Assembly: GCA_022822375.1 (NCBI GenBank)
Contig: JAJEBU010000058.1
Coordinates: 1 to 41,375 of the forward strand
From: Dehalococcoidia bacterium
Lineage (GTDB): Bacteria; Chloroflexota; Dehalococcoidia; Bin125
Reading direction: 5' to 3'
Length of the DNA stretch: 41,375 nt
Position numbers and translations under genes: made by a program. Within the stretch, counting starts at the first letter, position 1, and the number at the start of each line of letters is the position of its first letter. The notes below the pieces were generated by a model that did no database searches, had not been told where the DNA came from, and worked only from the letters and a program-made list of their open reading frames with translations. This document shows positions 1 through 41,375 of this stretch, one piece after another.

Positions 1-842
1 AGGCCTTGCGACTTGAAGGCGGCGGCGACGTCGTCCTGGCGGGCCGCGATCAAGCCGCTGGCGATGAGCGTGCCGCCCGGTTTCACCGCTCGCGTGATGT
101 CCGCCGCGAGCCACTGGAGGATGTCGGCGGTGAGGTTGGCGGCGACGAGGTCGAACGGTTTCCATTCGTTGGACAGCGAACCCTCGCGCACGTCGACAAT
201 GTCGGCGAGCTTGTTCTGACGCACGGTCTGCCGGGCGGCGTCGACGGCGAGCGGGTCGATGTCGGTGGCAATGACTGACTCCGCGCCGAGCAAGGCGGCG
301 GCGCAGGCGAGGATCCCGCTGCCCGTGCCGACGTCGAGCACGCGCGATCCGATCGCGACGTGTTCGGCCAATAGACGCAAGCAGAGTCTGGTGGACTGGT
401 GCTGGCCCGTCCCGAAGGCTAGCCCGGGCACGAGCTCGATTACAATCTCGCGCTCTGCCGCGCGGTACACCTTGTGCGGCGGACGAACGACGATCGGGCG
501 CTCGCCTGGGATGCGCACGATGTCGAAGTGGTCGTGCCACGCCGTGCGCCAATCGCGGTCGGGCATGACCGCCGCGCTCACGACGGACTCGCGCAGCAGA
601 CGCTGCGCGGCGTCGCGCAGCTTCGGTTCGATCCGCTGCCATTGGTCGGCATCGATGTAGGCGGCAACTTCGACAGCGTCATGCTCGAGCAAGCGGTTGT
701 CGTGGCTGGGCCACGGCTCCTCCGACGGCTCATCGAACTGGTACTCGACGCTCGAGTTGTGGACGCCGGCGATCTCCCACGCGGCAACGGCCGGTTCGAC
801 CTCCGCGGCGTCAACGGCGATGGCGACGCGCAGCAATGGCAT
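1..842 (-). CDS. prmA: Ribosomal protein L11 methyltransferase (partial, 3' end outside window)
   Basis: SAM-dependent methyltransferase that methylates lysines and the N-terminus of ribosomal protein L11. I translated the minus strand directly; the frame stays open to the window edge, giving about 280 residues starting MPLLRVAIAV. The PrmA signature is present as PGLAFGTGQHQST (family form PGMAFGTGTHPTT), followed by the SAM-binding VLDVGTGSGILA, the acidic ATDIDPLAV and the ANLTADIL motif. The ATG at 842 lies 14 bases after the dnaJ stop, so it is probably co-transcribed with dnaJ, a common dnaJ-prmA arrangement. The last residues of the family are missing because the window ends. Confidence 0.93.
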   Translation of the reverse strand, partial: MPLLRVAIAVDAAEVEPAVAAWEIAGVHNSSVEYQFDEPSEEPWPSHDNRLLEHDAVEVAAYIDADQWQRIEPKLRDAAQRLLRESVVSAAVMPDRDWRTAWHDHFDIVRIPGERPIVVRPPHKVYRAAEREIVIELVPGLAFGTGQHQSTRLCLRLLAEHVAIGSRVLDVGTGSGILACAAALLGAESVIATDIDPLAVDAARQTVRQNKLADIVDVREGSLSNEWKPFDLVAANLTADILQWLAADITRAVKPGGTLIASGLIAARQDDVAAAFKSQG

Positions 843-856
843 GGGTGGGCGCGGTG

Positions 857-1984
857 TTAGTTCGAGAACGCGCCGCGGATCCGCGAGAACACGCTGTCGT
901 CGCCCGATCCGCTGCGGCTGGTGGGATCATCCAGCACATCCGCGAGCTGCTCGAAGAGTTCTCGCTGCTCGGACGTCAGCTTGGTCGGGACGGCGACGTG
1001 GACCTGCACACGCAGGTCGCCGCGGCCGCGCCCGTTGAGGTGCGGCACGCCCTCGCCGCGCAGTCGGAACTCGTGTCCGTGCTGGGTCGCGGCCGGCACG
1101 TTGAGCGGTTGATGGTCGCCGGAGATACCGGGGATATCAACCGTCGCGCCCAGCGCCGCCTGGGCGACGTTGAGGTAGAGGGGCAGCAACAGGTCGTTGC
1201 CGTCGCGCAGGAACAGCTCGTGCGGACGCACGGCGATATCGACGTAGAGATTGCCGGCCGGTCCGCCGCGCAGACCGGCGTCGCCCTCGCCCGACAGCCG
1301 CATCTGTGCGCCGTCGCTGACGCCGGCCGGGATCTTCACCTTGAGTCGGCGGTTGCGTTGCTCGCGTCCGATTCCGCCGCATGCGGTGCAGGGACGCTCG
1401 ATCACCGAGCCTTCACCGTCGCACGGTTCGCACGGCGCGACGTTGACGAAGCGACCGAAGACGTTGGACTGCGTGCGGCGCACCTCGCCCGATCCACCGC
1501 AGACCTCGCAGGCGACGCGCTGGGTGCCGGGCTCGCCGCCGGAACCGCCGCAGATGCCGCAGTGTTCCAGCCGCGAGGCGCGAATCTCTTCCTCGCAGCC
1601 GAAGACGGCCTCGTCGAAGTTCAACTCGATCTGCAGCCGCAGGTCGCCGCCGCGAATCGGTCCGGCGGCGCGTCGTCCGCCGAAGAAGGCGTCGAAGATG
1701 TCGCCAAAGCCGCCGAAGTCGAAGCCCTCGAAGCCGGCGCCCTGCGCAAAGGCGCCGGTCGAGCCGTATTGGTCGTAGCGCGCCTTCTTGTCAGGGTCGG
1801 AGAGCACCTCGTAGGCGGCGCCGATCCGCTTGAAGGTCGCCTCTGACGCCTCCTTTTGCGCGGGGTCGGAGACGCGGTCAGGGTGATGCTCCATCGCCAG
1901 CTTGCGGAAGGCGCGGCGGATGTCGTCCTGGGAGGCATCGCGGGAGACGCCGAGGATTTCATAGAAGTCGTCAGATTGAACCAT
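857..1984 (-). CDS. dnaJ: Chaperone DnaJ (Hsp40, type I)
   Basis: Co-chaperone that delivers unfolded clients to DnaK and stimulates its ATPase. The 375-residue protein has the J-domain (about residues 6-72, with the HPD tripeptide in HHPDRV), a Gly/Phe-rich linker, four zinc-binding CxxCxGxG repeats (CGICGGSG, CEVCGGSG, CEPCDGEG, CTACGGIG) and the C-terminal client-binding barrels. Length and order are those of a full type I DnaJ. It is separated from dnaK by two plus-strand genes, so it cannot be read through from the CIRCE promoter in a simple way. No Shine-Dalgarno is evident before the ATG. A TACCCT hexamer (minus strand, 1991-1996) lies six bases upstream of the ATG, which would fit a leaderless start, but the -35 region is poor. 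Confidence 0.96.
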   Translation of the reverse strand: MVQSDDFYEILGVSRDASQDDIRRAFRKLAMEHHPDRVSDPAQKEASEATFKRIGAAYEVLSDPDKKARYDQYGSTGAFAQGAGFEGFDFGGFGDIFDAFFGGRRAAGPIRGGDLRLQIELNFDEAVFGCEEEIRASRLEHCGICGGSGGEPGTQRVACEVCGGSGEVRRTQSNVFGRFVNVAPCEPCDGEGSVIERPCTACGGIGREQRNRRLKVKIPAGVSDGAQMRLSGEGDAGLRGGPAGNLYVDIAVRPHELFLRDGNDLLLPLYLNVAQAALGATVDIPGISGDHQPLNVPAATQHGHEFRLRGEGVPHLNGRGRGDLRVQVHVAVPTKLTSEQRELFEQLADVLDDPTSRSGSGDDSVFSRIRGAFSN

Positions 1985-2074
1985 TTGGGTAGGGTATCGC
2001 GGGCGCGACGTTGCGGATAGTTGCCGAACGACACGCCGGTCGTCTCGATATGCTGGCCTCGTGGAGATGGCGTG

Positions 2075-2779
2075 ATGACCAAGCAGGTGCTCGGACGGGA
2101 CGAGGCGTTACGACTGCTGCGCGAGCACATGCCGGTGTTGCGCGAGCGCTTTGGGGTGACGAGCCTGGCGTTGTTCGGATCGACCGCCCGCGATGAGGCA
2201 TACGCCGACAGCGATGTCGATGTTCTCGTCGAGTTCGATCGCGAGCCCGATGCTTCTTGGGGAAGCTATGAGGCTCGGACGTATCTCTCGGAAGTGCTCG
2301 GTCGGCGGGTTGACATGGTCGAACGTCACCGAATGCGCAAGGAGTACCTGCCGTGGGTTGCGGCCGATGAGGTCGATCCGATGAATCCGAGGGAGCCCAT
2401 GCCGGGAGCAGCAAGACCAAAGCGGTGGGATGTCTACGTGCAGGACATGATCGATGCATCCCGCCAAGTTGTTCGGTACACAGAAGGGGTCAGCCGTGAC
2501 GACTTCTTCAGCAACAGTGAGAAACACGACGCCACGATCCGACAGCTGGAGGTGCTCGGCGAGGCTGCACACCGAATCTCAGCAGACGTACACGATGCCC
2601 ATCCGGAGATTCCCTGGCAGCTCGTGATTGACAATCGCAACTACCTGATTCACGGCTACGACGGGATCAAGCCTGACAAGCTCTGGAGCACGATTCAGGA
2701 GCACGTGCCGGCGTTGATTGCGAGGCTGACCGCGCTGCTCGCCGAGGCTCAAGCAGAGGTCGCCGACCTCGAAGAGTGA
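2075..2779 (+). CDS. MntA-HepT fusion (nucleotidyltransferase antitoxin joined to HEPN toxin)
   Basis: Single 234-residue ORF that joins two proteins normally encoded separately. Residues 1-100 are a minimal nucleotidyltransferase (MntA type) with GSx10DxD (G35 S36, D47, D49) and a third acidic residue D80 in RRVDMV. Residues 115-215 are a DUF86/HepT HEPN domain with the RNase motif Rx4HxY (R188, H193, Y195 in RNYLIHGY). In known pairs MntA AMPylates the HepT tyrosine to silence its RNase; all these residues are kept. The start at 2075 is chosen because GGAG precedes it (2063-2066); an in-frame ATG at 2021 has no better support. An internal in-frame ATG at 2399 is preceded by GAGGGAG and would give a free HepT of 126 residues. 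It sits between dnaK and dnaJ on the opposite strand and looks less GC-rich than its neighbours. Confidence 0.88.
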   Translation: MTKQVLGRDEALRLLREHMPVLRERFGVTSLALFGSTARDEAYADSDVDVLVEFDREPDASWGSYEARTYLSEVLGRRVDMVERHRMRKEYLPWVAADEVDPMNPREPMPGAARPKRWDVYVQDMIDASRQVVRYTEGVSRDDFFSNSEKHDATIRQLEVLGEAAHRISADVHDAHPEIPWQLVIDNRNYLIHGYDGIKPDKLWSTIQEHVPALIARLTALLAEAQAEVADLEE

Positions 2780-2826
2780 GTGGGCACCCGGCGAATCGCC
2801 CAGTGCGCTTTACACCTCGGGGGAGG

Positions 2827-2840
2827 ATGCTTCGAAGCAT
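2827..2840. repeat. 14-bp perfect palindrome downstream of the MntA-HepT gene
   Basis: ATGCTTCGAAGCAT is a perfect palindrome 47 bases after the MntA-HepT stop. It could be an operator half-site pair or the stem of a weak terminator, but there is no T-tract. Function unknown. Confidence 0.5.
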
Positions 2841-2909
2841 GGTGCGCTTACTAAGGCGATCCGAGGCACATGCTACGCTGGGCAGCTGAAGCGACCCGTG
2901 AGGCGACAC

Positions 2910-3224
2910 ATGTCCAAGCCGAGCAGTCGCATCGTGCGAACTGTGGTGCGAGAAGCGCTCGTTGGCGTGCTGGGAGTCGCCATCGGCTACTGCCTACTCT
3001 TGGGGTTCAATACGTTGGTCATGGGACGCGACGTCCCTGACGCGGCTTGGTCCGGGCTGCAAACCGTGGGCATCTTGATTGCGGTTCTCGTTCCCTTAGG
3101 GGCGTTGCGAGCTTGGCGCAGACACAGCCCTGTCACTCTCAAGCAATCCACGTACTTCCCCGCCCTGTTGCGCGATCGGCCTCAGAAGCTAGGCAAACAC
3201 ACCGATGTTCGGGATGCCCGCTGA
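2910..3224 (+). CDS. Small two-helix membrane protein, unknown
   Basis: I do not recognise this 104-residue protein. It has a basic N-terminus (MSKPSSRIVRTVVREA), a hydrophobic segment around residues 16-35 (LVGVLGVAIGYCLLLGF) and a second around residues 49-66 (GLQTVGILIAVLVPLGAL), then a basic cytoplasmic-looking tail. The ATG at 2910 is chosen because GAGG lies at 2900-2903; a GTG at 2898 is in frame. Its stop codon is one base from the stop codon of dnaK on the other strand, leaving no room for a separate terminator. It follows the MntA-HepT gene and may be part of the same insertion. It could be accessory or spurious, though the two clean hydrophobic helices argue for a real gene. Confidence 0.55.
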   Translation: MSKPSSRIVRTVVREALVGVLGVAIGYCLLLGFNTLVMGRDVPDAAWSGLQTVGILIAVLVPLGALRAWRRHSPVTLKQSTYFPALLRDRPQKLGKHTDVRDAR

Positions 3225-3225
3225 C

Positions 3226-5124
<1,899 letters not shown>

Positions 5125-5133
5125 GGGTGTCTC

Positions 5134-5754
5134 CTATTCGTCCGCTTCTTCGGGTGGTTCGCTGTGTTCGATGTCTGTCTGCTCAATCGGGTCACGGGAC
5201 TCGACGGAGCCGTCGCCGACCATCACTTGCGTGGCGCGCAGGACGCGTGAGCCGACCGTGTAGCCGGTGCGCAGCACGGCCACGATCTCGTCGCGCCGGC
5301 CGGGCAGCTGGCCGACGGCCTCGTGCACTTCGGGGTCGAAGGGCTGGTCGATGGTTGCAATCTGCTGCACCTGCTGCTTGGCGAGCAGCGCGTTGAGTTT
5401 CTGCGAGATGAGCGCGACGCCTTGCCGCCATGGATCGTCCGACTCGTCAGCGGGCGGCGCTTCGCGGTTGGCGCGCTCGAAGTCGTCGGCGAGATCGACG
5501 AGGTCGAGCAGGATCGCGCGCTGCGACTGCTGGACACGGTCGCGCACGTCCTGGGCCGAGCGGCGCTTGAGGTTCTCGAAGTCGGCCTGGGCGCGCTGCC
5601 AGCCGGCGAAGTAGCGGGCCCGCTCTTCGCGCAGCGACTCCAGCGTCTCGTCCGACGCCACAATGTCCTCGCGCTGGTCTTCCCGTTGGTCCTCAAGCGG
5701 CTCGGACGCCGCGTCCGGCGCTTCGTGCTCGCTGACGTGTGGGTCGTCGTTCAT
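5134..5754 (-). CDS. grpE: Nucleotide exchange factor GrpE
   Basis: Releases ADP from DnaK to reset the chaperone cycle. The 206-residue protein has an acidic, low-complexity N-terminus with a repeated DQRED, a long helix (about residues 55-100, FAGWQRAQADFENLKRR typical of the GrpE dimer stalk) and the C-terminal beta domain with FDPEVHEAV and VLRTGYTVGSRVLRATQVMV. The ATG overlaps the hrcA stop (ATGA, 5751-5754), indicating translational coupling. The order hrcA-grpE-dnaK is the classic CIRCE-regulated operon. Confidence 0.97.
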   Translation of the reverse strand: MNDDPHVSEHEAPDAASEPLEDQREDQREDIVASDETLESLREERARYFAGWQRAQADFENLKRRSAQDVRDRVQQSQRAILLDLVDLADDFERANREAPPADESDDPWRQGVALISQKLNALLAKQQVQQIATIDQPFDPEVHEAVGQLPGRRDEIVAVLRTGYTVGSRVLRATQVMVGDGSVESRDPIEQTDIEHSEPPEEADE

Positions 5755-6845
5755 CGATTCACTCCGTAAACGGCGTCAATCATCTCCTGTAGCAGTTGGG
5801 AGTAGAAGCGCGCGGCGGCGATGCTGCGCGGGTAGTTCATCCGCGTGGGGCCGATGATTCCGACGTAGCCGGGGATCTCGGGCGCCGCAGGATCGGGTGT
5901 CGACGAGCCGTACGGCGCGAGCACGAGCGAGCATTCCTGCAACAGCTCGGTCGGATGGTCATCGCCGATCAGCACGTGCATCGCGCCGCCCATCGCGAAG
6001 TCGTCGATCACGGCAGCGGGGATCAGGTCTTCGGCGGCGTGCTGGTCAACGAGCTCGATCAGTTCGAGCGAGCGTTCGGGCTCGTGCTGAAACTCGGGCT
6101 GGGCCATCATGCCGCCGAGCCCGGCGATGGCCGGGATACCGGCGCGCTGGGCGTCGCGTTCGAGCACCTGGGCCAGGGTCTCCAGCACGACCGTTTCGAC
6201 GGTGTGCTGGGGCGCATCGGTCGAGTGCTGGGCCGCCTGCCGCACGTCCCCCGCCGAGCGTCCGCGCAGGTCTCCAGAGAGTTTGGCGGCGAGGTCGGCC
6301 AGCTCGTCCACTTCGACTGGTTGGGGCAGCGGCATGAGCTGTCGAATCATCCGCGCTTCCTGCACGACCACGATCATCAGCACGAGCAATTCGTTCAGCG
6401 CGATCAGCTCGAGCTGTCGCACGCGCAGACGCTCGGGATGGGGCGGCGCGACAATGACCAGCAGGCCCAACGAGCGGGCCAGCACGTTGGCCGCCAGCTC
6501 GACCCACTCGTCGACCGCCGGCGCGGCCTGGAAGAACTGATGGCGGACTGACGCCTGCTCGGCCATGCCCAGCTCGGCATGGCCCATCAGCGACTGCACA
6601 AAGTGCCGATAGCCGCGGTTGGATGGGATGCGACCGGCCGAGGTGTGTGGATGGGTGAGATAGCCCTGTTCTTCGAGGGCGTGCATTTCATGGCGTATCG
6701 TGGCAGGCGAGGCAGGCAGGGCGTACTTCTCGACGACGTGACGCGATGCGACCGGCGTAGCAGTCTCGATGTAGTCCTGGATCACGAGCTGGAGAATGCC
6801 GGCTCGACGATCGGGAAGGCGTTCGGGCGACCGCTGGGAAGGCAT
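5751..6845 (-). CDS. hrcA: Heat-inducible transcription repressor HrcA
   Basis: Repressor that binds CIRCE and represses the grpE-dnaK operon until heat stress. The 364-residue form starting MPSQRSPERLPDRRAG has the winged-helix domain (ATIRHEMHALEEQGYL, then HTSAGRIPSNRGYRHFV) followed by the GAF-like and inserted domains (C-terminal VGIIGPTRMNYPRSIA). A longer reading from a GTG at 6908 is rejected because that codon lies inside the CIRCE operator. The ATG at 6845 has no strong ribosome site, so the exact start is less certain than the identity. It overlaps grpE by four bases. Confidence 0.96.
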   Translation of the reverse strand: MPSQRSPERLPDRRAGILQLVIQDYIETATPVASRHVVEKYALPASPATIRHEMHALEEQGYLTHPHTSAGRIPSNRGYRHFVQSLMGHAELGMAEQASVRHQFFQAAPAVDEWVELAANVLARSLGLLVIVAPPHPERLRVRQLELIALNELLVLMIVVVQEARMIRQLMPLPQPVEVDELADLAAKLSGDLRGRSAGDVRQAAQHSTDAPQHTVETVVLETLAQVLERDAQRAGIPAIAGLGGMMAQPEFQHEPERSLELIELVDQHAAEDLIPAAVIDDFAMGGAMHVLIGDDHPTELLQECSLVLAPYGSSTPDPAAPEIPGYVGIIGPTRMNYPRSIAAARFYSQLLQEMIDAVYGVNR

Positions 6846-6901
6846 GGCAGTGGTTCGCGGCGTTCTAGCCTCTGGGCTGCTGTGTCGTGCTCGGACTGCA
6901 G

Positions 6902-6928
6902 TTGGCACTCTCCCGCTGAGAGTGCTAA
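6902..6928. promoter_or_regulatory. CIRCE operator (HrcA-binding inverted repeat)
   Basis: TTGGCACTC, nine-base spacer, GAGTGCTAA. This matches the CIRCE consensus TTAGCACTC-N9-GAGTGCTAA with one mismatch, in the left arm as read on the plus strand. It begins just downstream of the predicted transcription start of hrcA, so HrcA bound here would block the promoter, making the operon autoregulated. Confidence 0.95.
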
Positions 6929-6935
6929 CACCGCA

Positions 6936-6964
6936 ATCCTAGCAGCGTTGACTGGATTCGGCAA
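6936..6964 (-). promoter_or_regulatory. Sigma-70-type promoter of the hrcA-grpE-dnaK operon
   Basis: On the minus strand a -35 TTGCCG (6959-6964) and a -10 TAGGAT (6936-6941) are separated by 17 bases. The start of transcription would fall at about 6929, immediately at the edge of the CIRCE element, which is the normal arrangement for this repressor. Confidence 0.7.
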
Positions 6965-7038
6965 AACGATCCAGCGACGCAACTCGACTTCCGTGCGTGT
7001 CGCATGACACCCCCTGTGCAGATGGAGAGAGACCAGCC

Positions 7039-8310
7039 ATGGTCAGCGGATCCCCCGACCAACCCGCGCTGACGCCGATGATGCGCGGCGTCCGCGAAGA
7101 CGATCCGACGGAGCGCCGCCGCGTGGTGATCACCGGCCTGGGCGCCGTCTCGGCCGCTGGACCGTTGATGGCCGACCTGTGGTCCGCGCTGTGCGAGGGT
7201 CAGGTCTGCACATCCGAGCTGACCAGCGTCGAGACCGCCTTCCCTGCGGTGGCGGGGCAGGTTGACGATGGCTGGGACGGTCCCGCCGGCGCGCCCGCCT
7301 GGCTGACCGCGCGGATGGATCGCGCCTCGCGCCTCGCGCTCGACGCGGCGTTGCAAGCGCAGGTGGATGCGCGGATCGAGATTTCCAACCAGACTGCCTT
7401 CGCGGTCGGCGCGATCACAGGCATCGCCCATCCCGGCGCGGGAACCGGCTGGCAGGCGATCGGTTCCGGCCTGTCTGGCGCGTCGCTGGGTCTGAACATC
7501 GCGGGGCCGGCCTTCACCATCTCGGCCGGCGGCGCGTCGGGCTTGTCGGCGGTGGTGATCGCGGCGCAGCTGATTCGCGCGGGCGTGATCCGCGCCGCGC
7601 TGGCGATCGGCGCGGAGGCGCCGCTGACCGCCGAGGTGCTCGGCGCGTATGAGTCGTTGGCAATGCTCGATCGCAGCGGCGATCTGCGTGCGCAGCGGCC
7701 GTTCGACGCCAACCGCGGCGGCATCGTGCTGGGTGAGGGCGCTGCGGCGTTGATGCTGGAAGATCGGCAGCTCGCCGCGCAGCGCGGCGCGACGGTCTAC
7801 GCGGAGATCGGCGGCGAGGCGATGTCCGCTGGTCCGATGGGCGACGGCCTCGCTCCGACCGATGTCGAGGTCGCCCGTCGCGCCTACGGCGACGCCCTGC
7901 TCGCGGGCGAGATCTCACCTTCGGACGTTGATGTGGTCGTCACGGCGGGCGTCGGCAGCACGCTCGGCGACGAGCGCGAGACGGACATCATCGAGCGCGC
8001 CTTCGGCCGCCGCACGCTGGATATGTACGCGGCCGCCGTCTCGCCCAACGTGGGCTACACACTGGGCGCGTCGGGCGCGCTGTCGGCCGCCGCCGCTGCG
8101 ATGATCGTCCGAGACCGGCTGATTCCGCCCCACGCGACGTTCGAGGAAGAGGACATCGCCTGCAAGCTCGGCTTCACCCCGCGGCTGTACGAGGATCAGA
8201 TCGTGGGTGCGGCGGTCGCCGCCTATGGCGCGCACGGCCAGAACGCGGCGATGATCCTGCTGCCGCACCGGCCCGAAGCGGGCGACGAACTGCCCGTGCT
8301 GATCAACTGA
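7039..8310 (+). CDS. Ketoacyl-synthase-fold protein lacking all catalytic residues
   Basis: 423-residue thiolase-fold protein clearly related to FabF-type 3-oxoacyl-ACP synthase: RRVVITGLGAVSAAG near the start, the GP...S..SG nucleophile-elbow region and RPFDANRGGIVLGEGAA. Yet the nucleophile motif reads SAGGASG (Gly165 where STACxSG has Cys), the first His motif (NAHGTSTPxGD) reads VTAGVGSTLGD, the Lys/His motif (TKSMTGHLLGAAG) reads VSPNVGYTLGASG, and the last motif (GFGGTN) reads GAHGQN. All catalytic positions are therefore lost. Chain-length factors of type II polyketide systems also lack the Cys, but no polyketide genes are near. The start at 7039 has GGAGAGA upstream; a GTG at 6997 is less likely. 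It heads a likely operon with the next two genes. I infer a structural or binding role. Confidence 0.85.
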   Translation: MVSGSPDQPALTPMMRGVREDDPTERRRVVITGLGAVSAAGPLMADLWSALCEGQVCTSELTSVETAFPAVAGQVDDGWDGPAGAPAWLTARMDRASRLALDAALQAQVDARIEISNQTAFAVGAITGIAHPGAGTGWQAIGSGLSGASLGLNIAGPAFTISAGGASGLSAVVIAAQLIRAGVIRAALAIGAEAPLTAEVLGAYESLAMLDRSGDLRAQRPFDANRGGIVLGEGAAALMLEDRQLAAQRGATVYAEIGGEAMSAGPMGDGLAPTDVEVARRAYGDALLAGEISPSDVDVVVTAGVGSTLGDERETDIIERAFGRRTLDMYAAAVSPNVGYTLGASGALSAAAAAMIVRDRLIPPHATFEEEDIACKLGFTPRLYEDQIVGAAVAAYGAHGQNAAMILLPHRPEAGDELPVLIN

Positions 8311-8324
8311 CGGCCGCGGCGCGG

Positions 8325-8379
8325 GTCAGCACGTCGTCAGCGCGTCGTCAGCGCGTCGTCAGCACGTAGTCCGCGCGCT
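8325..8379. repeat. 11-bp tandem repeat, about five units
   Basis: Units GTCAGCACGTC, GTCAGCGCGTC, GTCAGCGCGTC, GTCAGCACGTA and a decayed GTCCGCGCGCT run head to tail between the ketoacyl-synthase-like gene and the next gene, ending 17 bases before its ATG. The period of 11 is close to one helical turn, so a protein-binding array or a simple slippage product are both possible. Confidence 0.75.
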
Positions 8380-8395
8380 CCGTAAGCTATGCGTT

Positions 8396-9046
8396 ATGGA
8401 CATTGCCTGGTACGGACACGCCGCCTTCCGACTGCGCGGGCGCGAGGCGGCGGTCGTGATGGACCCTTGCCCGCCGGAGACCGGCTTTCGGCTGAACAAA
8501 CCGTCCGCGGACATCATCACGATCTCCCGCCCGCGAGACGCATCGCACCGCTGGACGGACGGCGTGACGCTGGAGGCGGCGGCCGCCCAGCGCACGCTCG
8601 ACGCGCCCGGTGAGTATGAGATCAAGCGGGTCCTGGCGACCGGCGTGCGTACGCCCGGCGGCGGGTCGCGCAACATCGCGTTCATCGTGACGATCGACGA
8701 CATCATCGTCGCGCATCTGGGCGATCTGCAGGGGATGCCTGAACGCTCGGCGCTCGAAGAGCTGCAGCGCGCAGACGTCGTGCTGTTGCCCTGCGGCGGC
8801 GGCGGACACCTCTCGCCGCAGGCGGCCGCGTCGATCGCGGGCGAGATCGGCGCGCCGCTCGTGATTCCGATGCTCTACCAGCCCGAGGCGGCTGAGACGG
8901 TGCAGACCGGCCTCGAACCGCTGTCCACATTCTTGCGCGAGATGGGCGCGAGCAGCGAGCCGCCGTCGGACAATCACCTGAACGTCACCCGCTCGTCCAT
9001 CCCTTCCGCGCCGACCGTGGCGCCGTTGCTCGCCCGAGGAGCCTGA
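8396..9046 (+). CDS. Metallo-beta-lactamase-fold protein with a degenerate metal site
   Basis: 216-residue relative of the Zn-dependent UPF0173/Lactamase_B_3 hydrolases: the N-terminal DIAWYGHAAFRLRG, the DP loop, APGEYEI, a HLGDLQGMP motif that carries the late His-x-Gly-Asp, and a C-terminal VIPMLYQPEA where the family has PMHY. The hallmark HxHxDH that should follow ADIITIS is replaced by RPRDASH (residues 45-51), and the later PMHY His is Leu. Most zinc ligands are thus missing. It follows the ketoacyl-synthase-like pseudoenzyme and its stop is one base from the next start, so the three genes are probably co-transcribed. I infer that it is not an active hydrolase. Confidence 0.78.
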   Translation: MDIAWYGHAAFRLRGREAAVVMDPCPPETGFRLNKPSADIITISRPRDASHRWTDGVTLEAAAAQRTLDAPGEYEIKRVLATGVRTPGGGSRNIAFIVTIDDIIVAHLGDLQGMPERSALEELQRADVVLLPCGGGGHLSPQAAASIAGEIGAPLVIPMLYQPEAAETVQTGLEPLSTFLREMGASSEPPSDNHLNVTRSSIPSAPTVAPLLARGA

Positions 9047-9047
9047 T

Positions 9048-10967
9048 ATGAGCCAATCAACCGCTGCTCTGCCGCCGCCGTCTGCGCCCGAGTACGACGT
9101 CGTCATCCAGCGCAATCGGCGCGCGCCGATGCGCGACGGCGTGGCGCTCGCAACGGATGTGTACCTGCCAGCGCAAGACGGTGTCGCGGTCGACCGCCCC
9201 CTGCCGACGCTGCTGACCCGCACGCCGTACGACAAGCTGGGCTTCGCTGCCGACGCCGAGTGGTGGGCGCGGCGCGGCTACGCCCGCGTGATCCAGGATG
9301 TGCGCGGCCGCTTCGCGTCGGAGGGGGACTTCTACCTGCTGAAGAACGAGGCCGAGGACGGCTACGACACGATTGAGTGGCTCGCCGAGCAGTCCTGGTC
9401 CACAGGCAAGGTCGGCACCGTCGGCACGTCGTACATGGGCTGGGTGCAGTCAGCGGCGGCAGCGCTGAATCCGCCGCATCTGGCGGCGATGTGGGTCAAC
9501 CAGGGTGCGTTCAACGGACTCACATCATCGCTGCGGCAGGGCGGAGCGCTGGAGCTGCGCTGGCTCGCGTGGGCCTTCTGGAACGCCCCTGTCAGCCCGG
9601 AGGCGGCTCGGGACCCGGTCCTCTACGCCGCGCTCGACCAGGCGGCGGTCGACCTGCGCGGTTATCTCGACCGCTTGCCATGGCGTCCGGGCGACACGCC
9701 GCTGTCGCTGACGCAGGATTATGAACGTTGGGCGATCGACCTCCTCACCCTGGCGCGCGAGGACGACTGGCTGTGGCAGCTGCCGTCGATGAACTTCGAG
9801 CGGTTCATCGGCCAGACGGCGGATGTGCCGACGGTCTACTCGGGCGGCTGGTACGACAGCTACACGCGGGCCACGTGCGAGTCGTTCATGGCGTTCTCGG
9901 AGGCGATGACGTCGCCGCAGTATCTGTTGATGGGGCCGTGGACGCACGGCGAGGCGCCCTTGGACCGGACCTGGTCGGGAGATGTGGACTTCGGCGGCAG
10001 CGCGCCGATCAGCGGGAATCTGTCCGCGACGCGGCTCGACTTGCAGCGCCAGTTCTTCGATCACGCACTGACGGGTGCAGACAGCGGCTGGGGCGAGATG
10101 CCGCCGGTCAAGATGTTCGTGATGGGCGGCGGCAGCGGTCGGCGGATCGCGTCGGGGCGGATGGATCACGGCGGCCGTTGGCGCGATGAGACGGCCTGGC
10201 CGCCGGCTGGGGTGGAAGCGGTGGAGTGGTTCCTGCAGCCAAGCGGCGGACTGTCCGAAGAAGTGGCGGCAGAGGATGGCGGCCAGTCGAGCTATCTCTT
10301 CGATCCGGAGCGGCCCGTGCCGTCGATCTCGGCCAACGTGTCGTCGCTGAGGGAGTTTGCGCCTGAGGATCCGACGCTCAAGCAGCAGATCTGGCCGCCG
10401 ACGCAGCGCTCGCGGGAGCTGATCCTGCCGGGCGGCGCTGATCAGCGGACTCGACCCGACGTGATGGGCGCCGAGCCGCCGTATCTGCCGACGGCCTCGC
10501 GCGCGGACGTGATCTCCTTTCGCTCAGAGCCGCTCGTGGACCCGGTCCAGGCGATTGGTCCTGTCACGGTTCGGCTGTGGGTCTCGACGGACGCACCGGA
10601 CACTGACTTCAGTGCGGCCCTGCTTGATTGCTACCCGCCCAGCATCGATTACCCCGAGGGCTACGCGCTGCGGCTGACGGACAGCATCAAGCGGTTGCGC
10701 TTCCGCAATGGGTATGACCGCGAGGAGTTCGTCTCGCCAGGCGACATCGTGGAGCTGAGCATTGAGCTCTACCCGACCTCGAACGTGTTCCAGGCGGGGC
10801 ACCGCATTGGCCTCGAGATTTCCAGTAGCAACTATCCGCGCTTCGACGTGAATCCGAACACGGGCGAACCGATCGGCCGTCAGACGCACAGGCGGACGGC
10901 GCTGAACACGGTGCACCACAACGCGGCACACGCGTCGCGGCTGGAGCTGTCGGTGGCACCGAGTTAA
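9048..10967 (+). CDS. CocE/NonD family hydrolase (X-Pro dipeptidyl-peptidase fold)
   Basis: 639-residue serine hydrolase of the cocaine-esterase/S15 group; these cleave esters or acyl-amides, and the substrate here is unknown. The N-terminal alpha/beta-hydrolase domain has MRDGVALATDVYLP, the nucleophile elbow GTSYMG (Ser about 128), the acidic residue in GGWYDSY and the His in GPWTHG, equivalent to the CocE triad. The C-terminal jelly-roll domain contains the typical FQAGHRIGLEISSSNYPRFD. No signal peptide is visible, so it is probably cytoplasmic. The start ATG is one base after the previous stop. It converges with an ABC peptide importer, which may supply peptides or amides, but that link is only positional. 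Confidence 0.92.
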   Translation: MSQSTAALPPPSAPEYDVVIQRNRRAPMRDGVALATDVYLPAQDGVAVDRPLPTLLTRTPYDKLGFAADAEWWARRGYARVIQDVRGRFASEGDFYLLKNEAEDGYDTIEWLAEQSWSTGKVGTVGTSYMGWVQSAAAALNPPHLAAMWVNQGAFNGLTSSLRQGGALELRWLAWAFWNAPVSPEAARDPVLYAALDQAAVDLRGYLDRLPWRPGDTPLSLTQDYERWAIDLLTLAREDDWLWQLPSMNFERFIGQTADVPTVYSGGWYDSYTRATCESFMAFSEAMTSPQYLLMGPWTHGEAPLDRTWSGDVDFGGSAPISGNLSATRLDLQRQFFDHALTGADSGWGEMPPVKMFVMGGGSGRRIASGRMDHGGRWRDETAWPPAGVEAVEWFLQPSGGLSEEVAAEDGGQSSYLFDPERPVPSISANVSSLREFAPEDPTLKQQIWPPTQRSRELILPGGADQRTRPDVMGAEPPYLPTASRADVISFRSEPLVDPVQAIGPVTVRLWVSTDAPDTDFSAALLDCYPPSIDYPEGYALRLTDSIKRLRFRNGYDREEFVSPGDIVELSIELYPTSNVFQAGHRIGLEISSSNYPRFDVNPNTGEPIGRQTHRRTALNTVHHNAAHASRLELSVAPS

Positions 10968-10986
10968 CGGCGGCCGACAGCTCCAG
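10941..10986. terminator. Candidate bidirectional terminator (13-bp perfect stem)
   Basis: CTGGAGCTGTCGG (10941-10953) and CCGACAGCTCCAG (10974-10986) are perfect reverse complements with a 20-base loop that contains the CocE stop codon. It lies between convergent genes. A small second hairpin, CTCCA-G-TGGAG, overlaps its right arm (10981-10991). There is no T-tract, so it may act by Rho or by blocking RNA decay. Confidence 0.55.
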
Positions 10987-11016
10987 TGGAGCCGTTGAGA
11001 AGAATCCAAACCGTCG

Positions 11017-11922
11017 CTAGCTGCTTCCGCGCAGTCGGGGATCGAGGAGATCGCGGAGGACGTCGCCAAGCAGATTGAATGCGAGCACGGTGATCACGAT
11101 GGCGAGCCCGGGGAAGACGGCGAGCATTGGCTCGCTGCTGATCAAACGTTGCGCGCTGTTGAGCATGGTGCCCCAGGATGGGTCGGGCGGTCGCGTTCCC
11201 AGGCCGAGGAAGCTGAGCGACGCCTCGATGATGATCGCGACGCCGAACAACAGCGAGGCCTGAACCACGACCGGCGCGAATGTGTTGGGCAATATGTGGC
11301 GGGCAGCGACCCGTGCGCCGCCGGCGCCAATTGATCGCGCGGCCAGGACGTATTCCTGCTCCTTGACCGAGAGCGTCGTGCCGCGAACCAACCGGGCGAA
11401 TGAGGGTATGAATGTGATCCCGATGGCGAGCATGACATTCTCAATGCCGGTTCCCAGAGCCGCGATGATCATCAACGCGAGCAGAATGCCGGGAAACGCG
11501 AAGAGCGCATCCATGAGTCGCATCAAGACTTCATCGCGGATCCCACCCGAGTATCCAGCTGTGACGCCGATCGGCACGCCGATGCCGGCCCCGATCAGGA
11601 TCGAGACGACGCCAACCATCAGCGCCGTGCGCGATGCGTCGACGATGCGCGAGTAGTTATCTCGACCAAGCTGGTCGGTTCCAAAAAAGTTGGAGAACGA
11701 CGGCTTGGCAAACGCTTCCGCTCCAGTCGTGACCAGGGTTTCCAGTGGATCGTGAGTGGCTGCAATATCGGTGAAGACTGCGGCAAAGGCGATCAGCAAC
11801 ACGACGGTCAGACTGATCACCCCGATGGGGCGGCTGGCAAATCGGCGGGCGAAGACCAGAAAGTTGGCGAACCGAGGATCGCGCTCTGATGTCAAGACCT
11901 CCATGGAGCCGGAAGAACTCAT
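11017..11922 (-). CDS. ABC peptide/nickel-type transporter permease, DppC-like
   Basis: 301-residue inner-membrane permease of the dipeptide/oligopeptide importer family. After a cytoplasmic N-terminus the first helix is at about residues 35-52 (GVISLTVVLLIAFAAVF), followed by a periplasmic loop with FFGTDQLGRDNYSRI, characteristic of DppC/OppC proteins, and five further helices. The coupling-helix EAA motif is EYVLAARSIGAGGARVAARH, which docks on the ATPase. It lies eight bases after the DppB-like gene. The ATPase genes are not in the window on this strand, so they must be encoded elsewhere. Confidence 0.93.
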   Translation of the reverse strand: MSSSGSMEVLTSERDPRFANFLVFARRFASRPIGVISLTVVLLIAFAAVFTDIAATHDPLETLVTTGAEAFAKPSFSNFFGTDQLGRDNYSRIVDASRTALMVGVVSILIGAGIGVPIGVTAGYSGGIRDEVLMRLMDALFAFPGILLALMIIAALGTGIENVMLAIGITFIPSFARLVRGTTLSVKEQEYVLAARSIGAGGARVAARHILPNTFAPVVVQASLLFGVAIIIEASLSFLGLGTRPPDPSWGTMLNSAQRLISSEPMLAVFPGLAIVITVLAFNLLGDVLRDLLDPRLRGSS

Positions 11923-11930
11923 CAGTGACC

Positions 11931-12875
11931 TCAGGAGTAGCGAATGCGGGGATCGAGATACGCGTACGAGATATCGACGATGAGGTTGATCGCCGCGACA
12001 CCCAGGGCGATCATCACGGCGAGCGCCTGCACAGTAGGAATCTCGGAGAAGAGGATTGAGTCGATAATCAGCTTGCCAACTCCGGGCAGACCGAAGAAGG
12101 ATTCAATCACGATCGCGCCGCCGACGACGAGTGAGGTCTGTAGGCCGAGGACCGTGACGACGGGGATCAACGCATTGCGGAATCCGTGCCGGACGAGAAC
12201 GGAGCGTTCACGCAGCCCCTTGGCTCGAGCGGTGCGCACGTAATCTTGCTGCATCACTTCAACCATCGCGGCGCGGACCTGACGAGCGAGATTGCCGGCG
12301 AGCGCGACGCCGATGGCGAACGCGGGCAGCACCATGCCCTTGAGGTTGGCGCCCGGATCATCGAAGAAGGGCGTAAAGCCCTGGGTAGGGAACCAACCCA
12401 ACTCGAGCGCGAAGACGATCACGAGCAGCATGGCCAGCCAGAAGTTCGGCACTGACACGCCAATCACGGCAAAGAATGTGAGTCCATAGTCGAACGGCGT
12501 GCCCGGTTTCGCCCCCGCGATCGCCCCAATGGGAATCGCAATCAGCAGGGCCAGGGCCAGCGACATGATGCCAAGCTGAATGGTGGCCTCAAGCCGGCTG
12601 GCGATCAACGGGCCGACCGGGTCGTTGCTGCGCTGGGAGTAGCCAAAGTCGCCCTGAAACACTCCAGCGATCCAGTCGGCGTACTGCTCGTAGATCGGGT
12701 CGTACCAACCGAGCCGCTCATTCAAGGCCTCGACCGCTGCCGGATCGGCTTCCGGTCCGAGGATGGCGCTACCAGGAGAGCCAGGCAACAGCCGTAGAGC
12801 GACGAAGGTGACCACTGAGATCAAGATCAGCACGGGAATCGTGGCGAGGACGCGACGAATGATGAAATTGCGCAC
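11931..12875 (-). CDS. ABC peptide-type transporter permease, DppB-like
   Basis: 314-residue partner permease. It starts with the family's N-terminal helix (RRVLATIPVLILISVVTFV) and the LLPGSPG loop, has six predicted helices, and an EAA motif QQDYVRTARAKGLRERSVL. The C-terminus YAYLDPRIRYS is typical for DppB. It forms a heterodimer with the DppC-like protein. The 170-base gap to the upstream substrate-binding gene contains a large inverted repeat that might set relative expression. Confidence 0.93.
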   Translation of the reverse strand: MRNFIIRRVLATIPVLILISVVTFVALRLLPGSPGSAILGPEADPAAVEALNERLGWYDPIYEQYADWIAGVFQGDFGYSQRSNDPVGPLIASRLEATIQLGIMSLALALLIAIPIGAIAGAKPGTPFDYGLTFFAVIGVSVPNFWLAMLLVIVFALELGWFPTQGFTPFFDDPGANLKGMVLPAFAIGVALAGNLARQVRAAMVEVMQQDYVRTARAKGLRERSVLVRHGFRNALIPVVTVLGLQTSLVVGGAIVIESFFGLPGVGKLIIDSILFSEIPTVQALAVMIALGVAAINLIVDISYAYLDPRIRYS

Positions 12876-12897
12876 TGACCCGAGCTTCGCCTAACAG

Positions 12898-12971
12898 GTG
12901 TGTTCGCGGCTTGCGACGCCGGGATCCATTGCGGGATGACTGGCTGGCGGCAACCGGCGCAGCGAACACAC
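12898..12971. repeat. Nested inverted repeat between binding-protein and permease genes
   Basis: GTGTGTTCGC (12898-12907) pairs perfectly with GCGAACACAC (12962-12971); inside it CGCCGG (12917-12922) pairs with CCGGCG (12954-12959). The transcript of the minus-strand operon would form a long bulged hairpin downstream of the binding-protein gene. This is a plausible attenuator or mRNA-stabilising element that gives more binding protein than permease. Confidence 0.6.
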
Positions 12972-13045
12972 GAACGTGCGCCAGTCACAAATCGCCATTG
13001 GTCGCGCCCAGACTACCTGGACCATCGGCCCTGCACCGGGATCGC

Positions 13046-14809
13046 CTAAGCGGTGATGGTCACGTCGCCTTGTCCCCAGTGCGGCTTTGCGTCAGCAAAC
13101 AGCGGATAGGTGACGTTTTCGGCGTGCGCGGTGCGTGCGAAGTGGTGGAAGAAGTTCACACCCCAGGCGGCGGTGTCCATCGCTCGGTTGAGCTCTTGGA
13201 TTTTGATGAACCGTTGCTCGGGATCAAACTCAGCGCCGACCTCGCCCAGCAGGCGAACCAGTTCCACGCGGTCCGGGTCGTTCTCACTTTCAGGCACCAC
13301 GTTACGGCTCTGGGAGAGCGGGTCGTGGACGAATGCGAGTTGCTGCCAGACATCGGCGCGGACCGACATCGAGGAGCTGTGACCGGATACTTCGAGGTCC
13401 CAGAACTCGCGCCAGAAGGCGGGGCTGGGCTTCGGGTTGAGCTTGGCGATGATGCCAAACTGAGCCAGCGAGGCAGCGATGAACTCGTCATGCGCGATCG
13501 CCTGGGCGCCCGAGAACGTGTTCATCTCGAACTCGAACCCGTCCGGATGACCGGCCAGAGCGAGCTCTTCGCGCACCTTCTCTGGGTTGAAGATGTAGCC
13601 CTCGTAGTTTGGGTCGTGATCAGGGCCGGTGGCCGGGCCGAGCCAGCCCCAATGGGCTGGAATGCCCTGGCCGTTCCAGACCACGTCGAGCAAGGCATGC
13701 TTGTCGATGCCCCAGTTGATCGCGCGGCGCAGGTGCGGGTTGGTCCACGGTTCCATGCGCATGTTCAACCAGTAGCGCTGGGTCCAGTTGGTTGGGCGCG
13801 TTTCGTAGGTCAGGCCTGCGTCGGTCAGACGGTCGACCTGTGCCGAGTCGGGGCTGAACTGGGCGTTGTACTCGCCGGCGATCATGCCGTTGATGGCCTG
13901 GTCGGAGGTTCGTCCCAGATGCCAGGTGATCTTGTTGATCTTCGGGTGGCCAGGCTGCCAGTAGTCGTCGAACGCTTCGAAGACGAGGCGGTCATCAACG
14001 ATTTCCTCGACGAATTTGAAGGCGCCCGCGCCGACCGGCGAGCGATCGAGGTAGACGTCCTTTTCTTCGATCGCCTTTGGCGAGACGACCATGCCCGCGC
14101 GGTCGCCGAGGATGCGCAGCAACGGGGCGAAGGGTTGCTTCATGTTGAAGACGGCGGTTGACTCGTCCGGCGTGTCAACGCTGTCGATGAATTGCACGTC
14201 GGCGCCCGTATTGCCCTCTTCCAAGTCGCGAGCGCGGAGGATGTGCGTCTTGACTGCCTCGGAGTTCAGCGGCTCGCCATCGTGGAACAACACGTTGGGG
14301 CGAATCGTGAAGATGATCTTCAGGCCGTCGTCCGAGACTTCCCAACTTTCGGCCAGCGAACGGCTCGTGTCGGGCACGAGCTCCGTGTTGTAGCCGACCA
14401 GGTTGTCGTGACCGACCCACAGGTGTTGGTGGTCGTTGCCGCCGGATCCGGTCACCGGGTCGAGCTGGGAGAAGGAGCCGGAGAGATCGGGAACGGTCAG
14501 TTCGCCGACGCGACCGACCGCAACCTGTTGGGCCTGGGCTTGCGCTTGAGCGGCCTGATCTTCTTGCGTCTGCGCTTGCTGGTCGGCGGCCGGCTGGTCC
14601 TGCTGCTCAGCCTGCTGGGCCTGCTGATCAGCTTGTTGCGCTTGCTGCTCGACTTGCTGCTGTTGTTGCTGCTCAGACTGACGGACCTGCGTCACCGACT
14701 GATCGTCGTCATCGTCGCCGCATCCAACCAGGGCGATTCCGACTGCGCCCACCCCAGCACGGGCTGAGGCGCGCAGCAGCGAACGCCGCGACATCTTGTT
14801 GCGGCGCAT
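13046..14809 (-). CDS. ABC substrate-binding lipoprotein (SBP_bac_5) with Gln-rich linker
   Basis: 587-residue extracytoplasmic solute-binding protein of the dipeptide/oligopeptide cluster. The N-terminus carries both a twin-arginine pattern (MSRRSLLRAS) and a lipobox (LVGC), suggesting Tat export and lipid anchoring. Residues of about 40-97 are an extreme low-complexity linker of Gln, Ala, Asp and Glu. The binding domain follows, with HLWVGHDNLV, the LAESWEVSDDGLKIIFTI strand and LRRAINWGIDKHALL, typical of family 5. The ATG at 14809 is preceded by AGGA; a second ATG at 14794 lacks a ribosome site. It is upstream of both permeases in the same orientation. Ligand unknown. Confidence 0.92.
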   Translation of the reverse strand: MRRNKMSRRSLLRASARAGVGAVGIALVGCGDDDDDQSVTQVRQSEQQQQQQVEQQAQQADQQAQQAEQQDQPAADQQAQTQEDQAAQAQAQAQQVAVGRVGELTVPDLSGSFSQLDPVTGSGGNDHQHLWVGHDNLVGYNTELVPDTSRSLAESWEVSDDGLKIIFTIRPNVLFHDGEPLNSEAVKTHILRARDLEEGNTGADVQFIDSVDTPDESTAVFNMKQPFAPLLRILGDRAGMVVSPKAIEEKDVYLDRSPVGAGAFKFVEEIVDDRLVFEAFDDYWQPGHPKINKITWHLGRTSDQAINGMIAGEYNAQFSPDSAQVDRLTDAGLTYETRPTNWTQRYWLNMRMEPWTNPHLRRAINWGIDKHALLDVVWNGQGIPAHWGWLGPATGPDHDPNYEGYIFNPEKVREELALAGHPDGFEFEMNTFSGAQAIAHDEFIAASLAQFGIIAKLNPKPSPAFWREFWDLEVSGHSSSMSVRADVWQQLAFVHDPLSQSRNVVPESENDPDRVELVRLLGEVGAEFDPEQRFIKIQELNRAMDTAAWGVNFFHHFARTAHAENVTYPLFADAKPHWGQGDVTITA

Positions 14810-14906
14810 GCGATCCTAGTAATTTCGTTCGCTCATGAACTTCCTGTTCTGTACGTGTCCATGCGCCTGTCGTGCGCATATTGCTGACTTTTGCACCCTA
14901 CTACAG

Positions 14907-14927
14907 GTGAGAGCAACGGCCTCTCAC
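14907..14927. terminator. Hairpin after yjbR (possible terminator)
   Basis: GTGAGAG, seven-base loop, CTCTCAC form a perfect 7-bp stem 37 bases beyond the yjbR stop and upstream of the substrate-binding gene. It has no T-tract on the minus strand, so intrinsic termination is uncertain. The rest of 14810-14963 shows no clear gene. Confidence 0.4.
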
Positions 14928-14963
14928 ATGGTTTACGCCGAGCAGTGTTGGACCAGCACGTGC

Positions 14964-15368
14964 CTATGGCTCAGTACCGGTGATCAGCTGTTGTTGGCGT
15001 TTGCTGAAGCCGGCGAGGATTCGCTCGTATGAGTCGACGATCAATTCCTCGAGTTCATCGTCAGGCAGGTCAGACTCGAGGACGATCGCGACCCAATGGG
15101 ACTTGTTCAGATAGCTGGGAGACTGGACCGCGTCGTACTTCTGGTGCAGCGCGGGGACGATGGCGGGGTCGCACTTGATCGAGATGGCGTGCGGCTGGCC
15201 CTCGGTGGTGCCGCCGCCCAGGAAACAGAAGATCTTGCCCGCACCCTTGCCGCCGCCGTCGGCGTTCTTCGGTCCGAGCTTGTAGACGAGGTCGTCTTCG
15301 CCCCAGGGGGAGTCGGGCCAGGAACCGGGCAGCGACTCGCAGAGGTCGGCGACCGCGTTGCGGTCCAT
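14964..15368 (-). CDS. MmcQ/YjbR family protein
   Basis: 134-residue protein of the MmcQ/YjbR family, a small CyaY-like fold sometimes annotated as DNA-binding without firm functional proof. Typical features are the N-terminal LPGSWPDSPWGEDDLVYKLG, then IFCFLGG, ISIKCDP and the C-terminal SHWVAIVLESDLPDDELEEL followed by YERILAGF. Full length. It starts three bases after the rho stop, so it is probably in one transcript with rho, although the functional link is unclear. Confidence 0.85.
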   Translation of the reverse strand: MDRNAVADLCESLPGSWPDSPWGEDDLVYKLGPKNADGGGKGAGKIFCFLGGGTTEGQPHAISIKCDPAIVPALHQKYDAVQSPSYLNKSHWVAIVLESDLPDDELEELIVDSYERILAGFSKRQQQLITGTEP

Positions 15369-15370
15369 GC

Positions 15371-16648
15371 CTACGCCTCAGCCGCGGTCAGGTTTTCGAG
15401 GAACTCAACGTTCGACTTGGTCCTCGCCAGCCGATCGAGCAGGCGCTCGGTCGGTTCGGTGGCGCCGCCGCCCGAGCCGGCCAGCACGGACATCATGCGG
15501 CGCAGCAGCCAGACGCGCTGCAACTCCTCGCCGGAGAGCAGGAGTTCTTCTCGCCGAGTTGAGGAGGCGGCGATGTCGATCGAGGGGTAGATGCGGCGTT
15601 CGGCGAGCTTCCGGTCGAGCCGGACTTCCCAGTTGCCGGTGCCCTTGAACTCCTCGAAGACGACGTCATCGAGGCGGGAGCCGGTGTCGACGAGGCAGGT
15701 GGCGATGATCGTCAGCGAGCCGCCCTCTTCGGCCTTGCGGGCGCTGCCGAAGAAGCGCTTGGGCGGGTACAGCGCGACTGGGTCGATGCCGCCCGAGAGC
15801 GTGCGCCCTGTCGAGGGCATCTCCAGGTTGTAGGCGCGCGTCAGGCGCGTGATCGAGTCGAGCAGGATGACGACGTCGCGGCCCATCTCCATCAGCCGCT
15901 TGGCGCGCTCGAGGCCGAGCTCGGCGACGCGGATGTGTTCCTCGACCGGCTCGTCGAACGTCGAGGCGATCACTTCACCGCGGACCGAGCGGCGCATCTC
16001 CGTGACCTCTTCTGGGCGCTCGCCGATCAGCACGACCATCAGCAGTACTTCCGGGTGGTTCGAGACCACGCCGTTGGCGATCGACTGGAGCAGCATCGTC
16101 TTGCCGGCCTTGGGCGGGCTGACGATCAGGCCGCGCTGCCCGCGCCCCATCGGCGCGACGAGGTCGATCACCCGGCCCGAGAGTTCGGTCGGGTCCTCGG
16201 TCTCCAGCTCGAACCGCTCGTGCGGGAAGACGGCGGTCAGCTTCTCGAACAGCGCCCGCGCCGGCGCCTCCGCCGCGTTGACCCCGTTGACGGTCTCGAC
16301 GCGGGTCAGACCGTAGTACTTCTCGCCCTGCTTGGGCGGCCGCGCCGAGCCGATCACGTAGTCGCCGATGCGTAGGCCGGCGCGGCGGATCAGGTTCTGC
16401 GATACGTAGATGTCCGTCGGCGCGGGCAGCAGCGAGTCGCCCCGCAGGAAGCCGTAGGAGTCGTCGAAGACTTCCAGCACGCCGCCGGCTAGCACGTTGC
16501 CTTCCGCCGCGGCCTGCGCCTCGAGCAAGCGCAGGATGATGTCCTGCTTGCGCATCGTGGAGACGCCGCTGACCTCGCGCTCCTTAGCTTCGGCGAGCAG
16601 CGCATCGCGGGTCATCTCTTCGAGTTCGGCAACGTTCAGAGCGGTCAT
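15371..16648 (-). CDS. rho: Transcription termination factor Rho
   Basis: Hexameric RNA-dependent helicase that ends transcription. The 425-residue protein has the Rho_N helical domain (residues 1-45, STMRKQDIILRLLE), the cold-shock RNA-binding domain (GVLEVFDDSYGFLRG) and the RecA-type motor with Walker A SPPKAGKTMLLQS, Walker B DVVILLDSITRLTRAYN and the arginine-finger region GTGNWEVRLDRKLAERR. There is no large insertion in the N-terminal region, unlike many actinobacterial Rho proteins. Several hairpins in this window lack T-tracts, which fits a Rho-using host. A promoter candidate and palindrome lie in its leader. Confidence 0.98.
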   Translation of the reverse strand: MTALNVAELEEMTRDALLAEAKEREVSGVSTMRKQDIILRLLEAQAAAEGNVLAGGVLEVFDDSYGFLRGDSLLPAPTDIYVSQNLIRRAGLRIGDYVIGSARPPKQGEKYYGLTRVETVNGVNAAEAPARALFEKLTAVFPHERFELETEDPTELSGRVIDLVAPMGRGQRGLIVSPPKAGKTMLLQSIANGVVSNHPEVLLMVVLIGERPEEVTEMRRSVRGEVIASTFDEPVEEHIRVAELGLERAKRLMEMGRDVVILLDSITRLTRAYNLEMPSTGRTLSGGIDPVALYPPKRFFGSARKAEEGGSLTIIATCLVDTGSRLDDVVFEEFKGTGNWEVRLDRKLAERRIYPSIDIAASSTRREELLLSGEELQRVWLLRRMMSVLAGSGGGATEPTERLLDRLARTKSNVEFLENLTAAEA

Positions 16649-16822
16649 GGGCTACCTCAGGCATTGGCCCGCGTCGGCGCGGGGCGCTATCTGTGTGTAT
16701 CGCGTGCGGGAAGTGTGGGGACGTGCATGGACGTGGTCACGAAGATTCGGGAGTGATCAGCGTCGGAGTGGGCGGGGGTTCGCGCCTCAACGCGGGCCAC
16801 TTGGCCTGCGCGGCGAACAGCC

Positions 16823-16835
16823 TTCCGTTACGGAA
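16823..16835. promoter_or_regulatory. 13-base palindrome at the predicted rho transcription start
   Basis: TTCCGT-T-ACGGAA is a perfect 6+1+6 inverted repeat directly downstream of the candidate -10. Its position fits a repressor operator, but no regulator is identified. Confidence 0.4.
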
Positions 16836-16842
16836 CACTCGT

Positions 16843-16872
16843 ATGGTATCCCCGCGCGGCCGTCGTTGGCAA
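16843..16872 (-). promoter_or_regulatory. rho: Candidate promoter for rho
   Basis: On the minus strand -35 TTGCCA (16867-16872, five of six consensus bases) and -10 TACCAT (16843-16848) are 18 bases apart. The start would be near 16836, about 190 bases before the rho ATG. Confidence 0.5.
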
Positions 16873-17013
16873 GTCACCCGCCGTGTAACCCGCCGTGCAA
16901 CATGCGGTACAACCGTGCGGCGTCACGCAGAGTTCACACAAGACCCCACGCACGTCACCCCAGCACGTTGCGGCATCGGGCCGGCCGACCGCCGCCGCCG
17001 CAGATGCGTCCGG

Positions 17014-17724
17014 TTAGGACGCGGCCGTCGCTGCGCCCGCTGAGCGCAGCGCTTCCAACTGATCCTGCGCGTCTTGCCAGTCGGCCAGGAACGCGTCGAT
17101 GCCCCGGTCTGTCAGGTCGTGCCGCAGCATCTGCTCGAGGACGGGAAAGGGAATCGTCGATATCTGCGAGCCGGCGCGGGCGGCGTCGGCGACGTGTTCG
17201 GTGTTGCGCAGCGACGCGGCGATGACCTCGGTCGGCAGCCCGTATCGGTCGAGCATGGCCACGACGTCCCGCACCAGCCCAATCCCGTCTTCGCCGATGT
17301 CGTCCAGCCGTCCCACAAAGGGGGAGACGTAGGCCGCGCCGGCGCGCGCCGCGAGCAGCGCCTGGTTGAGCGAGAAGATCAGTGTCGTGTTGATCCGAAT
17401 GCCCTCGTCCGAGAGTGCGCGGATCGCGGCGAGTCCTGGTCCGTCGATCGGAATCTTGACGACCACCTGCTCGTGCCAGGCGGCGAGCGTGCGCGCTTCG
17501 GCGATCAACTCCGCGGTCGTGCGGCTGACGCACTCGGCGGAGATCGGACCGTCGACGATCTCGGCGATCTTGCGGATGCGCTGTTCGTAGCTGATCGCGT
17601 TGCCGCCCTCAGCCGCGATGGCGCGGGCGTGCAGCGACGGGTTGGTGGTCACGCCGTGGCAGATACCCCAGTCGACGGCCTGCTGGATTTCGTCGAGTCG
17701 GGCGCTGTCGAGAAAGACCTTCAT
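17014..17724 (-). CDS. Transaldolase / fructose-6-phosphate aldolase, small type
   Basis: 236-residue TIM-barrel aldolase of the TalC/FSA (MipB) group, acting in the non-oxidative pentose phosphate pathway or on fructose 6-phosphate. It begins MKVFLDSARLDEI, has GVTTNPSL, the Schiff-base lysine in VVVKIPI, INTTLIFSLNQAL and AAYVSPFVGRLDD. Length is close to the family's 215-220 residues with a short Ala-rich tail. Transaldolase versus FSA activity cannot be told from sequence alone. The C-terminal part of a transketolase lies at the far window end. It follows the membrane-protein gene by 36 bases. Confidence 0.93.
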   Translation of the reverse strand: MKVFLDSARLDEIQQAVDWGICHGVTTNPSLHARAIAAEGGNAISYEQRIRKIAEIVDGPISAECVSRTTAELIAEARTLAAWHEQVVVKIPIDGPGLAAIRALSDEGIRINTTLIFSLNQALLAARAGAAYVSPFVGRLDDIGEDGIGLVRDVVAMLDRYGLPTEVIAASLRNTEHVADAARAGSQISTIPFPVLEQMLRHDLTDRGIDAFLADWQDAQDQLEALRSAGAATAAS

Positions 17725-17760
17725 GGTGGCGGTTCCTTCGCAACTGTTCGATGCGGTGGG

Positions 17761-18237
17761 CTATGGCTGGAGGGTAACGAGCAGAATCTGAACCGGGAGC
17801 ATCAGCGCCATCAGGACAGCGAAGACGAGCGGGCCGCGATCGTTCAACGCGTCGGTGAGCTCGTCCGAGAGCTCGCCGGTCTTGCGCGCCTGCAGTGAGA
17901 GCAGGCGGACGCGGCGGATGCCGGCGAACATGCCCGGTACCAGCACAAACAACGACACCAGATAGAGCACCTCGACCGCCAGCAGCCAGCCGGTCTCGAT
18001 CGGATCGACGGCCTCGGCGCGGATCCCCCAGATCGCGCCGACGACGCCCGTCGCGATGATGCCTGGCAGCAGCAGCCGCGTGTGCGCGCGATCGGCCGAG
18101 CGGAAGAGCACATCGCGCTCCAGCGCGTCGTCGGTCTGCCAGGCGCGGGTCAGCGCGAGCGTCAGCGCGGCGACGCCGCCGCCAAAGGTCATCGCCGCCA
18201 GCGCGGTGAGGAAGCGGAAGATGTCGTCCTCGCTCAC
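17761..18237 (-). CDS. Four-helix integral membrane protein, unknown
   Basis: About 158 residues from a GTG at 18237, which has AAGGTGGAGG just upstream; a TTG at 18264 would overlap the end of pyrG. Four hydrophobic segments are visible: FLTALAAMTFGGGVAALTLA, LLLPGIIATGVVGAIWGI, LLAVEVLYLVSLFVLVPGMF and VFAVLMALMLPVQILLVTL. The cytoplasmic loop between the first two is charged. The arrangement is reminiscent of DUF2269-type membrane proteins, but I would not assign a function. Located between pyrG and transaldolase in the same orientation. Confidence 0.75.
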   Translation of the reverse strand: MSEDDIFRFLTALAAMTFGGGVAALTLALTRAWQTDDALERDVLFRSADRAHTRLLLPGIIATGVVGAIWGIRAEAVDPIETGWLLAVEVLYLVSLFVLVPGMFAGIRRVRLLSLQARKTGELSDELTDALNDRGPLVFAVLMALMLPVQILLVTLQP

Positions 18238-18250
18238 GGCGCCTCCACCT

Positions 18251-19972
18251 TCAGCCTTCCGCAACTCGCCCGGCCAGGGTGTGCAAGGCGGACGGCCGCG
18301 GCGCCGCGGCGCCGACGGGATGCCGAAGCGCCGTTTCGGACTCGGCCAGGACGCTGTCGATGAAGCCGAGGAAGAGCGGGTGCGAGCGTTGCGGTCTGCT
18401 CTTCAGTTCGGGGTGAAACTGCGATCCGATCATGAAGGGATGGTCGCCGACCTCAGCGATCTCGACCAGCGCGCCGTCTCGCGAGGTTCCGCTGGCGACG
18501 AGGCCGGCGTCCTCGAAGCGATCGCGGTAGCGTGGGTTGAACTCCCAGCGGTGACGGTGCCGCTCGTTGGCGATGTCCGATCCGTACAACGCCTGCGCGC
18601 GAGACTCGGGCTGCAGCTGGCAGGGATACATGCCCAGCCGCATCGTGCCGCCCAGCTGGGTCAACTCGCGCTGGTCGTCGAGCAGGGCGATCACGGGGTT
18701 GGACGTCTGCGGGTCTGCTTCGGTCGTGTTGGCGTCCGCCAGCTGGAGGCGGTCGCGGGCGAAGGCGATGACCATGTTCTGCATGCCCCGGCAGAGGCCC
18801 AGATAGGGAATGCGCTGCTCGAGGGCGAAGCGCGCGACGCCGATCTCACCCTCGATGCCGCGTTCGCCGAAGCCGCCTGGCACGATCACGCCGTCCACGT
18901 CAGCGAGCGCAGCGGCGATCTGCGGCTGGTCGGCGTGATCGAGGTCGTCGGACTGGATCCACTTGATCTCGATTCGTGCGGCGCGCTGGGCGCCGGCGTG
19001 GATCAGCGCCTCCTTGACCGAGAGATATGCATCGCGCAGCTCGACGTACTTGCCGGCGATCCCCACGCGGCAGACTCGCTCGGTCCGCGAGAGCCCGCCG
19101 GCCCATTCGGTCCAATCGTCGATCGAGCGTCCCGGCGCGCTGGGCCGGGCGGTCAACTGGAGCCGACTCAGGGTCAGCTCTGTCAGTCCGGCCTGCTCGA
19201 GCATGGAGGGCACCTGGTAGATCGAGTCGGCCGTTTCGAGCGTCATCACGGCTTCGGACGGGACATCGCAGAAGAGGGCGAGCTTGTTGGTGATGGATCG
19301 CTCGGCGGGTGCGTCGGTGCGGGAGATGATGACGTCGGGTTGGATGCCCATGCTGCGCAGCGTGCGCACCGAGTGCTGGGTGGGCTTGGTCTTCAGCTCG
19401 CCCGTGGCGGCCAGATAGAAGAGCGGCGTGACGTGGATGGCGAGCGTGCCCTCGCGCGGCTCTTCGTAGCGCATCTGCCGGATGGCCTCGAGGAACGCCT
19501 GCCCCTCGATGTCGCCGACCGTCCCGCCGACCTCCACGATCAGCACGTCCACGCCGGAATGCTCGGCCAGGCCGCGCACGCGCTCCTTGATCAGGTCGGT
19601 GACGTGCGGGACGGTTTGGATAGTCCCACCCAGATAGTCGCCACGCCGCTCGCGTTCGATCACCTCAGCGGAAATCTGGCCCATCGTGACCGATGAGGCG
19701 GCCGTCAAATCCTGGTCGAGGAAGCGCTCATAGTGGCCGAGGTCGAGGTCGGTCTCCGCGCCGTCATCGGTCACGTAGACCTCACCGTGCTGATACGGCG
19801 ACATCGTGCCCGGATCGACATTTAGGTATGGGTCGAGCTTCTGCACGGTGACCGAGAGCCCGCGCGATTGGAGGAGTCGGCCGAGCGAGGCGGTGGCGAT
19901 GCCCTTGCCGACGGAGCTGATCACCCCGCCGGTGATGAAGATGTACTTCGGGCGATGCTCTGCCACGCTCAA
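18251..19972 (-). CDS. pyrG: CTP synthase
   Basis: Makes CTP from UTP, ATP and glutamine, the last step of pyrimidine nucleotide synthesis. The 573-residue protein has the synthetase domain (KYIFITGGVISSVGKG, then KLDPYLNVDPGTMSPYQHGE) and the class I glutaminase domain with the oxyanion PGGFGERG, the nucleophile Cys in GLCRGMQ and the His/Glu pair in QFHPEL. Arg after the Cys replaces the usual Leu of GICLGMQ. The C-terminal tail (about 30 residues) is slightly longer than in E. coli. Its start overlaps the stop of the MoaD-like gene by four bases. Confidence 0.97.
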   Translation of the reverse strand: MSVAEHRPKYIFITGGVISSVGKGIATASLGRLLQSRGLSVTVQKLDPYLNVDPGTMSPYQHGEVYVTDDGAETDLDLGHYERFLDQDLTAASSVTMGQISAEVIERERRGDYLGGTIQTVPHVTDLIKERVRGLAEHSGVDVLIVEVGGTVGDIEGQAFLEAIRQMRYEEPREGTLAIHVTPLFYLAATGELKTKPTQHSVRTLRSMGIQPDVIISRTDAPAERSITNKLALFCDVPSEAVMTLETADSIYQVPSMLEQAGLTELTLSRLQLTARPSAPGRSIDDWTEWAGGLSRTERVCRVGIAGKYVELRDAYLSVKEALIHAGAQRAARIEIKWIQSDDLDHADQPQIAAALADVDGVIVPGGFGERGIEGEIGVARFALEQRIPYLGLCRGMQNMVIAFARDRLQLADANTTEADPQTSNPVIALLDDQRELTQLGGTMRLGMYPCQLQPESRAQALYGSDIANERHRHRWEFNPRYRDRFEDAGLVASGTSRDGALVEIAEVGDHPFMIGSQFHPELKSRPQRSHPLFLGFIDSVLAESETALRHPVGAAAPRPSALHTLAGRVAEG

Positions 19973-20232
19973 CGAGCAGCCCGCTCCTGTTCTGATCCGC
20001 CCTGGATGTTGACCAGCAGGTCGACCTCGTCGCCGTCCTGCAGCGGGTCGTCGGCCTGGGCCTGCACAGAGTTGATCACGACGGCGATCGCCTCTTGATC
20101 CTGCGCGGAGAACTCCTCGGCATCGAGGATGTGCTGGGCGGTGATGCCTTCAAACCAGTCGACGGTGAGGTTGGACTGCTTGGACCTGGAGAGAGGCACC
20201 AGTGTCATGAACAGCTTGACGCGGATCGCCAT
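19969..20232 (-). CDS. MoaD/ThiS-like beta-grasp protein with a tail after Gly-Gly
   Basis: 87-residue protein resembling MoaD/ThiS sulfur carriers: N-terminal VKLFMTLVPLS, a central helix region, and the conserved end DGDEVDLLVNIQGG. In carriers the Gly-Gly is the C-terminus, where the thiocarboxylate forms; here eight residues (SEQERAAR) follow. Processing by a JAMM-type protease would be needed for carrier function, or it is not a sulfur carrier. It overlaps pyrG by four bases (ATGA) and follows the unknown gene at 20266. No molybdopterin or thiamine genes are near. Confidence 0.72.
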   Translation of the reverse strand: MAIRVKLFMTLVPLSRSKQSNLTVDWFEGITAQHILDAEEFSAQDQEAIAVVINSVQAQADDPLQDGDEVDLLVNIQGGSEQERAAR

Positions 20233-20265
20233 ACGGGACTCCCTCGCTGACTGCTGCTGAGTGTA

Positions 20266-21141
20266 TCAATGGCCGACCGAGAGACTGTCCACCGCTTCAC
20301 GCAGGAATCCCGCCGCGGAGTTGCGCACGCCGGGATGGTTGGGCTGTCCGCCCATCGGGTAGGGAAACAGCGTCGCGCAGCGCGAGAGTGAGATCGCTGC
20401 CGCCTGCGCCGACGGCGCGGCCGGTGAGCTGGTTGCCGAGCTGGTTGCACGGCCATGCTCTCGCCAGAACGCGGCGGCTTCGCCCCAGTTCGCAGCCAGC
20501 GCCTGGATGTCGTAGGCGAACCGTTGTGGCTCCAGTTCGACCGCGCTGTCCAGCTGCTCGATCAGCAGTGTCATCCAATCGATCCCGATACCGACTGAAT
20601 CCTGCCAGGCGGTGGCCGCAGCGGACGCCCATTGCGTGGCATCGGGGCTGCTTGACCGCTCCAGCGTGATCAGCTGCAGGCGCCCATCGCGCAGCGCGGA
20701 CTCCGCGAGCCAGGGTGAGACCTGTTCGGTCATTGGTCCGTCGCGGCGCCAGGCCTGACGCTCATCGTCGACGCCGACGATCAGCCCCCAGGTCGGACCG
20801 AAGGCGGACTCTCCGACGCCGAAGACTGCGGCGGCCCGGCCGCGTTGCAGCTCCGAGCGCAGGCGGCGACGCGCTCGGAAGCGGTCGACGCGGTTCGGCC
20901 GCTCGCGGTCGACCACTCGGGCCCGCGCCCCCAACGCAGACAGTCCTCCCGCCAGGGAGGGCGGCAGTGAGCGCTCGTCGGGCGGCCGGTAGCTCAGGCC
21001 GGTGACGCCGCCGACGACATGGCTCGGGATCGGGTGGAGCAGCGCGCTGAGGCAGCCGATCAGCGGCGACCAGTGGTACTCGTAGCGGGTCTCGATGAAT
21101 GCCTGCACGGCGGCTCCTGCGCTGGCGGTCAGGATACGCAT
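20266..21141 (-). CDS. Unknown protein with possible C39/BtrH_N-like fold
   Basis: About 291 residues from an ATG at 21141; the longer reading to 21219 crosses into the M16 peptidase gene and is rejected. The N-terminal half (YHWSPLIGCLSALLHPIP, then GGVTGLSYRP and FGPTWGLIVGVDDE) is loosely like BtrH_N or C39-type papain-fold domains, in which an N-terminal Cys and a later His act; a Cys is present but the expected His before the VGxDD strand is not. The C-terminal half is mostly helical (WGEAAAFWREHGRA). No signal peptide. Diverges from the M16 peptidase across only 40 bases. The family match is tentative. Confidence 0.6.
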   Translation of the reverse strand: MRILTASAGAAVQAFIETRYEYHWSPLIGCLSALLHPIPSHVVGGVTGLSYRPPDERSLPPSLAGGLSALGARARVVDRERPNRVDRFRARRRLRSELQRGRAAAVFGVGESAFGPTWGLIVGVDDERQAWRRDGPMTEQVSPWLAESALRDGRLQLITLERSSSPDATQWASAAATAWQDSVGIGIDWMTLLIEQLDSAVELEPQRFAYDIQALAANWGEAAAFWREHGRATSSATSSPAAPSAQAAAISLSRCATLFPYPMGGQPNHPGVRNSAAGFLREAVDSLSVGH

Positions 21142-21181
21142 GGACGCCGCGCAGGTATGCTGTGCGGCTGAGGAGCACGCT

Positions 21182-22501
<1,320 letters not shown>

Positions 22502-22510
22502 GACGACGCA

Positions 22511-23200
22511 ATGACCACCATGGACGATGTCCGCGCAACGCTCATCTTGCTGCCCGGCCAGCCGATCCCAGACGGCGCTGATGGAGCGAGCGCGATCGTC
22601 TACGTGCCCGACGCGGAGGCGCTCGAGCAGTCGAGCCGGGAAGTCGACGCCGCGCTGGAGCTGGGTCCGCCGCTCTACATCGCGCTGCCGCCGCTCGCGG
22701 AAGGATCGCTGAAGCGCTACCTCGAGCCGCTGCTGCTGCCGGGTGTCACTGGCGTCGCATCGCGCCCGCCGCAGAGCGTCGATCAGTTGCGCTACGTCGA
22801 GAGCTTGCTGGAAGAGCTGGAAATCCGTAACGGGATTCGTCCTGGATTGACCGCGATGGCCGTCGGCTTCGAGGAGCCGCGTGCGCTGACGATCATGGCC
22901 GACGCGCTGCAGGCGATGCGCGACTCGGCTGATCGCATGACCTGGATCGCCTTCAACCACGTCGAACTCGCCGAGACGCTGGGTGTCGCGCCGTACAGTG
23001 GCACGATCGTGGCGGCGTCGGCGCACGTCGTCGTGACGGCGGCGGCCTTCGGCCTGCCCGTCGTCTACGACGATCCCGACCAGGCCGAGTACGCAGCGGA
23101 GCTCGGATTCCGCGGCTGCGCGACCATTGAGACATCTGACATGGCACGGCTGCGCGGCATCTTCGCCCAGCCTGAGCCGACGCAAGAGGAGGACGCGTAG
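22511..23200 (+). CDS. CitE/HpcH-like protein, apparently degenerate paralogue
   Basis: 229 residues whose second half follows the pattern of HpcH/HpaI aldolases and of its downstream neighbour: GLTAMAVGFEEPRAL aligns with the neighbour's KIAAWIENAHAV, WIAFNHVELAETLGVAP with CVGGEDYAVSIGV, and GFRGCATIETSDM with GFLGKFCIHPDQL. In these places the metal-binding Asp and the Lys/His-Pro signature are lost, and the N-terminal DLEDSV motif is not seen. It could be a non-catalytic partner subunit of the next gene. Its TAG stop overlaps the next GTG (taGTG), implying tight coupling. The family call is by hand alignment and moderate. Confidence 0.6.
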   Translation: MTTMDDVRATLILLPGQPIPDGADGASAIVYVPDAEALEQSSREVDAALELGPPLYIALPPLAEGSLKRYLEPLLLPGVTGVASRPPQSVDQLRYVESLLEELEIRNGIRPGLTAMAVGFEEPRALTIMADALQAMRDSADRMTWIAFNHVELAETLGVAPYSGTIVAASAHVVVTAAAFGLPVVYDDPDQAEYAAELGFRGCATIETSDMARLRGIFAQPEPTQEEDA

Positions 23201-24090
23201 TGGCTGCGATCGTGATGCGAACCATGCTGTCGGTGCCTGGCATCCGCGAGCGCTTCATCGAGAAAGCCCGCGACGCGGCGGCCGACGTGCTCTGCTTCGA
23301 CCTCGAAGACTCCGTCGCGTGGGATGACAAGCCCAGCGCACGGGCGCTGCTGGGACGCGTCCTGCCCGACTTTCCCAAGCGCGGGCGCCAGGTCTTCGTC
23401 CGCACCAACGGATATGACACCGGCCTGATCGAGCAAGAGCTCGATGCGCTGGTGCAGCCCTGGCTCGACGGTGTGAGCGTCTCCAAGGTCGAACGCGCCC
23501 GCGACGTCCAGCGGATTGATGACTATCTCACCCTGCTCGAGCGCGCTCGCGGTCTGCCCGATGGACAGGTGAAGATCGCCGCCTGGATCGAGAACGCGCA
23601 TGCCGTCTCCAACGCCTACGAGATCTGCCACGCCTCCGAGCGGCTGGTCGGTGTCTGTGTCGGCGGTGAGGATTACGCGGTCAGCATCGGCGTGCGCCGC
23701 ACGAAGGGCGGCGCCGAGCTTGAACTCGCCCGCCGCAGCACGGTCAACGCTGCACACGCCGCCGGCATCGCCCCGCTCGACACACCCTGGACCGACATCC
23801 GAGATCCCGACGGCTTTGCAGACGAGCTCCGCCGCATGCGCGAGATCGGGTTCCTGGGTAAGTTCTGCATCCACCCCGACCAACTAGCTCCGGCCAACGA
23901 CGTGTTCACTCCGCCCCCGGCGGATGTCGAGTGGGCGCGCCGCGTCGTGAACGCCTACGACGAGGGCGTGGAGCAGAACCTGGGAGCGGTCGCGCTGGAT
24001 GGTCAGATGATCGACAAGCCGGTCCTCGAGCAAGCCGAGCACGTCCTGGCCCGCGCGGAGCAGATCGAGGTCATGGAGCAATCGCGGTAA
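23200..24090 (+). CDS. CitE-like lyase (HpcH/HpaI aldolase family)
   Basis: 296-residue TIM-barrel enzyme of the citrate lyase beta/malyl-CoA lyase group, which cleaves or forms 3-hydroxyacyl-CoA thioesters such as malyl-CoA or citramalyl-CoA. Seen are MRTMLSVPGIRERFIEKA, FDLEDSV, the CoA/carboxylate-binding RTNG (Arg69), the Mg ligand pair E131 (IENAHAV) and D158 (GGEDYAVSIG), and the signature GFLGKFCIHPDQ. All catalytic residues are present. The GTG start has AGAGGAGG seven bases upstream and overlaps the previous stop. Substrate is not determinable from sequence. Confidence 0.9.
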   Translation: MAAIVMRTMLSVPGIRERFIEKARDAAADVLCFDLEDSVAWDDKPSARALLGRVLPDFPKRGRQVFVRTNGYDTGLIEQELDALVQPWLDGVSVSKVERARDVQRIDDYLTLLERARGLPDGQVKIAAWIENAHAVSNAYEICHASERLVGVCVGGEDYAVSIGVRRTKGGAELELARRSTVNAAHAAGIAPLDTPWTDIRDPDGFADELRRMREIGFLGKFCIHPDQLAPANDVFTPPPADVEWARRVVNAYDEGVEQNLGAVALDGQMIDKPVLEQAEHVLARAEQIEVMEQSR

Positions 24091-24126
24091 CGGAGCGCTC
24101 GTTGGCGCGGACCGGCTGCCGATCGC

Positions 24127-24146
24127 GCTCAAGCTAGCTCAAGCTA
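24127..24146. repeat. Duplicated 10-mer at the convergent gene end
   Basis: GCTCAAGCTA occurs twice head to tail, covering the TAG stop of the minus-strand monooxygenase-like gene. Probably a slippage duplication. Confidence 0.6.
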
Positions 24147-25319
24147 CAAGCCGGGACGGACGGACATGCCGAGCTGATGCTGGCCACGGCGGATGTAGGC
24201 GGATTGTGTCTGGATCACGTGTTGGCTGGCGGTCTGGATGTCGCGCAAGAGACGTGCGAGCACGTTGTTGCTGTAGACCGCCGGTCCGCCGGCGTGCTCG
24301 TGGACCGTGCGCACGACATCTTCAGCCGCCTGGTGCGCCCAGCGCAGGGCGGCGCGGGCGCGGTCGTCCATCTGGACCGTGGCCTCCAATGAGTCGACCG
24401 GAGCGCTCAGCAGCTCGTCGAAGAGATGTTGGCCGTAGCCTTCCATCGCCTCGACCAGGGCGACGCAGCGTCCGAGGTCGGCCTGGAAATGCTGTTGCTC
24501 GGCGATGGAAGATCGCTGGCCGGTCCGTGTGTGCGCGGTGGCCTGAGTCGTGATCTCCTCGATCGCTCGCCTGGCCACACCGAGCGGGAATCCGTAGCCG
24601 GCCGCGGTCAGGAAGGTGACCGTCGGACGCGCCAGCCAGCCGTCGCCGCGCAGCGGTGGACGCTCGAAGCCGGCCAAGCACATCTCGTCGGGCACGAAGA
24701 CGTTGTCGTAGCGGTAGTGCGTCGACCCCGTGCCGCGCATGCCGAGCGTGTGCCAGGTGTCCTCGACCACCACGTCGGACTTCGGCGCAGCCGCGCACAG
24801 CAACGGCGGCGGTTTGCCCGGCTCCGGTTCCTGTCCAGTGATGCGCGACATCGAGAGCACGAAGTCCGAGTGATGAATACCCGACGCCCAGCCCCAGCGT
24901 CCGTTGACCATCCAGCCGCCGTCGACGCGCTCGGCCTCGCCCTCAGGCGCGATCGAGCCGCAGGTCACCGGCCAACGCGACGCGGCGTCGGCGAAGATGC
25001 GCTCTGCCACCGAGTCGGGCAGGCGAGACGCCAGCCAGGCCGACTCGTGCGCGCCAATCAGGGCGCACCAGCCGGCCGAGGAGTCGTGCGATGTGATCTC
25101 GGCGATCACCTGTGTCTGCAACACGGGGTGCGCACCGACGCCGCCCAGCTCCGTTGGCGAGCAGAGGCCGAAGACGCCGACCTCGCGCAGGGCCGCTTCG
25201 GTCGCGGGCGAGAGTTGGCGCAGCGCCTCGTTGGACTGAGACTCGGCGCGCAGCGTGCCGCCAATGGCATCAATCCGCTCGCGCCACTCGGCGATCTGCT
25301 GGGACAATGCTGCGTCCAT
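24144..25319 (-). CDS. Acyl-CoA-dehydrogenase-fold flavin monooxygenase (group D, HsaA-like)
   Basis: 391-residue protein with the acyl-CoA dehydrogenase type-2 fold found in two-component flavin monooxygenases such as HsaA and indole/aromatic hydroxylases. Features are LREVGVFGLCSPTELGG in the N-terminal helical domain, SSAGWCALIGAHESAW, the beta domain with GWMVNGRWGWASGIHHSDF and TWHTLGMRGTGSTHY, and the C-terminal helical domain ending in ASQHVIQTQSAYIRRGQ. The absence of the AEGTxEIQ motif separates it from true dehydrogenases. The ATG at 25319 has GGGAGA upstream. No reductase partner is seen nearby, so the substrate is unknown. Confidence 0.85.
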   Translation of the reverse strand: MDAALSQQIAEWRERIDAIGGTLRAESQSNEALRQLSPATEAALREVGVFGLCSPTELGGVGAHPVLQTQVIAEITSHDSSAGWCALIGAHESAWLASRLPDSVAERIFADAASRWPVTCGSIAPEGEAERVDGGWMVNGRWGWASGIHHSDFVLSMSRITGQEPEPGKPPPLLCAAAPKSDVVVEDTWHTLGMRGTGSTHYRYDNVFVPDEMCLAGFERPPLRGDGWLARPTVTFLTAAGYGFPLGVARRAIEEITTQATAHTRTGQRSSIAEQQHFQADLGRCVALVEAMEGYGQHLFDELLSAPVDSLEATVQMDDRARAALRWAHQAAEDVVRTVHEHAGGPAVYSNNVLARLLRDIQTASQHVIQTQSAYIRRGQHQLGMSVRPGL

Positions 25320-25448
25320 GCTGGGTCTCCCATCTTGGCTGGGGAATGTACGACGTGCCGTAGCACCGCTTGTTTCAGGCGCAATCGCGTTTTTCAGAAG
25401 CGTAGTGTGCAATCAGGCATGAGGAGGCAACCTGAAAGGGGGAACGCC

Positions 25449-26285
25449 ATGACGTTCCGATCCGCCGCCCTCATCCACAAGCGCCGCCAGCAGCCAAGGA
25501 AGCGCATCATCCCCGGAGTCGCATTGGCGGCCGCCACGATCATGGCGGCCGTCCTGTTGCTGGTCGTTCCAGGCGGCGCGCTAGCCGACGTGGGACATGA
25601 AGAGGCAGCCGCACCGATGGCCTGTGATGGCTTCGAGTCCCTCGTTGTAACCACAAACGCCACCGTCCCAATCCAGGAAGCGGCCCAATCATCAACGTCG
25701 GGCAACTGTGATGTCAATCTCGAAGTCCGCCAACTGCCTCTGGCCGCTGGAACCAACCCCTGTGTTGTCACCGCATTGCCTAGCCCGATGGGAGTCACTG
25801 GGGCGAAGGTACGGATTCGCTCGGAGGGTGAATGCGATGAAGTAGAGATCAACCTCACCACGAACGTCGGCGCTCCCCGGAGTGCTTCTCGTCACGCCCA
25901 ACAAGCGTCATCAGGCTATGCCTCAGCTTATGCAAAGATCGTCGGCGAAGATCCTGTTGGTATCGACATGTTCTACAACAAGTCGAAAGTTTCTTGGGAC
26001 TACACCTTGACAAGCGTGAGCAACGGACGGCATTACCCATCGGACTGGATTTGGTCGAGCGTCGTGTGGAGTGTAATGTCCCGCGCTTCCAGCTTGACCT
26101 GGCAGGGCAATACGAGCTACGAAGGCTACAACTATGTGAAGTTCAAGGCTGTTCAGTTCACCCAAGCTGAGACCAACACGACACTCAGGGCTAAGCCCGG
26201 CGGCGCATTCTCATGTGCGTTCAGCATTAGGTGGAAATGGAAGACGATCGGCATGGACCATCACACTGAATGTGATGTCGAGTGA
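25449..26285 (+). CDS. Secreted cysteine-rich protein, unknown
   Basis: 278 residues. A positively charged start (HKRRQQPRKR) and a long hydrophobic helix (VALAAATIMAAVLLLVVP) end in an ALA-D signal-peptidase site, so it is exported. The mature part has six cysteines (in MACDG, GNCDV, NPCVV, GECDE, FSCAF, TECDV), consistent with disulfides, and many Trp, Ser, Thr and Tyr residues. I do not recognise the family. AAAGGGGG lies upstream of the ATG; an upstream in-frame ATG at 25419 is less well placed. It looks less GC-rich than its neighbours and is followed by three small membrane proteins, possibly one accessory unit. Confidence 0.75.
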   Translation: MTFRSAALIHKRRQQPRKRIIPGVALAAATIMAAVLLLVVPGGALADVGHEEAAAPMACDGFESLVVTTNATVPIQEAAQSSTSGNCDVNLEVRQLPLAAGTNPCVVTALPSPMGVTGAKVRIRSEGECDEVEINLTTNVGAPRSASRHAQQASSGYASAYAKIVGEDPVGIDMFYNKSKVSWDYTLTSVSNGRHYPSDWIWSSVVWSVMSRASSLTWQGNTSYEGYNYVKFKAVQFTQAETNTTLRAKPGGAFSCAFSIRWKWKTIGMDHHTECDVE

Positions 26286-26347
26286 CTCGCCCGCCGTGGC
26301 AGCGGTGCTCAGTCGCCGCTGCCGCGCCTGCAGAAAGTCGGCTCATC

Positions 26348-26581
26348 ATGAATCTCCCGTGGACGGACCAGCGCAGATTGACCGATGCCATCTTCGTGTT
26401 GGCTCTCGCGGTTTGGCTTACGTCGCTCGCCACGATGATGTGGATTGGCTACATGATTGCTCCAGTGTCGATTCCACTGTTCATCGTCGGTCTGATCGGC
26501 CGCTGTACGTGGCGACGGGCCGTTCTGGCAACGATGGGTTTGAGCTGGGCGGGCTGGATGCTGTGGATTGCACTGGGCTAA
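26348..26581 (+). CDS. Small membrane protein 1 of a tandem triplet
   Basis: 77 residues from the ATG at 26348. Hydrophobic segments are AIFVLALAVWLTSLATMMWIG and, after the PVSIPLFIVGLIG stretch, a basic RCTWRRA turn and AVLATMGLSWAGWMLWIAL. No family recognised. The pattern PVxxPxxxxxxx-basic-hydrophobic end is shared with the next two genes. Confidence 0.55.
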   Translation: MNLPWTDQRRLTDAIFVLALAVWLTSLATMMWIGYMIAPVSIPLFIVGLIGRCTWRRAVLATMGLSWAGWMLWIALG

Positions 26582-26810
26582 GTTTGTTCTGGGCAGTCGC
26601 GAGAGATGGGCTGAAGCCTCATTCTGGCTTGGACTCATGATGATTGCCGGGGCAGTCCTGGGCGGCTACACCTATGGCATCGAGATCGCTGCCTTTGTCC
26701 CCGTGCCGTTCACCCTCGCCGCAGCGCTGGACCGGTCCCGATGGCGAATCGGGTTAGCGCTCGCGGTTTGGTGCGCCTGGTTCACGGCCCTCGCGTTCAT
26801 TGTCGGATAG
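26568..26810 (+). CDS. Small membrane protein 2 of a tandem triplet
   Basis: Up to 80 residues from a TTG at 26568 overlapping the previous gene by 14 bases; a later ATG pair near 26637 would give 57 residues. Segments: FWLGLMMIAGAVLGGYTYGI, then FVPVPFTLAAALDRSRWRIG and LALAVWCAWFTALAFIV. The PVPF motif, basic turn and hydrophobic end match its neighbours, suggesting gene duplication. Start uncertain. Confidence 0.5.
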   Translation: MHWAKFVLGSRERWAEASFWLGLMMIAGAVLGGYTYGIEIAAFVPVPFTLAAALDRSRWRIGLALAVWCAWFTALAFIVG

Positions 26811-26825
26811 AGACTGGGACGACTC

Positions 26826-27068
26826 ATGGACAAGCCACCTCGCTCCCGACGCCGTCGATGGACTTCGACGCTCCTGATCATCCTCGGCTGGCTCATGGCG
26901 ATCTTCGGCCTGCTGACCGCTTTCAGCGGCTTCGGGTTTCCCTTTCTGATTCTTTGCCCAGTGCCATTTCTGATCGGGGCGTATCTCGTGCCAACCAAGG
27001 CTCGCTTCGCTCACGCGGCCCTCATCACGGCCTGCGGGCTCACCGGGCTCGGCTTCGTGCTGCTGTAG
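26826..27068 (+). CDS. Small membrane protein 3 of a tandem triplet
   Basis: 80 residues from the ATG at 26826. A very basic N-terminus (KPPRSRRRRW) is followed by STLLIILGWLMAIFGLLTAF, FPFLILCPVPFLIGAYLVP, a basic KARFAH turn and AALITACGLTGLGFVLL. It shares CPVPFLI/FVPVPFTL with gene 2. No function can be assigned. A tandem hairpin repeat follows its stop. Confidence 0.6.
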   Translation: MDKPPRSRRRRWTSTLLIILGWLMAIFGLLTAFSGFGFPFLILCPVPFLIGAYLVPTKARFAHAALITACGLTGLGFVLL

Positions 27069-27077
27069 GAGATCGTG

Positions 27078-27122
27078 GCCCCCGTGTCGGCGCACGGGGC
27101 CCCCGTGTCGGCGCACGGGGGC
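27078..27122 (+). terminator. Tandem 21-bp repeat forming a GC hairpin
   Basis: A 21-base unit starting GCCCCCGTGTCGGCGCACGG is present twice in a row (27078-27098, 27099-27119). Each copy folds; the second gives a perfect 9-bp stem GCCCCCGTG/CACGGGGGC (27099-27107, 27114-27122) with a six-base loop. It separates the small membrane genes from the acyl-CoA dehydrogenase. No T-tract follows. Confidence 0.65.
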
Positions 27123-27177
27123 TCGGGTTGGGCGGGCATAGACTGATTGGACGTGATTGAACGAGGAGCCCGCAGCT

Positions 27178-28365
27178 ATGGCCAGTGTGTCCGATGTCAG
27201 AGAGATTATCGCCGGCGACGGCGAGGTAGGTGCGGAGATCACGCGCAACGTGCGCCGCTGGGTTGACGAACAGGTCATCCCCAACGCGGTCGAGCTCGAG
27301 CATTCGGGCGAGTTCCCCGCCCAGATTCACGCCGATATGTGCGAGATGGGCATCTTCGGGATCACCTTCCCCGAGTCGCACGGCGGACTGGGACTCTCCT
27401 TCGAGACGTACTCAGCCGTGATCGAGGAGATCTCGCGCGGCTGGATGGGGCTTGCCGGGATCATCAACACCAACGTGATCGACGGCTGGATCATCGACAC
27501 GCACGGCACCGACGAGCAGAAGGACCGCTTCCTGCCCGGCCTCGCGTCGGGCGAGAAGCAGGGCTGCTTCACGATCACCGAGCCCAACGCAGGCTCCGAC
27601 GCGCAGGCGATCCGCACGACCGCCTCGCGCGACGGCGACGACTACCTCCTGAACGGCAACAAGCTGTTCGTGACCAACGGCGACCGCGGCGACGTCTACC
27701 TGGCAATGACCAAGACCGATCCGTCGGCGCAGCCGCGACACCGCGGCATCTCGGCGTTCCTGGTCGAGAAGGACACGCCTGGGTTCTCGGTCGCGCGGAC
27801 GATCGACAAGCTCGGCTACAAGGGACCTGAGACGGCCGAGCTGTTCCTCGAGGACGCCCGCGTGCCGCGCGAGAACCTGCTCGGCGGGCAAGAGGGCCGC
27901 GGCTTCCAGCAGATGATCTCCGGCCTCGAGATCGGGCGGATCAACGTCGCCTCGCGCGCAACGGGCGTGGCGCAGGCGGCGTTCGATGCGGCCATCGTCT
28001 ACGCCCAGCAGCGCGAGACGATGGGCCGCCCCATCGCTGAGCACCAGGCGATCCAGCTGAAGCTGGCCGAGATGGCGACCAAGATTCGGGCTGCGCGGCT
28101 GCTCACCCGCGACGCCGCGCGCAAGAAGGACTCCGGTCAACGCTCCGACCTCGATGTCGGCATGGCCAAGCTGTTCGCGACCGAGGTCGCGCTCGAGTGC
28201 ACCTTGGAGTCGATGCGCGTACACGGCGGTGTCGGTTACACGAAGGAGCTGCCGGTCGAGCGCTACTACCGCGACGCGCCGCTGATGGCCGTCGCCGAGG
28301 GCACGAACGAGATCCAGCGCATCGTGATCGCGCGGCGGCTGCTCGAGATGTACGCGGTCGACTGA
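27178..28365 (+). CDS. Acyl-CoA dehydrogenase
   Basis: 395-residue FAD enzyme that introduces the alpha-beta double bond into an acyl-CoA. It has the N-terminal helical domain (MGIFGITFPESHGGLG), the FAD-binding CFTITEPNAGSDAQA and NGNKLFVTNG, the GRINVASRATGVAQAA helix and the C-terminal VHGGVGYTKELPVERYYRD and AEGTNEIQRIVIARRLL, including the catalytic Glu of the short/medium-chain type. The ATG at 27178 is preceded by GAGGAG. A MaoC-type hydratase follows by 39 bases, so the pair may catalyse successive oxidation and hydration steps of one acyl-CoA. Confidence 0.94.
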   Translation: MASVSDVREIIAGDGEVGAEITRNVRRWVDEQVIPNAVELEHSGEFPAQIHADMCEMGIFGITFPESHGGLGLSFETYSAVIEEISRGWMGLAGIINTNVIDGWIIDTHGTDEQKDRFLPGLASGEKQGCFTITEPNAGSDAQAIRTTASRDGDDYLLNGNKLFVTNGDRGDVYLAMTKTDPSAQPRHRGISAFLVEKDTPGFSVARTIDKLGYKGPETAELFLEDARVPRENLLGGQEGRGFQQMISGLEIGRINVASRATGVAQAAFDAAIVYAQQRETMGRPIAEHQAIQLKLAEMATKIRAARLLTRDAARKKDSGQRSDLDVGMAKLFATEVALECTLESMRVHGGVGYTKELPVERYYRDAPLMAVAEGTNEIQRIVIARRLLEMYAVD

Positions 28366-28404
28366 CCCTCACAGGAACAAGCTCACTCAGAAGGGACTCT
28401 CCTC

Positions 28405-28869
28405 ATGCCGACCAAGGAACTCTTTGGACGCTACCTCGATGAGTTTGTGGTGGGCGAGGTGATCGAGCATTGGCCGACGCGGACGGTGACTGAAGCCGAT
28501 GACCTGCTCTTCTGCATGCTGACGATGAATCATCACCCGCTGCACACGAACAAGGAGTTCGCCGAAGACACGCAGTTCGGCCAGCGAATCGTCTCCGGGC
28601 CGTTCGTCTACTCGCTGGTCTTTGGCATCACGGTGCCCACGGTGTCGGGCAAGGCCATTGCCAATCTGGCCACGACCGATCTGCGTCACACGGCGCCCGT
28701 CTTCCACGGCGACACGATTTCCGTGCAGACGGAGGTGCTCGAAGTGCGCGAGAGCAAGAGCCAGCCCGACCGCGGCATCGTCACCGTGCACACCACCGGC
28801 GCAAACCAGGATGGCACCGAGGTCATCTCATTCCATCGAGCGGTGATGATCCCCAAACGCCCCGACTGA
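28405..28869 (+). CDS. MaoC-like (R)-hydratase
   Basis: 154-residue hot-dog-fold enoyl-CoA hydratase. Features: FVVGEVIEHWPTRTVTEADD, MLTMNHHPLHTNKEFAE, FGQRIVSGPFVYSLV, FHGDTISVQTEVLEVRESKS. The form MNxHPLHxN rather than GDxNPLHxD is that of the mesaconyl/itaconyl-CoA hydratase-like subgroup. It lies just downstream of the acyl-CoA dehydrogenase in the same orientation with GAAGGGA upstream. The exact substrate is open. Confidence 0.88.
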   Translation: MPTKELFGRYLDEFVVGEVIEHWPTRTVTEADDLLFCMLTMNHHPLHTNKEFAEDTQFGQRIVSGPFVYSLVFGITVPTVSGKAIANLATTDLRHTAPVFHGDTISVQTEVLEVRESKSQPDRGIVTVHTTGANQDGTEVISFHRAVMIPKRPD

Positions 28870-28894
28870 TCGGGCTGCTCTGACTGATCTGGGT

Positions 28895-29668
28895 TCAGAT
28901 GCCGGAGATGGCCAGGATCTGCCACTGGGCCTCGCGCCGACCGACCAGGGCCAGCGCCTGCTCGCGTAGGCCCCCGCGCTGCACGGAGAAGGTCACGTTC
29001 GCGCCCGAGTATCCGCAGTTGACGACGACGGCTGAGCCCGGCGGAGCGTCCAGCTGATCGTCTCCGGCCGAACGCATCGCGGCTGCCATCTCGGCCGCTG
29101 AGTCTATCTGCATGACGACGCCCGGCGGACCGACGAGGGTGAACGGATAGGCCAGATTCGCCGCGTATGCATCGACATCGCGGGCATCGAGCAGTTGCAG
29201 CGCGGATTCGACCGCCACGCGAGCCGCCTCTGCTTGCGCGCTGAAGTCGGCGCCGGCCTCGAAACTGTCGGTCTTCAGCTGGGCTTGCAGCCGCCAGCTG
29301 CCATCGACGCGGACGGCCGCATAGACAATGCGGTTGGCGGCGATTGCTCGACCGTCGGCGTCGAACCGCGTCCATCCGCCGGCGATGTGCGCCTTGACGT
29401 CGGACGCCTGCACAATCGTCGGCGGAGCCGACTCGCTGCGGGCCCAACCGCTGGCGGACAGGTCGTCCCAGATCGGCGCAGCGGTGTACTCCGCGACGTT
29501 GTGGAAGATGCGAGTCGCCGGCCGCCAATGCACCGTTTCCTCAGGATCAGCGGCCGAGATCCGCGCATGCGGCCAAGCATTGACGCCCGCCCAGCCGGCA
29601 GCATCCCGACGGTTGAAGGTGTCGAGAAAGTCGAAGTACACGGCTTCGGGGGAGTCATACGTGGTCAT
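28895..29668 (-). CDS. Double NTF2/SnoaL-like protein, paralogue C
   Basis: 257 residues, the third member of a local family with the genes at 30950 and 31725. The first half runs from AVYFDFLDTFNRRDAAGW through IVQASDVKAHIAGGWTRFD and IAANRIVYAAVRVDGSWRLQA; the second from QLLDARDVDAYAANLAYPFT to the C-terminal WQILAISG. Each half has the helix-then-beta-sheet pattern of the NTF2/SnoaL fold, a cone-shaped pocket that binds small molecules. It has drifted more than A and B (AGGWTRFDADG versus AGGWTRYRADG). Unknown function; no catalytic signature that I can name. It is convergent with the MaoC gene. Confidence 0.7.
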   Translation of the reverse strand: MTTYDSPEAVYFDFLDTFNRRDAAGWAGVNAWPHARISAADPEETVHWRPATRIFHNVAEYTAAPIWDDLSASGWARSESAPPTIVQASDVKAHIAGGWTRFDADGRAIAANRIVYAAVRVDGSWRLQAQLKTDSFEAGADFSAQAEAARVAVESALQLLDARDVDAYAANLAYPFTLVGPPGVVMQIDSAAEMAAAMRSAGDDQLDAPPGSAVVVNCGYSGANVTFSVQRGGLREQALALVGRREAQWQILAISGI

Positions 29669-29753
29669 GGAGTCAGCAGGCTAGCACGGGTAGTACACCA
29701 GTGCTATCGTCTTGAGAGCCAGCGATGTCGAGAACCGGTACGGATGCAAGCAC

Positions 29754-30179
29754 ATGGCGGTCGCGACAAGAGCAGAGATGATCGAATCCACCGTCGCGCT
29801 TGCTCAACGGATGGGCTTCGCTGTTGAAACTCATCAACGGATCGGCACCAGAGTGTGGGGGACGCCCAGGGTGATCGATGTGGTACTTGGCCGTCGCGGC
29901 GGCGGGAAGCGTTTTGGCATCGAATGCCGCTTCGACTCTGGGTGCGGCATTGAGGCGGAGCGGGCGATGATGCTCGCCGCGGACCTGAGCGATTGGCCGC
30001 TGGACGGCGTGATCGCCGTCGCTGGAGCAGGATTCGATCGATACATGGGACTCTTGCGAACGGGCGGCAGGGTCATCCGACTTGATGAACTGAGAGAGTT
30101 GTTGCCGCTGTACATGCAGGATGGAGCGACTGAATCAGGTACTCCCGGACGGGGCCGCGGCCGCTGGCCCGCGAATTGA
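29754..30179 (+). CDS. PD-(D/E)XK nuclease-like protein next to a Dam methylase
   Basis: 141 residues from an ATG at 29754 (a TTG at 29712 is in frame but weak). It resembles the small PD-(D/E)XK proteins that accompany D12-class methylases: TPRVIDVVLG (D42), then KRFGIECRFDSG (E57, with R59 where the motif ExK has Lys), DLSDWPLDGVIAVAG and a helical end LDELRELLPLY. The Lys-to-Arg change raises doubt about cleavage activity. It converges with the methylase and its 3' end overlaps it by 107 bases. The rest of the C-terminus (TPGRGRGRWPAN) lies within the overlap. Restriction function is inferred from context. Confidence 0.65.
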   Translation: MAVATRAEMIESTVALAQRMGFAVETHQRIGTRVWGTPRVIDVVLGRRGGGKRFGIECRFDSGCGIEAERAMMLAADLSDWPLDGVIAVAGAGFDRYMGLLRTGGRVIRLDELRELLPLYMQDGATESGTPGRGRGRWPAN

Positions 30180-30957
30180 TCGAACGCGGCGCTTCGACCT
30201 CGTCCAGATGGAATGCATCTGACTGGTAGAGCTCCGTGATGTCAGGGTGAGCCGAGTTTGAGAGCGCGACGGATGCGCCGTCGGCGATCAACTGCGCAGC
30301 CGCGTCGGCCAGACGCCGCTGTTCGGGCATGCCGAAGTCGGATGCGGTGTAACTGGTGAAGTTGGATGTCGTGCTGAGCGGCACATATGGCGGATCGAAG
30401 TAGACGAAGTCGCCCCGCTGCGCTCGGCTCGGCGCCGTGCCGAAGTCCGCGACGCGCAGCTCGACGCCCTGCAGCGCCTCGGACGCGGCGCGCAGATTCT
30501 CTTCGTCGCAGATTGTCGGGTTCGCATATCGCCCATGCGGGACGTTGAAGCGTCCCTGGCTGTTGACTCGGTAGAGGCCGTTGAAGCAGGTTTTGTTGAG
30601 GAAGATCAGGTTGGCCGCGCCGCCGAGACTGCAAGTCAGACGCTTCCCGCGGATGTTGTAGAAGTACTCGGCCCGGTCGTCCGCAGCGCGGTATCTGCGT
30701 TGGTGGACGCTGAGCGCTCGGATCAGCGCGTCGACGTTGTCGCGGACCTGCGTGTAGGCGTTGATCAGTTCGCGGTTGAGGTCGGAGAGCACGGCTCGCT
30801 GGAATCGCCCTTCGGCCTGGAGCGCGAAGAAGAGCGCTCCGCCGCCGAGAAACGGCTCGTAGTAGGTGTTGATCTGTGCAGGGGCGAGCTCGAGCAGTTG
30901 CCGGAGGAGAGACGTCTTGCCGCCGGCCCACTTCAGGAACGGGCGCGCTCTAGACAT
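30073..30957 (-). CDS. Dam-family DNA adenine N6-methyltransferase (D12 class)
   Basis: 294-residue class-alpha adenine methyltransferase. SAM-binding FLKWAGGKTSLL (residues 7-18), EPFLGGGALFFAL (34-46), the target-recognition part NKTCFNGLYRVNSQG (121-135), and catalytic motif IV DPPY (188-191) are all present. Relatives (Dam, DpnM) methylate GATC, but the recognition site here is not proven. Its ATG overlaps the stop of paralogue B by eight bases, so it is translated from the same mRNA as the NTF2-like pair. About 20 residues beyond the usual family end (EYLIQ) come from the stretch overlapping the convergent nuclease gene. Confidence 0.93.
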   Translation of the reverse strand: MSRARPFLKWAGGKTSLLRQLLELAPAQINTYYEPFLGGGALFFALQAEGRFQRAVLSDLNRELINAYTQVRDNVDALIRALSVHQRRYRAADDRAEYFYNIRGKRLTCSLGGAANLIFLNKTCFNGLYRVNSQGRFNVPHGRYANPTICDEENLRAASEALQGVELRVADFGTAPSRAQRGDFVYFDPPYVPLSTTSNFTSYTASDFGMPEQRRLADAAAQLIADGASVALSNSAHPDITELYQSDAFHLDEVEAPRSINSRASGRGPVREYLIQSLHPACTAATTLSVHQVG

Positions 30958-31708
30958 CGTTGCGCACCGCCGAGACGCCGGACGTTGCCCAGACGCCGTC
31001 GCGTTCGACGACCAGGAAGCACTGCTCGAAGGTGTCGCCGCCGCGCGAGATGTGCTGTTCGATCAACACGCCGCGCGGTCCAACGGCAACGACGGACGCC
31101 TGCTGCTCAACCGGCTGGGCGAGCGACACCCAGGGGCCGTAGTCGCGTTCGGCATCGGCCCGAGTCTGCATCACCTCGATCCCGCCCGGCGCCAGGATCA
31201 GCGCGGCCGGATAGTGGAAGCAGTCGAGCCACGACTGCACGTCGCCAGAGGACAGCGTGGACATGGTGCGCTCCAGCACCGCCATGGCGGCGGCAGCCGG
31301 TGCCGCGGCCGCGGCGCCCGTGAGCGCGCCCTCGACGCCGAAGGCTGCCTGGATCCCCCAGCCGCCATCGATCTCGGTGGCGATGTAGAGCAGGCGGTTA
31401 TGTGAGATTGCCGAGCCGTCGGCGCGGTGACGGGTCCAGCCGCCGGCGAAGTGCACCTTGTCAGGCGAGCGGTGAACGACGCGGGGCGTGACTGGCTGGG
31501 TGTACGCCCAGCCTTGCTGCAAGACCGGCGTCCAGTTGTCGAGCTGTTCGTACTCGGCTGCGGTGTCGGTGATGATCGGCTCGCTGCGTCCAGCGGCGAC
31601 ACGGACATGCGGGTAGCTCATCGCTTCGGCGCGACCGGCCGCCGACCGGTCGTTGTAGGTCGTGAAGAAACGCCAGTAGGCGGCTTCGGCGGTCTGCGCG
31701 CGGGTCAT
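30950..31708 (-). CDS. Double NTF2/SnoaL-like protein, paralogue B
   Basis: 252 residues from the ATG at 31708. A longer reading up to 32059 runs antiparallel in frame over paralogue A and is rejected. Similar to A throughout: EAAYWRFFTTYNDRSAAGR, MSYPHVRVAAG, TPRVVHRSPDKVHFAGGWTR, HRADGSAISHNRLLY, GGWGIQAAFGVEG; second half LERTMSTLSSGDVQSWLDCF to FLVVERDGVWATSGVSAV. It starts 16 bases after A and overlaps the Dam gene by eight bases. A ligand-binding or small-molecule isomerase role is possible, but no substrate can be named. Confidence 0.75.
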   Translation of the reverse strand: MTRAQTAEAAYWRFFTTYNDRSAAGRAEAMSYPHVRVAAGRSEPIITDTAAEYEQLDNWTPVLQQGWAYTQPVTPRVVHRSPDKVHFAGGWTRHRADGSAISHNRLLYIATEIDGGWGIQAAFGVEGALTGAAAAAPAAAAMAVLERTMSTLSSGDVQSWLDCFHYPAALILAPGGIEVMQTRADAERDYGPWVSLAQPVEQQASVVAVGPRGVLIEQHISRGGDTFEQCFLVVERDGVWATSGVSAVRNDV

Positions 31709-31724
31709 GGCTGTGGTCAACTCT

Positions 31725-32477
31725 CTAGACGGCTGAAACAGCGGCCAGGTGCCACTCATCGCCGTGTTGAACCATGAGGAGGATTTCGTCTCGCTCGACG
31801 CCATTGACTCGGCGTCGGGCTGCGACATTGACGCCGCTCGTTCCTGCGTTGACCACGCTGACCGATCCGGGCACTGCCTCAATTGGCTGCGACGCCGAGA
31901 CGGCCAGGAACTGTTCCGCCGATTCAATCCGATGGACCTCGCCGATGCCGACGATTGTGAGTGGATACCGCAGGCGTTGGGCGAAGGCCTCGAAGTCGCC
32001 GGCGTTGCGCAGCTCGCCGAGCTGCTCGGCAGCGGCGACCGCCGCCTCGCTCGGCGCATCAGCGTTGAAGCTGTCGACGCCGAAGCGGGCCTGGATGCCC
32101 CAGCCCTCGTCCGTCCTCGTCATCACGTAGAGGACACGGTTGGAGAGGATGGCCGACCCGTCGGCGCGGTAGCGGGTCCAGCCGCCGGCGAGGTGCACCT
32201 TCGTCTCCGAGGCGTGTATGACGCGTGGCGTCAGGCCCTGGGTGCGCACCCAGCCGGTCGCCTCAAAGCGTTCCCAGCCGAGCTCTGCTGCCCAGCGGGC
32301 GTAGGCCTGTTGGTCGGAGTAGAGGCCGGCCGTCGTGCGCGGTGTCGGCGACGGCGGCGCGGCTGAGACGCGCACGTGCGGATACGACATCGCGCCCGCC
32401 CAGTGGTCGGGGTCTTTGGCGTTGAAGCCCTCGAAGAACGCCCAGTAGGCGGCGGTCGGAGTGGGGTGTGCACCCAT
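31725..32477 (-). CDS. Double NTF2/SnoaL-like protein, paralogue A
   Basis: 250 residues, first gene of the likely A-B-dam operon. Two consecutive NTF2-like halves: TAAYWAFFEGFNAKDPDHW, MSYPHVRVSAA, TPRVIHASETKVHLAGGWTR, YRADGSAILSNRVLYVM and GWGIQARFGVDSF; then ELRNAGDFEAFAQRLRYPLT, GIGEVHRIESAEQFLAV and EILLMVQHGDEWHLAAVSAV. The start ATG is preceded by AAGGA. Resembles stand-alone SnoaL proteins but doubled in one chain. The function is unknown. Confidence 0.75.
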   Translation of the reverse strand: MGAHPTPTAAYWAFFEGFNAKDPDHWAGAMSYPHVRVSAAPPSPTPRTTAGLYSDQQAYARWAAELGWERFEATGWVRTQGLTPRVIHASETKVHLAGGWTRYRADGSAILSNRVLYVMTRTDEGWGIQARFGVDSFNADAPSEAAVAAAEQLGELRNAGDFEAFAQRLRYPLTIVGIGEVHRIESAEQFLAVSASQPIEAVPGSVSVVNAGTSGVNVAARRRVNGVERDEILLMVQHGDEWHLAAVSAV

Positions 32478-32593
32478 GTCAGGAGTTCCTTCGGTCAGCG
32501 GTGAACGGTCGCAGGATACGCCAGCGACAGCATCACGAGCCCTCTACACGGGGCGGCCAATGATTCTGAGCGACTCAAGGCGCGCCGTGCGGC

Positions 32594-33196
32594 CTATTGG
32601 GCCCACTGACCGTAGTCGTCGTGGCCGAGCGCGTTGCCGTCAGGGTCGACGAGCGGGTCGATGGCGGGCAGGCTCTGCAGCCAAGTCCAAATGTCGGCGA
32701 TGTCCTCGACGGGGACCTCATCAGCCGAGAACTCCTGCATCACGCCTCTGGGCTGGCGGTATTGCGAGATGACGCCCTGAATATCGAGGCCCGTCTGCGC
32801 GATGGTTGGTCCGACGAGACCTTGGCCGACATCTCCGTGGCAGACCTGGCAGCCGTTGGCCACGTAGAGTTCGGCGCCACGCAAGGCGTTGCCACCGGCG
32901 CGGACGGCTTCCTCGTCGATGATCTCAATCGGCAGCGGCTCGGCCTCGGCGCAGGTCTCGGGCGGGATTTCGGTCAGCGAGAGCGAGGGGTGATCCTCTT
33001 TGCCGTCTTCGATGCAGAAGAGGCCGGTCTCCCATCCTTCAGCGCTGGCGACTTCAGAAAGCGCCATCGCTTCCACCACATCGCGGTCGGAGCCTTTGTG
33101 AATGGCAAAGCCAACCAACGCAAGGATGCCTGCGGTGAGCAGGGCAAAGACGATGATGATCCCGAAGGACTGGGGAATCCCGGTGCGGCTGGGCAT
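32594..33196 (-). CDS. Membrane-anchored c-type cytochrome
   Basis: 200-residue protein with one N-terminal transmembrane anchor (FGIIIVFALLTAGILALVGFAI) and a C-terminal class I cytochrome c domain outside the membrane. Haem is attached at CQVCH (in ANGCQVCHGDVGQG); the axial Met is probably in RGVMQEFS, and IADIWTWLQSLP is the usual terminal helix. The region between has two further cysteines (FCIED, ETCAE) that may form a disulfide. It may carry electrons for a respiratory complex, but no oxidase or reductase genes are adjacent. Confidence 0.88.
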   Translation of the reverse strand: MPSRTGIPQSFGIIIVFALLTAGILALVGFAIHKGSDRDVVEAMALSEVASAEGWETGLFCIEDGKEDHPSLSLTEIPPETCAEAEPLPIEIIDEEAVRAGGNALRGAELYVANGCQVCHGDVGQGLVGPTIAQTGLDIQGVISQYRQPRGVMQEFSADEVPVEDIADIWTWLQSLPAIDPLVDPDGNALGHDDYGQWAQ

Positions 33197-33292
33197 AAGT
33201 CTCTACTTCGACTCCACTGCGTCGTCTGTTCGCACGGCTCCGACGTATCCTACCGCAGCATCGGGTTAGCGTCATATCCGCGCCGGTTGGGA

Positions 33293-33309
33293 GCGCCGCC
33301 ACGCGGCGC
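33293..33309. terminator. GC hairpin between the hydratase and cytochrome genes
   Basis: GCGCCGC-CAC-GCGGCGC, a perfect 7-bp stem with a three-base loop, lies 89 bases past the stop of the enoyl-CoA hydratase relative and 97 bases before the cytochrome start, both on the minus strand. No T-tract. The remaining 201-base gap shows no gene. Confidence 0.45.
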
Positions 33310-33397
33310 GGGGGAGGCTCAGTCCGGATGAGACGGCTCCGCCTTGCAGGGGGAGCGGGTTGACGCGCAGCTCTCCGCGGGGATGTGGCGCTGTTCG

Positions 33398-34285
33398 CTA
33401 GCTCTGTGGCGCGGAGGGGCGGGACTTGGCGGCTCCGTAGTCCTCGAACGGACCATCGCGCCAATCGAGCGCGGCCTTGAGGCCCTTCTCTCTCGCGATC
33501 CTGCCGAAATCGCCGGCCGAATCTCGATATGTCGACAACGCCTGGATATCGGCGCCGACCTGCAGCGCGGTGCGGAACCCCATCACCTCGTAGGCGCGGT
33601 TGAGGCCGCGCTTGGACATCTGGATCATGTCCGGAGCGATGTTGGCGATCCGTTCGCCCATGCGCTCGGTCTCTTCGGCGAGCTGTTCGACGGGGAACGC
33701 GCGGTTCGCCCAACCCAGCTCGACCGCCTCGAGGCCGGTCACGGAGTCGCCGGTGTAGAGCAACTCGCGGGCTTTGCGCATGCCCATGTGCCATGGGTGG
33801 TAGAGGATGTCAACGGTGGTCATCGCGCGCACGGGCGGATAACCAATGATCGCATCCTCCGCGACGTACATCAGGTCGCACATCGAGGCGAGCTCGGAGC
33901 CGCCGGCCAGAGCGTAGCCGTGCACCTGGGCAATGACCGGCTTGGTCAGCTCCCAAATCTGCCAGTAACCGGAGAGCAGATGCTGCGGCCACTGGCCCTG
34001 CCCAGGGTGGATCGGCCCGACCGTCGGCAGTCCCGAGCGGTAGTCGAGGTAGTCGGACTCGGACAGGTTGGGCACGGGCGTGATGTCGTAGCCGGCGGAG
34101 AAGGTGCGTCCCGCGCCGCGGATGATCACGACGTGGACGTCGCTGTCCGCCTCGGCCACCTTCAGCGCGTCGAACAGCTCGGCGCGCAAGCGGTGGCTCA
34201 GCGCGTTCATCTTCTCGGGACGATTCAGCGTGACGATCGCGAGTCGCCCCTTGTTCTCGTAAAGGATGTCCTCGTACTCGGGCAT
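33398..34285 (-). CDS. Enoyl-CoA hydratase/isomerase family protein
   Basis: 295-residue crotonase-fold protein. N-terminal VTLNRPEKMNALSHRLRAEL, the oxyanion-hole regions RTFSAGYDI and GYALAGGSELASMCDL are clear. The first catalytic Glu position is kept (GGSEL), but the second (in QPEV of hydratases) reads IGYPPVRAM, so Pro replaces Glu. Such proteins may be isomerases, hydrolases or ring-cleaving enzymes instead of hydratases. The C-terminal helices are longer than in classical hydratases. Diverges from the FMN-barrel gene. Confidence 0.9.
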   Translation of the reverse strand: MPEYEDILYENKGRLAIVTLNRPEKMNALSHRLRAELFDALKVAEADSDVHVVIIRGAGRTFSAGYDITPVPNLSESDYLDYRSGLPTVGPIHPGQGQWPQHLLSGYWQIWELTKPVIAQVHGYALAGGSELASMCDLMYVAEDAIIGYPPVRAMTTVDILYHPWHMGMRKARELLYTGDSVTGLEAVELGWANRAFPVEQLAEETERMGERIANIAPDMIQMSKRGLNRAYEVMGFRTALQVGADIQALSTYRDSAGDFGRIAREKGLKAALDWRDGPFEDYGAAKSRPSAPQS

Positions 34286-34334
34286 TGGATGGCTCCCAAC
34301 TGGTGTACGGATCTGGTTGCCTGCAGGCTAGGGG

Positions 34335-34368
34335 ACGCACACTCGGTGGCGCACACTCGGGGCGCACA
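34335..34368. repeat. Short tandem repeat GCGCACACTCGG
   Basis: ACGCACACTCGGTG, GCGCACACTCGGG and a partial GCGCACAGT follow one another in the divergent promoter region of the hydratase-like and FMN-barrel genes. About 13-14 base period; possible regulator sites or slippage. Confidence 0.55.
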
Positions 34369-34411
34369 GTGACTCAGGCCTAGAATGAGACGGTAGTGGG
34401 AGGAGCGGGCC

Positions 34412-34942
34412 ATGCCGCGAATGCAGCCAGATGTGATCCGGGAGCTGTTGGATCAACCGCTGACCGGCGTCCTGGCGACGCTGCGTCGCGATGGGCGTCC
34501 GTACACGATTCCGCTCTGGTTCCTGTGGGACGGCGACGTGGCGGACGACGTGCATCCGCGGCACAATCCTCCACAGGGACAGTTCTGGTTGACCGGCACG
34601 CACAGCCGTGTCTGGTGTCAGCAGTTGCAGCACGACCCGCGTATGTCCTTCTGCATCCAGGATCCCGGTCCGCCGGCCAGGCATCTGGAGTTCGACGGCT
34701 TGGCCGAAGCGTGCACGCTGCCTGACTTCGACATCTGGCCTGTCTCGCGCCAGCTGGCCGAGAAGTATGTGGGACGTGGCGACCCGTCCAACGACGAGGC
34801 CGTCGACGCCTTCTTCGCCAACATGCAGACCGAACCGCGCATGCTGTTCCGTGTGACGCCGCAGGTGTGGCGCGCGATTGACCTAACGGTCTACCGCGGC
34901 AAGCGCGCCGATCGCGAGTTCCAGGCCAGCGGTCGGCCGTAG
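34412..34942 (+). CDS. FMN-binding split-barrel protein (PNPOx/F420-dependent family)
   Basis: 176-residue protein of the pyridoxamine-phosphate-oxidase-like superfamily. Features: ELLDQPLTGVLATLRRDGRPYTIPLWFLWDG (about residues 10-40; the L-A-T-x-R-x-D-G-RP strand is typical), FWLTGTHSRVWCQQLQHDPR and the C-terminal RMLFRVTPQVWRAIDL. These flavin or F420 proteins reduce or bind diverse substrates; which cofactor is used here cannot be told. The ATG at 34412 follows GGAGGAGCGGGCC. Confidence 0.8.
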   Translation: MPRMQPDVIRELLDQPLTGVLATLRRDGRPYTIPLWFLWDGDVADDVHPRHNPPQGQFWLTGTHSRVWCQQLQHDPRMSFCIQDPGPPARHLEFDGLAEACTLPDFDIWPVSRQLAEKYVGRGDPSNDEAVDAFFANMQTEPRMLFRVTPQVWRAIDLTVYRGKRADREFQASGRP

Positions 34943-35007
34943 ATGGAACGCCGGCCTGATGTCCGGGCGAGGTACGCGGCCATGACGGCGCAGCGGCGGA
35001 CCGGACC

Positions 35008-36309
35008 GTGAGCCTGCCGGTGGCCCGCAGATCGGGCGGGCTGCTGTCCAATCCCGATTTCCGACGCGTCTGGGCGGCCGGCGCGGTGACCGGCATGGTG
35101 CGCTGGCTCGACATGCTGGTGCTTACGCTGTTTGCCCGCGACCTGGCTGAGGCAGCCGGCTTCGTCGCGCTCGCCTTCCTCGTGCGGATGGCCCCGCGCC
35201 TGTTGTTCGGCATGTTCGTCGGCGCACTCGCCGACCGCTTCAACCGCAAGAAGATCTGGATCGGTTCCCTGCTCATCCTCTCGGTCATGTACTTCGCGCT
35301 GACGGTCTGGGTGATGTTGGTCGGGATCGACTTCTGGCTGCTGCTCGTCTTCGTGTTCATTGCCGGCACGGTCTGGTCGGTGGAGTTCCCCACCCGCCGC
35401 GCGATGATCGCCGACGTGGTCGCGCCTCATCAGGTGGGGCGCGCGGTCGGCCTGGACTGGTCGACCGACTCGATCGTGCGGATCCCTGGCCCGCTGATCG
35501 GCGCCGGACTGCTGCAGGAACTGGGCGCCGAGTGGGCCTACCTGTTCACGGCTTGCGCCTTCATCATCTCCGCGGCGATCGCCTCGACGCTGCAGTACCG
35601 GCGTCCGCCCCGCGCATCCGACTCCGCCGACCCGCAGGGCTTCGGCGAGGTCGCGCGCGAGACGATGGCCGACATCCGCGCGGGATTCCAGTACATCCGA
35701 GGTTCCCAGCTGCTCGTCGGCACGCTGATGGTGACGCTGGCCTTCAACCTGCTCTTTCCCGCCTACAACGCCGCCCTGCCTGATATCGGACAGGAGCTGC
35801 TCGGCGTCGACAAGCTACGGATCGGGGTGCTCGAGGCGCTGGTCGGCGCGGGATCGTTCGTCTCAGCGCTGGTCATCGCGGGCTGGAGCAGTTGGGGTCA
35901 GTCGGGCCGCATCTACTACGCGGGCACCGCCTGGTTCATCCTCTGCGTCACGGCGATGGCGTTGTCGCCCTGGTACGAGCTGTCGATGGTAGTGGCGTTC
36001 TGCATGGGATTCGGCTTCTCGGCCTTCGCGATCATGCAGACGTCGCTGCTGGTCACCCGAACGCCGGCCGAGATGCGCGGCCGCGTCATGGGCGTGCTCT
36101 CGATGGTGATCGGCATGGGCCCGCTGACGGGACTACAGGTGTTCTTCATGTTCGACTGGTTCGGCATCCAGGGCGGGGTGATCTCTGTCGTGATCGAGGC
36201 GGCGGCGCTGATGCTGCTCGCCGTGCTGATCTGGCCGGTGATCGTGCGCCGCCTGCCGGGTTCCGATCCGCGCATCGCCGCCGCATTCGCGCCCCAGCGA
36301 GTGCGGTGA
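35008..36309 (+). CDS. Major facilitator superfamily transporter
   Basis: 433-residue membrane protein with about 10-12 hydrophobic helices. The loop-2/3 signature is FVGALADRFNRKKIWIGSLL, and the family pattern continues with FPTRRAMIADVVAPHQVGRAVGL (about residues 129-151), typical of the EntS-like MFS_3 group of exporters. Helices in the second half include LLVGTLMVTLAFNLLFPAYN and MVVAFCMGFGFSAFAIMQ. GTG start with a weak ribosome site. Located 65 bases after the FMN-barrel gene. Substrate unknown. Confidence 0.9.
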   Translation: MSLPVARRSGGLLSNPDFRRVWAAGAVTGMVRWLDMLVLTLFARDLAEAAGFVALAFLVRMAPRLLFGMFVGALADRFNRKKIWIGSLLILSVMYFALTVWVMLVGIDFWLLLVFVFIAGTVWSVEFPTRRAMIADVVAPHQVGRAVGLDWSTDSIVRIPGPLIGAGLLQELGAEWAYLFTACAFIISAAIASTLQYRRPPRASDSADPQGFGEVARETMADIRAGFQYIRGSQLLVGTLMVTLAFNLLFPAYNAALPDIGQELLGVDKLRIGVLEALVGAGSFVSALVIAGWSSWGQSGRIYYAGTAWFILCVTAMALSPWYELSMVVAFCMGFGFSAFAIMQTSLLVTRTPAEMRGRVMGVLSMVIGMGPLTGLQVFFMFDWFGIQGGVISVVIEAAALMLLAVLIWPVIVRRLPGSDPRIAAAFAPQRVR

Positions 36310-36330
36310 TCGCGAAGGAAGAAAAACCAG

Positions 36331-36359
36331 TGGACAGAGTCTCGGTATTCAGCTATCCT
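36331..36359 (+). promoter_or_regulatory. Strong sigma-70-type promoter before the 36393 module
   Basis: -35 TGGACA (36331-36336, five of six) and -10 TATCCT (36354-36359) with exactly 17 bases between. Transcription would start near 36366, giving a short leader before the ATG at 36393. It argues against the longer ORF that reads through this region. Confidence 0.7.
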
Positions 36360-36392
36360 TATTGCACATACGTTCTAGACAGGACGCGAACG

Positions 36393-36686
36393 ATGCTGGA
36401 TATCAAAGTCCCAAGATTTCTCGAGTCGCCAGTGATGATCTGGGTGAAGTGCGACGATGCTCGTGAGCTCTCGCACATGGAGACGGCGTGTTTGGTCACA
36501 GAAGTCGGAGGTGAGCAGCAGCTCGTGATCGTCGCACCAACGTACTACGATTCGGCTCAGATGGTCGTTCGCGGAGTTCAGGTCGGCACTTCGTGCTCTG
36601 ACTCGAGTGCGTGGTTGGTCGATTTTCCATCTGGCCAACGTTTGATGATTCCGCAGGAGACCGTGAAGAATGTCCGTCCTATCTGA
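36393..36686 (+). CDS. Small unknown protein upstream of a dCTP-deaminase-like gene
   Basis: 97 residues: MLDIKVPRFLESPVMIWVKC, then a beta-rich region (LVTEVGGEQQLVIVAP) and AWLVDFPSGQRLMIPQETV. No signal peptide or helices. I do not recognise a family; the size and beta-rich pattern suggest a small barrel. The ATG at 36393 fits the promoter just upstream, with AGGA nearby. It overlaps the next gene by 17 bases, so the two are probably one transcriptional unit. Less GC-rich than flanking core genes. Confidence 0.6.
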   Translation: MLDIKVPRFLESPVMIWVKCDDARELSHMETACLVTEVGGEQQLVIVAPTYYDSAQMVVRGVQVGTSCSDSSAWLVDFPSGQRLMIPQETVKNVRPI

Positions 36687-37227
36687 TCAAGAGATCTGGT
36701 TCCTGATTCAGTCCGGACGACTGAAGGTGGACCCGACGCCAGACGAGCGGGCTGTTTCGCCTTCCGCAATCGACCTCACTCTCGGTAACTCCTTTCAGGT
36801 GTTCGAGGACATTGAAACTGATCCAGACTCCGCTGTAACGCTCTCTATCGACCTCCGCAGGTCAGCGAGCGTGATGGATGCGCTCGCTCGGTACAGCAGG
36901 ACTCAGACGGTTGAGGATGGTGAGTCGTTCAGTCTCCAGCCTGGCCGATTCGTCTTGGCCTGGACGCGAGAGCGCATCACGCTGCCGAACTTCTTGGCCG
37001 CTCGAGTCGAAGGCCGCAGCACGCCGGCGCGGGTTGGTCTCTCGGTTCACCAATCCGCGCCAACCGTTTATGCCACCTTCTCCGGTCAGCTCCAACTGGA
37101 AATGACGAATGCTGGTCCATTCACGATCCAGCTGTTCCCAGGCCAACCCATCTGCCAACTGATCCTTGAGACGCTATCGATTCCCGCGTCAAGTGTGTTG
37201 CACAGCGTGCACCAATCGCCCTTCTAA
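36670..37227 (+). CDS. dCTP deaminase/dUTPase-family protein
   Basis: 185-residue trimeric-barrel protein. Hallmarks: MSVLSDQEIWFLIQSG, SAIDLTLGNSFQVF, then ARVEGRSTPARVGLSVHQ (S117 and R121 match the E. coli Dcd active-site Ser and Arg) and LQLEMTNAG (E144 matches the catalytic Glu). The intervening stretch HxTAxxIDPGF of Dcd reads HQSAPTVYATF: the Asp used in dUTPase chemistry is Tyr134 and the Dcd Arg is Thr132. It may be a deaminase without dUTPase activity, or a nucleotide-binding relative. Overlaps the upstream unknown gene. Some phage-defence proteins are dCTP deaminases; this link is only a hypothesis. Confidence 0.82.
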   Translation: MSVLSDQEIWFLIQSGRLKVDPTPDERAVSPSAIDLTLGNSFQVFEDIETDPDSAVTLSIDLRRSASVMDALARYSRTQTVEDGESFSLQPGRFVLAWTRERITLPNFLAARVEGRSTPARVGLSVHQSAPTVYATFSGQLQLEMTNAGPFTIQLFPGQPICQLILETLSIPASSVLHSVHQSPF

Positions 37228-37302
37228 TTGTCGAGCGCTCTCTACCGACTGGCCTTGCCTCGATGACTCGTTGACTACGCTGACTCTCAGGAGACCAGCA
37301 CG

Positions 37303-37647
37303 ATGACTACGATGCGACGCAGGCAGCAGTTCAAGGCGGAGGTCTTGACCACTCGCGGCCTGGTGCTGACTGAGTGCTTTGCGATCATTGACATCGAGAC
37401 CACGCGAACCGGCGGCGTGCGCGAGCGATCCTGGCGCGGCAAACTGTCTTCGCTGTCGAATCCCGAGCACTCGCTCGGCGGCGTCTATCGCCTCAGGCCC
37501 CGCACACCGGACGATTCGGACGAGGACGAAGGCGCCAGGATTGAGATCATCGACGGCTTCGACACGCGCTTGGGCGTCACTTCCGACGAATACAGCTTCA
37601 TCGGCTCCGGAGATCCACCCAAGCCGCCTGATCGACGCCGGCGGTGA
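37303..37647 (+). CDS. Unknown basic-acidic small protein
   Basis: 114 residues, start ATG 37303 with AGGAG upstream. N-terminal half beta-like (AEVLTTRGLVLTECFAIIDIE), middle basic (VRERSWRGKLSS), then an acidic DDSDEDEGARIEIIDGFD and a Pro/Arg-rich tail. No recognised domain. It lies 75 bases after the dCTP-deaminase-like gene and just before proA; it may belong to either unit. Confidence 0.5.
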   Translation: MTTMRRRQQFKAEVLTTRGLVLTECFAIIDIETTRTGGVRERSWRGKLSSLSNPEHSLGGVYRLRPRTPDDSDEDEGARIEIIDGFDTRLGVTSDEYSFIGSGDPPKPPDRRRR

Positions 37648-37694
37648 CTACGATCGAGCCAATGCATCCTGTCGCGAACGGAAAGACAACAGCC

Positions 37695-39020
37695 ATGACG
37701 AGCACGGCGGCCGAGACGTCCGTTGCAGCACCCTCAGCGCGCACAGATGCCTCAGCCGAGCTGCGGCGGCAGGTGGAGGCGGCGCGCGCGGCGGCGCCGG
37801 CGCTGGGCCTGGCCGAGCGTCCCCAGAAGGACGCGGTGCTGCGCCGCGCAGCGGAGCTGCTGCGCGAACGCTCGGACGCCGTGGTTGCAGCCAACGCGGA
37901 GGATGTGGCGGAGTCCCGTGAGCGCCTGTCGGAGGCGATGGTCGACCGACTGCTGCTGACGCCTGATCGCGTCGGGGCGTTGGCGGCGTCGCTGGAGGAT
38001 CTCGCGCTGCTGGACGATCCGGTCGGCGAGACGATCGACCGGTCAACCACCGATTCAGGTCTGGAGATTGAGCGCGTCCGCGTGCCGCTGGGCGTGATTG
38101 CGTCGGTCTACGAATCACGGCCGAACGTGACGATCGACATCGGCGCGATCTGCCTGAAGTCGGGCAACGCGGCCGTGTTGCGCGGTGGACGCGAGGCGCT
38201 GCGCTCCAACCGCGTCCTGGCCGATGTCTTGCGCGATGCGCTGGCCGATCAGGGTCTGCCCGCTGAAGCGCTCCAGCTTGTCCGCAGCACCGACCGTGCC
38301 TTGGTCGGCGAGTTGCTGGCCATGAACGACCTGATCGACCTGATGGTCCCGCGCGGCGGACAGGCGCTGATCAACCGCGTCCGAGATGAGGCGTCGATGG
38401 CTGTCGTCGCCGGCGGCGTGGGCATCTGCCACACCTACATCGACGCCGCGGCTGACCTGAACATGGCGCTCAACGTCGTCGACAACGCCAAGCGCCGCCG
38501 CGTCAGTATCTGCAACGCGCTCGATGTGATGCTGGTCCACCGGGACGTGGCCGAACCGTTCCTGTCGGAGCTGGGCCAGCGTTGGGCGGCGGATGGGCCG
38601 ACGCCGGTCGAGTTGCGCGCGGATGATCGCGCTCAGACCGTGCTGGCGGCGACGGCGGTCCGCGTCGAGCCGGCCGGCGTCGACGACTTTGACACAGAGT
38701 TTTTGTCGCTGACCGCCGCGGTCGGCATCGTCGATGACGCAGAAGCGGCGTTGGCCCATATCGCCCGGCACGGCTCCGGTCACTCGGAGGCGGTGATCAC
38801 GTCCGACGAGGCGCTCGCGCAGCGCTTCCTGCGCGAGGTCGATGCCGCGGCGGTTTACGTCAACGCATCGACGCAGTTCACCGACGGCGGGCAGTTCGGT
38901 CTGGGTGCCGAGGTGGGCATTTCGACCGGCAAGCTGCACGCGCGCGGGCCGATGGGTCTGCGCGAGCTGACCTCGTACAAATGGGTGATCCGTGGCGATG
39001 GGCATGTTCGCCCACTCTGA
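37695..39020 (+). CDS. proA: Glutamate-5-semialdehyde dehydrogenase (gamma-glutamyl phosphate reductase)
   Basis: Second step of proline synthesis from glutamate: NADPH reduction of gamma-glutamyl phosphate. 441 residues from ATG 37695 (GGAAAG upstream); earlier in-frame starts at 37644 and 37662 give an unneeded extension. Signatures: LGVIASVYESRPNVTID, CLKSGNAAVLRGGREA, VVAGGVGICHTYIDAAAD, the nucleophile Cys in RRVSICNALDVMLVH, and the family end GRxxxGLxELTSYKWVIRGDG, here with GPMGLRELTSYKW. No proB or proC is in the window. Confidence 0.97.
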   Translation: MTSTAAETSVAAPSARTDASAELRRQVEAARAAAPALGLAERPQKDAVLRRAAELLRERSDAVVAANAEDVAESRERLSEAMVDRLLLTPDRVGALAASLEDLALLDDPVGETIDRSTTDSGLEIERVRVPLGVIASVYESRPNVTIDIGAICLKSGNAAVLRGGREALRSNRVLADVLRDALADQGLPAEALQLVRSTDRALVGELLAMNDLIDLMVPRGGQALINRVRDEASMAVVAGGVGICHTYIDAAADLNMALNVVDNAKRRRVSICNALDVMLVHRDVAEPFLSELGQRWAADGPTPVELRADDRAQTVLAATAVRVEPAGVDDFDTEFLSLTAAVGIVDDAEAALAHIARHGSGHSEAVITSDEALAQRFLREVDAAAVYVNASTQFTDGGQFGLGAEVGISTGKLHARGPMGLRELTSYKWVIRGDGHVRPL

Positions 39021-39052
39021 CGGTCTGAGCCATGAGAGACGCGGAGGATCAG

Positions 39053-39343
39053 ATGTTCCATTACGAACGCGAAAGCCGTACCGCCCACTCGGAGTGCTTC
39101 GTGATCGAGAACGAGTCGGGTTCGCGCGCGCGGGTCGATCTGCACTACGCGCCGCCCATCGTCTTTGCCACGCTGAGCGTGCCTGAAGACTGGACGGAAG
39201 TGGACATTCAGGACGTCATCACCGACATTGACCACCACTGGGCGCTGTCGTCCGATCCGCTGCGCGAGGACTTCATCGTCACGGTCTGGCGCGGCCAGGA
39301 GGTCGGCGTCTACTCGCAAGATGAGGGAGCGCAAGATGACTGA
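39053..39343 (+). CDS. Conserved-looking unknown, 96 residues
   Basis: Starts at ATG 39053, which has GGAGG five bases upstream; an ATG at 39032 is in frame but without a ribosome site. The sequence is mostly beta-rich (RARVDLHYAPPIVFATLSV, DFIVTVWRGQEVGVYS) with an amphipathic middle (VDIQDVITDIDHHWAL). No domain recognised. It overlaps the next gene by eight bases and follows proA by 32 bases, so the three probably share a transcript. Confidence 0.65.
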   Translation: MFHYERESRTAHSECFVIENESGSRARVDLHYAPPIVFATLSVPEDWTEVDIQDVITDIDHHWALSSDPLREDFIVTVWRGQEVGVYSQDEGAQDD

Positions 39344-39773
39344 GCAGGACGCGCAGGTGTCGGAGGCCGAACTCGTCGACGACGCCGCCGACGCCGAAGA
39401 CGCACTACAGATGCTCTTCGAGGGGCACGTCGACATGATGCTGCCGCCCGAGGAGATCGAGGAGTTTCACGACTTCATCCGCGACGAGGCGCTCATGCGT
39501 CGCCGCTTCGCGGTCTCCTTTCGACTCGAATGCCGCTGCCTGGCCTGGATCGGGTACTCGCTCGCGAACGTCGTCACGCACGAGGACGGGATCGAGTTCA
39601 AGGCCAACCCCATGCAGACGTACGTGCCCGACTGCGATGTCGACACGCTGCATCCTGAAGGCCCGAACGAGGAACCGCCTGACCAGTTCCTCGACTGGCC
39701 GATCTGGCCGCTCGAGATCTACCAGGATGAGCTGGAGGACGAGCTGGAGGATGGACTCGAGGTCGGAGAGTGA
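39336..39773 (+). CDS. Unknown acidic protein, 145 residues
   Basis: Starts at ATG 39336 inside the end of the previous gene. An acidic N-terminus (VSEAELVDDAADAEDA) leads to PPEEIEEFHDFIRDEALMRR, a Cys pair in FRLECRCLAWIGYSL and a C-terminal acidic repeat ELEDELEDGLE. No family recognised. It overlaps the HAD phosphatase start by four bases (GTGA), so translation is probably coupled. Confidence 0.65.
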   Translation: MTEQDAQVSEAELVDDAADAEDALQMLFEGHVDMMLPPEEIEEFHDFIRDEALMRRRFAVSFRLECRCLAWIGYSLANVVTHEDGIEFKANPMQTYVPDCDVDTLHPEGPNEEPPDQFLDWPIWPLEIYQDELEDELEDGLEVGE

Positions 39774-40492
39774 GTGCGGGCCGCCGCTTCGCTGCTGTCT
39801 TCTTCGACCTCGACGGCACGCTCGTCAGCGAACGCATCGGCGTCCGCGAGGCGCGCACGGCTGTTGGTCAGCGGCTGATCGAGCTGGGTCTGTGGACCAA
39901 GCCGGCCACCGCGTTCGCCGACTCGATCGAGATGGTGATCGGCGGAATCCTCGAGGACAACGACTGGCAGTGGCCGTTGTGGTTGCACTCAGAAGAGTGG
40001 ATGCGGCGGACGCTGACCGTCACGGAGTTGTCGGTGAGCGATGACGAGTTTCGCGAGCTCTGCGCCGTCTACCGAGACGAGCGCTCCGACCGCGCGGAGG
40101 CGATCGCGGGATGGGCCGATGCCCTCGCCGCGGCTCGACGACACGGCCAGATTGGGTTGATCACCAACTTCAACGACGGCCTCATGCAGCGCGAGAAGAT
40201 TCGCGGCGCAGGTCTCGACGGGCAGTTCGACGGCATCTATATCTCTGGCGAGATTGGCATCTGGAAGCCCGAGCCGGGCATCTTCGAGCACGCGGCGACG
40301 GATCTCGGCGTGCCGCCGTCGGAGTGCGTCCACATCGGCAACTCCATCGTCTCGGACGTCGAGGGAGCGCTGGCGGCCGGGATGCAGGCGGTGCTGGTGG
40401 AGGAAGATGATCGTCCGCGTCCAGATGGCTTGGATGACCGGGTCGTCTGGTGCGCGGATCTGACCTCGGTTTCCCTGTGGCTTCGGGGCTGA
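39770..40492 (+). CDS. HAD-superfamily phosphatase (subfamily IA)
   Basis: 240-residue haloacid-dehalogenase-fold hydrolase. Motif I FFDLDGTLVSE (nucleophile Asp), motif II LITNFND (Thr), motif III lysine in IGIWKPEPGIF, and motif IV GNSIVSDVEGA, where the usual GDS is GNS but the later Asp is kept. A helical cap lies between motifs I and II. Likely a small phosphate-monoester phosphatase of unknown substrate. GTG start overlapping the previous gene. Confidence 0.88.
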   Translation: MSAGRRFAAVFFDLDGTLVSERIGVREARTAVGQRLIELGLWTKPATAFADSIEMVIGGILEDNDWQWPLWLHSEEWMRRTLTVTELSVSDDEFRELCAVYRDERSDRAEAIAGWADALAAARRHGQIGLITNFNDGLMQREKIRGAGLDGQFDGIYISGEIGIWKPEPGIFEHAATDLGVPPSECVHIGNSIVSDVEGALAAGMQAVLVEEDDRPRPDGLDDRVVWCADLTSVSLWLRG

Positions 40493-40495
40493 GCC

Positions 40496-40816
40496 ATGCG
40501 TCGACGCCCCAGGCCCCGCTCCCTGGGCATCAGCGACGACTCTGTTGCGAAACTGGCCGAACGCGGCATTGCGTTTGAGGACGCCAGATTCGCCCTGGCT
40601 CATCGGCCCTTCTTGAACTGGCAGCCGTCCCACGAGCGCCCCCCAGAGGAAGGTGCAGGGATTCGACCGGGACGCTGGGTCATGATTGGTAGGGGAGTCG
40701 AGGGTGACATCGTCACGTTTGTCTTGGACGCTCCAAATGAGGACGGCGAGTCACAGGTCGTCACTGGCTGGGCCGCAACGACAGACGAGCTGGAACTGTA
40801 CAATCAGCAATCATGA
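40496..40816 (+). CDS. BrnT-like putative toxin
   Basis: 106 residues. The arrangement SVAKLAERGIAFEDARFAL, then RWVMIGRGVEGDIVTFVLDA and VVTGWAATTDELELYNQ is reminiscent of BrnT/DUF4258 toxins of the RelE fold (in BrnT: KHGxxFEEA, a GRSxxGRLLVV strand, and a final IRIISAR-like strand). The match is weak and by eye; catalytic residues cannot be named. It ends by overlapping the next gene by four bases (ATGA), an arrangement typical of toxin-antitoxin pairs with the toxin first. Confidence 0.45.
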   Translation: MRRRPRPRSLGISDDSVAKLAERGIAFEDARFALAHRPFLNWQPSHERPPEEGAGIRPGRWVMIGRGVEGDIVTFVLDAPNEDGESQVVTGWAATTDELELYNQQS

Positions 40817-41139
40817 CCGCAGAGACAACTTCGCCGCATCAGGAGTGGTTGGCAGCACTCGACCCGAAGGTGCGAGCCGCTGTTGAGGCCGAGATGCTGC
40901 TCCACAAGCCGGATGGGGTTTGGGAGTTCGAGGCTCTTGAGCCCGAGGATGACTGGGTGCCCGGGAGCAGAGTGGGGTTGACGGTTCACTTCAACGGCGA
41001 AGAAATTAAGACGCTGACCAAGGCCTTCGGCGCTTCGACGGTCATGTTCGAGATCATGCATGACGCGTTGATGGAGCGCGCCCGCGCCGTCCTGGAAGAG
41101 AGCAGCGAGTCGTCGGACACTGTCGCCGCGGCTGATTGA
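40813..41139 (+). CDS. Putative antitoxin partner / unknown small protein
   Basis: 108 residues. Acidic overall with a segment RVGLTVHFNGEEIKTLTKAF followed by a helix FEIMHDALMERARAVLEE, which could be a ribbon-helix-helix DNA-binding unit like that of BrnA antitoxins. N-terminus DPKVRAAVEAEMLLHKPDG is helical. Overlaps the BrnT-like gene by four bases. The antitoxin role is only inferred from this pairing. Confidence 0.45.
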   Translation: MTAETTSPHQEWLAALDPKVRAAVEAEMLLHKPDGVWEFEALEPEDDWVPGSRVGLTVHFNGEEIKTLTKAFGASTVMFEIMHDALMERARAVLEESSESSDTVAAAD

Positions 41140-41162
41140 CCCCGATGTACCCGCTGGCGCTG

Positions 41163-41375
41163 CTAGCGCTTCCTCGCGATCGCGCGCTTGGCCGCCGCGA
41201 CGACTGACTCCGCTGTCAGACCGTAGGCCTCGAGCAGCGCCTGCCACGGCCCGGATTGGCCGAACCGATCTTCAATGCCGACTTGTTCCATGGGCACGGG
41301 GCAGTGGCGCGCTATCGTCCGCGCGACCGCTGAGCCGAGCCCGCCGATGACGTTGTGCTCCTCGGCGCAGACGAT
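41163..41375 (-). CDS. Transketolase C-terminal subunit (partial, 5' part outside window)
   Basis: Minus-strand frame open to the window end; about 70 residues at the C-terminus: IVCAEEHNVIGGLGSAV, VPMEQVGIEDRFGQSG, PWQALLEAYGLTAESVVAAA, ending ARKR. This is the C-terminal domain of transketolase/1-deoxyxylulose-5-phosphate-synthase-like subunits (typical EEHxIxGGLGxAV and GIxDRFGxSG). It is probably one half of a split transketolase, whose partner would lie further right. Confidence 0.88.
   Translation of the reverse strand: MVCAEEHNVIGGLGSAVARTIARHCPVPMEQVGIEDRFGQSGPWQALLEAYGLTAESVVAAAKRAIARKR

Follow-up and report, generated by a model that had tools for sequence, protein, structure and literature searches.

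How a toxin-antitoxin pair behaves once its two genes become one is the question raised by a locus of a Dehalococcoidia bacterium, in a window comprising the whole 41,375-nucleotide stretch of contig JAJEBU010000058.1 that was analysed. In the two-gene systems, MntA AMPylates the Rx4HxY tyrosine and thereby blocks the HepT RNase (PMC7641770; PMC11586414), and the solved MNT:HEPN complexes hold the partners at ratios of 2:6 (PMC7641770) and 1:4 (PMC11586414). Here, both partners lie in one reading frame, so that we ask whether the chain may still act as a toxin-antitoxin, how an active toxin would arise from it, and whether its two halves share one history.

The fused gene and its insertion site

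A single uninterrupted frame of 234 codons runs from the ATG at 2075 to the stop at 2777-2779, and its protein carries NTP_transf_2 (PF01909, residues 16-89, E 1e-12) together with HepT-like (PF01934, residues 125-218, E 6e-23), both exceeding the Pfam gathering cut-offs (Table 1). The first-pass annotation had described MntA and HepT fused in one ORF with their motifs intact, and it was right on both counts. Tyr195 is the predicted AMPylation site by homology to Y104 of S. oneidensis HepT (PMC7641770). The NCBIfam equivalog models for MntA and HepT (NF047752 and NF047751) score 39.2 and 30.3 bits, under their cut-off of 60, while the PADLOC candidate PDC-S09 is a match to the MNT half. Of the features by which type VII pairs are recognised, the locus thus has GSx10DxD and Rx4HxY, with one gene in place of two and equivalog scores under the cut-offs; since this single ORF is also fused in two congeners, we regard it as a fused variant of the type VII pair, which would work like the pair. 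In both halves pN lies well under pS, indicating purifying selection on the protein.

Table 1. Features of the fused locus, in coordinates of the window
Feature	Position	Strand	Basis
dnaJ, bordering the insertion site on the left	857-1984	-	Pfam DnaJ domains
GGAG, Shine-Dalgarno-like, with an 8-nt spacer to the main start	2063-2066	+	sequence; anti-SD pairing -7.1 kcal/mol
Fused MNT-HepT gene, 234 aa	2075-2779	+	open frame; Pfam; fused orthologues
MNT half (MntA-like nucleotidyltransferase), residues 1-91	2075-2347	+	PF01909; AlphaFold2; VIA; pS equal to neighbours
GSx10DxD catalytic motif, G35-S36...D47-x-D49	2177-2221	+	sequence
Linker, residues 92-117, predicted flexible; recombination breakpoint at about 2340-2400	2348-2425	+	pLDDT 47-69; identity drop
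GAGGGAG, Shine-Dalgarno-like, ahead of the internal ATG	2389-2395	+	pairing -7.8 kcal/mol; GAGG and 6-nt spacer
Free HepT (126 aa), if read from the internal ATG	2399-2779	+	ATG shared by the three fused orthologues; sequence only
HepT (HEPN/DUF86) half	2411-2776	+	PF01934; VIA matches to HEPN toxins; pS excess
Rx4HxY, R188...H193-x-Y195 (RNase site and AMPylation-site tyrosine)	2636-2659	+	sequence; homology
Downstream segment up to the dnaK stop, unalignable to the sister species	2780-3225		identity back at 93% within dnaK
dnaK, bordering the insertion site on the right	3226-5124	-	ORF; tblastn in congeners

AlphaFold2 predicts two confident domains (mean pLDDT 88, with the MNT half mostly above 90) separated by a linker of low confidence at about residues 92-117, in a model whose pTM of 0.57 makes the arrangement of the domains unreliable. 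The best VIA matches of the HepT half are AMPylated HEPN toxins, led by 7ae6 (Z 12.8, rmsd 2.7, 120 aligned) and including 6m6u (Z 12.3) and 5yep (Z 11.6); although helical bundles score high by chance, these toxin rows exceed the unrelated ones, consistent with Pfam. Searched against the PDB as a single sequence, the HepT half gave no significant match. For the MNT half, VIA matched 1wot (Z 9.6) in one row only.

Within the genus, two congeneric species carry the same one-frame fusion at the same site, between dnaJ and dnaK and on the strand opposite to both, as in the window. Protein identity to the window's fusion is 79% in one of them (G007, or L047, identical to L003, Dehalococcoidia bacterium jk18x40bins.26) and 56% in the other (G008, or L048), and the three orthologues align without an indel through residue 228. 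Such conservation in three species rules out a sequencing artefact, which the first-pass annotation had named as a possible undoing of the fusion. The dnaK-dnaJ gap (1985-3225) is an insertion hot spot in the genus, and in eight congeners it measures merely 81-95 bp without any gene between. In the dnaJ tree, the window's genome (G000) and G007 are sisters with a support of 1.0, while G008 is left without a firm place, so that ancestral presence followed by losses and an old transfer both fit. In two further congeners the same gap holds unrelated DNA, 635 bp long in L102 and 1252 bp long in L104.

Matches to the fused protein occur in 132 of the 393 genomes of the class, nearly all of them as separate overlapping genes. 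In a collection of 99 distinct MNT-HepT pairs, drawn from a query-biased search and hence no census, about 90 are two overlapping genes, in agreement with the earlier description of the module as normally bicistronic, and nine rows are in one frame, counting one duplicate locus and two plasmid records. G022 holds an additional fusion. A second fused family is present on another contig of the window's own genome (C80:11213-11905; L083) as well as in G225 and G281 (L148, L149). The Rx4HxY motif is intact in every one of these fusions, that is, in the three orthologues, in G022, G225 and G281, and on C80. The C80 fusion is unrelated to that of the window, with GSx11DxD and RNVIAHQY as its motifs, and its congeners carry the two-gene form. 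On plasmid pUO1 (L112, NC_005088.1 40781-41461), where only the HepT part is annotated, an apparent fusion corresponds to two separate genes in the remaining listed plasmid records at 99% identity; it was therefore taken as a frame variant of a single record and left out of the fusion count, and a fused-looking Aeromonas plasmid record was set aside along with it. The gut phage MT835733 was rejected as a phage-borne fusion, its frame containing internal stops.

A possible internal start ahead of the HepT half

The ATG at 2399 is codon 109 of the fused frame and would give a protein of 126 residues, beginning where free-standing HepT proteins begin in the alignment. This ATG, the GAGGGAG upstream of it and the 126-residue HepT that it would encode had been pointed out beforehand, and they are present as claimed and conserved in three species: all three fused orthologues retain the internal methionine amid an otherwise divergent linker (NPREPM, NVESQM and NPRPYM), and all three place GAGG or GGAG with a 6-nt spacer before it. 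Computed with the usual 16S tail, which was assumed for this genome, anti-Shine-Dalgarno pairing at the internal ATG reaches -7.8 kcal/mol in the window and -6.4 and -5.9 kcal/mol in the other two species, against a median of -1.7 kcal/mol for 41 internal ATGs of neighbouring genes, 7% of which reach -6. The window's value is comparable to the -7.1 kcal/mol of the main start. Together, these features suggest internal translation from ATG 2399, as good circumstantial support short of proof. The internal ATG may also be a harmless relic of a two-gene ancestor, three species being few and the G225 and G281 fusions having only a GTG at the corresponding place in the linker.

Such an arrangement would resemble the Rpn genes-within-genes, in which an internal start yields a separate C-terminal protein and the C-terminal part is variable; unlike in Rpn, where the short product is the antitoxin, the short product here would be the toxin (PMC10327210).

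Divergence of the HepT half from the sister species

Nucleotide identity between the window and its sister G007 is about 92% across dnaJ and the MNT half, drops from about 0.9 to 0.7 at 2341-2400, and remains between 0.58 and 0.78 across HepT. Synonymous divergence (pS) follows the same division, with 0.251 in the MNT half and 0.758 in the HepT half (Fisher p 7e-10), compared with 0.252 in dnaJ, 0.217 in dnaK, 0.264 in grpE, 0.245 in hrcA and 0.235 in fabF. Thus, the MNT head is as old as the neighbouring genes, while the HepT tail is not. In the independent fused pair of G225 and G281, used as a control, pS is equal in both halves (0.34 and 0.35), showing that the test does not flag every fusion. 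Synonymous sites of the HepT half are saturated, which makes its dN/dS uninterpretable.

As judged from these sequence comparisons, the HepT tail and the DNA downstream of it have been exchanged, relative to the sister species, by recombination behind a constant MNT head; a fused allele of a related but unsampled species is the most likely donor. The first-pass annotation rightly saw the fusion, and the replaced toxin half, which is invisible from the window alone, is the main surprise of the locus. Toxin and antitoxin are usually exchanged together, and a toxin tail replaced behind a constant head would be the reverse of that rule. It also raises the question of how tolerant a modifying antitoxin is, a tolerance that a purely binding one could hardly have.

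In G008, the MNT half is 73-76% identical to those of the other two fusions and the HepT half 41-42%, which is lower than in almost any two-gene pair with a similar MNT identity. A foreign origin of the G008 HepT was nevertheless not upheld, since the HepT tree is compatible with the three fused HepTs forming a clade (AU p 0.89), and replacement is accordingly claimed for the window and its sister only.

Two minor observations concern neighbouring or comparable DNA. The segment that fails to align with the sister species holds a 108-aa ORF (2898-3224, plus strand) with a weak DUF6338 match (E 0.011, under the cut-off). Elsewhere in the class, a locus of G043 (contig C17, L055) carries two tandem MNT-HepT pairs whose MNT proteins are 69% identical and whose HepT proteins only 32%, a further hint that the toxin and antitoxin halves evolve or move separately.

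A probable single-chain toxin-antitoxin and its alternatives

On the sequence evidence, we consider the locus to be probably a single-chain type VII (MntA/HepT) toxin-antitoxin. Like SO_3166/SO_3165 of S. oneidensis (PMC7641770), it combines a GSx10DxD adenylyltransferase with an Rx4HxY HEPN RNase, places MNT before HepT, and has a HepT half with the predicted fold of 5yep and 6m6u; unlike that pair, it is one gene, with a 1:1 ratio by construction instead of 2:6, and no MNT alpha-4 helix is predicted for it, a flexible linker taking that place. Single-chain toxin-antitoxins are known to be functional, as in CapRel, which is also a phage sensor (PMC9712102), and in fused modules of the RelE/ParE family (PMC11980606). 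The window's protein shares with them the joining of toxin and antitoxin in one chain, whereas their domains are unrelated to its own and their toxins are neutralised by binding, not by covalent modification.

The first-pass annotation had also held a fusion of the DUF86 type to be undescribed, a claim that fails, since HEPN-M/DUF86 is recorded as "occasionally fused to MNT" (Anantharaman 2013, Table 1, PMC3710099) and a HEPN-MNT fusion was named on pAgK84 (Makarova 2009, PMC2701414). The window's protein resembles these in having both domains in a single polypeptide. According to the former study, MNT-fused HEPN domains are typically without RNase residues and domesticated (PMC3710099), a tendency and not a strict criterion, from which the window's protein departs by its RNase residues, its HepT start signal and its recombined tail. 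A search of open-access papers found neither an intramolecular nor a fused active HepT/MntA. What is new, as read from sequence, is a conserved fusion with predicted RNase and acceptor residues intact, a retained internal start and a replaced toxin tail.

That the fused HEPN domain is likewise domesticated and no longer an active RNase toxin seems unlikely to us. This reading has the typical loss of RNase residues in its favour, along with the faster evolution of HepT than of MNT and the aminoglycoside nucleotidyltransferases that Foldseek aligns over the whole length (6xz0, 6un8); those alignments, however, have an rmsd of 8-13 A on a model whose arrangement is unreliable. Against it, none of the three orthologues has lost R188, H193 or Y195 (RNYLIHGY, RNYLIHGY and RHLIVHAY), nor have the other fusions, and the HepT start signal is still present. 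A neutral read-through fusion, in which the MNT stop was lost, the ordinary pair still works, ATG 2399 may remain the source of most HepT, and both the fusion and the internal ATG are incidental, is in our view quite unlikely. The genes of two-gene relatives overlap by a few bases, hence one small change would fuse them, as illustrated by the one-record fusion of pUO1, and ATG 2399 is no weaker than the main start; yet the protein has diverged by 44% while its frame has stayed free of indels and its linker has kept the same length.

The excess divergence of HepT could also reflect fast evolution in place or chimeric assembly of one draft genome, which we regard as improbable. Among known sequences, the HepT half of the window still has its closest relative in that of the sister, and vice versa (76% over 111 columns), and the clade of the three fused HepTs stands unrejected; the sister is a metagenome-assembled genome, and the window's own is a draft assembly in 158 contigs. 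Saturation of synonymous sites (0.76 against 0.25) is not, however, something that selection on the protein brings about. A chimera would have to be joined twice, in the linker and at the dnaK end, with both flanks matching at about 92%, and the pS test leaves the G225/G281 fusions, with their equal halves, unflagged.

In the single-chain toxin-antitoxin that we favour, the MNT head would be made and folded first. Reaching over the flexible linker (about 26 residues), it would AMPylate Tyr195, either in the same chain or in that of a partner, and the full-length protein would thus be born neutral. The first-pass annotation had expected AMPylation to be intramolecular; since the solved pairs are 2:6 or 1:4, transfer of AMP to a neighbouring chain is as possible as intramolecular transfer. 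Active HepT RNase would arise from initiation at ATG 2399, giving a headless HepT, or alternatively upon failed AMPylation, for instance at low ATP or after cutting of the linker. The fused chain alone forces a 1:1 ratio, and the internal product would therefore supply extra HepT or free toxin, permitting the excess of HepT over MNT found in the solved complexes. Exchange of the tail would shift the toxin's target or evade a phage inhibitor, the antitoxin's recognition of the general HepT fold being kept. Taken as a whole, a gene-within-gene type VII system, with a self-AMPylating protein born neutral, an internal free toxin and a swappable tail behind a constant, tolerant head, is a tentative reading that we hold to be rather unlikely. 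As a natural single-chain form whose linker could be cut and whose internal start could be removed, the protein makes AMPylation in cis or in trans directly testable, and likewise the surplus of HepT per MNT in the solved complexes.

The fused gene is antisense to grpE-dnaK-dnaJ, and transcripts reading through dnaK into dnaJ would be complementary to its mRNA, a position that makes a link to heat shock possible.

Follow-up and report, generated by a model that had tools for sequence, protein, structure and literature searches.

A Dam-type methylase and a lysine-less PDDEXK_11-like protein in a Dehalococcoidia genome: a recurring gene pair whose cutting side is probably disarmed

Background

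On a 41,375-nucleotide contig of a Dehalococcoidia bacterium (JAJEBU010000058.1; the whole contig is called here the window), a methylase gene and a small nuclease-like gene converge and share their 3' ends. Does such a locus encode a restriction-modification system, does the shared stretch serve to balance the two genes, and is the nuclease, which carries an arginine where a catalytic lysine is expected, still able to cut DNA? The window, with a G+C content of 66%, is contig 73 of a draft genome of 2.7 Mb, 95.6% complete, labelled G000 in the comparisons reported below. A literature search by titles and beginnings of abstracts found nothing on this pair in Dehalococcoidia.

The layout described by a first-pass annotation of the sequence is real: both reading frames are present, their stop codons delimit the overlap, and the arginine, R59, is encoded by CGC at 29928–29930, within GIECRFD, as part of the motif D42...E57-C58-R59. 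The nuclease-like frame begins at an ATG; an alternative TTG start is possible upstream, at 29712 (+). Features are reported in Table 1.

Table 1. Features of the gene pair, in window coordinates
Feature	Position	Strand	Basis
PD-(D/E)XK-like protein, 141 aa, lysine-less, R2-like	29754–30179	+	ORF, Pfam, alignment, tree, AlphaFold model
D42 codon, invariant in 49/49 class rows	29877–29879	+	alignment; position counted from sequence
E57-C58-R59 codons (ECR replacing ECK)	29922–29930	+	sequence, alignment
E69 codon, invariant in 49/49 class rows	29958–29960	+	alignment; position counted from sequence
Dam/DpnII-type adenine DNA methylase, 294 aa, DPPY at residues 188–191	30073–30957	-	TIGR00571, PDB sequence match
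Tail-to-tail overlap, 107 bp; conserved domains meet at about 30127	30073–30179	both	ORF stops, locus comparison
Block replaced relative to G007: nuclease gene and part coding for methylase residues 217–294	29687–30306		blastn comparison; flanks 87–92% identical

Results

The two proteins

The methylase belongs to the Dam family: it scores 262.9 bits against TIGR00571, where the cut-off is 114.85, and matches Pfam MethyltransfD12 with an E value of 2.1e-58. Its best PDB match is M.DpnII (2dpm, E 2.6e-65), followed by E. coli Dam. The motifs looked for in the methylase of a Type II system are intact, EPFLGGG being found at residues 34–40 in addition to DPPY; the enzyme is probably active, and its kinship with M.DpnII suggests GATC as the target. 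GATC counts, considered as a mark of live restriction, speak neither for nor against it, nor for a target common to nuclease and methylase, as two estimates point in opposite directions: the window contains 389 sites versus a mean of 310 by dinucleotide shuffle, an excess, while the trinucleotide-based estimate is 0.92. CTAG is under-represented in 15 of 15 genus and class stretches (window, L018–L029, L051–L054), with observed/expected values of 0.06–0.87.

The neighbouring protein matches the family PDDEXK_11 (PF20472) weakly, with 19.9 bits, below the Pfam cut-off of 23.7. Homologues adjoining the same methylase exceed the cut-off, with 74.7 bits for the first copy of G007 and 31.1 bits for that of G014; because the latter passes, the kinship of the window protein to the family is beyond doubt. 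An AlphaFold model, built from 18 sequences (pLDDT 78, pTM 0.73), predicts the PD-(D/E)XK order of helices and strands, shared with PDDEXK_11, and places D42 and E57/R59 on adjacent strands and E69 on the next helix. Its fold matches in PDB are assorted PD-(D/E)XK proteins, of modest Z (best 10.3), including AF1548, Can2, BstEII, Holliday junction resolvases and the small subunit of BspD6I: no function is singled out. In sequence searches of PDB, the window protein found no match up to E 5 and a profile of ten relatives a single, insignificant one (E 0.16); no family was found for it in PHROGs, NCBIfam or PADLOC, and a literature search returned nothing on PDDEXK_11 or PF20472.

A recurring two-gene module

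A profile of 16 relatives detected the nuclease in 49 of 393 class genomes, drawn as a sample from a larger group. Near-full-length copies are present at 46 loci, which give 49 rows in the alignment, because three loci carry two copies; G061, G040 and G155 were excluded, the last having only pieces at contig ends. In G061 a nuclease gene split over two frames lies beside the methylase (L030, 6019–8823 and 6125–6430, -), and in G040 only a C-terminal fragment does (L063, 3689–3847, +). A Dam methylase is found on the retrieved stretch, at most 2.8 kb away, in 45 of the 46 loci; in G012 the methylase end is at the contig edge.

PF20472 proteins were also found in 14 of 301 sampled phylum genomes, 12 of them outside the class; in 10 of these 12, Dam lies within about 1.5 kb. 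Viral contigs, scanned with the patterns GIECK(Y/F)Q and G(T/S)(A/V)EEKIP, contain a relative in 46 cases: Dam is present on the retrieved stretch in 11 of them, always on the same strand, and 35 show none. The window protein itself, used as a query against the viral contigs, found no relative, and the first nuclease gene of G007 gave no match among annotated phage proteins. By these class, phylum and viral counts, the nuclease and Dam are a recurring two-gene module. The proposal that the pair is of the restriction-modification type is right in kind. Gene pairing exceeds chance; overlap length does not. As for orientation, 38 of the 45 class pairs are convergent and 7 are on the same strand, while beyond the class convergence is seen at none of the 10 loci with Dam.

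The overlap

Overlap is found in 30 of the 38 convergent class pairs and spans 4–157 bp, six pairs having one longer than the 107 bp of the window; the other 8 have none. The count includes lysine-less pairs. The conserved domains end at about residue 277 of the methylase and residue 125 of the nuclease, and the overlapping bases are the unconserved C-terminal tails, of 51 and 54 nt. Residue 277 was used in place of the window core-to-core figure (56), which is too high, since the methylase used as query aligns with itself as far as its final residue. The reverse frames contain few stop codons, 25 in 830 across the core of the methylase and 4 in 373 across that of the nuclease, so that selection is not required to explain tails this long. 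The 107-bp overlap is an ordinary one, a by-product of two convergent genes lying tightly against each other in DNA of high G+C content.

The first-pass annotation had suggested that the two mRNAs, pairing across the overlap, limit each other and thus balance the system. The 3' ends do overlap, as they often do in convergent pairs of the class, and a precedent exists: in EcoRI, according to the available part of one report, antisense RNAs begin at reverse promoters, and reverse promoters of Eco29kI have been studied as well (PMC3874152). Yet the EcoRI promoters, as the same part of that report describes them, sit inside the endonuclease gene (PMC3874152), while a consensus scan for sites of the sigma-70 type over 28800–31300 found 0 here (shuffle mean 0.3). 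The single terminator-like site in the same interval is at chance level (shuffle mean 0.9). Overlap length and presence, moreover, are not conserved, and genes lie in the same-strand order in 7 of 45 class loci and in each of the 10 loci with Dam beyond the class. Since rare stop codons suffice to account for the tails, antisense balancing was dropped: mutual silencing finds no support and is very improbable, although transcripts may run across the overlap. Homologues with a standard lysine and no overlap had been named as the observation that would speak against the original proposal: the standard lysine is indeed the rule, as shown below, while the lack of overlap is not.

The missing lysine

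Where a complete nuclease motif would read ExK, the window protein reads ECR. Lys59 is present in 42 of the 49 class rows and, outside the genus of the window, in 13 of 13 rows from the phylum and 46 of 46 from viral contigs, 59 in all (one of the 13, G206, is in the class and also among the 49 class rows). Among the 46 viral rows many barely differ from each other, with 35 distinct stretches of 50. K70 is kept in viral rows because the query patterns force it; Lys59 is unforced in copies reading SLKYQ. D42, G65 and E69 are invariant in the class. In viral copies (loci L150–L195) E57 becomes Ser, with S-L-K or S-A-K in place of E-x-K, and the Glu of the next helix is kept; Lys59 is therefore better kept than E57. 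The first-pass annotation was right to doubt the activity of an ECR nuclease.

Seven class rows are without Lys59. Four are lone copies: the window (ECR), G014 (ECR), G006 (QCR) and G081 (RCR). The other three, in G005 (VCR), G007 (ACM) and G010 (SCM), are the second gene, R2, of a tandem pair, in which the first gene, R1, slightly overlaps R2 and reads ECK in all cases. The window and G014 proteins are 47% identical and have K59R, Q61D and K70R in common. K52 is the only lysine of the window protein; G014 has none at that place, and therefore no shared lysine took over the role.

The six lysine-less genus copies form one group, adjoining the ECK copies of the genus, with a support of 89/89, and of 80/89 when the seven motif columns are masked; when G081 is included, the entire lysine-less set is supported at 72/0. 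The main tree omits G206; masked and leave-out trees omit both G206 and G081. In four of six leave-out trees a single branch still separates the remaining lysine-less copies from the others, at a support of 33 in one tree and, in another, with only the window–G014 pair put to the test; the other two trees break the lysine-less group. The window protein resembles the R2 proteins that follow an ECK gene in three relatives. Because the window and G014 together form a long branch, and because the leave-out trees split four to two, descent of the window gene from the R2 lineage is likely, rather than proven. No second nuclease copy was found in the genomes of the window, G014 and G006; given the completeness of the draft, an R1 gene may have been missed in the window genome.

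As judged by pN (0.37) and pS (0.72) between the window and G014, the nuclease gene has been constrained over much of the time since the two split; the estimate is a rough one, and not telling for the recent past, because synonymous sites are near saturation. Between G007 and G010, R2 evolves faster than R1 (dN 0.22 vs 0.09). A recent transfer of R1 between species, raised by the 86–95% protein identity among the R1 copies of G005, G007 and G010, was rejected, because their DNA identity is only 76–79%, with synonymous sites close to saturation; the high protein identity is no more than conservation. The copy of G081 (L067, 116–667, -), a distant one reading RCRSQ...GSAEEE, scores 51 bits against PDDEXK_11, above the cut-off, and lies on the same strand as a Dam methylase; it may have lost its lysine independently, in a second event.

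One locus with a variable nuclease

The window genome and 14 other members of the genus were searched. In the members compared, the methylase adjoins genes for an acyl-CoA dehydrogenase and a MaoC-like protein, as assigned by Pfam, while the nuclease varies. Only a first-type (ECK) copy is found in G001, G003 and G009 and, within the limits of its short contig, in G012; G005, G007 and G010 have the tandem pair; the window genome, G014 and G006 have a lysine-less copy only. Methylase without nuclease is found in G004, G008, G011 and G013, and G002 has neither gene. The nuclease is cleanly absent from G004, G011 and G013, since similarity on the MaoC side reaches to about 6 bp from the methylase end; in G008 about 275 bp are left. 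Placed on the methylase tree, these states require 8 changes, versus a mean of 8.2 for shuffled labels: they are scattered as if shuffled.

NTF2-like genes, matching Pfam DUF6841 below its cut-off, flank the pair at 28895–29668 and 31725–32477, both on the minus strand; a third similar ORF, seen by eye within 30950–32059 (-), has no Pfam match. The arrangement is common to G007.

By methylase, G007 is the nearest relative of the window genome: residues 3–216 are 95% identical, residues 217–277 only 52%. At the DNA level a stretch including the nuclease gene has no blastn similarity to the R1 and R2 stretch of G007, while the sequences on either side of it are closely similar (Table 1). As judged by this comparison, a sharply bounded block, comprising the nuclease and the methylase C-terminus, has been replaced relative to G007. 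No donor was found: the C-terminal part of the methylase is at most 64% identical to that of any genus member compared. The draft assembly may be chimeric at the block, yet G014 carries a gene of this type at the equivalent position.

Discussion

Comparison with known systems

The locus resembles DpnII/Dam-type systems, in that a Dam-family methylase, closest in PDB to M.DpnII, adjoins a PD-(D/E)XK protein; the neighbour, however, is a small PDDEXK_11-like protein lacking the lysine. With PDDEXK_11 it shares the predicted fold order and the invariant D42, G65 and E69, and its homologues pass the family cut-off, while the protein itself scores below it and is without Lys59. The two adjacent, related genes of G005, G007 and G010 recall the Type IIT heterodimers (BbvCI, BspD6I), of which the window genome, with its one gene of the R2 type, has no counterpart. 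In the known enzymes, as far as the available text of the source goes, there are two different catalytic sites (PMC4081073), whereas R2 is without the motif in all three relatives; engineered nickases with one site are also on record in the available text of this paper and of one on BbvCI (PMC4081073; PMC6326814). Convergent restriction and methylase units are found in C-protein systems such as AhdI and Esp1396I, for which the available part of the source discusses no long tail overlap (PMC5333194).

Explanations for the lysine-less protein

On balance the locus is probably a Dam and PDDEXK_11 restriction-type module, disarmed on its cutting side in the window genome, with the overlap as a by-product. 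The recurring pairing, the genus-wide locus, the lysine loss common to G014, the constraint on sequence and the replaced block lead to the module reading. R1, with its ECK, would be the cutting subunit and the lysine-less R2 its non-cutting partner, so that in tandem-pair relatives the two would dimerise with a single working site. The ECR protein of the window, judging from its sequence, would not cut DNA, yet would fold and probably bind DNA or a partner; being of the R2 type and without R1, it would leave methylation alone. The presence of D42, E57 and E69, kept more fully in the window protein than in R2 of G005, G007 and G010, counts against a disarmed nuclease.

These three acidic residues are the starting point for another explanation, in which they hold the metal while R59 replaces the lysine, perhaps with slow cleavage, and the restriction-modification system works. 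The gene is intact and constrained, and the replacement of E57 in viral relatives means that the family tolerates change in its active site. An active arginine variant is nevertheless unlikely: the lysine is the better-kept residue by the class, phylum and viral counts, Q61 and K70 have changed along with it, and the R2 genes have lost the lysine as well, together with E57. Decay, with a nuclease gene that has no present function and is on its way out, would be in line with the four genus members having the methylase only, with the broken genes of G061 and G040 and with the long terminal branch of the window gene. The reading frame is intact, however, and the divergence from G014, with the same motif changes in both and pN below pS, argues against decay, which is rather unlikely. 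A role outside restriction was also weighed, that of a MutH-like nuclease for Dam-directed mismatch repair. A small PD-(D/E)XK protein adjoins a Dam-type methylase, and the genome has MutL; this MutL carries DQHAAHERVVYE, an endonuclease-type motif. Such a motif in MutL marks bacteria without MutH. The occurrence of relatives in viral contigs and the absence of the gene from several genus members also speak against this role, which is highly unlikely.

The disarmed module may be taken further, although this extension is tentative and itself on the unlikely side. A non-catalytic restriction subunit may have turned into a conserved component: together with an ECK subunit it would make the cutter a nickase, or restrain it, while alone beside Dam it would read methylation or protect against incoming copies of the ECK gene. 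The methylase would stay, and the nuclease module would be swapped along with the methylase C-terminus.

Conclusion

If the disarmed-module explanation is true, the genus has a restriction-type module with a stable methylase and a changeable nuclease, and selection maintains an inactive nuclease subunit. At a single locus, this genus would then offer a natural series of states (intact nuclease, intact plus inactive, inactive alone, none), suited to the study of how methylases become solitary and of what inactive subunits do.
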